From NCBI GenBank assembly GCA_020355185.1, contig CP070662.1, positions 259,420 through 293,382 of the forward strand: 33,963 nt of DNA. Direction: 5' to 3'. Both the position numbers and the translations under genes were made by a program. This DNA is from an archaeon. GTDB taxonomy: Archaea; Aenigmatarchaeota; Aenigmatarchaeia; PWEA01; JAGHBM01. Of the stretch, positions 1-33,963 are shown in pieces. Position 1 is the first letter of the stretch, and each line of letters begins with the position of its first letter. The notes beneath the pieces are model-generated. The model did not search any database, was not told the DNA's origin, and was given only the letters and a program-made list of their open reading frames with translations.

Positions 1-894
1 GGGAAGACCTTCACCGGTGAGGACATAAAATATGTTTATTTTGACTCCCAGCACTCCTTCCTCAGAAGATATGGAAGCGGGTGGGAGTTCTCCTTCCAGA
101 TACTTGTCTCGGACGAGGGAGCGGAAAGATTTGCCAGGATAACCGAGGATATACCTGTTGTAATAGATCCCAAGACGGGGGAATCCTATCTTGAGCAGAG
201 GATATACCTTTTCCTTGACGATGTTCTTATGGACAGCCTGAGGATAGGCGCGGGACTTGCCGGACAGGCATATTCAACCCCCCAGATAACGGGGGGAGGA
301 AGCACCGAGGAAATGGCCGGCATGAGCCAGCGTCGCCTTCAAAGCATACTGAGCAGCGGGGCACTGCCGGTGGAGATGAATGCGGTCCGCGTGGACAGCA
401 TTTCCCCGTCACTCGGAAGCCAGTTCATAAGGAGCGTTCTGGTGGCCGCCCTCGGTGCATTGCTCGCGGTGAGCGTCGTTATTTCCCTGAGATACAGAAA
501 CTGGAAGATAGTACTGCCCATACTGATGACTTCTGTCTCCGAGATAATCATAATTCTCGGTGTGGCGTCCGTCATAAAGTGGACAATAGACCTTGCCGCG
601 ATAGCGGGAATAATCGCGGCCGTGGGAACAGGAGTCGACCACCAGATTATCATCACGGACGAGATTTCCTCCGGGGAAGAGAAGACCTTTTCCGTCAAGG
701 AGAAGATAAAGCGCGCCTTCTTCATAATTTTCGGGACGGCATCCACCACCGTGGCTGCCATGATACCGCTCGGAATTATAGGAATTGGTGTGATGAGAGG
801 ATTTGCCATAACCACCATAATCGGGGTCCTTGTTGGAATATTTATAACCAGGCCGGCCTATAGTAAAGTTATAGAAAAGCTCGAGCTTGTTTAA
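1..894 (+). CDS. secD: Protein translocase subunit SecD, C-terminal part (5' cut by window)
   Basis: The frame is open from base 1 to a TAA at 892-894, so the gene begins upstream of the window; 297 residues are visible. SecD works with SecF as the membrane auxiliary of the SecYEG translocon. The visible part has the end of the soluble P1-like domain and then a cluster of hydrophobic helices. The segment AGIIAAVGTGVDHQIIITDE is the conserved fourth-helix region of archaeal SecD. It is followed by an amphipathic linker and two more helices, then a short basic-acidic tail. Nothing looks broken. The partner secF, expected next to it, is not in the window on this side. The sugar-nucleotidyltransferase that follows starts 38 bases later. 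Confidence 0.93.
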   Translation, partial: GKTFTGEDIKYVYFDSQHSFLRRYGSGWEFSFQILVSDEGAERFARITEDIPVVIDPKTGESYLEQRIYLFLDDVLMDSLRIGAGLAGQAYSTPQITGGGSTEEMAGMSQRRLQSILSSGALPVEMNAVRVDSISPSLGSQFIRSVLVAALGALLAVSVVISLRYRNWKIVLPILMTSVSEIIIILGVASVIKWTIDLAAIAGIIAAVGTGVDHQIIITDEISSGEEKTFSVKEKIKRAFFIIFGTASTTVAAMIPLGIIGIGVMRGFAITTIIGVLVGIFITRPAYSKVIEKLELV

Positions 895-932
895 GTGTTT
901 TGAGGGGCTTGAAAATTTTTTTGGTGTGAAGA

Positions 933-1958
933 ATGGAGGCCATAATACTGGCGGGCGGGTTCGGTACAAGGCTGAAGCCGCTGACATATACAAGGGCAAA
1001 GTCCCTCCTTCCCATAATGAACCGGCCAATGATTTCTTACATTGTTAACCAGCTGCCGGACGAGGTCAACAGGGTGATCCTGGCTGTCAACTACAGAAAA
1101 AAAGAGATAGAGGAATTCTTTGAAGGAAATGATTTTGGAAAGGAGATAATCGTCAACGAAGAAAAAACCCCCCTGGGAACCGGCGGCGCGGCCAAGTTTG
1201 CCGAGAAGCATATTACGGGAAGTTTCTTCGTGCTTAACAGTGACATAATATCCTCACTGGACATGAAAAAGATGGTGGATTTCCACTACAAAAACAATGG
1301 GTTTATAACAATCTCATTGTGGCCTGTCAAGAACGTATCGGAGTTCGGGGTTGTGGATATAGAAGGGGACAGGATAAAAAAGTTTGTGGAAAAACCCAGA
1401 CCGGAGGAGGCTCCCTCCAACCTTATCAATGCGGGTGCTTATTTCATGGAACCCGAAGTCATGGACCGCATAGAAAGTGGTCGGTTGGTATCCATGGAAA
1501 AGGAAATATTCCCAAAGGTCATCGGAGAGGGCAAATCTTTTCTGGGATACAGGGTAAGCGGTTACTGGATTGATGTCGGCAGAATAAAGAGTTACCTAAG
1601 GGTTCACAGGATTCTTATGGAGAAGACCGGTAAAGAGAATTTTGTGGGGGAGAACTGCAAGATTCAAGGAAAGGTTTCCGGATCCTGCCTGGGCGACGGT
1701 GTTTTTGTTGGCGAGGGAACAGAAGTAAGGGATTCCATTTTATATGACCGGGTGCATGTAAGTGAAATGGCAAAGATGAAAAACTGCGTGATTGGGGAAG
1801 ACTGTGAGATAGGCCGGGATTCCGACCTTGAAAATGTTGTGATTGGAGATAATGAAGTTATAGAAGATGGTTCTATGATTAGAGATAAAAAAATATGGAC
1901 CCAAAAAATACCGGAGGGTTATCCGGAAGAACAGGTTGGAAATGTACTAAAGAGGTGA
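933..1958 (+). CDS. Nucleotidyltransferase, sugar-1-phosphate type (COG1208-like)
   Basis: This 341-residue protein probably joins an NTP to a sugar-1-phosphate to make a nucleotide sugar. The N-terminus has the signature LAGGFGTRLKPLT followed by AKSLLPIMNRPM, which forms the nucleotide-binding loop and supplies the Lys that contacts the phosphates. LNSDIIS near residue 100 carries the metal-binding Asp. After about residue 230 the chain turns into hexapeptide-like repeats (GENCKIQGKVSG, GDGVFVGEGTEV, GEDCEIGRD), typical of a left-handed beta-helix. The start ATG has GGTG about 10 bases upstream. Substrate (mannose, glucose or other) cannot be read from the sequence. The ferredoxin gene starts 4 bases after the stop, so the two are probably co-transcribed. 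Confidence 0.88.
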   Translation: MEAIILAGGFGTRLKPLTYTRAKSLLPIMNRPMISYIVNQLPDEVNRVILAVNYRKKEIEEFFEGNDFGKEIIVNEEKTPLGTGGAAKFAEKHITGSFFVLNSDIISSLDMKKMVDFHYKNNGFITISLWPVKNVSEFGVVDIEGDRIKKFVEKPRPEEAPSNLINAGAYFMEPEVMDRIESGRLVSMEKEIFPKVIGEGKSFLGYRVSGYWIDVGRIKSYLRVHRILMEKTGKENFVGENCKIQGKVSGSCLGDGVFVGEGTEVRDSILYDRVHVSEMAKMKNCVIGEDCEIGRDSDLENVVIGDNEVIEDGSMIRDKKIWTQKIPEGYPEEQVGNVLKR

Positions 1959-1962
1959 TTTA

Positions 1963-2142
1963 ATGAAGGTTGAGATCGACAAGGAAAAATGCATCGGCTG
2001 CGGGGCTTGCGTATCGGTATGCCCCGACGGGTTTGAGCTCGAGGATAACGGAAAATCTCATCCGAAGGAGGAAGAGTGTGAACTGGATTGTTGTGAAGAA
2101 GCCAGGGACGTCTGCCCCGTGGATGCAATAAAACTGGACTGA
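1963..2142 (+). CDS. Small ferredoxin, single [4Fe-4S] type
   Basis: A 59-residue ORF starts at ATG 1963, eight bases after a clear AGAGGTGAT ribosome-binding site. It carries CIGCGACVSVCP near the N-terminus and a lone VCPVDAI near the C-terminus. This fits Thermococcales-type single-cluster ferredoxins: C10, C13, C16 and the later CP cysteine would hold one [4Fe-4S] cluster. C20 and one of the paired cysteines near residues 43-44 could form the disulfide known in that family. It has no second full CxxCxxCxxxC motif. The likely role is soluble electron carrier. It follows the nucleotidyltransferase by 4 bases and converges on the next leftward gene. Confidence 0.88.
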   Translation: MKVEIDKEKCIGCGACVSVCPDGFELEDNGKSHPKEEECELDCCEEARDVCPVDAIKLD

Positions 2143-2147
2143 TTTTA

Positions 2148-2660
2148 TCAGGTCATTTTTGGGAGCAGGTCAAGGAAGCCCTGTATCCCGTCCCTCAGTC
2201 TTATCACATATTTCTTGCAGTCTTCCATGTACTCCTCCCTGAGGTCCCCGTAAAGCGCCTTTTCATAGAACGCGCGGAACGCATCCCAGACTATCGACTT
2301 CTGAAGAGCAGTCTTCTGTGGATAGTTGGTCTCAACGGTTCCCTTTATCTCTATGTCTATGTCGCCCACGAACTTTATGTTGGGCTTGTTTACCGGGTGG
2401 AGTACTATGTCTATGTCCAGCTCGTAAAGTATCCTGGTATACTTGTCCTTGTTTTTCCAGGCCTCCAGGAAAATGTGTATTTTCTCCGGCTCCCCCTTGG
2501 TGTGCTCATAGACCCTTTCGTTCAGCCTGCTCGGGTTGAGCTTGCACCTGGAAATAAGTATCTCCTTTATCTCGGGGTAAACAGAATGGGGATTGGGCAC
2601 GTTCTTGGCTGTTATCCTGGGGAGAATTTCGCATTCATCCTCCACTCTTATCCTTGCCAA
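2148..2660 (-). CDS. Uncharacterised protein, 170 aa
   Basis: I do not recognise a named family. The chain is soluble and charged, without signal peptide or membrane segments. The middle holds alternating beta-like stretches (YELDIDIVLHPVN, KFVGDIDIEIKG), and the C-terminal third looks helical (SIVWDAFRAFYEKALYGDLREEY). It starts 10 bases after the stop of the upstream CBS/zinc-finger gene and is read the same way, so the two form a probable two-gene operon and may act together. It converges on the ferredoxin gene with 5 bases between stops. Confidence 0.75.
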   Translation of the reverse strand: MARIRVEDECEILPRITAKNVPNPHSVYPEIKEILISRCKLNPSRLNERVYEHTKGEPEKIHIFLEAWKNKDKYTRILYELDIDIVLHPVNKPNIKFVGDIDIEIKGTVETNYPQKTALQKSIVWDAFRAFYEKALYGDLREEYMEDCKKYVIRLRDGIQGFLDLLPKMT

Positions 2661-2670
2661 TCAATCACCT

Positions 2671-3201
2671 TTATACGTCCGGTGAGACTTCCATGCATTC
2701 CTCGCAGACCCACTGGCCATTGACCCTTCGCAGGTTCTCGCTGTAGTTTCCGCAGACCTCGCACGCATCCCCCTCCATCCCGCCTTCCATCTCTCTTCTG
2801 CTTTCCACCAGGGATTCAACAAGGTGCGGCGCCATTCTAAGTATGTCCCCGTCTGTAAGAATGCCGACCAGTCTGTTTCCGTCAACAACGGGAAGCCTCT
2901 GGACACTCTTGTCTATCATTATTCTGATTGCCTCTGCCAGGTCTTCGTCCGATGAGGCGGTTACCAGCTTCTTCGTCATAACGTCTTTGGCCTTCAGATT
3001 TTTGGCGTCTTTGGTGGGAACTATGATTCTTTTGACAAGGTCCTCGGAAGTTATTAGCCCGACGAGTTTTTTGTTTTTACAGACCAGCATGGAACCTATG
3101 TCCTTTTCTTTCATTTTATTGGCCACGTTTATTATACTTTCATCTGGATCTACTTTAACAATATTCTTTGTCATCGCGTCTTCCACTGTTATTTCTTTCA
3201 T
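2671..3201 (-). CDS. CBS-domain pair protein with C-terminal zinc finger
   Basis: The 176-residue protein has two CBS repeats: one opens with VEDAMTKNIVKVDPDESI (about residues 5-60) and the second with AKDVMTKKLVTASSDEDL (about 70-128). The C-terminal 30 residues form a CEVCGN...WVCEEC finger, two CxxC knuckles that would bind zinc. CBS pairs normally sense adenine nucleotides. Fused to a small zinc finger, this is a common archaeal design of unknown partner, probably regulatory. ATG at 3201 is preceded by an AGGTGA-type ribosome-binding site. The promoter region is shared with the divergent hjc-like gene. Confidence 0.87.
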   Translation of the reverse strand: MKEITVEDAMTKNIVKVDPDESIINVANKMKEKDIGSMLVCKNKKLVGLITSEDLVKRIIVPTKDAKNLKAKDVMTKKLVTASSDEDLAEAIRIMIDKSVQRLPVVDGNRLVGILTDGDILRMAPHLVESLVESRREMEGGMEGDACEVCGNYSENLRRVNGQWVCEECMEVSPDV

Positions 3202-3256
3202 GGTCTCACCTATTAAATTTATTAAAACACGTATTTAAAATTAAATCGGTGTTTTG
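3202..3256. promoter_or_regulatory. Divergent promoter region between CBS gene and hjc-like gene
   Basis: This 55-base gap is strongly AT-rich. It contains a TATA-like TATTTAAAATT at about 3231-3241, roughly 20 bases before the rightward gene, which would leave almost no leader. A leftward TATA-like run (TTTAATAAATTTAATA read leftward) lies at about 3211-3226. Confidence 0.45.
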
Positions 3257-3637
3257 GTGACCAACTACAGGAAGGGGATGGCCTTCGAATTCAGGGTCAG
3301 GGACCTTTTTAGGAAATACGGGTATACGGCAGAGAGGAAGGCCGCGTCTTCACCCTACGATATTATAGTGATGAAGAACGGGAAGATAAACTTTCTTGTA
3401 GATGCCAAAAAAACTTCCCAGAGAGACAAGGATTTTCTGTACGTGAAGAGAAACGACCTGGAAAAAATAATCGCGGAGTCCAAAAAACTTGGCGCGAGGC
3501 CGCTTATCATCTACGGGTTTTACAGGTCACCTGCTTTCGTGGCATTCCCGGAAAAACTCATGAAGAAAAACGCGGCCAGGCTTGAGGCCGGGCTGGAACT
3601 TAAGGAATATCTGGAAGGTCGACTCTTAAGAAAATAA
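3257..3637 (+). CDS. hjc: Holliday-junction resolvase, Hjc family
   Basis: This 126-residue protein matches archaeal Hjc in layout. It opens with NYRKGMAFEFRVRDLF, corresponding to the YRKGxxxE start with the first catalytic Glu. The SSPYDIIVMKNGK segment provides the metal-binding Asp. LVDAKKT sits at the usual E-x-K site, and FLYVKRNDL matches the substrate-loop region. The second acidic residue is Asp (D-A-K) rather than the usual Glu (E-x-K), a conservative change. The enzyme would cut four-way DNA junctions during recombination. I chose GTG 3257 (giving VTNYRKG); TTG 3254 is the only alternative just upstream. It lies near the origin block, as in Pyrococcus-like layouts. Confidence 0.83.
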   Translation: MTNYRKGMAFEFRVRDLFRKYGYTAERKAASSPYDIIVMKNGKINFLVDAKKTSQRDKDFLYVKRNDLEKIIAESKKLGARPLIIYGFYRSPAFVAFPEKLMKKNAARLEAGLELKEYLEGRLLRK

Positions 3638-3826
3638 TCACTGTTTCTGCGCTCCTATTTCCCTGTAGTCAGCGTACCAATCATGTCTCTTTATCGCATA
3701 CCCGAAGTAAAGAAGCACCAAGCCGATTATGGATATTGCCCAAGAGTACGGTATCTGGAAAAGAAAATATACATGGAGCCCCAGGAGCACGGTGCTTATA
3801 CCCATAAAGGCCCACCTGTAGTTCAT
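3638..3826 (-). CDS. Small membrane protein, 62 aa
   Basis: The protein has two predicted membrane helices (about residues 5-24 and 28-47) joined by a very short turn, then a basic, aromatic tail (IKRHDWYADYREIGAQKQ). I do not recognise a family. The start ATG overlaps the stop of the upstream HTH regulator by 4 bases, which makes translational coupling likely. Its stop abuts the stop of the hjc-like gene, which is read towards it. Confidence 0.7.
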   Translation of the reverse strand: MNYRWAFMGISTVLLGLHVYFLFQIPYSWAISIIGLVLLYFGYAIKRHDWYADYREIGAQKQ

Positions 3827-4548
3827 CTGAATCCTCTTTTTAATATTCCCTTGAGCTCGTTTAAATTCTTTGCCCTCGTGACCCCCAGGACTATTCCCTC
3901 TATTTCGGCTATTCTTTTGGCTACCTCGTCGACTTTCTCAGGACCGTGAAGAATCACGAGTGAGGGTTTTAGGTTGGTGACCTTAATTGCGACCATTGAG
4001 GACCTTCCAGAGGTCACGTTGGAGAATATAAGGGCTCTGTTTGTTGTATAGCCATATATCTTTACTAATTCCATGGGTGTTAGTTCCAATATGGCCTTGA
4101 GTGAGTCCACCAAGGAATATCCATATATCTGGTTTTCCAAAAGGTCCTCACGACCGACAATTAAACAGTTGGTTTTTTCGCAAAATTCCTTTACAGTAAT
4201 TGGTAACTTGAATTCTTTGACGTCAAGTATGCTTGAAGTGACAAGATCGTTTCCTGAAAGGGTATAAAATTCCCTTAGAAACTCCCCGCCCTTTCTCTCG
4301 GAAATTTTTATAAGTGAGTTGATTATTTTTTTTATTATCTTTATTCCGGGGGAAGTTCTTCTGTTGCTTTCGTAATCTGAGATAACCGAGGGGGTGACCC
4401 CCATCTCATTGGCTATCTCCTTCTGCGAGACCTTGAATATGTTTCTCCACTTTTTTATAACGAAACCGGGCTCCTGAGAAAGCACGATCTCCCCACAAAT
4501 TTTCCTAATCAAATTTTCCTTAATAAAATCCTTGTCTTTCATAATCAT
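3823..4548 (-). CDS. XRE-type transcriptional regulator, archaeal COG1709-like
   Basis: The 241-residue protein has an N-terminal Cro/C1-type HTH (KWRNIFKVSQKEIANEMGVT and following PSVISDYESNRR, about residues 30-65). A long ligand- or partner-binding region follows, with the conserved-looking LIVGREDLLENQIYGYSLVDSL and LVILHGPEKVDEVAKRIAE. This matches an archaeal HTH family found near information-processing genes. I moved the start from an upstream ATG at 4605 to ATG 4548 because a TATA box (about 4562-4575) lies where it gives a nearly leaderless message; ATG 4542 is equally possible. It is divergent from orc1/cdc6 across the probable origin. Confidence 0.8.
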   Translation of the reverse strand: MIMKDKDFIKENLIRKICGEIVLSQEPGFVIKKWRNIFKVSQKEIANEMGVTPSVISDYESNRRTSPGIKIIKKIINSLIKISERKGGEFLREFYTLSGNDLVTSSILDVKEFKLPITVKEFCEKTNCLIVGREDLLENQIYGYSLVDSLKAILELTPMELVKIYGYTTNRALIFSNVTSGRSSMVAIKVTNLKPSLVILHGPEKVDEVAKRIAEIEGIVLGVTRAKNLNELKGILKRGFR

Positions 4549-4561
4549 ATATTGTCGTAAT

Positions 4562-4575
4562 AGATATAAATAAAT
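4562..4575 (-). promoter_or_regulatory. TATA box of the HTH regulator
   Basis: Read leftward, the run TTTATTTATATCTA lies about 25 bases before ATG 4548/4542. This is the expected distance for an archaeal TATA box with a leaderless transcript, and it decides the choice of start codon. Confidence 0.5.
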
Positions 4576-4647
4576 GTCGTATAAAAACACACACCAACGT
4601 TTCATTTGGAGATTTTTTGTTTTATTTTTTAAACTTATAACATATTA

Positions 4648-4662
4648 TATAACAGTGTTATA
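4648..4662. promoter_or_regulatory. Palindrome TATAACA-G-TGTTATA in origin region
   Basis: This is a perfect 15-base palindrome between the divergent HTH regulator and orc1/cdc6. The same sequence with a different centre base recurs at 12430-12444 and 21878-21892. A half-site TATAACA is also at 4744-4750. It is likely a regulator-binding site. Confidence 0.6.
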
Positions 4663-4688
4663 CTTTAGTTAGTTAGTTAATAGAAAAA

Positions 4689-4712
4689 CTCCAGTGGAAA
4701 TAAAGGGGTCTC
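4689..4712 (+). repeat. ORB-like element 1
   Basis: It reads CTCCAGTGGAAATAAAGGGG followed by TCTC. This is very close to the CCAGTGGAAAC-plus-G-run consensus that I recall for Pyrococcus and Sulfolobus ORBs. It faces orc1/cdc6. Confidence 0.75.
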
Positions 4713-4719
4713 CTATTCA

Positions 4720-4741
4720 CACCCCCCAATTTCACGTGGAG
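4720..4741 (-). repeat. ORB-like element 2
   Basis: Read leftward it is CTCCACGTGAAATTGGGGGG followed by TG. It has the same dyad-GAAA-spacer-G-run layout as element 1 but in the opposite direction, and it starts only 7 bases beyond that element. Confidence 0.7.
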
Positions 4742-4746
4742 AATAT

Positions 4747-4768
4747 AACACCTTTATTTCACGTGCAG
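4747..4768 (-). repeat. ORB-like element 3
   Basis: Read leftward it is CTGCACGTGAAATAAAGGTG followed by TT. It shares CACGTGAAA with element 2 and AAATAAAGG with element 1, but its G-run is interrupted, so it is probably a weaker site. It lies directly before the orc1/cdc6 TATA box (about 4772-4783). Confidence 0.62.
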
Positions 4769-4821
4769 GTAAATATTTATAACTAAACTCTCTATAAGAA
4801 AGAAAGGGGGGTTGGTTTCGT

Positions 4822-6009
4822 TTGCAAAAATCTCTGGATGATATTTTTGACGGATATGAAAACAAAAAAAGAATTTTCAAAAACAAAAAGGCAATAACAA
4901 CTTCTTATAAACCCGACCAGCTTCCCTACAGGGACAACGAAATAAGAACACTGGCTTCAATTTTAACTCCCAGCCTGGTGGGGGACAGACCTTCAAACAT
5001 TTTTATTTTCGGCAAGCCCGGAACCGGCAAGACCGCCGTTTCCTTTCTGGTATCCAAAAAACTCAGGGAAAAGAGCAACAAGAATGTAAACCTTTTTTAT
5101 CTCAACTGCAAGATGAGAAATGTCGCTGATACAGAGTACAGACTCATGGCACAGTTGGCAAGGGAACTTGGTGAATTCGTTCCCGTCACAGGACTCCCCA
5201 CGGACCACGTTTACGGCCTTTTTTTCAAGGCCCTTGACAAAAGAGGTGGGGTGGTTATATTGGTGCTGGACGAGATAGATGCCCTGGTGGAGAAAATTGG
5301 CGACAACTTTCTGTACAATCTGACAAGGATAAATGAGGATCTGAAGAACACTCAGGTAAGCATCGTTGGCATATCAAACAATCTTTCTTTCCTTAACGAC
5401 CTAGACCCGCGCGTAAAGTCATCCCTCTCGGAGGAGGAAATTTTATTTCACCCATACAACGCCACCCAGCTTCAGGACATTCTGAGAAAAAGGTCTGAAA
5501 AGGCCTTCAGGGAGAATGCAACGGAACCGGGCGTCTTGGAGAAATGCGCCGCCCTGGCGGCCCAGGAGCACGGCGACGCCAGAAGGGCGCTGGACTTGCT
5601 CCGGGTCGCGGCCGAGATAGGTGAAAGGGAAGGTGCCGATAGGGTTTGCGAGAGGCACGTTGACCTGGCGGAGTCAAAGATAGACAACGACAGAATAATA
5701 GAAATCGTTAGATCCCAGCCCAGACAGAGCCAGGCGGTCCTGTGGAGCATACTAACAAGAGAGGGCGACGTGTACACCGGGGACATATTTTCAATTTACG
5801 AGAACATATGCTCTGAAAACGGTCTCAAGCCGTTGACCCAGAGAAGGGTTTCGGACCTGATAGCAGAGCTGGATCTTCTGGGGATAATAAACGCCAAGGT
5901 AATAAGCAAGGGCAGATACGGCAGGACAAGGATGATAAAAATGAACCTGCAGGTTTCCCTGGCGGAAAAAATCAGGGGAATCTTACAGACAGATTACTAT
6001 TTCCAATAG
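4822..6009 (+). CDS. cdc6: Origin-binding initiator ATPase Orc1/Cdc6
   Basis: The 395-residue AAA+ protein binds origin DNA and loads MCM helicase. GKPGTGKT at residues 64-71 is Walker A, and LVLDEID near residue 150 is Walker B. GISNN near 184 is sensor 1, and HGDARRALDLL near 251 is sensor 2 with its arginine. The last ~110 residues fit the winged-helix DNA-binding domain, and the N-terminal PDQLPYRDNEIRTLASIL matches the family. The start is TTG at 4822, since no ATG fits the conserved N-terminus; a GGGGGGTTGG run precedes it. A TATA box at about 4772-4783 gives a leader of roughly 20 bases. It is followed after 8 bases by the DP1-like gene, forming a replication operon. Confidence 0.95.
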   Translation: MQKSLDDIFDGYENKKRIFKNKKAITTSYKPDQLPYRDNEIRTLASILTPSLVGDRPSNIFIFGKPGTGKTAVSFLVSKKLREKSNKNVNLFYLNCKMRNVADTEYRLMAQLARELGEFVPVTGLPTDHVYGLFFKALDKRGGVVILVLDEIDALVEKIGDNFLYNLTRINEDLKNTQVSIVGISNNLSFLNDLDPRVKSSLSEEEILFHPYNATQLQDILRKRSEKAFRENATEPGVLEKCAALAAQEHGDARRALDLLRVAAEIGEREGADRVCERHVDLAESKIDNDRIIEIVRSQPRQSQAVLWSILTREGDVYTGDIFSIYENICSENGLKPLTQRRVSDLIAELDLLGIINAKVISKGRYGRTRMIKMNLQVSLAEKIRGILQTDYYFQ

Positions 6010-6017
6010 GTGCTCTT

Positions 6018-7025
6018 ATGGATTTGGTAGAGGAATTCTTGAAGAGGGGCGTGTTGCTTTCACCGGAACTAAAGCAGAAAATAAAACCGGAGGAAGTTGA
6101 AAGCATAGCAGATAATTTCAAAAAACAGGACGTGGTACTGACAGAGGATGCATATTCACTTATGAAAATCAGCCCCGTGAAGGTCGTATACGAGCACAAA
6201 AAGGAAGGAAAGACCAGAAAGATAACCAACTTCGTGGATTTCTATAACCAAAGGTTTGAGTTTTTGAGGGAACTGCTCAAGAAAAAACTTGAACTCAAAG
6301 AGCTCGCCTCAATAAACAAACTCGGCCCCGGAGACGTGGTGGTTATAGGAATGGTCAGGGATGCAAAAAAGGAGGGGTTCGACCTGGAGGATTCGACAGG
6401 CTCCGTTACCTGTATTTCCCCGGAGAGGGTCCTTGAAGATGAGGTCATAGCGGTCAAAGGCAGATTCGACAGAAAGAAAATTCAGGTGGAAAAAACAATC
6501 TATCCGGACATATCATTAAGCAGGAAGGTTAACACAACGCAGGATGATTGTCAGGTTCTCTTCACCCAGAAGAATTTACCTTCACGTGAATTACCACCTT
6601 ACATTTTCACGTCCGACGCGTCCATTGGAGACCTGAAAAACGTGAAGTCGTGGATAGTTACAAAAAAAGGAAATCTTCCCAAAGGGGAAAGAAGTTTGGG
6701 GGCGAGCCCGCCTTTCATGGCCGATGTGATGGGGGTCAAAGTTTTTGTCCTGGAGTACAGCCACATGGATGAGGTGAAAAAAAGACTTGAAACAGACGAC
6801 GAGAAAAAGATAGTTGTAGAACTGCTCAAGAGAAGGCACTTCCTTCCGTTCCTTTATCTGGATAACGATCCCTATCTTTTAAGGGAAGTTCCCGACATAG
6901 TATTCATGACAGGAGGGAAGGAAACTTTCTTTCTGAACTACAAGGGAGTTTCCGTGGTTTCATTCTCCGGCGGCGGGGCTTTCATGGTGAACTTGAAAAC
7001 AAGGGATTACAGGGAGATAAAATGA
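6018..7025 (+). CDS. polB (DP1-like): PolD small-subunit (DP1) homologue, shortened and apparently nuclease-dead
   Basis: At 335 residues this is little over half the usual DP1 length. The N-terminal LVEEFLKRGVLLSPE, the FVDFYNQRFEFLRELL segment (72-87) and the OB-fold stretch (about 98-162, ending IYPDISLSRK) are DP1-like. So are LLKRRHFLPF (269-278) and REVPDIVFMTGG (289-300). In active DP1 the last motif is VPDIFHTGHVH, with metal-binding histidines; here the region reads MTGGKE and the histidines are gone. The DxHxG and GNHD motifs of the calcineurin-like nuclease are also absent, and about 100 or more residues are missing between 180 and 269. The protein would therefore be structural, like eukaryotic polymerase B-subunits. 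ATG 6018 has GGTG overlapping the cdc6 stop. The large subunit DP2 is not in the window. Confidence 0.8.
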   Translation: MDLVEEFLKRGVLLSPELKQKIKPEEVESIADNFKKQDVVLTEDAYSLMKISPVKVVYEHKKEGKTRKITNFVDFYNQRFEFLRELLKKKLELKELASINKLGPGDVVVIGMVRDAKKEGFDLEDSTGSVTCISPERVLEDEVIAVKGRFDRKKIQVEKTIYPDISLSRKVNTTQDDCQVLFTQKNLPSRELPPYIFTSDASIGDLKNVKSWIVTKKGNLPKGERSLGASPPFMADVMGVKVFVLEYSHMDEVKKRLETDDEKKIVVELLKRRHFLPFLYLDNDPYLLREVPDIVFMTGGKETFFLNYKGVSVVSFSGGGAFMVNLKTRDYREIK

Positions 7026-7222
7026 TCAGGACCACAATTTTGACCTCGGGAGATTGATTCTGCCAATAGCCGGAGACGGAAATTCGTGGATTTCTTGAGG
7101 AAAAATGGGCGATTTGGGGTCAGGATTTTAATTACTTCTGGGTCATTTCTATACCCAACCAAACAAATTAATTTTTAATAGTTTAACAAACTATTACTTT
7201 GTTGCTGGTCTTGGGTGTGGTT
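7026..7222. other. Intergenic region before polB
   Basis: These 197 bases hold no convincing gene. The first ~100 bases are not AT-rich, and a short frame without a good start codon runs through them. The last ~50 bases are AT-rich and contain the polB promoter and a palindrome at 7176-7196. Confidence 0.5.
7176..7196. promoter_or_regulatory. Inverted repeat at the polB promoter
   Basis: TAATAGTTT (7176-7184) and AAACTATTA (7188-7196) are perfect inverted arms with a 3-base centre. They overlap the TATA-like TTAATTTTTAATAG (7168-7181) and lie 26 bases before ATG 7223, a position suited to repression or autoregulation. The sequence differs from the TATAACA palindrome found elsewhere. Confidence 0.5.
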
Positions 7223-9889
7223 ATGAAGTTGCAGATTTTCGATGCCGACTATACGATGCTGAATGACAAGCCGGTGGTCCGTGTTTTCTGCAAGGACGAA
7301 TCAGGCAAAACCTTCTGCGTTTTCTGCAAGGATTACATGCCCTATTTTTACGCGCTCGGAGACCAGGAAAAAATAAGGCAGCAGCTGAAAAAATTCGAGG
7401 GTGAAATAAGAAAAATAGAGACGGTCAAAAGATTCCTTCCGGTGGGGTACCAGAAAGAGAAGACAGAGGTCCTTAAGATAACCACAAAGAACCCCTCCAA
7501 GGTCCCCGACCTGAGGGACAGTCTTGACTGCAGGACATTCGAAGCGGACATACTTTTCAAGTACAGGTTCTTTGCCGACAAAAACATTGGGGGGATGGGA
7601 TGGATAGAGGTGGAGGACAAGTTCGTAAACACCACCACAGTCTCCTGCAAGGGTCTGGAGACAAAGAAAATAAAGAGCATAGTCAGCGATAAGAACGCTC
7701 CCCTCAAGACAATGGCTCTGGACATAGAGACGGAGACCCCGACAGACAGGCTGCCGGAGACAGGAAAGGATGCCATAACCATGCTGAGCCTAGCTTTCTC
7801 AAAGAGTTACATGGGGCAGAAGGACATGGTTATAGTTTCCAAGCACGTCAGGCTCAGGGAGGACCAGAAAAAGAACACCATCTGCGTGGAAAGCGAAAAG
7901 AAGATGCTGGAAAAATTCAAGGACATAATTGACCAGTACGACCCGGACGTGATCACCGGCTACAACATAGAGAACTTCGACTTTCCCTTTATAGTCGGTA
8001 GGATGGAAAAACTCGGAATAAAGAGAGATTTGGGAAGGGCAAAAGACAAGTCGGTTTTCTGCAGCAAGTACGGCCCCAGATCGACCACCAGGATTACCGG
8101 AAGGGTGGTCGCGGATTCCTACCAGATTATAAAGAGGGATTTTTCGTTCAAGAGCTACAAGCTGGATGCCGTGGCGGAAAAGTTGCTTGGAAAGAAAAAG
8201 ATCGACATAAGCTACAGGGACTTTAACAAAATATGGAACGGCAAGGCGGAGGAATTGCAGAAGTTCATAGACTACTCAAGGAGGGATTCGGTACTTGCCC
8301 TCGACCTTATTGAGAAAAAAAATCTCATGGACAAGTACGTGGCTCTTTCCAAGGTTTCCGGAATCTTGTTCCAGGACGCACTCAACGGCGGGGAGACGAT
8401 AAGAATAGAGAATGTTTTACTAAAGGAGTTCAACAAAAAGGACGTTCTTTTTCCTCTCAAACCCAGCGACAGGGAGATAATGGAAAGGGCGAAGAAGAGA
8501 AAAAAAAGCGAGCTTAAGGGCGGCTTGGTTCTCCAGCCCAAGGCAGGGCTCCATACGGACGGGTACATCCTAGTCCTGGATTTCAAGAGCCTGTATCCCA
8601 GCATAATAAGAACCTACAACATCTGTCCCACCACGCTCCTAAGTGATGACATAAAAGTCAAGTGTAACCTGTCGCCAATTAAGACAAGGTTCGTTGACAG
8701 CGAGATCAGACCGGGCATCCTGCCTTTCGTTCTGGAAAGGCTTATCAAAGAGAGGTCAGTTGTAAAGAAAAGGATGCATCAGGAGAAGGATAGGGACGAA
8801 AAAAGACTTCTTTACGCGAAGCAGTGGGCCCTGAAAATACTGGCCAACGCCTTTTACGGTTATACCGGATACCTGAGAGCCAAGACCTACGTCGTGGAGG
8901 TGGCCAATACGATAACCGCCTTCGGCAGGGAACTCCTCCAGAAGACGAGAGAGGAGATAACTAACATGGGTTACGAAGTCATTTATGGCGACACGGATTC
9001 GGTTTTTGTGAAGGTCAAGACCAAGGATCTGGAAAATGCTTACAGGAAAGGCAACCAGATAGTGAGCAAGATAAAACTCCCCGGGAAACTCGTGTTGGAG
9101 TTTGAAAAGACCTTCCGTTCTTTTCTCATACTCACCAAAAAGAGATATGCCGCATGGAGCTTTGAGAAAACCAACGACGAATGGACAGAAAAGATAGAGA
9201 TGAAGGGCATAGAGACGGTCAGGAGAGACTGGCCTGATATAGTAACGGAAACTATGAACGTGGTAATAAACATAATACTTAAGGAGGGGGACGTGAAAAA
9301 AGCCATAAGGTACGTTCAGGGGGAGGTCGACAAGCTTAATGCGGGTGAGGTGGACCTGAAAAAACTTGCCGTAACAAAGAGCATAACCAAGAGCGTAGAC
9401 CGCTATGAAGGCATGCTGCCGCACATAGAGCTGGCCAAAAAACTCAGAAAGAGGTCACCCTCACAGGCACCCGTGGCCGGTTCCAGAATATCCTTTGTCA
9501 TAATACGGGGCAACCAGATGTTGAGCAAGCGGGCGGAGGACCCTGAGTACATATCAGAAAACAAACTCAAGATAGACTCCTGCTACTACATCGATAACCA
9601 GCTGCTTCCGCCGCTGGAAAGAATTTTCTCGGTTATAGGGGTGGATAAGGGGGAGCTTTTGGGCAAGGGCAGACAGTGTAACCTCAAGGACCTCCTCAAA
9701 CCGGCAAAGAGGAACCACAAAATAGAGACACCGCCGGAAAAAATCATCATAGAATCTCCGGAGGGGTTTTTGTGCAGGGAGTGCAAGAGAAATTTCAGGA
9801 GAATCCCGCTGGTGGGGAGATGCGACTGCGGTGGGGAGTTGTTTGCCTTCGGGAACGGGAACATGGGGAAGCTCATTAAAATATGTTGA
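7223..9889 (+). CDS. polB: DNA polymerase, family B
   Basis: The 888-residue enzyme has all the B-family proofreading and polymerase motifs. ExoI is LDIETE (D167, E169), ExoII is YNIENFDFPF (from 247) and ExoIII is YSRRD (351-355). Motif A is DFKSLYPSII (from 453), motif B is KILANAFYGYTGY (from 538) and motif C is YGDTDSVFV (from 588). No intein interrupts these sites, although such sites often carry inteins in archaea. The C-terminus ends in a CREC...CDCGG zinc ribbon (about 851-873). I chose ATG 7223, which gives MKLQIFDADY, over a TTG at 7199. Whether this or PolD is the main replicase cannot be read from the sequence, but the shortened DP1 next door makes the question open. Confidence 0.95.
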   Translation: MKLQIFDADYTMLNDKPVVRVFCKDESGKTFCVFCKDYMPYFYALGDQEKIRQQLKKFEGEIRKIETVKRFLPVGYQKEKTEVLKITTKNPSKVPDLRDSLDCRTFEADILFKYRFFADKNIGGMGWIEVEDKFVNTTTVSCKGLETKKIKSIVSDKNAPLKTMALDIETETPTDRLPETGKDAITMLSLAFSKSYMGQKDMVIVSKHVRLREDQKKNTICVESEKKMLEKFKDIIDQYDPDVITGYNIENFDFPFIVGRMEKLGIKRDLGRAKDKSVFCSKYGPRSTTRITGRVVADSYQIIKRDFSFKSYKLDAVAEKLLGKKKIDISYRDFNKIWNGKAEELQKFIDYSRRDSVLALDLIEKKNLMDKYVALSKVSGILFQDALNGGETIRIENVLLKEFNKKDVLFPLKPSDREIMERAKKRKKSELKGGLVLQPKAGLHTDGYILVLDFKSLYPSIIRTYNICPTTLLSDDIKVKCNLSPIKTRFVDSEIRPGILPFVLERLIKERSVVKKRMHQEKDRDEKRLLYAKQWALKILANAFYGYTGYLRAKTYVVEVANTITAFGRELLQKTREEITNMGYEVIYGDTDSVFVKVKTKDLENAYRKGNQIVSKIKLPGKLVLEFEKTFRSFLILTKKRYAAWSFEKTNDEWTEKIEMKGIETVRRDWPDIVTETMNVVINIILKEGDVKKAIRYVQGEVDKLNAGEVDLKKLAVTKSITKSVDRYEGMLPHIELAKKLRKRSPSQAPVAGSRISFVIIRGNQMLSKRAEDPEYISENKLKIDSCYYIDNQLLPPLERIFSVIGVDKGELLGKGRQCNLKDLLKPAKRNHKIETPPEKIIIESPEGFLCRECKRNFRRIPLVGRCDCGGELFAFGNGNMGKLIKIC

Positions 9890-9920
9890 TTTTTATTTAC
9901 TTCCCTCCTAAAATATTAAC

Positions 9921-10367
9921 ATGACCCCCATAGAGTACCTGACCATATTCTCGGACAGCATAATCTATCTTTCCACACTCTTCATACCTTTTTATCTCTG
10001 GGGGAACGACAGAAAGAAGCTGATTCTTTACATACTATGCCTTACATTCACCCTTATGGTCGTTTATTTTCTGAAAATAGGTCTGGCTTTTCCAAGACCC
10101 TCCTTTGCCCTGGTTCCCATCCCTCCCACATCCTCCTTTCCAAGCATGCACGCTTCCCTCGGTCTTTTGCCTGCGGGGTTCTTTTTCCATCTGAAAAAAT
10201 ACAGAATTACTCTTGCGGCTTACGGAATACTTATAGCCTATTCAAGGGTCTTGCTGGGCGTGCACTACTGGCCCGACATACTGGCGGGCGCCCTCCTGGG
10301 GTTCGCCATACCGCTGATAATTTTCCGTTACCAAAAACAAATTTACCGGTTCATCCAGTTCAAATAA
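9921..10367 (+). CDS. PAP2-family membrane phosphatase
   Basis: The 148-residue protein has about five membrane helices and the three-part PAP2 active site: KIGLAFPRP (K-x6-RP), PSMH in place of the common PSGH, and SRVLLGVHYWPD (SRx5HxxxD). Such enzymes remove phosphate from lipid phosphates such as polyprenyl diphosphate or phosphatidate on the outer face of the membrane. All catalytic residues are present. The gene overlaps the convergent transporter gene by 8 bases at its 3' end. The substrate is not determined; recycling of a polyprenyl carrier is one option. Confidence 0.88.
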   Translation: MTPIEYLTIFSDSIIYLSTLFIPFYLWGNDRKKLILYILCLTFTLMVVYFLKIGLAFPRPSFALVPIPPTSSFPSMHASLGLLPAGFFFHLKKYRITLAAYGILIAYSRVLLGVHYWPDILAGALLGFAIPLIIFRYQKQIYRFIQFK

Positions 10368-11544
10368 AGAAAAGGACTGTGGGTACTATGATGCATGCCA
10401 TCATATAGCTCCTTCTCGTGTTGGTTAGTATGCAGACCATCCCTATGGCCGTTGACAAAAAGAGGACAAATGTCCCCACAGCCCCTGTGAAGACGAAAGT
10501 AATGGCAATCAGAAAAATGATTATCGAAAGACTCACCTTTCTGTAGTCTATTCTCCGGAAAAAATTTATGAATCGTTTGCTGAGGTATATTGTTATCAGG
10601 GAGGAGAGGCCCCCGGCAAGGGCTATCGCCCCGATGAAGATGATTACGTCACCAAAAGTAAGAACCCCCATCAGCTCGTCAACCGCGACGGCCACACCGC
10701 TTCTAGGATTGCCTACAATCCAAAGAGCCAGAAGAGAGAATATTGCCACAACGGTGTTAACCCCTCCCATGGCTATCATGAACTTTTTTTCTGTCCTGTC
10801 CCTGAGAACCTCGCGGGATATGAAAGTGGCCTGGGCCGCCCCGACTCCCGGAAGCAGCCCCACCAGAATTCCGGAAAGCGAACCCACCAAACCTCCCTTA
10901 ACCACGTCAATTCTCCTCAGGGCATCGGCGGAGATTTTCTGCTCAGGTATCCGGGTCCTGTCCTTCAGGGATTTTATTATCATGCTCAGCCCAAAGAGCC
11001 CAGTGAGCATGGGAAGCAGACTGAACCTGCCGAGCAGATTCCCGTTAAGCACCAGATAACCAAGTGCGCCGGACATTGCAAACACCACCAGGCTCCAGGG
11101 TTTCCTGTCCTTGAGAAACATGAAGCCGGTTATGGTCACCAGCAACCAGTGGATGTTGGGCCTTATAAAATCGTAAAAGGAACCAACGAAAAACATCAGG
11201 AGTGGCATCAGGGTCAGGGCAATTAGAAGTGAAGCCAGGCCCCCAATTACAGTTAATCTTATTGCCTCATAGGCACGGCCCTGCATCATCATGTTGTGCC
11301 CGGGCAAAACGCTCAACGCCGTTCCCGGATCGGGAGCGCCCAGCAGTATGGATGGCAGAAAATCAAGAAAAGAATGGGCGATTGCTGAGGAAACAATCAA
11401 CACGGAGACAAGAAGGGGGTCGCCGAAAACAAAGCCCAGAAACAGAATGCATATGGTGTTTGGATGCAAACCGGGCACAAGGCCTGTCATAGTGCCGACT
11501 AAAACACCAAGAAAAACATGAAAAATAATAATAAACAGGTCCAT
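10360..11544 (-). CDS. TctA-family integral membrane protein
   Basis: The 394-residue protein has about ten hydrophobic helices and two pseudo-repeats, marked by GLVPGLHPNT near the N-terminus and GLLPGVGAAQAT near residue 230. This G-x-x-PG-[LV]-x pattern is the hallmark of the TctA permease family. Canonical TctA works with TctB and a binding protein TctC to import tricarboxylates. No TctB or TctC gene is visible here, as in the stand-alone archaeal TctA-like group, so the substrate is unknown. The small membrane protein upstream (11573-11797) is read in the same direction with 28 bases between. Confidence 0.8.
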   Translation of the reverse strand: MDLFIIIFHVFLGVLVGTMTGLVPGLHPNTICILFLGFVFGDPLLVSVLIVSSAIAHSFLDFLPSILLGAPDPGTALSVLPGHNMMMQGRAYEAIRLTVIGGLASLLIALTLMPLLMFFVGSFYDFIRPNIHWLLVTITGFMFLKDRKPWSLVVFAMSGALGYLVLNGNLLGRFSLLPMLTGLFGLSMIIKSLKDRTRIPEQKISADALRRIDVVKGGLVGSLSGILVGLLPGVGAAQATFISREVLRDRTEKKFMIAMGGVNTVVAIFSLLALWIVGNPRSGVAVAVDELMGVLTFGDVIIFIGAIALAGGLSSLITIYLSKRFINFFRRIDYRKVSLSIIIFLIAITFVFTGAVGTFVLFLSTAIGMVCILTNTRRSYMMACIIVPTVLFFI

Positions 11545-11572
11545 GCTTTACGTTTTAGGGGGATCCAATAAA

Positions 11573-11797
11573 TTATTTCTTTTTCGCTGCTTTAGTTGTG
11601 ACCTTCGGCGCTTTCCCCTTGTTTTGCATAGCATGGACTATTACTTCCAGAGAGGTTACTATGGCTGCTACAAGAAATCCGGTCCCGAATGAAACCATCG
11701 GTTCGTAAGCACCCATGTAATACATTAAAGCGCTCACTACCACCAGCAAAATGATGAATAGAGGCACTTCCTCCTTGAGTTGCCATCCTACTTTCAT
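11573..11797 (-). CDS. Small membrane protein, 74 aa
   Basis: Two hydrophobic helices (about residues 11-29 and 34-56) are followed by a tail rich in Lys and Ala (NKGKAPKVTTKAAKKK), which is likely cytoplasmic. I recognise no family. It starts right beside the divergent NAC gene and may be co-transcribed with the TctA-like gene downstream. ATG 11797 is preceded by TAATGTGATAGA, a GTGAT-type ribosome-binding site. Confidence 0.65.
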   Translation of the reverse strand: MKVGWQLKEEVPLFIILLVVVSALMYYMGAYEPMVSFGTGFLVAAIVTSLEVIVHAMQNKGKAPKVTTKAAKKK

Positions 11798-11862
11798 TCT
11801 ATCACATTAATCTTATAGTTCTATTATATATAATCTTTTCTTATATCTTTTAATGTGATAAC
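11798..11862. promoter_or_regulatory. Divergent promoter with 11-base inverted arms
   Basis: TATCACATTAA (11800-11810) and TTAATGTGATA (11850-11860) are perfect inverted arms around a 39-base AT-rich centre holding TATA-like runs (TATATATAATC, about 11825-11835). Each arm lies directly before a start codon and carries GTGAT, so part of the symmetry is the two ribosome-binding sites. Confidence 0.45.
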
Positions 11863-12183
11863 ATGTTCAATCCGAAGCAGATACAGCAGGCCATGAAGAA
11901 GATGGGCATAAAGTCAGAGGAAGTGGACGCGGAGGAGGTCGTCATCCGTTGCAGGGGCAGGAACATTGTGATAAAGGAGCCTTCCGTTTCAAAAATAAAA
12001 ATGGGAACACAGGAAACCTTTCAGGTGATGGGGAAAGTTTCCGAGGAACCCGCGGAGAAATTTTCCCAGGATGACGTAAAGCTCGTCACGGAGCAGACGG
12101 GGTGCTCTGAAGAGGAAGCCTTAAAGGCTCTGGAAGAGACCGGCGACATGGCTGAAGCCATCATGAAGCTCAATTCCCGTTAA
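11863..12183 (+). CDS. nac: Nascent polypeptide-associated complex protein (alpha-NAC)
   Basis: The 106-residue protein is a normal-length archaeal NAC. It opens with NPKQIQQAMKKMGIKSEEVDA, followed by the small beta-barrel NAC domain (EEVVIRCRGRNIVIKEPSVSKI, in two stretches to about residue 60). It ends in a UBA domain (DDVKLVTEQTGCSEEEALKALEE to the end). Archaeal NAC forms a homodimer and binds ribosomes and nascent chains. ATG 11863 follows TAATGTGATAAC. Confidence 0.95.
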   Translation: MFNPKQIQQAMKKMGIKSEEVDAEEVVIRCRGRNIVIKEPSVSKIKMGTQETFQVMGKVSEEPAEKFSQDDVKLVTEQTGCSEEEALKALEETGDMAEAIMKLNSR

Positions 12184-12190
12184 CAAAAAT

Positions 12191-12199
12191 CTTTAAATA
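12191..12199 (+). promoter_or_regulatory. TATA box of the 48-residue CxC protein
   Basis: CTTTAAATAGTT starts at 12191. The identical 12-base string begins at 12463, before the candidate guide RNA, so it appears to be a strong local promoter type. The transcript would start near 12220, about 25 bases before ATG 12244. Confidence 0.5.
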
Positions 12200-12243
12200 G
12201 TTTCCCGCTGAAGAATTCACATCATCCGGAGAGACGATGACAT

Positions 12244-12390
12244 ATGTGCGAAGTCAAGGAAAACGGAGACAATACAAAGGAGATAGAAGTCAAGTGCCAT
12301 TGCGGCAGGAAAATCAAGGTCAGGTTCCTTTCCCCAATCATGGTGGAGCAGAGTACCAGCCAAGAGTTAAGGGGAGAGGACAGCTGGTAG
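12244..12390 (+). CDS. Very small cysteine-containing protein, 48 aa
   Basis: ATG 12244 is preceded by GGAGAG (12227-12232 region) and its own TATA box. The 48-residue product is acidic at first (MCEVKENGDNTKEIEVK), then has CHCGRKIKVRFLSP, and ends in SQELRGEDSW. The C-H-C-G pair followed by basic and beta-like residues resembles one knuckle of a zinc ribbon, with a further Cys at position 2. I know no family match. A second, overlapping frame starting at 12237 is less protein-like and has no such motif. A T-rich stretch after the stop supports a separate short transcript. Confidence 0.55.
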   Translation: MCEVKENGDNTKEIEVKCHCGRKIKVRFLSPIMVEQSTSQELRGEDSW

Positions 12391-12398
12391 AACCAATT

Positions 12399-12419
12399 TC
12401 CTTTTTTATTTTCATTTCA
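12399..12419 (+). terminator. T-rich terminator after the 48-aa gene
   Basis: TTTCCTTTTTTATTTTCATT begins 9 bases after the stop codon. Runs of T without a hairpin are the usual archaeal terminators. Confidence 0.4.
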
Positions 12420-12429
12420 AACAGATTTA

Positions 12430-12444
12430 TATAACACTGTTATA
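12430..12444. promoter_or_regulatory. Palindrome TATAACA-C-TGTTATA before the guide-RNA promoter
   Basis: This perfect palindrome extends to 17 bases with one more A/T pair on each side. It is the same motif as at 4648-4662 and 21878-21892. It lies 18 bases upstream of the TATA box at 12463-12471. Confidence 0.6.
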
Positions 12445-12462
12445 TCTTTACCTGAAAACAAC

Positions 12463-12471
12463 CTTTAAATA
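12463..12471 (+). promoter_or_regulatory. TATA box of the candidate H/ACA RNA
   Basis: CTTTAAATA is followed by a predicted transcript start at about 12492-12497. This falls on the 5' base of the RNA stem beginning at 12494. Confidence 0.5.
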
Positions 12472-12491
12472 GTTCTTTTCACAACCCTTCT

Positions 12492-12568
12492 AAGGCCCGT
12501 CTCGATCAGCTCTCGGAAACCGGCTCCGGCCGCTTTGTGAAAAAGAGTGTTATGGGCGGGTCACAATT
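12492..12568 (+). ncRNA. Candidate H/ACA box guide RNA (pseudouridylation)
   Basis: The sequence folds as a single H/ACA hairpin. A lower stem GGCCCGUC (12494-12501) pairs over all 8 positions with GGCGGGUC (12555-12562), allowing G-U pairs. It is followed at once by ACA (12563-12565) and about 3 more bases. The internal pocket is UCGAUCA (12502-12508) on the left and GUUAUG (12549-12554) on the right. It is closed by GCUCU (12509-12513) with AGAGU (12544-12548), and the upper arm holds a GC-rich hairpin. The distance from the pocket top to ACA is 14 bases, the known family rule. The implied target is CAUAAC-UN-UGAUCGA. Its left half and the following UGA resemble helix 69 of 23S rRNA. Whether the upper arm forms the expected kink-turn is unclear. 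The RNA ends about 12 bases before the DUF167 gene. Confidence 0.58.
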
Positions 12569-12580
12569 TCATGGTTTCCC

Positions 12581-12847
12581 ATGCTTCTAAAAATCAGAGT
12601 AGTTCCGGGATCTGAAAAGGTCAGAATAAAGCTGGAAAGCTCGGATAATGGACCTTACCTTAAAATATGGTTAAAGAGCCCCGCAAAGAAGGGAAGAGCC
12701 AACAGGGAGCTTTCCCGTCTCCTGAAAAAGGTTTTCGGCGACTATACCTTTGTTTCCGGTGCAACCTCAAGGGAAAAGCTTATAAAGGTTGCCGGTGATA
12801 TAGATACTGTAATAAAAATTACAAGAGAACCTAAAGAACTTTCATAA
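12581..12847 (+). CDS. DUF167 (YggU-like) family protein
   Basis: The 88-residue protein matches DUF167 along its length: LKIRVVPGSEKVRIKL at the start, the central YLKIWLKSPAKKGRANREL, and a C-terminal SGATSREKLIKV. The conserved P-A-K-x-G-x-A-N-x-E/L element is complete. The family's function is not established; nucleic-acid binding has been suggested from its fold. It starts about 12 bases after the end of the candidate guide RNA, so it may be carried on the same primary transcript and be released by processing. Confidence 0.88.
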   Translation: MLLKIRVVPGSEKVRIKLESSDNGPYLKIWLKSPAKKGRANRELSRLLKKVFGDYTFVSGATSREKLIKVAGDIDTVIKITREPKELS

Positions 12848-12956
12848 TCATCATATCACGTTGGGTCTGTTTTGTTTTTGACCTGTTTAAAGTGCAGTGG
12901 GGAACAAGTTCTTTCTAAGGTTTTCAAACTAAAAAATCATATTTAGAGGTGAAATC
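12848..12956. promoter_or_regulatory. dnaG leader and promoter
   Basis: This 109-base gap contains a TATA-like CTGTTTAAAG near 12881-12890 and a strong ribosome-binding site GAGGTGA (about 12946-12952) five bases before ATG 12957. No other feature is visible. Confidence 0.45.
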
Positions 12957-14147
12957 ATGAGTAAACTGGCACAATCCACGTCAAAATATAATATAGTGGC
13001 CAAATTTCGGTCCAAAGGCGTTATAGAGAAACCTGATGTCATTGGAGCGGTTTTCGGGCAGACAGAGGGACTTTTGGGATCTGACATGGATCTCAGGGAG
13101 CTCCAGAGAACTGGGAGAATAGGGAGGATAGAGGTAAACCTGAACACAAAGAACGGCAACAGCAGCGGAACCATAGTAATCCCTTCTTCCCTGGATGCGA
13201 GCGAAACAGCCCTTATAGCAGCAACCCTGGAGACCATAGAAAGGGTGGGGCCCTGCGATGCCAAAATAAACATAGAAAAGGTAGAGGATATAAGAGCCGT
13301 AAAAAGGAAGTATGTCGTAGACAGGGCCAAGGAAATCCTTAAGAATGTTTTTGAAGAGAGTCTTCCGGAAACCCAGGAAATATCAGAGGAAATAAAAGAG
13401 GCCGTGCGTTCCTCGGAAGCAACCACCTACAAAGGACTGCCCTGCGGACCCAACATAATGTCCTTCGATTCGATTATAGTTTGTGAAGGGAGAGCAGACG
13501 TGATAAAACTGCTCAAAAACGGCATAAAAAACGTTATAGCAATAGAGGGCTCTTCTGTGCCCCAGGCAGTGGTGGAACTGAGTAAAGAAAAGACAACAAC
13601 CGTTTTCCTTGATGGAGACAGGGGAGGAGATCTCATACTCAAGGAAATGATCCAGAAGGGAGCGGACCTTGATTTTGTTGTCAGAGCCCCGAGAGGCAAA
13701 GAAGTGGAGGATTTGACGAAAAAAGAGATTTATAAAAGTCTGAGGGACAGGATATCTGCAGACCAGGAAAAGGTGGAAATCAATAACAAATCACTTCCAG
13801 ACCAGAAAAAGGTCGAAAAACCCCAAAAAGAGGTTTTAAAGGAAAAAGAAACCAGAGAAGAAGGCAAGGAGTTCAAAAAGATACTGTCCGACCTCACAGG
13901 AACACGAGCGGCCTACTTCTTTGACAAGGATATGAAGATAATAGGAAAGATACCCGTAAAGGAGATGTTTAGTGCCCTGAAAGAGATGAAAGATGTGCAC
14001 GCCCTGGTATTTGACGGTTCTGTGGACCAGAAGCTGATAAACTTTACTACAGACAAAAAAATCAGGTACCTTGTGGGAATGAAAATCAATGGAAGGATAA
14101 ATGTACCCAAAAGTCTGAGGGTTTTGATACAGAAGGATTTAAATTAG
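12957..14147 (+). CDS. dnaG: DnaG-type primase, archaeal
   Basis: The 396-residue protein is the short archaeal DnaG. The N-terminus (TSKYNIVAKFRSKGVIEKPDVIGAVFGQTEGLL, in two stretches) is the archaeal-specific domain. The central TOPRIM domain spans about residues 171-260, with SIIVCEGRADVIKLL (catalytic Glu) and FLDGDRGGDL (the DxD pair). After it comes a Lys/Glu-rich linker (about 265-305) and a C-terminal domain. Archaeal DnaG is known both as an RNA-polymerising primase and as an exosome subunit. All TOPRIM acids are present. Its stop overlaps the end of a tiny leftward zinc-ribbon gene by four bases. Confidence 0.94.
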   Translation: MSKLAQSTSKYNIVAKFRSKGVIEKPDVIGAVFGQTEGLLGSDMDLRELQRTGRIGRIEVNLNTKNGNSSGTIVIPSSLDASETALIAATLETIERVGPCDAKINIEKVEDIRAVKRKYVVDRAKEILKNVFEESLPETQEISEEIKEAVRSSEATTYKGLPCGPNIMSFDSIIVCEGRADVIKLLKNGIKNVIAIEGSSVPQAVVELSKEKTTTVFLDGDRGGDLILKEMIQKGADLDFVVRAPRGKEVEDLTKKEIYKSLRDRISADQEKVEINNKSLPDQKKVEKPQKEVLKEKETREEGKEFKKILSDLTGTRAAYFFDKDMKIIGKIPVKEMFSALKEMKDVHALVFDGSVDQKLINFTTDKKIRYLVGMKINGRINVPKSLRVLIQKDLN

Positions 14148-14257
14148 CAGAACAGTTCATCGTCGATGACAAGTCCGCAACTGCCGCAATAGACGAGAAT
14201 GTTTCTGCCATCATCCTCCTTTTTTACCCCGGAACTCCCGCATTCAGGGCATTTCAT
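14144..14257 (-). CDS. Mini zinc-ribbon protein, 37 aa
   Basis: A leftward ORF runs from ATG 14257 to TAA 14144-14146 and is closed upstream by an in-frame TGA at 14261-14263. The product opens MKCPECGSSGVKKEDDGRN and continues ILVYCGSCGLVIDDELFC. Two CxxC knuckles (CPEC and CGSC) 18 residues apart make a complete zinc ribbon like the N-terminal ribbon of TFB, with nothing else attached. The ATG is preceded by GGGTGTGAAAC and by a TATA-like GTTTAAATCAT (14288-14299). The function is unknown. Such minimal ribbons in archaea are often linked to transcription or translation. Confidence 0.75.
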   Translation of the reverse strand: MKCPECGSSGVKKEDDGRNILVYCGSCGLVIDDELFC

Positions 14258-14363
14258 GTTTCACACCCGATAAAAAAAGGCAAGGAAATGATTTAAACAT
14301 TTATCTATAAAGAAATATGCTTTATAAAATACATGATAAAGATTACTGATAAAAGGTGATATA
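14258..14363. promoter_or_regulatory. Divergent promoters of zinc ribbon and PIN-ATPase
   Basis: A leftward TATA box lies at 14288-14299 and a rightward one, TTTATAAAAT, at 14321-14330. AAAGGTGAT (14352-14360) is the ribosome-binding site for ATG 14364. Confidence 0.5.
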
Positions 14364-16166
14364 ATGAGTAAAATAGACAAAATAGTGCCGGATACTTCCA
14401 TAATAATAGACGGAAAGTTGTCCGAACTGATAAAAAAAGGCAAATTGAAGGAAGCCGATATAATCATACCCGAAATGGTCCTGGACGAACTCCAGGCCCA
14501 GGCCAACAGGGGCCTTGAAATAGGCTTCGAGGGCCTGAAAGAGATAAGAAATTTAAGGGAAATAGCCAAGAAAAACAAGAACATAAAAATACTGGCGACA
14601 GGCAGAAGGCCCACCCCGGATGAAATAAGACTTGCGAAGAAAGGCAGAATAGACGCCCTTATAAGGGATGCCGCCAAAGAGGGCGGGGCCGTTCTTTACA
14701 CTGAAGATCTTGTCCAGTCCGAGGTGGCCAAGGCCGACGGTCTTGAGGTCGTTTACATAGAGTCAGAGTCTGACAAGGAACTGGTTTTTGAAAAGTATCT
14801 CACCAAGGATACAATGTCCCTCCACTTCAAGGAGAACGCCAACCCCATGGCAAAGGTCGGCAAACCCGGAAACATCAAGCTCAAAGAACTCAGAAAGGAT
14901 GTGTGCAGCAGGGAAGAACTGGAAAAGATGGCCTCGGACATAGTCTACGTGACAAGACACCGCCAGGGCCAGTTTGAGATAAGCAAAAACGGCGCGGAAG
15001 TTATCCAGCTGGGAGAATACAGGATTGCGATAACCAAGCCGCCGTTCTCCAAGGACTATGAGATAACAGTGGTCAGGCCAATAGTCAGGCTCAGGCTCGA
15101 GGATTACAGGCTTTCCAGAAAGCTTCTCAAAAGACTTGAAAAGAAAGCGGAGGGAATACTTATTTCCGGACCCCCGGGCTCGGGAAAATCAACATTTGCC
15201 TCCGGGCTCGCGGGATTCTACCTAAAACAGGGCAAGATAGTAAAGACCATGGAGTCGCCCAGGGACCTTCAGGTCCCGCCCGAGGTGACGCAGTATGCGC
15301 CGCTCAACGGCAGCATGGCACTTTCTGCGGATGTCCTGTTACTGGTAAGGCCGGATTACACCATTTACGATGAGATGAGAAAGACATCTGATTTCAAGGT
15401 ATTTTCTGATATGAGGCTTTCCGGAATAGGGATGGTGGGGGTTGTCCATGCCAGCGACCCCATAAACGCTGTACAGAGATTCATAGGAAGGACCGAACTG
15501 GGCATGATACCTCACATTCTGGACACCATAATCTTCATAAATTGCGGGAAGGTTGATAAGGTCTTCTCGGTTTCCATGAAGGTAAAGGTCCCCACCGGTA
15601 TGGTGGAACAGGACCTTGCGAGACCCGTCGTCGAGATAAGGGACTTTGAAACAAGAAAACTGGAATACGAGATATACACATACGGCGAGGAAAACGTGGT
15701 GGTTGAGGTCGAAGATGAAAGGAACGGTCCCCTGGAAAAACTGGCAAAGGATAAGATAATGGAAGAGATAAAGAAATACGACAACTCGGCAGACATAGAG
15801 TTCCTGGGGAACAAGAGAGTGGTGGCCAAAGTGGGCAACAAGGCAATACCGAAGCTAATCGGCAAGCAGGGAAGGACCATAGAAAAAATCGAGAAAAAGC
15901 TAGGGGTAAGTATAGATGTCCAGCCCAAGATAGAAAGCCTCGGCAGGGAGGTCAAGTTCGGGGTGGGAGAAAGCGGCGCTTACATAATTCTCTCCTTCAA
16001 CAAGACCCTGAGGGGGGAAAACGCCAACACGTACATAGAAGACGAGTACCTGTTCACGGCCACCGTGGGGAAGTCCGGTCAGATAAGGATTTCCAAAAAC
16101 TCCGACTTGGGCAAGCAGATGGTCAGCGCTCTGGCAACAAAGAAAGAGATAAAGGTTTTCATCTAG
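14364..16166 (+). CDS. PIN domain-ATPase-KH fusion protein (COG1855-like)
   Basis: The 600-residue protein starts with a PIN nuclease domain (IVPDTSIIIDGKL with the first Asp, then PEMVLDELQ, GRIDALIRDAA and LYTEDLVQ, residues 8-125). The centre is a secretion/PilT-like ATPase with Walker A GPPGSGKST (about 269-277), a DVLLLVRPDYTIYDEMR Walker-B-like region and the GMVGVVHASDP histidine region. The C-terminal part has a KH RNA-binding domain with the GKQG loop at about residue 499. The family is widespread in archaea; RNA processing or quality control is inferred from the domain mix. All PIN acids and the P-loop are present. Confidence 0.9.
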   Translation: MSKIDKIVPDTSIIIDGKLSELIKKGKLKEADIIIPEMVLDELQAQANRGLEIGFEGLKEIRNLREIAKKNKNIKILATGRRPTPDEIRLAKKGRIDALIRDAAKEGGAVLYTEDLVQSEVAKADGLEVVYIESESDKELVFEKYLTKDTMSLHFKENANPMAKVGKPGNIKLKELRKDVCSREELEKMASDIVYVTRHRQGQFEISKNGAEVIQLGEYRIAITKPPFSKDYEITVVRPIVRLRLEDYRLSRKLLKRLEKKAEGILISGPPGSGKSTFASGLAGFYLKQGKIVKTMESPRDLQVPPEVTQYAPLNGSMALSADVLLLVRPDYTIYDEMRKTSDFKVFSDMRLSGIGMVGVVHASDPINAVQRFIGRTELGMIPHILDTIIFINCGKVDKVFSVSMKVKVPTGMVEQDLARPVVEIRDFETRKLEYEIYTYGEENVVVEVEDERNGPLEKLAKDKIMEEIKKYDNSADIEFLGNKRVVAKVGNKAIPKLIGKQGRTIEKIEKKLGVSIDVQPKIESLGREVKFGVGESGAYIILSFNKTLRGENANTYIEDEYLFTATVGKSGQIRISKNSDLGKQMVSALATKKEIKVFI

Positions 16167-16174
16167 GCGGTGCA

Positions 16175-16320
16175 ATGATTCCGTTCACAACTTACCTTAC
16201 TTTTTTCTCCCGGCAATAGAACTGATAGTGCTCGTTTTCATCGTCTTGCACATACCCCATCTGCACACGAAAACTCTGGATAAACATTTATTAGAAATAG
16301 AGAACAAACTGAATAGGTGA
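16175..16320 (+). pseudogene. Frameshifted small membrane protein (or sequencing error in a T run)
   Basis: ATG 16175 lies 8 bases after the PIN-ATPase stop and follows GGCGGTG. It reads MIPFTTYLTF and then stops at TAG 16217. If one base is added in the T run at 16201-16206, the frame continues as FLPAIELIVLVFIVLHIP and then HLHTKTLDKHLLEIENKLNR to TGA 16318-16320. That gives a coherent 48-residue single-helix membrane protein with a charged coiled tail. The six-T homopolymer is a classic site for an indel. I cannot tell a real inactivation from a read error or programmed slippage. Confidence 0.45.
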
Positions 16321-16354
16321 AGTAAACAGGGGCCTGTAGCTCAGCTTGGATAGA

Positions 16355-16386
16355 CCGACACGCACGTAGTGTGTGTCCTGTCCATA
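16355..16386 (+). other. tRNA intron 1, in the D-arm
   Basis: This 32-base insertion splits the 3' strand of the D-stem (GA/GC). GACACGCAC pairs with GTGTGTGTC around a 3-base loop (9 pairs). GGATAG of exon 1 then pairs with CTGTCC at the intron end, with the 3-base bulge ACC between the helices. This is a relaxed bulge-helix-bulge, as expected for archaeal splicing endonuclease. Confidence 0.75.
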
Positions 16387-16423
16387 GCACTGCCCTCCTA
16401 AGGCAGGTGTCCGGGGTTCAAAT

Positions 16424-16467
16424 AGATTGATGTGCACGAACCAAGCGAGTGTGCATCTCTTGTGGTT
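16424..16467 (+). other. tRNA intron 2, in the T-arm
   Basis: This 44-base insertion lies at the end of the T-loop, before the 3' strand of the T-stem. GATGTGCAC pairs with GTGTGCATC (9 pairs, two of them G-U) around a loop of 11 bases. The helix resembles that of intron 1. I could not settle the exact bulge geometry. Confidence 0.72.
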
Positions 16468-16480
16468 CCCCGCAGGCCCG

Positions 16481-16521
16481 CTAATACAACCTAATTTATT
16501 TTTATAAAAGATAATAATTAT
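16481..16521 (+). promoter_or_regulatory. tRNA end and promoter of next gene
   Basis: This AT-rich 41-base gap contains TTTATTTTTATAAAAG (about 16496-16511). It can serve as the oligo-T end of the tRNA transcript and as a TATA box for the gene at 16522, which would be almost leaderless. Confidence 0.4.
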
Positions 16522-17091
16522 ATGTCCAAACATGTCAAGGCAGGCAAGCCAAAGAAAACTCACAAGACCAGGAAAATTAAAAAAAAGACACGCAAAAACA
16601 AAACTTTCTGGAAGATTGAAAGAGTTGTAATCATCCTTGCAGCCGTTTTTCTCGTGTCTTTCCTTTCTTTTGCTGCGCTGGCTCTAATGGAATACATGGA
16701 CATGAATGATTATGTGGAAGCGGACATCGTGCGGGTAATAGATACCACAGTGGTTCTGGGGAACAACTGCACTGCCATAGTCGCGCAGACCTCCGAGGAG
16801 AGGGCAAGGTCGATAGAGCTGGGTCTGAAGGACGAGATAGAGATAAGGCCGAACACCCATGACATTTTCGCAGACGCTCTGAAGAGTTTCAACGTAACTT
16901 TGGAGTCCGTGACCGTGGACAGTTTCCGGGACGGAATTTATTATGCTACAATACATCTTAAGAGGGACAACCAGAGGCTGAGGCTGGATTCAAAACCATC
17001 CGATGCCATAGCACTTTCACTGAGAACAGACAGCCCCCTTTATATCAAGAAAGAACTGCTTCGGAGTCAGGGGCAGAACATATGTAAATAG
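16522..17091 (+). CDS. Membrane-anchored bifunctional-nuclease-domain (DUF151) protein
   Basis: The 189-residue protein starts with a very basic tail (about residues 1-29, mostly Lys, Arg, Thr), then one membrane helix (about 33-57). The rest is a DUF151/BFN domain, recognised by the closing LRLDSKPSDAIALSLR with its DSKPSDA core and the preceding YYATIHLKRD. Soluble DUF151 proteins in plants have RNase/DNase activity. The N-terminal helix would place this domain outside the cell if the basic tail stays inside. The archaeal function is not known. Three NxS/T or NxT-like sites lie on the putative outer side (for example NCT, NVT). Confidence 0.82.
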   Translation: MSKHVKAGKPKKTHKTRKIKKKTRKNKTFWKIERVVIILAAVFLVSFLSFAALALMEYMDMNDYVEADIVRVIDTTVVLGNNCTAIVAQTSEERARSIELGLKDEIEIRPNTHDIFADALKSFNVTLESVTVDSFRDGIYYATIHLKRDNQRLRLDSKPSDAIALSLRTDSPLYIKKELLRSQGQNICK

Positions 17092-17133
17092 ATATAATAA
17101 CTTAAAAGAATATTATAATTTTAAGGTGTGGTA

Positions 17134-20100
17134 ATGAAAACCCCGAAACCAATCCCTTTAGCGATTTTTATCTTTATAGTACTGTCCGCCACCATTCTGG
17201 GCGGGGAGGTTTTGAGCAACAATCCGAAAACTTTCAGCGCATCGCCCTCACCCCTTCGCATAAACTGGACAAACTCCTTTGAAGGGAACCTTACTTTGAA
17301 TGTAAATGCCACCTATTCCGGAGCCCTGAGTGTAGACAATTCAACGCATACGGTGTGCTCAAACTACTCCCAGCCTGCAACAGGGTGGGCCGGCAGCTAC
17401 GACTCTTCTATAGAATCCAGCACATGCGGGCTTACCAAGGCAAGTCCAAGTTACACACTCGATTTTTTCGTAAAGAACGCAACGGGCTATTACACGGACA
17501 CAAAAAATCTAAACGGAGAAAGTACCTGGGCTCTTCTGGAGAGGGAACTGGCTTCATGTCCGCCCGGAAGATACTGGGGCCTGGTTGACATTTTAAACAG
17601 CTCTGAACCTTCCCATTACGCCACGGTAGAAGTCGAAATGAATTTTCCTGTTTCCTCTGAAAACTCTTTTGACACTGCAAACGGAAGGGGCCAGTTCAGG
17701 GGAACGATAGAAACAGACGAAAGTGCCTACCACTCCTACTACTTCAATACCAGCGAGCTGGATAACGCCACTTCCGTTACCATAGACAACCTGGCAATCG
17801 ATGCCTTTCTTTTCGGCCAGTCCGGCTTCAAGTCAAAGAATATAATTGGCTCTTCTGAGCTCGTTTACCAGTACCTGCCGCAGGACCAGTGGTGGGAAAT
17901 AAGGATTTTTGACAACTCCTCCACCAACACATACTCGGGATTTTTGAAGTTTTCGACCCTGGCCGCGGTAAAGCCGTCTTCCCCCTCGGAGAAAATTTCT
18001 CTCATAGAGTTCGGGGAAAGAAACCCTTCATACAAAAACACCACAAACATAAGGCTGAAAAACGAGGGAAACCTTACCATGTCCTCCGTTGTGCAGTCAT
18101 CGGAGTTATATCACACGGAAACGGAAACCGGCAGCGGCAAGGCAAACTTCACCTTCCGGGTTCCTGCCTTTGTAAACAGCATAACCGCTTTGCTTGAATG
18201 GACCGGCGCATCCAATTACACGGTAAAGCTCTACAAACCGGACGATACCTTGGTCGGAACTTCGGACGGAGAGTACCTTAATGCAAACGTTTCCGGCGTT
18301 ATACAGGAGGAGTATGTGGCCTACACCCCTGGCGGGACTATAGGAACTTCGGATGACGGCATGTGGAGGGTGGAGATACTGAACAACACGGCCGCAACCG
18401 GTTCCTACGATCTCACATTAAAAACCGGAACGAGTACGTCGGGATGGGTTTCAACCGACTATTCCGCCACGACCTTTAACTCCACCGGCGAATACAAGGA
18501 TTTCGATTTCAACTTCACCGTTCAAAACGCCACGCTAAGCGGACTGCACAACGGTTCGCTTTATTACGAAAGCAGCCTTGGGGCAATTATTGCCATACCC
18601 TTCTCGGTAAACGTAACCGCCCAGGAACTGATGGCAAACAATTCCTTCTACGGCTCCACAGTTACCCTGAACGAGAACATAGGCTTTAACAGGACCCTGG
18701 TTCTGAACATATCCGTTAACAACACGGGTAACGAGGGGCTGACCCTGTCCAGCTCAAGCTCCCCGTACCTCGCCCACTCCTCAAACTATATTAACCTTTC
18801 ATACGAGGCTCCCGCAACTGTACCTGCCGGCGGGTCGTCCTTGCTGAACGTGACCTTAGGCATAGATACAACAGAAACAAACAACGAAGAAGGCACTTAC
18901 ACGGGATGGATATATCTCAACGACTCGGATGCGCATCCATACGGGAGCTTCAACCTCACACTTCAGGTTGTCTTGTCGAACGACCTTGACGTTTACGTGA
19001 CAAACATATCCTCAGCGGGAAACGATGCAACAATTTCCAACGTTTCTCTTGACGAAGACGTCATAATCGTGACGGAGGTTTATTACAAGAACGGAACATC
19101 AGTCGACTATTCAGGCCTGGCAGGAAACTTCGGCTTTGTCAGGTTCAGGCATCAGGACTACAGCATAACGGCCAAACAAAGAATAATACCGGATGCAAAC
19201 CTCAGCGAGAACGGCGGCGGCTTCTCACGTCCCCCCGAGTACTGGATAAACGCTACCTGGATTGCGGACGAGAAATGGCCGGGAGGCTATTACGACGTTT
19301 ACATAACGGCAAATGACACCGCAGACGGCCATCTTCTGGAAGGAACGGGAAGCGGCGGCAACCTGACCATAGCCGGGCCCGGCCTTTATTTCAAAATAAC
19401 CCAAAGCCTCAAGAGCACATTCACCGAAGTAAATGAAAAAGACCACGTGGAAGTCAAGGTGGTAAACTACGGAACAGTCGCCGTGGAAGATGGTGACGTG
19501 GGCCTGGACGTTGGAGGAGACGACGAGGATGACTGCGAGGAGGTCATAGACCTGACCTTTGAGAACGATACCTGTGGGGATTACGTTAATGCCGGGGAAA
19601 CCTGTTACTATTTGTGGGAGGTCGAACTGAGGAGCGATAGTGATTATGTTCTTGACTGCAGCGTTGACGTGGAAACAACGGAAAATCGCTACGGCAGCCT
19701 GCCGAGCGAGACGTTCAGGGTTTCAATATCAGATGACAGCAGCACGGATAGCGGAACAGACAGCGGCGGCGACGAGACCACAGACATAGACATAACCGAA
19801 AGCCCGTCATCCCTGAGCATAGTCCAGGGCGAAAGCGAGGAATTCGACGTGGGCGTGGAGAATGACGGAGACACCGACCAGGATGACCTGGAACTGGAAA
19901 TAACAGGAATACCTTTCAGCTGGGTCTCTTCAACACCCTCCGAGCTGGATCTGGACTCCGGCGACGAAGGCGAATTCAAGGTCAACATATCAGTGCCCTC
20001 CGATGCCGTGGTAAAATCATATCCACTGGACATCAACGTAGGCAACGATGACATTTCCGATTCCAAGGAATCCACCCTGAAGGTCCTTCCCAGCGAAGAG

Positions 20101-20625
20101 AGTAAGCTTAAGATAAACCAGAGCTATGATGTTTACTTGGAGAACTACACATCACTGGAAAACAAGATGAAGGAGATGTTTGGAGGGGGGAAGAATGTCA
20201 CAGAGCTTAACGAGACGCTTGTACAGATAAAATCAAAGCTTGACATAATGGGCGGTTACATCGGGGACGGGGACTACTTTAATGCAGCCCAAATAGAGGG
20301 CGAGATAGAATCGCTTCTCATAAAGGCCCGGGACATTGCTTCCCAGGAAGGGAAGGGGGTCCTCGGAATCATGGAAGAAACCTCCAGCTACGTGTGGCTT
20401 TTCATAGGGGTTGTAATCATTATCATAGCGGGTTTCCTGATTTACATGTTCATGCCTCCTCCCACGGAATCCTACAAAATAAAGAAGTTCAAATACGTGT
20501 CACCGGAGGCAGGAAGTTCCTTGGGCAACAAAATAAAAAAACAGCTTGAGAAAATCAAAATAAAAATAAGCGAACTGAAACCCACTAAAGAAAAGGGGAA
20601 GGGATATCAATGGAAGAAAAAATGA
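17134..20625 (+). CDS. Large exported, C-terminally anchored surface protein
   Basis: The 1163-residue protein has a signal-like helix (about residues 7-24), a beta-rich ectodomain packed with N-x-S/T sites, and one C-terminal membrane helix (WLFIGVVIIIIAGFLIYMFM, about 1086-1106) with a basic cytoplasmic tail. Two regions (about 175-275 and 328-435) resemble pre-peptidase C-terminal domains (TFRVPAFVNSITALLEW, then YDLTLKTG). A third (about 880-985) resembles a NEW3/CARDB-type repeat (SLSIVQGESEEFDVGVENDG). It follows a Ser/Asp/Thr-rich linker. Paired cysteines near 800-850 may form disulfides. The likely role is surface structure or adhesion. I chose ATG 17134, with GGTG upstream, over GTG 17128. 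It overlaps the next gene by 16 bases. Confidence 0.82.
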   Translation: MKTPKPIPLAIFIFIVLSATILGGEVLSNNPKTFSASPSPLRINWTNSFEGNLTLNVNATYSGALSVDNSTHTVCSNYSQPATGWAGSYDSSIESSTCGLTKASPSYTLDFFVKNATGYYTDTKNLNGESTWALLERELASCPPGRYWGLVDILNSSEPSHYATVEVEMNFPVSSENSFDTANGRGQFRGTIETDESAYHSYYFNTSELDNATSVTIDNLAIDAFLFGQSGFKSKNIIGSSELVYQYLPQDQWWEIRIFDNSSTNTYSGFLKFSTLAAVKPSSPSEKISLIEFGERNPSYKNTTNIRLKNEGNLTMSSVVQSSELYHTETETGSGKANFTFRVPAFVNSITALLEWTGASNYTVKLYKPDDTLVGTSDGEYLNANVSGVIQEEYVAYTPGGTIGTSDDGMWRVEILNNTAATGSYDLTLKTGTSTSGWVSTDYSATTFNSTGEYKDFDFNFTVQNATLSGLHNGSLYYESSLGAIIAIPFSVNVTAQELMANNSFYGSTVTLNENIGFNRTLVLNISVNNTGNEGLTLSSSSSPYLAHSSNYINLSYEAPATVPAGGSSLLNVTLGIDTTETNNEEGTYTGWIYLNDSDAHPYGSFNLTLQVVLSNDLDVYVTNISSAGNDATISNVSLDEDVIIVTEVYYKNGTSVDYSGLAGNFGFVRFRHQDYSITAKQRIIPDANLSENGGGFSRPPEYWINATWIADEKWPGGYYDVYITANDTADGHLLEGTGSGGNLTIAGPGLYFKITQSLKSTFTEVNEKDHVEVKVVNYGTVAVEDGDVGLDVGGDDEDDCEEVIDLTFENDTCGDYVNAGETCYYLWEVELRSDSDYVLDCSVDVETTENRYGSLPSETFRVSISDDSSTDSGTDSGGDETTDIDITESPSSLSIVQGESEEFDVGVENDGDTDQDDLELEITGIPFSWVSSTPSELDLDSGDEGEFKVNISVPSDAVVKSYPLDINVGNDDISDSKESTLKVLPSEESKLKINQSYDVYLENYTSLENKMKEMFGGGKNVTELNETLVQIKSKLDIMGGYIGDGDYFNAAQIEGEIESLLIKARDIASQEGKGVLGIMEETSSYVWLFIGVVIIIIAGFLIYMFMPPPTESYKIKKFKYVSPEAGSSLGNKIKKQLEKIKIKISELKPTKEKGKGYQWKKK

Positions 20626-21500
20626 AAATAAAGGCCGTGGTCGGTGCACTGGTTTCTGTTTTCATAGTGCTGGGGTTTGTACTGTTCAGGACTCTCTCAA
20701 TAACCACGGAATCTGTTTTGATTTACCCCCTCATTTACTTCAAAAATTTTGTTTCCATTTCTGCGTCCACCGGAGCTTCCGAGGCGATCCTTAGCTCAAT
20801 TACGGGTCCCATGTTTTTCTTCATACCCCTCATACCCATAACCTTTGCTTTCTGCGTTTTGATTTACTACGGCATAAACTTCGGGGAGGACAGGAAATTC
20901 GGGGCTTTGGCCTGCCTAATACCCTCGGTCATAGGGCTGATCATAGCCGGGCCCTCCATCACATTTGTACTGTTTTCGGTGGGGCTTGTGATATCCGGGT
21001 TTCTCGTGACACCCATGTCGGTGATGTATCTGGAGGAGCTGAAGAAATGGAGAAAATACAGGATAGGTGCAAAGACAATCTCCAAGTGTTTCTTCCTTTT
21101 GAATCTTATGATTTTTTTCGGTTTTTTAATCAGCGTATTTTTCGGATTAGGTTATTACAACGAGTTGTACGTGAATGAGACAAAGAGTGTGGTGATCTCT
21201 TTGATCCCTGAAATCGGGGGAGGAGAGATGCCCCAGATGGAGGGCTTTGAACTTTTACCCGAGGAGCAACAGCAGGAGATAGAGGAGGAATATTCAAAGC
21301 TAACGGAGGCTCAGAAAGAAGAGGTAAAAAACAGGATTGAGGGCATGTTTGAAACCAGCAGCATCCCCATACTCATAAACTTTTCAATATTCTTCATGCC
21401 TGTAATGGTTTTTGCTCTCCTGGAGCTTTTCAGGGTGATAATTTTGGTTCCACTTGCCGGTCTGGTGACAAAACTTACTCTCTCCCAGGTCAAAAACTAG
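20610..21500 (+). CDS. Polytopic membrane protein, 296 aa
   Basis: I recognise no named family. It has an N-terminal helix, three to four helices to about residue 135 and one near 155-180. A soluble insertion follows (about 185-245) that is rich in Glu and Gln (LLPEEQQQEIEEEYSKL), and then one or two final helices. The start lies inside the last codons of the large surface protein, so the two are translated together and the product may help export, anchor or assemble it. Its last four bases overlap the end of the convergent HTH gene. Confidence 0.72.
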   Translation: MEEKMKIKAVVGALVSVFIVLGFVLFRTLSITTESVLIYPLIYFKNFVSISASTGASEAILSSITGPMFFFIPLIPITFAFCVLIYYGINFGEDRKFGALACLIPSVIGLIIAGPSITFVLFSVGLVISGFLVTPMSVMYLEELKKWRKYRIGAKTISKCFFLLNLMIFFGFLISVFFGLGYYNELYVNETKSVVISLIPEIGGGEMPQMEGFELLPEEQQQEIEEEYSKLTEAQKEEVKNRIEGMFETSSIPILINFSIFFMPVMVFALLELFRVIILVPLAGLVTKLTLSQVKN

Positions 21501-21826
21501 ACAATTTTCTTCACAAGCCCTCTTTTCCGGATATACTTGCATATTCCGCATATCTCCGAGCTCGCTTCGGCCGATTTCATCTCGTTCTTCGCCAGGGAAC
21601 TTGAAATCCTGGATATGTTCTTGCTTATTTCGGAATCACTTTCAAGAATCTTTGTCCTTACTCCCCGGAGGTGTTTCTTATACTGTGATATGCCGGGCTG
21701 GGTCATTTCCAGTTTCTTTGCGGCCTCCTTCTGTGTCATGTTGTAAGCCTCTATCAGGTCCCTGGCGACCAGCGCCCTTATGGCAGGTACTATCTGCAGG
21801 GCCATTCTTTCACAAATAGTCTTCAT
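21497..21826 (-). CDS. Small HTH regulator with conserved cysteines (COG2522-like)
   Basis: The 109-residue protein has an HTH at about residues 30-52 (NMTQKEAAKKLEMTQPGISQY) and then a helical linker. It ends with ICGICKYIRKRG, with another Cys at position 5 (MKTICERM). Archaeal HTH proteins of this group have the opening pattern VPAIRALVARDLIE and C-terminal cysteines; the three cysteines could hold a metal or Fe-S cluster or act as a redox switch, which is inference. I chose ATG 21826 with GGTGTTGAG upstream over ATG 21853. A 21-base palindrome overlaps its promoter, so autoregulation is likely. Confidence 0.8.
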   Translation of the reverse strand: MKTICERMALQIVPAIRALVARDLIEAYNMTQKEAAKKLEMTQPGISQYKKHLRGVRTKILESDSEISKNISRISSSLAKNEMKSAEASSEICGICKYIRKRGLVKKIV

Positions 21827-21874
21827 CTCAACACCTGATGTAATAATGAACAATATTTCATTCTGCAGATATTT

Positions 21875-21895
21875 AAATATAACATTGTTATATTT
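21875..21895. promoter_or_regulatory. Palindromic operator, best copy of TATAACA-N-TGTTATA
   Basis: The core TATAACA-T-TGTTATA (21878-21892) extends by three A/T pairs on each side to a perfect 21-base palindrome. It overlaps the leftward TATA box (TTTAAATAT, about 21870-21878) of the HTH gene. Copies at 4648 and 12430 share the core. Confidence 0.68.
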
Positions 21896-21912
21896 TTGTG
21901 TTTAGAAAACGC

Positions 21913-23112
21913 TTATTCATATCTCAGGGCATCAACCGGGTCCAGTCCTGCAGCCCGCCTTGCCGGGTAGGCTCCCGAGACCATTCCCACGAAAACGGAG
22001 AAAACCAGGGTCCCTCCGAAAAGTTCGGGAGAAAATAAAATGTTTATGGGTATGCCCACCATCTCGCCCGCGTACTGTGCCACTATGAAAGAACCCACCA
22101 GACCAACGCAGTATCCGACAATGCCGCCAAGAAGACCCACTATAGCAGCCTCCCCGAGGAAAAGCAAAAGAACTATCCTGTTGGTGGCCCCCGTGGCCTT
22201 CATGATTCCTATCTCCTTGGTCCTTTCCATTACGGTCATGAGCATTATGTTCATAATTCCTATCCCGCCGACTATCAGGGATATTGCGGCTATTCCGATG
22301 AAAACAAGCTGCAGCATGTTAAGTATCGTGTTGGCCATTTCAAGTATGTCCCCAAAAGTCTGGACCTTGAAGTCCTCCGCCCCACGTTCATCTTCAAGTT
22401 CGTCCTTTATCTTTTCCGAAATCTTATCCACGTCTACCTCGTCCCTGGCATCCACAAATATCATGGAGAATTCATCGGTATCGTTGAAGGCCTCCCTGGC
22501 GCCATCCAGGGGAATCAGTATTGACATGTCGTCTACGGGATTGCCTATTTTTTCAAGAAGTCCGACCACCCTGAAATTTTTTCCATTTATTTCTAGCTTG
22601 TCTCTGACTTCGATGTCCTTTTCAAACAATCTGGTTTTTGCCAGGTATCCGATCACGGCTGCATATCGGTCTCCCTCCTTAATGTCCCTGCCTTCCTCTA
22701 TTTCGTAACCCTGCATGTCCGAGAAAAGGTCTCCGGCCTTTCCCATATCCCAGGCCCATATGGAGCTGTAGGTTTCTTCTTTCCCAAGTCTCAGTTTGGC
22801 TGTCTTGGAAAAGACCCCGAAAGTAGTTTCCACACCGTTTATCCTCTCAATGGTTTTGACATCGTTTTCTCCAAGACTTTCTGTTCCTATTGCGCCGGAA
22901 AATCCCACAGAAGTGGGCGAACCGGGAGTGATGATAATTTTGTCTGTGCCGATTTGCTCAAACTGTTCCCTCACAGAGCTTTCCAAGGCATCACCAAGCG
23001 TGATCATGGAGGTGATTGCTCCTATCCCTATTATTATTCCAAGCAAAGTAAGGGCTGTCCTAAGCTTCTGGTAAGACAAATTCCTGATTATGACCTTCCA
23101 TATCCCCAGCAT
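21913..23112 (-). CDS. MacB-like ABC transporter permease
   Basis: The 399-residue protein has the MacB/FtsX layout. There is one N-terminal helix (LRTALTLLGIIIGIGAITSM), a long extracellular MacB_PCD domain (about 50-270) and three C-terminal helices of the FtsX domain. The coupling motif is MERTKEIGIMKATGAT and the closing motif is YPARRAAGLDPVDALRYE. Such permeases work by mechanotransmission with an ATPase of the MacB/LolD class, which is encoded two genes upstream in the same operon. The exported CARDB-like protein between them may be its partner or cargo. Six bases separate it from that gene. Confidence 0.93.
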   Translation of the reverse strand: MLGIWKVIIRNLSYQKLRTALTLLGIIIGIGAITSMITLGDALESSVREQFEQIGTDKIIITPGSPTSVGFSGAIGTESLGENDVKTIERINGVETTFGVFSKTAKLRLGKEETYSSIWAWDMGKAGDLFSDMQGYEIEEGRDIKEGDRYAAVIGYLAKTRLFEKDIEVRDKLEINGKNFRVVGLLEKIGNPVDDMSILIPLDGAREAFNDTDEFSMIFVDARDEVDVDKISEKIKDELEDERGAEDFKVQTFGDILEMANTILNMLQLVFIGIAAISLIVGGIGIMNIMLMTVMERTKEIGIMKATGATNRIVLLLFLGEAAIVGLLGGIVGYCVGLVGSFIVAQYAGEMVGIPINILFSPELFGGTLVFSVFVGMVSGAYPARRAAGLDPVDALRYE

Positions 23113-23118
23113 CAGGGC

Positions 23119-24048
23119 TCACTTCTTTTTTTTTCTTAAAAAAGAAACAGTCTTCTTCACGGCAGGGACGATGAAGTATTTCAAGACTATCAGGGCGACT
23201 ATTATGTAGACTATGTAGACGTACCAGGGAGTTTCCGGTACCATACCTTTCATAGCCTCTTCTTCGGCGTAAACCCTGAAGTGTATAACGTCTTCTGTCT
23301 CATACTCCTTGTCATCCTCATCCTTGTAGTAGGATCTTATGGTCACGGGATGCATGCCCAATTCCACGTCTTCCTTTATTTTTATTTCGAAATCTATGGT
23401 GTCAAAATCATCTGCATCCATTGTTCCTATGAATATCTCGTTAACCTCTATTTCCGCCGACTCGCTCTCGGCCTCCACTACTGTATAGTAGGCCGAGCCG
23501 GATGCTATGTTGGCCAGATCCACGCTGAGGGTGGTCTCGCCCCCGGGGTAAGGACTGGGTTCCGTGCCCACATAAAATACCTTTAACTCGGCTTTGTCGG
23601 GGGGTTCCGTGACGTAAATTTCAATCTCTTTCTCCAGCGTTGATGTATCGTCTATAGTGTATTTGAGGTCCATGGTGTTCCAGCCTTCCAGCGCATCCTT
23701 GTCCACCTTAAGCTTGTACTGGAGGACCACGCTGTAAAGGCCTGGTATTTTGGAGAATTCCCTTACGGAGGTTTCGCTTGGGTGCAGTGAGAACGGGTAT
23801 TCCGGCTGTAGTTCGAAAAAAACGTTTTCCGCGGTTCTGGTCCCCCTGTTGAAAACCTCAATCCATATGGTGAGGTATTCTCCAGGTTCGGCGGGGTAAG
23901 GTTCGTATTTCATCTCCCTTATGTTAAAGGAAGGGAAGGGCGTTGTTGTATAGTCCTCCCCCAGCAGGTCTTCAAGCGACTGTCCCATTGAAAGAGTCGG
24001 GACCAAAAGCAAAAAAGCACTCAACAAAGCAAAAAATTTCAACTTCAT
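23119..24048 (-). CDS. Exported CARDB/COG1361-like protein linked to ABC transporter
   Basis: The 309-residue protein has a signal peptide (KLKFFALLSAFLLLVPTLSMG) and two or more beta-sandwich repeats of the CARDB kind (EPYPAEPGEYLTIWIEVFNRG and then PSPYPGGETTLSVDLANI). It has a C-terminal membrane helix (WYVYIVYIIVALIVLKYFIV) and a Lys-rich end. I chose ATG 24048, which overlaps the ATPase stop by one base and has GGAGGG at the right distance; ATG 24054 is too close to that site. This gene order, ATPase then COG1361-like protein then permease, is common in archaea. The protein may act as an extracellular receptor or periplasmic-like adaptor. Confidence 0.83.
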   Translation of the reverse strand: MKLKFFALLSAFLLLVPTLSMGQSLEDLLGEDYTTTPFPSFNIREMKYEPYPAEPGEYLTIWIEVFNRGTRTAENVFFELQPEYPFSLHPSETSVREFSKIPGLYSVVLQYKLKVDKDALEGWNTMDLKYTIDDTSTLEKEIEIYVTEPPDKAELKVFYVGTEPSPYPGGETTLSVDLANIASGSAYYTVVEAESESAEIEVNEIFIGTMDADDFDTIDFEIKIKEDVELGMHPVTIRSYYKDEDDKEYETEDVIHFRVYAEEEAMKGMVPETPWYVYIVYIIVALIVLKYFIVPAVKKTVSFLRKKKK

Positions 24049-24731
24049 TAACATCCCTCCGTTTTTTCTATTTTCCCGTCCATAAGATATATTCTTTTTT
24101 TGGCCTCTCTGGCCATATTCAGGTCATGGGTAACCAGTATCACGGTCCTTCCTTGCTTATACAAGTCCTTAAATATATTTAATATTTCTTTGCCTGTTTT
24201 GGAATCCAGGTTACCTGTTGGTTCGTCCCCCACTATCACGTCCGGGTCATTGGCCAGCGATCTGGCCATTGCCACTCTTTGCCTTTCGCCTCCCGACATC
24301 TCCGACGGGCGATGCTTGATTCTGTGTCCCAGGCCCACCATTTCCAGAAGTTCTCTCGCCTTTTCCGTCCTTTCCTCCTCGCTCTTGCCCAGGAACCACA
24401 TGGGAAGGGTCACGTTCTCCAGCGCCGAGAGTCTCTGTATAAGGTTGAAAGTCTGGAACACGAAGCCTATTTTCCGGCCTCTTATCACGGCCAGCTCGTT
24501 GTCATCCATTTCCGCGATGTTCCTACCGTCTATGAAGACCGAGCCCTCGGAAGGGCGGCTGAGGCAGCACATCACGTTGAGCAGGGTTGATTTGCCCGAA
24601 CCGCTTGTCCCGGCAATTGATATGAACTCGTTTTTGTTTATCTTGAAACTTATCCCGTCCAGCGCCCTTACCTGGACCTGTCCCATCTGGTAAATCTTCT
24701 TAACGTTCCTGAGCTCTATAATCGGTTTCAT
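24048..24731 (-). CDS. ABC transporter ATPase, LolD/MacB type
   Basis: The 227-residue protein is a complete ATPase. GTSGSGKST is Walker A (about 40-48), and LSALENVTLP lies near the Q-loop region. MSGGERQRVAMARSL is the ABC signature, VIVGDEPTGNLD is Walker B, and VTHD carries the switch histidine. It is typical of the ATPases paired with MacB permeases. It overlaps the regulator upstream by 4 bases (ATGA) and the exported protein downstream by 1 base, so the operon is tightly coupled. Confidence 0.95.
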   Translation of the reverse strand: MKPIIELRNVKKIYQMGQVQVRALDGISFKINKNEFISIAGTSGSGKSTLLNVMCCLSRPSEGSVFIDGRNIAEMDDNELAVIRGRKIGFVFQTFNLIQRLSALENVTLPMWFLGKSEEERTEKARELLEMVGLGHRIKHRPSEMSGGERQRVAMARSLANDPDVIVGDEPTGNLDSKTGKEILNIFKDLYKQGRTVILVTHDLNMAREAKKRIYLMDGKIEKTEGC

Positions 24732-25222
24732 TTTTTGTCAGCCTCCAGTTTTCTGTGGGCATCTTCGATTATGCAGATCATTTTTTTCATTATTTTTTCC
24801 ATAGCCATCAGCTGTCTGTAGTAGTTCTCCAGTATCTTTATCTCCTCCCGTGAGCCTTTTTCTGATTTGTATTTTTTTATTATATCCGGGACCCGTTCTT
24901 TCATTATTGTTACGGTCTTTTGCATTTTTTTGCTTAAGAGGTCTAAAAACCCGTTCATAAGGTCCTTTTCCATGTAAAAGTAAATCTTTTTTGAACCGGG
25001 TTTCTTTAGTTTTTTCACCAAGCCGGAGTTTTTCAACATTTTCATGGCAGTACTTACAGCCGAAAGGCTGTAACCTGTTCTTTCCGCGAGCTTGTCAAGC
25101 GAAACTTCGCGGGGCTCTATAAACAAAATCCCGATCATCCTTGAAGACAGCTCGTCAAGGCCCTTGGCCTTGTTTATTTCGGTAATCAGTTCTATGAACT
25201 CTTCTTTGGGATTCATAAACAT
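24728..25222 (-). CDS. GbsR/MarR-type transcriptional regulator
   Basis: The 164-residue protein has a winged HTH in its first half (SLDKLAERTGYSLSAVSTAM and MKMLKNSGLVKKLKKPGSKKIY), as in the GbsR branch of MarR. A long Lys/Glu-rich helical half follows that is probably used for dimerisation. As first gene of the ABC operon it probably controls that operon. ATG 25222 and ATG 25216 are both possible starts. Three copies of ATTATGAAA in the upstream region are candidate binding sites. Confidence 0.82.
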   Translation of the reverse strand: MFMNPKEEFIELITEINKAKGLDELSSRMIGILFIEPREVSLDKLAERTGYSLSAVSTAMKMLKNSGLVKKLKKPGSKKIYFYMEKDLMNGFLDLLSKKMQKTVTIMKERVPDIIKKYKSEKGSREEIKILENYYRQLMAMEKIMKKMICIIEDAHRKLEADKK

Positions 25223-25229
25223 TCACAAA

Positions 25230-25314
25230 TTTCATAATTTTCTGAAATTTCACTATATTCTAAATATTATGAAAACTAATATTTAAACTTAACTCTTAAA
25301 GAATTATTATGAAA
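25230..25314. repeat. Three ATTATGAAA elements in the divergent promoter
   Basis: ATTATGAAA occurs leftward at 25230-25238 (as TTTCATAAT) and rightward at 25266-25274 and 25306-25314. The last overlaps the start codon of the glycosylase gene. A second small inverted repeat, AAATTTC and GAAATTT (about 25228-25250), overlaps the first copy. These suit an operator for the GbsR-like protein. Confidence 0.5.
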
Positions 25315-25869
25315 CTTTCCAGAAAGTTTTATGTCAGAAAGACGGATAGGGTGGCCAGGAATCTGCTTGGGTGCGTTCTTGTTCATAAAACCAGATCAGG
25401 AAGGCTTTCCGGAAAGATCGTGGAAACAGAGGCCTACCTCGGTAAAAATGACCCGGGCTCAGCCGGGTGTAGGCACATAAAGTCCGTACCAAAAATACTG
25501 CTTGGGAAGGGGGGCCATGCTTTCGTTTATTTCACCTATGGAAATCACTGGATGTTCAATATCGTCACCGAAACCCCGGGAGTTCCCGGGGCAGTTTTGA
25601 TAAGGGCTCTGGAGCCGGTTGAAGGTAAAGATGTGATGAGAAAGAACAGGAATAACGATAACCTGACGGCCGGACCCGGCAGACTTACTCAGGCACTTGG
25701 AATAACAAAAAAACAAAACGGCATTGATTTGACCGGAAACGAACTTTATATAATCACCGGCGAGAAACCGGGGAAAATTGTTACCACCACCAGAATAGGT
25801 CTTAGTAGGGGCGGCGACCTCAAATTAAGATTTTATATCAGGGGAAACAAATTTGTATCTGTGATATGA
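25309..25869 (+). CDS. 3-methyladenine DNA glycosylase, AAG/MPG family
   Basis: The 186-residue protein matches AAG: FYVRKTDRVARNLLGCVLVH at the start, KIVETEAYLGKNDPGSA with the catalytic Glu, and VYFTYGNHWMFNIVTE. PGAVLIRALEPVEG and LTAGPGRLTQALGI complete the match. It removes alkylated or deaminated purines from DNA. It has the usual short archaeal/bacterial length. The start ATG 25309 lies in one of the ATTATGAAA repeats, and a TATA-like TATTTAAACTT lies about 25 bases upstream, so the message is probably leaderless. It overlaps the next gene by 4 bases. Confidence 0.93.
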   Translation: MKLSRKFYVRKTDRVARNLLGCVLVHKTRSGRLSGKIVETEAYLGKNDPGSAGCRHIKSVPKILLGKGGHAFVYFTYGNHWMFNIVTETPGVPGAVLIRALEPVEGKDVMRKNRNNDNLTAGPGRLTQALGITKKQNGIDLTGNELYIITGEKPGKIVTTTRIGLSRGGDLKLRFYIRGNKFVSVI

Positions 25870-26927
25870 TGTTCTCCCGCAGGATAAAAAAACTGAGAAA
25901 GGGTCTCGGGGAAAAAAAGATAGATGCCGCCCTTTTCCTTTCATCCGAGCCGATAGACGACCCGAACATCTATTATTTCACAGGCTTCCGGCAGATGAAG
26001 TACCATTCCTTTGCCTGTCTTCTCATCACAAAAAATAAGACAACCCTTGTTCTGTCAAGTCTGGACTACGACCGCGCCACAGGAAGGGAAGCCGACGAGG
26101 TCTTGAAAAAAGACGGGCCGCTTTCAAAAACACTGAAAGAAAGAATCAAAAAAAACAGAAGAATAGGCGTTATCGAGAGCCTTTTCCCTCACAAGCTTTC
26201 AAAGAATTTCAAAGTCAAAGACATATCCGGTTTGACCGATAAGATAAGGAGCATCAAGCAACCAGAGGAAATAGAAAACATAAGGCAAGCGTGCTCAATA
26301 GCAAACAAGGGCATCGTTTTCCTGAAAAAGAACATCAGAGAAGGTTTGACTGAGAGGGAGCTGGCTCTGGAACTTGAAAGATTTCTGATTAAGAAAGGCG
26401 CCGACGGAATATCCTTTCCCACCACCCTGGTTTCCCCCTCCCGTTCCTGGCAGATACACCCCTTCCCACCCTTTTCAAAAAACAAAATAAAAAGGGGGCT
26501 GGGCTACGCGGACTTCGGGGCCAGCTACAGCGGCTACTGCTCCGATGTGACCGTTCCCTTCGGCATAGGCAGGCTCACGGAAAAGGAAAAGAAAATTGTA
26601 AAGACTGTCGAGCAGGCTTACAGGAATTCTCTGAAAAAACTGAAGCCCGGGGCAGAGGCACAGGAAATATACAGGGCTGCGGAAAACTCCATCAGGGAAA
26701 GCGGGTTTGAGTTCAAGCACAACCTTGGCCACGGTCTGGGCCTGGAAACCCATGACCCGCCGGCAATTTCCCCCGAATCCAAAACCAAGATAACAAGGAA
26801 CATGGTCTTCACGATAGAGCCCGGCATATATGTCAAAGGCCCTGGGGGATGCAGGCTGGAGAATGATTTTATTATGAAATCCCGGGGATTTGAGGTTCTG
26901 ACCAAATCAAGGTTTTTAAAAATATAA
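25866..26927 (+). CDS. pepQ-like: M24-family Xaa-Pro aminopeptidase/dipeptidase
   Basis: The 353-residue protein has an N-terminal creatinase-like domain (NIYYFTGFRQMKYHSF) and a pita-bread catalytic domain. Metal ligands are visible as ADFGASYSGYCSDVT (two Asp), HNLGHGLGLETHD (His), FTIEPGIYV (Glu) and RLENDFI (Glu). It would cut the bond before proline in peptides. It starts ATGATG overlapping the glycosylase stop; either ATG could be used. It is followed by an M42 peptidase gene, so the pair suggests peptide use. Confidence 0.92.
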   Translation: MMFSRRIKKLRKGLGEKKIDAALFLSSEPIDDPNIYYFTGFRQMKYHSFACLLITKNKTTLVLSSLDYDRATGREADEVLKKDGPLSKTLKERIKKNRRIGVIESLFPHKLSKNFKVKDISGLTDKIRSIKQPEEIENIRQACSIANKGIVFLKKNIREGLTERELALELERFLIKKGADGISFPTTLVSPSRSWQIHPFPPFSKNKIKRGLGYADFGASYSGYCSDVTVPFGIGRLTEKEKKIVKTVEQAYRNSLKKLKPGAEAQEIYRAAENSIRESGFEFKHNLGHGLGLETHDPPAISPESKTKITRNMVFTIEPGIYVKGPGGCRLENDFIMKSRGFEVLTKSRFLKI

Positions 26928-26964
26928 AAGCATAACTAAACAAGAAATTAATGAGGTGTGTGCA

Positions 26965-27996
26965 ATGGGTGTTAAAATTCTGCTCAAGAAGTTCGTTGAT
27001 GTTTCCGGAATATCCGGCTCGGAGGACAACGTAAGAAATCTGATGAAAAAGGAGCTTAGGGGCCACGTGAACAAGGTTTACGAGGACCGGGTCGGAAACC
27101 TAATTTCTGTAAAGGGCAATGGCAAGCTAAAGATTTTGCTGACGGCCCACATGGACGAGATAGGTTTCATAGTCAAGCATATTAACGACAAGGGTTTCCT
27201 GAAGCTCAATCCTCTGGGGGGGTGGGATCCCAAGATTCTTCTCTCCCAAAGAGTCAGGATACACACGGACAAGGGAACAGTAAACGGAGTCATAGGTTCA
27301 AAGGCAATACACATGCAGGAAAAGGAGGAGTTAGAAAAAGCTCCAAAGCTGAAACAGCTCTTCGTGGACATAGGCGCGGACAGCAAAGAGGATGCCGAAA
27401 AGATGGTTAAGATTGGCGATTACGCGGAAATCACTGGCGAGTTCTCGGAGCTGGGAAGCAACAGGACTGCGGGAAGATGTTTCGACAACAGGATAAGCTG
27501 CGTTGTTCTCACAGAAGTCATGAGAAGAGTAAAGCCAAAGGGCTCGACGCTTTACGGTGTTGGAAGCGTTCAGGAGGAACTGGGGCTAAAAGGAGCCACT
27601 GCCGCAATGTTCGGGGTCGACCCTGACGTGATAATATCCCTTGACGTGGGTCTGGCGGCAGACCCCTACACGGAAGACGGGGAGGTTTCCAACAAGCTTG
27701 GAGAAGGGGCCATAATAGAGATACAGGAGTATGCCTTTGTTGTACACAAAAAAGTAAAGAAACTTCTTGTGGAAACCGCAAAGAAGAACAAGATACCTTA
27801 CCAGCTCGGGGTTTCTTCAGGGGGTGCCTCCGAAGCCACCAAGGCCATACTGACAAGGGAGGGAAAGCCGGGCGGTCTGGTTGGGGTACCGGTCAGGTAT
27901 ATGCACAGCACTGTCGAGACCGCGGACCTGAAGGACATAGAGAGCGCCATAAGCCTTGTCACCAGGGCCGTGGAGAATGCGGGCAATTATTTTTAA
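26965..27996 (+). CDS. M42-family aminopeptidase
   Basis: The 343-residue protein has all M42 metal sites: LLTAHMDEIGFIV (His, Asp), FDNRISC (bridging Asp), VQEELGLKGA (catalytic Glu and ligand Glu), SLDVGLAADP (Asp) and VRYMHSTVE (His). The family forms large tetrahedral dodecamers that trim peptides. I chose ATG 26965, six bases after GAGGTG, over GTG 26956. It has a 37-base gap from the M24 gene and may be in the same transcript. Confidence 0.93.
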   Translation: MGVKILLKKFVDVSGISGSEDNVRNLMKKELRGHVNKVYEDRVGNLISVKGNGKLKILLTAHMDEIGFIVKHINDKGFLKLNPLGGWDPKILLSQRVRIHTDKGTVNGVIGSKAIHMQEKEELEKAPKLKQLFVDIGADSKEDAEKMVKIGDYAEITGEFSELGSNRTAGRCFDNRISCVVLTEVMRRVKPKGSTLYGVGSVQEELGLKGATAAMFGVDPDVIISLDVGLAADPYTEDGEVSNKLGEGAIIEIQEYAFVVHKKVKKLLVETAKKNKIPYQLGVSSGGASEATKAILTREGKPGGLVGVPVRYMHSTVETADLKDIESAISLVTRAVENAGNYF

Positions 27997-28010
27997 TCGC
28001 GGTAACACGG

Positions 28011-28394
28011 GTGAATTTATTGGTCAGTTCGTCGGACGACATAATAAAGAGGGCAAAAGAACTGGAAATGCTAAGGAAGCTAAAGGAAAGCGGCCAGCTT
28101 CCGCATGCAGAGAGCCATGACATGGCCAAGATGCTCCAGATTCTTGAGATGAAGATGGATCTGGTGAACAGGAAGTTGGACGAGCTGCTTCACCAGAGAA
28201 AGACCAAAGAACTGAAGGAGGTCCACCAGAAAATAATTAACGTTCTTCATGAATGGATGAACACACAGACCCTGGCCCAGGTACTGGGTTACAGACAGGA
28301 GTATGTGAGCAGGAAAGTGGCCGAACTAAAAGAAATGGGTAAGATCGATGAAAAAAGGGAAGGTAAGAACCTGTTCTACAGAAAAGTCGGTTGA
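28011..28394 (+). CDS. Winged-helix protein with coiled-coil N-terminus
   Basis: The 127-residue product starts at GTG 28011. The first 70 residues are helical and charged, with heptad-like leucines (MLQILEMKMDLVNRKLDELL). The C-terminal part fits a winged HTH (LAQVLGYRQEYVSRKVAELKEMGKIDEKREGKNL, in two stretches). I know no named family; a DNA-binding protein or small regulator is likely. It overlaps the TOPRIM gene by 47 bases, which is unusually long, so the two are probably translated together. Confidence 0.75.
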   Translation: MNLLVSSSDDIIKRAKELEMLRKLKESGQLPHAESHDMAKMLQILEMKMDLVNRKLDELLHQRKTKELKEVHQKIINVLHEWMNTQTLAQVLGYRQEYVSRKVAELKEMGKIDEKREGKNLFYRKVG

Positions 28395-28734
28395 ATACAA
28401 GGAAAAACTTTTTTCCCTTCTTCGGGAGCTGAAAGAAGAGCAGACAGTGGTTGAGGGAATAAAGGACAAGAGGGCTCTGGAAAAAATGGGTTTCTCTGAC
28501 GCGCACACAATTAACAGGAACAAAGGGCTTTACGAGCTGGCCGCCAGATTCACAGGAAAAATTCTGGTTCTGACGGACTTCGACCCGGAGGGCGAGAAAC
28601 TGGCGAAGAAGCTTTCAGAGCTTTTGAAAAAGACCGGGTGCAAGGTGGACAGTAGCAACCGCCAGAGGCTGAGAAGGCTTTTCCTGAAAAACAAGATAAA
28701 CACCGTGGAGGGCCTTAGAAATTTAAGCTCTTAA
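28348..28734 (+). CDS. Small TOPRIM-domain protein (UPF0292-like)
   Basis: The 128-residue protein is little more than a TOPRIM fold: QTVVEGIKDKRALEKMG with the first Glu, and VLTDFDPEGEKLAKKL with the DxD pair. Such stand-alone TOPRIM proteins are widespread in archaea; a nuclease role (RNase M5-like or nicking) is inferred. All three acids are present. ATG 28348 lies inside the upstream gene and has only a weak GGTAAG site. The 3' end overlaps the convergent HTH-CBS gene by 12 bases. Confidence 0.83.
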   Translation: MKKGKVRTCSTEKSVEYKEKLFSLLRELKEEQTVVEGIKDKRALEKMGFSDAHTINRNKGLYELAARFTGKILVLTDFDPEGEKLAKKLSELLKKTGCKVDSSNRQRLRRLFLKNKINTVEGLRNLSS

Positions 28735-29286
28735 GAAATCTGATTTTGTTATAATGCCAAATTTCTTTCCCTTTGACACAAGAACAGCTTTGCTTTCTTT
28801 TAGGAGTTCCCTTATCGAGTTTATCTGGGCACCTTCATTTACTATGGGGAAGCTGTCATTCATTATCTCTTTGACATTCAAATCTCTCATTTTATTCTTG
28901 CCATATTCTTCATGAGCTTTGAGAATATCTTCCTCTGAGATGCTGCCAACGGGAATTTCACCATCAAACACAGGCATTTGGGAAAATCCTTTGTTCCACA
29001 TAGTTTTCACGACTTTATTTATTTTTTCATCTATCCTGGCAGCCGCCACGGGACTGTTCATTATATCCCCGGCCTTCAGTTCCTTCTTCATGTTAAGCTT
29101 CTCCAAATCTGTCAGGGCAGAGTCTATTTTCTGGACCGAGGAATACGACGGGTCTATCTTCCCGGACTCCAGTTTGGCAACAAGAGACTGAGACACGCGA
29201 CTTCTTCCAGCGAGCTCCTTCTGCGTGAGACCGAGCAGTTTTCTCCTTTTCTTGATTTCCTGTGTTTTCTCCTCCAGTTTGAGCAT
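28723..29286 (-). CDS. HTH-CBS transcriptional regulator
   Basis: The 187-residue protein has an N-terminal Cro/C1 HTH (RRKLLGLTQKELAGRSRVSQ and SLVAKLESGKIDPSY, residues about 13-50). A CBS pair follows (AGDIMNSPVAAARIDEKI and VKEIMNDSFPIVNEGAQI, about 72-187). This is a known archaeal combination in which the CBS pair probably senses a nucleotide and the HTH controls genes. No operator was identified. It starts at ATG 29286; a TATA-like AATTTAAACT (leftward) lies just upstream. Confidence 0.88.
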   Translation of the reverse strand: MLKLEEKTQEIKKRRKLLGLTQKELAGRSRVSQSLVAKLESGKIDPSYSSVQKIDSALTDLEKLNMKKELKAGDIMNSPVAAARIDEKINKVVKTMWNKGFSQMPVFDGEIPVGSISEEDILKAHEEYGKNKMRDLNVKEIMNDSFPIVNEGAQINSIRELLKESKAVLVSKGKKFGIITKSDFLRA

Positions 29287-29372
29287 ACAATTTATTTACC
29301 CCCGGAGTTTAAATTCTTTTTGGAATATTTTATTCAATCAATTATTTCTTTAGGAATTTACAATCTGCTGTT

Positions 29373-29693
29373 ATGACAATTTTAACAAAAGTAAAGGGCA
29401 GCGAGTCCAGATTAAACAAGCTTTTATTCGGGGGAAATTTTGGAACATTCTCCGAGTTTAGCATAGATGGAGAGAGTTATTATCTTTTTTATCCTTACCA
29501 GGCCCTGGCTCTGCAGAAATTGGGCGTGGAATTGGAATTTTACAAATCAAGTAAACCGCTTTACCGTGAATTCCCTTTCGTGCCGGAGGGTACTATAGCA
29601 GGCAAGGCGGAGAATTTGAAACCGCAGGTGGAGGATTCGGAGATTTTTGACAAGTATGTGGAAAAACTCAGGTCAAATTTGGGAGGTGATTAA
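29373..29693 (+). CDS. Uncharacterised protein, 106 aa
   Basis: The family is not recognised. It is soluble and aromatic-rich in the middle (SYYLFYPYQALALQKLGVEL) and ends in an acidic helix (VEDSEIFDKYVEKLRSNLGGD). The codon pattern and the TATA-like upstream sequence support a real gene. It lies 40 bases before the hydrogenase maturation protease gene and reads the same way, so a link to hydrogenase assembly is possible but not shown. Confidence 0.6.
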   Translation: MTILTKVKGSESRLNKLLFGGNFGTFSEFSIDGESYYLFYPYQALALQKLGVELEFYKSSKPLYREFPFVPEGTIAGKAENLKPQVEDSEIFDKYVEKLRSNLGGD

Positions 29694-29733
29694 AATGTAT
29701 TAGATTTTTAATAAATGGGGCACAATTAAATTT

Positions 29734-30102
29734 ATGAAGGTCATTTACTTCGGCAACGAGCTTGTTCCTGAGGACAGCAGGGCTCTGGAAACAGTCAGAA
29801 GGATAAAAAAGGAGCTGCCTGGCGTTGACTTCGTTCACTGCCTGTCGCCGGAGGAAATTCTCAGGTACAGGGGTCCCGTTATAATACTTGACGTGGCCAG
29901 GGGAATTGACAGGGTCACGGAGGTGGACGACCCTGACAGGATAAAAAACCGGAAAATGTCCAGTCTACATGACTTTGACCTGGGATTCTTTATGAAGCTC
30001 ATGAAAAGAGCAGGGAGAGGCAGAGACGTGAGACTGATAGCCCTGCCCCAGGATATTGACTGCGACGAAGAGCTGATCGAAATCCTTAAAAACCAGGTTT
30101 AA
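29734..30102 (+). CDS. NiFe-hydrogenase maturation protease
   Basis: The 122-residue protein fits the HycI/HupD family but is short. YFGNELVPEDSRA (Asp14) is the first metal site, VIILDVARGID (Asp53) the second, and KMSSLHDFDL (His79) the third; these match the nickel-sensing Asp, Asp and His of the family. DRVTEVDDPDRI and LIALPQDID match the rest of the core. The enzyme removes the short C-terminal tail of the hydrogenase large subunit after nickel insertion. The large subunit is encoded convergently 42 bases away, which supports the call. Confidence 0.82.
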   Translation: MKVIYFGNELVPEDSRALETVRRIKKELPGVDFVHCLSPEEILRYRGPVIILDVARGIDRVTEVDDPDRIKNRKMSSLHDFDLGFFMKLMKRAGRGRDVRLIALPQDIDCDEELIEILKNQV

Positions 30103-30144
30103 ATCCTTTTCTGTTCAGCAATAAAGTCCGATTGAACCCAAGTT

Positions 30145-31419
30145 TTACAAAAACTCCAGGTCAAGGAAGTGAGCGGAACAGGACATGCAGGGGTCGTATG
30201 CCCTTATCAGTTTCTCCAGTTCAAGCTCCATTTTTTTCTTGTTTAAACCCATGATGCCCGGAAGGAAGTGCCTGACTGCTTCTTCCATGTTTTTCACGTT
30301 CTGTGTGGTGGGCGGTATTATGTTGACAGCCGTGACCTTTCCGGTTTTGTTTATTTTGTAGTGATGGAAAAGAGTGCCCCTTGGAGCTTCTGTCGCACTT
30401 ATTCCTTCACCTTCCTTTGGTCCGGCCTTCAATAACCTTTCTTCCCTTAGTTCAAGGGTTTCCAAAATTTCAACAGACCGGTCTATGCAGTGAACGGTTT
30501 CCACTGCCCTGGCAAGGTTGCCGGAGAAAACATTGTAGCTGGGCAGTTCCATACCTTCCGAGGCAAGTAGAGCATCCTGGGAGAGCATGTTGCCGTTTAC
30601 ATTAAGCCTGGCAAGCGGGCCCACCATGAAGCTGCCCCCCTTCACGGTCACGTGCTTGGCCGAGGAAATGGAAACCACCCCTTCCTTAAGGTATTTTGCG
30701 TAATCCCGGGGCTCAAAAATAAGGCCTGATAACGAAGCCAGGTGACCTTCGGTAAACGGGTAGCAGCCGCTCTTTTCCAGTGCAAGAAATCTTGTCTTGA
30801 ACTCAAAGTCAGAGGTTTTCAGTTTTTTGAACAACTCTGCAGTCTTCAGCGCCTCCTTTTTGGCTTTCCGAAGTTTTTTTACCAGTTCGTTTAGTTTGTT
30901 TTGCGGCGGCAGAGTTGTAAAGCCCCCGACAACCGAAGTCAGGGGATGGATGCTCCTGCCGCCTACAACATTGACCACATCGTTCCCGGCTTCCTTAAGT
31001 TCAAGGCATCTCTTCAGAAACTTGATGTCCTTACCCTTCATGTCCAGGGCCGAGGAGTAACCCAGGTAATCGGGCAGCGCAAGCATGTATATTTGCAGTA
31101 CGTGGCTGTGGAAAATCCCGCTTAAAACCAGAAGTTCCCGCAAGAGCTTTGTTTGCTCGCTGACTTTTATCCCCAACGCATCCTCCACGGCAAGAGTTGA
31201 ACCAATGAGGTGGGCTACGTTGCAGATGCCGCATATCCTTCCCGCCAGATACGGAACTTCCCTGAAATCCCTTCCCTTTATCAGGGCCTCAAAGTATCGG
31301 GGGCTCTCAAAAACTTCCAGTGAGCATTTTTTTACCTGTTTCCTTTTCCGGTCAAATTTTACCCTTAACTTTGCATGACCCTCTATCTTTGTCAGGTGAT
31401 TTACTTTAATTTCTTCCAT
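30145..31419 (-). CDS. hydA: NiFe hydrogenase large subunit (alpha, group 3-like)
   Basis: The 424-residue protein carries both nickel-binding motifs intact: RICGICNVAH (residues 61-70) and DPCMSCSAH at the end (C411, C414, H417). The seven residues after H417 (FLDLEFL) are the tail expected to be cleaved by the maturation protease. The layout matches the alpha subunit of Pyrococcus-type sulfhydrogenase, a soluble NAD(P)-linked enzyme. Its start overlaps the end of the delta gene by 19 bases. Confidence 0.93.
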   Translation of the reverse strand: MEEIKVNHLTKIEGHAKLRVKFDRKRKQVKKCSLEVFESPRYFEALIKGRDFREVPYLAGRICGICNVAHLIGSTLAVEDALGIKVSEQTKLLRELLVLSGIFHSHVLQIYMLALPDYLGYSSALDMKGKDIKFLKRCLELKEAGNDVVNVVGGRSIHPLTSVVGGFTTLPPQNKLNELVKKLRKAKKEALKTAELFKKLKTSDFEFKTRFLALEKSGCYPFTEGHLASLSGLIFEPRDYAKYLKEGVVSISSAKHVTVKGGSFMVGPLARLNVNGNMLSQDALLASEGMELPSYNVFSGNLARAVETVHCIDRSVEILETLELREERLLKAGPKEGEGISATEAPRGTLFHHYKINKTGKVTAVNIIPPTTQNVKNMEEAVRHFLPGIMGLNKKKMELELEKLIRAYDPCMSCSAHFLDLEFL

Positions 31420-32144
31420 GCTTCCTCCACCTTTATTTTATCGTAAAGCCCGTACATCTCCAGCTTCTTCTTGATGTCTTTCTTTTCCATCATCTCCCTT
31501 ATTACCTTGAGAAATCTATCCAGGTTCCTGTCTTCGGCCAGTCCGCGGCATCCGACGCAGGGATACTCATTGGTCGGGCAGATTGCCTTGCATCCGGCCC
31601 TGGAAATCGGACCTAGGCATGGTTCTCCCCCGTCCAGGAAGCAGTCATTGTCGCGCTTTCTGCATTCCATGCATACGTCATAGTCTTTCTCTTTCCACTT
31701 TTTTCCGATTAAAAGGGACTTGACCAGCGAAAGCAGTTCGTGCCTAAAGAAAGGGCAGCCCCTGAGGTAGTGGTCAACCTTAACGTAAGCGTCTATGCCC
31801 TTTACAGGAAGAGAACCGAAAAAGTTCTTCCCATAGACCTGTTTTTCTGCGTCCTTCCTGTAGTTCTTTAGAGTCATTACGCAGCCGTTGCATGCGCAGG
31901 CCCCGAGGGCCACCAGGACTTTCGCCCGCTTTCTTATCCCCCTGATTTCTGGAATCTCATTTTTCCTGCTTATACCTCCCTCTATGAATACCAAATCATA
32001 ACCTTCCACGTTCCTTTCCTGTACCAGCTTGAAGTCAACAAAGTCCAGTTTTTCAAAAACCTTCAGCAGGTTATCCCTAAGATTGAGAAACTCAAAGCTG
32101 CAACCGAAGCACGAGGTAAAGGTTATCAATGCCGCTTTTTTCAT
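31401..32144 (-). CDS. hydD: NiFe hydrogenase small subunit (delta)
   Basis: The 247-residue protein has the small-subunit pattern: TSCFGCSFEF (C12, C15), the GACACNGC region and LRGCPFF ligate the proximal cluster. VCMECRKRDNDC, CKAICPTNEYPCVGC and nearby cysteines (from about residue 155) fit the other two Fe-S clusters. It carries electrons between the NiFe centre and the gamma subunit. There is no signal peptide, so it is cytoplasmic. Four bases separate it from the gamma gene. Confidence 0.92.
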   Translation of the reverse strand: MKKAALITFTSCFGCSFEFLNLRDNLLKVFEKLDFVDFKLVQERNVEGYDLVFIEGGISRKNEIPEIRGIRKRAKVLVALGACACNGCVMTLKNYRKDAEKQVYGKNFFGSLPVKGIDAYVKVDHYLRGCPFFRHELLSLVKSLLIGKKWKEKDYDVCMECRKRDNDCFLDGGEPCLGPISRAGCKAICPTNEYPCVGCRGLAEDRNLDRFLKVIREMMEKKDIKKKLEMYGLYDKIKVEEAWKKLK

Positions 32145-32148
32145 CTTA

Positions 32149-32952
32149 TCACCAAATTTTTTCTGTGAGTTTTTTTAGCTCATCCAGCCCGAAGACCGGA
32201 CCATGTTTGCAGACGTAAACTTTTCCTACGTTGCAGTGTCCGCACATACCTGTCCCGCACTGCATCAGTCTTTCCATTGATACGTAAATTTGTCTGTCCT
32301 TGAATCCACTTTCCCTGAGTTTTTGCGCAACGAACTTCAGCATCACAGACGGACCGCAAACAAAGGCAAGTGAGCCTGGCCTCAGGTCTTCCAGTATGGT
32401 GGTTACAACCCCAACATGTCCTTTCCACTTCCCATTCCCTTTATCTACAGTCACTCTTACTTTCACTCCATTTCCTTCCCATTCTTTCAAGTCCTTTTTG
32501 TATACAATATCCTCAGGGGTCCTTGCGCCGTAATAAATTCCGATGTCTCCGTACATGCTCCTCTTTTTTAGAAGAGTGAGAATCAGAGACTTTAGCGGAG
32601 GGAAACCTATTCCGCCGCCAACAATAACTATGTCCTTTCCTTTCATCTTTTCCATCGGGTAGCCGTTGCCGAAGGGCCCCCTGATTCCAATGAGGTCGCC
32701 ACTCTTCAGCTTGAAAAGTTCCTCCGTGACGGTTCCCATCTTCTTGACACTGAACTCGTAGACCCCTTTAATTTCGGTCGGAATTATTCCGAAGGTGGAT
32801 TCACCGAAACCGAAGACGCTGACCATAATCACCTGACCCGGTCTGAAATTCAGCGTTCGGCCGTTTTTCATCCTGAACCAGAAGGACTTTACGTCATGAG
32901 TTTCTTTCCGCGTTTTCTCTATCCTTGCCATCTCCGGCATGTAAGGGTTCAC
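32149..32952 (-). CDS. hydG: Hydrogenase FAD/NAD(P)-binding subunit (gamma)
   Basis: The 267-residue protein belongs to the ferredoxin-NADP reductase superfamily. LNFRPGQVIMVSVFGFGES is the FAD domain, DIVIVGGGIGFPPLKSL the nucleotide-binding domain, and FVCGPSVMLKFVA the CGPxxM region. The end has a [2Fe-2S] site, LMQCGTGMCGHCNVGKVYVC. This is the gamma subunit of sulfhydrogenase-type enzymes and links electrons to NAD(P). GTG 32952 starts it, preceded by AAGGTGATT. It lies 9 bases after the aldehyde dehydrogenase stop. Confidence 0.92.
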   Translation of the reverse strand: MNPYMPEMARIEKTRKETHDVKSFWFRMKNGRTLNFRPGQVIMVSVFGFGESTFGIIPTEIKGVYEFSVKKMGTVTEELFKLKSGDLIGIRGPFGNGYPMEKMKGKDIVIVGGGIGFPPLKSLILTLLKKRSMYGDIGIYYGARTPEDIVYKKDLKEWEGNGVKVRVTVDKGNGKWKGHVGVVTTILEDLRPGSLAFVCGPSVMLKFVAQKLRESGFKDRQIYVSMERLMQCGTGMCGHCNVGKVYVCKHGPVFGLDELKKLTEKIW

Positions 32953-32961
32953 GCAATCACC

Positions 32962-33963
32962 TTACTCATAGGGATACCACCAGACTCTCTTTTCTTTGAC
33001 CCTGTAAATTATAAAAGATTTCTTTTTCAGGCACTGCATTATTTTGCTTTCAGAATTGGCCAGACCGCTCTCTTTAAATCCTCCCCAATAGTCCCCGCCC
33101 TCATAGGGCAGATTAACGTCATTTATCCAGATCATGCCAACCTCAAGTTTTCCCCCAATTTCCCTGCCTCTCTCTATGTTCCTTGTCCAGATAGAGGCCC
33201 CCAGGCCGAATTTGCTGTCGTTAGACAGGTTTATCGCCTCCTCATCGTTTTCCACCACAATGACAGGAACAACAGGGCCAAAGGTTTCCTCGCTCATGAC
33301 CTTCATATCTCTGCTGACATCTGTCAAAACGGTTGGCTCGAAAAACAAATCCTCGCCCTCCCCTCCGCAGAGAACTTTAGCCCCCTTTGAAACCGCATCT
33401 TTCACGTGTTCTTCAGCCTTTTTGAATTGTTCTTCATTAACCATGTTCCCCACGTCCCTGCCCTTTTCAATTTTCTTGGTTTCTTCCACGAGCTTTTTTA
33501 TGAAATCTCCGGAAATTTTCCTGTTAACATAAATTCTCTCCACGGCTGAGCAAACCTGGCCGCAGTTTCCCATTGACCCCCAGACAGCGCCCCTAACCGC
33601 CAGGTCTATGTCTGCATCTTCACAAACAATAAATGCGTCTTTGCCCCCCAGCTCCAGGGCCAATGGTTTTATCCCGATGTTTTTCATTATGTCCTTTCCC
33701 GCCCCAACGCTTCCGGTGAAAAATAATTTATCTATATCCGATTTGACAAGTTCCTTTCCTGGGTCATCACCTCCGAAAACGGTGTTTAAAACCCCCCCAG
33801 GAAGAACCCCGTTCAGCAACTTGTCTATTTTTTCACCCACTTTTGTTGAGTATTCCGAGGTTTTGAAAACCAGAGTATTGCCGGGAAGCAGAGCCGGTAC
33901 TATGGTCCACATGGTAAGACTTAACGGATAGTTCCAGGGGGTTATCAGAGCTATAACACCGTA
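32962..33963 (-). CDS. Aldehyde dehydrogenase, 5' end beyond window
   Basis: The frame is open to the window edge; 333 residues are visible of a usual 450-490. The edge holds YGVIALITPWNYPLSL, the conserved PWNYP segment. Next come LGGKDAFIVCEDAD (general base Glu) and NCGQVCSAVERIYV with the catalytic Cys, then SEETFGPVVPV. It oxidises aldehydes with NAD(P). No particular substrate is evident; the succinate-semialdehyde-like or related families are possible. It is the first visible gene of the hydrogenase operon and very tightly spaced to gamma, suggesting joint control of NAD(P)H and hydrogen. Confidence 0.93.
   Translation of the reverse strand, partial: YGVIALITPWNYPLSLTMWTIVPALLPGNTLVFKTSEYSTKVGEKIDKLLNGVLPGGVLNTVFGGDDPGKELVKSDIDKLFFTGSVGAGKDIMKNIGIKPLALELGGKDAFIVCEDADIDLAVRGAVWGSMGNCGQVCSAVERIYVNRKISGDFIKKLVEETKKIEKGRDVGNMVNEEQFKKAEEHVKDAVSKGAKVLCGGEGEDLFFEPTVLTDVSRDMKVMSEETFGPVVPVIVVENDEEAINLSNDSKFGLGASIWTRNIERGREIGGKLEVGMIWINDVNLPYEGGDYWGGFKESGLANSESKIMQCLKKKSFIIYRVKEKRVWWYPYE

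Follow-up and report, generated by a model that had tools for sequence, protein, structure and literature searches.

Introduction

The replicative polymerases of eukaryotes are thought to be chimeric, joining a PolB core to a docking tail of PolD type and a dead DP1 (PMC6355029, PMC2669801, PMC7544198). The closest described archaeal system is that of Kazlauskas et al. (2020), who reported a PolB (B6-aenigma1) with a DP2-like Zn motif, the absence of DP2 from most Aenigmarchaeota and an inactive DP1, and who proposed that PolB replaced DP2, after which DP1 could lose its nuclease (PMC7544198). Within PolD, the KxRRxP loop of the DP2 Zn-III module is the DP1-binding element and fits an electronegative OB-PDE groove of DP1; a 20-residue peptide of Zn-III binds DP1 with nanomolar affinity (PMC6355029). 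The catalytic octad of P. abyssi DP1 consists of D360, H362, D404, N450, H451, H497, H560 and H562 (PMC10721889). In several PolD archaea the cdc6 and DP1 genes are typically linked, and the P. abyssi island also contains DP2 (PMC2643942).

This study examines a DP1 gene and its surroundings in a window of 33,963 nucleotides (the whole stretch of DNA that was analysed) from an aenigmatarchaeal genome (contig CP070662.1). The core idea, a PolB in place of DP2 together with a dead DP1, is already published for this phylum, so the novelty of the locus is moderate and the window is a further case of it. The window shares with the B6-aenigma1 system the phylum, one Zn motif at the PolB C-terminus that most resembles DP2 Zn-III, the lack of DP2 and an inactive DP1, and shows no essential difference (PMC7544198). 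Added to that picture here are a survey of 156 genomes, a graded decay of DP1, one family that retains PolD and the in-place position of PolB after cdc6-DP1; no report of the decay series or of the single PolD-retaining family was found in the open-licence PMC literature. The locus also raises the question of why a dead DP1 subunit is kept at all.

Results and Discussion

Identity and fold of the window DP1

The open reading frame at 6018..7025 (forward strand) encodes 335 residues from an ATG start and was identified as the PolD small subunit, DP1. The NCBIfam DP1 model NF003118 matched residues 19-182, covering the N-terminal and OB part (E=1.3e-22). A family profile built from 37 relatives matched solved DP1s over nearly their full length (6knb chain 2-497, E=4.8e-44), with weak matches to the solved DP1 N-terminal domain 2kxe (E=0.095) and to POLE2 and POLD2. 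An AlphaFold model made with the 37 relatives (pLDDT 91.5, pTM 0.87) retrieved P. abyssi DP1 first in a Foldseek search of the PDB (E about 1e-19 to 1e-18), followed by the B-subunits of human and yeast Pol delta, epsilon, zeta and alpha. Profile and fold, including N-terminal, OB and phosphodiesterase parts, place the protein among the DP1s and B-subunits and rule out another family. Together with the octad alignment described below, they mark the gene as a DP1-derived, putatively non-catalytic B-subunit.

Single-sequence approaches were uninformative. The Pfam matches were weak and spurious (SocA_Panacea, 0.018; FliD_C, 0.16), as was the one phmmer match against the PDB (E=0.99), the identity being resolved by the 37-relative profile. 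A contig scan for relatives with the window sequence by itself found none, the family being too divergent for peptide patterns.

All parts of the subunit lie on the forward strand. Residues 1-90 (6018..6287) form an N-terminal helical region, as indicated by helices in the model and the weak 2kxe match. Relatives and the model place an OB fold at approximately residues 100-165 (6315..6512), with a near-invariant acidic pair, E124-D125. It is followed by a shrunken phosphodiesterase domain (6540..7022), which keeps its fold in the model and 0-1 of the eight catalytic residues. The landmarks KRRHFLP (residues 271-277; 6828..6848) and REVPDIV (residues 289-295; 6882..6902) are retained together with the OB fold, in agreement with the original prediction. 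Both contain residues that rank among the most conserved in the DP1s of lineages lacking DP2 (D125 100%, R273 98%, E124 97%, Y308 96%, P292 95%, D293 and K309 93%). The protein is also as compact as had been claimed, at 335 residues vs. 450-500 for the canonical DP1s of the phylum.

Loss of the nuclease site and retention of the gene

When the window DP1 was aligned to canonical DP1, the octad positions read, in order, K, gap, gap, N, L, E, G and K, i.e., one match in eight. This sole scored asparagine falls in an unrelated KGNLPK stretch, and none of the metal ligands is kept. The protein thus lacks the set of residues that characterizes an active DP1 3'-5' exonuclease (DxH, D, NH, H and HxH), and the proposed disappearance of the active site is confirmed, the one remaining residue being a chance match. 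The purified protein would accordingly be expected to show no exonuclease activity in vitro.

The gene is not a pseudogene, since the open frame and the loss pattern are common to relatives from the same genus and the same family (57%, 47% and 40% identity) and since pN lies far below pS between two genomes of the genus (0.25 vs. 0.78; dS is saturated, so that no dN/dS figure is given). Because these values are accompanied by the persistence of non-catalytic residues, selection evidently still acts on the DP1 subunit without its nuclease. The loss is shared within the genus, the family and, one family excepted, the phylum.

Absence of DP2 from the genome and most of the phylum

No second DP1 was found in the window genome (832,779 bp), and PF03833 gave no DP2 match in it. 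The full-length DP2 model TIGR00354 matched only the tail of a PolB (model positions 1013-1057), apart from a noise match. A PolD holoenzyme with its DP2 partner is therefore not encoded there. DP2 itself is missing, and its type of docking Zn finger is present on the C-terminus of PolB.

The survey covered 156 genomes of the class, which are also the whole phylum set, from 104 genera. DP2 scored above the cut-off in 10 of the 156, all from one family (f10) and representing 3 of the 104 genera. An artefact of assembly or annotation, with a full DP1 or DP2 lying in a missing part of the genome, might be suspected from the completeness score of 79% and from several near relatives being fragmented MAGs. 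However, the window genome is one contig, and DP2 is absent from 38 of the 39 phylum genomes that are at least 90% complete. This recurrence largely refutes the artefact reading, which we regard as highly improbable.

The neighbouring PolB

Directly downstream of DP1, in the DP2 slot of the cdc6-DP1-(DP2) order, lies a PolB gene (7199..9889, forward strand) encoding 896 residues from a TTG start; an ATG at 7223 is also possible. Its 3'-5' exonuclease region (7721..8287, forward strand) is intact in ExoI (D175, E177), ExoII (N256, D261) and ExoIII (Y359, D363), as are the polymerase motifs from A (DFKSLYPS) through B to C (YGDTDS) at 8579..8998 on the same strand. The C-terminal Zn finger CRECKRNFRRIPLVGRCDC (9773..9829, forward strand) is homologous to DP2 Zn-III, corresponding to TIGR00354 positions 1013-1057, and includes an RRxP loop (9797-9808, forward strand) that is the predicted DP1-docking element. 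The intact exonuclease ligands fit the original proposal that proofreading would be left to PolB. A second PolB of the genome (contig positions 347830-350157; 783 residues, 35% identical) ends without the Zn finger region.

By profile, the window PolB matched archaeal B3-type PolB and Pol delta equally well (570 vs. 565 bits). The named contigs encoding the nearest PolBs belong to Candidatus Aenigmatarchaeota. Two of them appear to come from genomes already in the survey: L096 agrees with the same-family genome G003 in its PolB (892-residue frame, score and Zn motif) and in the DP1 gap, and L097 agrees with the same-order genome G006. A viral source of the Zn-finger PolB found no support: the best among the viral loci listed is 32% identical and ends before the Zn finger.

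Combined, these features make it very probable that DP1 serves a chimeric PolB as its non-catalytic B-subunit and that this PolB replaces the lost DP2 and proofreads for itself. Under this proposal, DP2 was lost, and its position in the gene order was filled by a putative B6 (delta-like) PolB with a DP2-derived Zn finger, while the former exonuclease subunit of PolD became a structural B-subunit. On DP1, a conserved acidic OB/PDE groove would accept the RRxP loop of the finger. The resulting PolB-DP1 heterodimer would be organized like eukaryotic Pol alpha, delta, epsilon and zeta, and both polymerisation and 3'-5' proofreading at the fork would come from PolB. DP1 would be kept for assembly and probably also for contacts with Cdc6 or the helicase/replisome, and its nuclease site would have decayed because only these roles remained. 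The absence of DP2, the PolB finger and the loss across the phylum, one family excepted, strengthen the reading of DP1 as a dead subunit.

Gene order and the Cdc6 connection

The Orc1/Cdc6 initiator gene (4822..6009, forward strand) ends 8 bp upstream of DP1. Upstream of it, a helix-turn-helix regulator gene (3823-4605, reverse strand) runs divergently from cdc6, and an origin or a control element may lie in the 216-bp gap between the two (4606-4821).

Across the survey, the Zn-finger PolB follows immediately after DP1 on one strand, at a distance below 1 kb, in 77 of 102 genomes (67 at less than 200 bp); the two are not adjacent on one strand in families f7, f14, f17, f18, f22 and f32. No neighbour of DP1 is more constant than Cdc6, which immediately precedes it in 98 of the 118 loci that could be evaluated, including in families without an adjacent PolB (f7, f14, f18). 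This constancy would suit a DP1 that has left the replicative polymerase for another task, for instance that of an adaptor with an OB fold serving Cdc6 or the loading of origins; such a DP1 would not bind PolB, and the PolB finger would have another job. We consider such a role unlikely: the finger corresponds specifically to the module by which DP2 docks onto DP1 and is retained with its four cysteines in 93 of the 93 PolBs with a readable C-terminus, and the OB acidic pair is among the best-conserved residues of DP1, fitting a groove into which the finger would dock (PMC6355029).

Where the sequence can be read, essentially all genomes without DP2 carry the Zn-finger PolB. Its exonuclease ligands are invariant in the PolBs covering them (D175/E177 in 95/95, N256/D261 in 99/99 and Y359/D363 in 101/101), and the ED acidic pair occurs in 127 of 133 DP1s. 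The docking-loop RR has been lost in f8, f14 and parts of f18 and f21 while DP1 retains the acidic pair, so docking to PolB, as favoured here, would not be strictly RR-dependent. In f7, f8, f14 and f18, DP1 is highly decayed and the PolB loop often lacks RR (e.g., APLTG, PPLSG), with the E-D pair kept; the PolB-DP1 interface in these families may have changed.

Frames of 1218-1400 residues for the Zn-finger PolB at loci L084, L176, L181, L184, L226 and L263 (genomes G054, G111, G101, G103, G064 and G114, respectively) point to putative inteins in the PolB of several families. The G114 PolB was matched in two halves.

Graded decay of DP1 and the order of events

DP1 was found in 139 of the surveyed genomes, and 133 sequences were read. 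In the PolD-retaining family f10, all eight DP1s read keep 8/8 octad residues, and PolB differs, having 773-783 residues where complete and no finger. In the 125 DP1s of DP2-less families, N450 and H451 never occur together. Of these DP1s, four retain 7/8 (G027 and G059 of f16, with GNMD; G114 of f28, with GEHD; and G116 of f29, with SDPH, for which the alignment is uncertain), ten retain 6/8, three 5/8 and seven 4/8, and 91 retain 0 or 1. Dollo counts per residue come out too high because highly decayed DP1s match by chance, and they were not used as numbers.

The relatives that keep 6-7 of the eight residues without DP2 (f16, f28, f29, f6, f21) could still bind metal, which leaves some room for a noncanonical nuclease, with the shrunken phosphodiesterase domain active through other residues. 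For the window DP1 this is scarcely credible, given that it has no metal ligand at all and that alanine at H451 alone suffices for the form of P. abyssi DP1 used as proofreading-dead (PMC10721889).

On the PolB gene tree (103 sequences), the 29 family groups can be accounted for by 28 label changes, which is the minimum, indicating that PolB was inherited vertically. The DP1s with the most metal ligands left sit on both sides of the deep split of this tree, with f21 on one side and f16, f28, f29, f30 and f6 on the other. Within the latter side, N450 is kept and H451 lost in f16 and G107, and H451 is kept and N450 lost in G114 and G116. Read most simply, the common ancestor combined the Zn-finger PolB with an intact or near-intact DP1 site, which the lineages would then have lost separately; single-residue reversions and the uncertain G116 alignment are caveats to the separate losses.

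On balance, it appears somewhat favoured that DP1 decayed stepwise and many times over once PolB had acquired the docking finger of DP2, the catalytic swap preceding the inactivation of the B-subunit and the phylum thereby replaying pre-eukaryotic steps. The GNH motif would have failed first (GNMD in f16, GEHD in f28), with metal ligands lingering at 6-7/8; the ligands would then have gone and the domain shrunk, as in the window DP1, which, judged by its residues and length, is the fully decayed, compact end of the series. This order of events is testable, as living relatives range from those with an intact PolD, through those that combine a near-intact DP1 with a chimeric PolB, to those whose DP1 has decayed fully. 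In f10, linkage of cdc6 and DP1 was seen in 0 of 5 readable loci, so this family may have re-acquired PolD.

Two observations concern individual DP1 genes. The active DP1 of locus L081 (genome G031, f10) has an intein-like insertion right after the GD motif (D404), giving a frame of 858 residues. Genome G129, a single contig (L197, L198), carries two DP1-like genes (458643-459608 and 706015-706941), both of which are predicted to be inactive.

Comparison with other chimeric and PolD systems

The eukaryotic B-subunits (POLD2, POLE2, POLA2) share with the window DP1 the OB and inactive phosphodiesterase fold and a partner PolB with C-terminal metal-binding motifs. They differ in size, at roughly 410-570 residues vs. 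335, and in the PolB tail, which has one motif (CysB-like) in the window and CysA plus CysB in eukaryotes. The PolD (DP1-DP2) of Euryarchaeota resembles the window in DP1 homology, the docking module of Zn-III type and the cdc6-DP1 order, whereas the window lacks both DP2 and the DP1 active site and has PolB as its presumed catalytic core. The Heimdallarchaeota B10 PolB likewise combines a C-terminal Zn motif with an altered DP1, but it belongs to an EpsilonN-like clade, its CTD does not cluster with DP2 or B6 CTDs, and some of its DP1s keep all motifs (PMC7544198).

As read from its genes, the window would represent the eukaryotic chimeric design in a living archaeon. The original description of DP1 as a possible intermediate in polymerase evolution is fair as an analogy, or as a replay in nature of how the eukaryotic enzymes are arranged; nothing found here points to direct ancestry to eukaryotes.

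A PolB with a different tail was seen in a MAG labelled Candidatus Odinarchaeota (AUK032, JAGGSW010000163.1; genome G156). In its C-terminal part, this 987-residue protein (L111:5998-8961) carries two Zn motifs, CPHCKNTLSFKDAEKRFCPHC and CMNCKSSFRRPPLSGKCPKC, an arrangement that matches B6-aenigma2 with its eukaryote-like CysA+CysB plan. Neither DP1 nor DP2 was found in the 1.2-Mb AUK032 genome. The gene adjoins what look like two glycine-cleavage P genes, and it may represent a PolB of Asgard archaea whose tail is eukaryote-like, or it may lie on a mis-binned contig.
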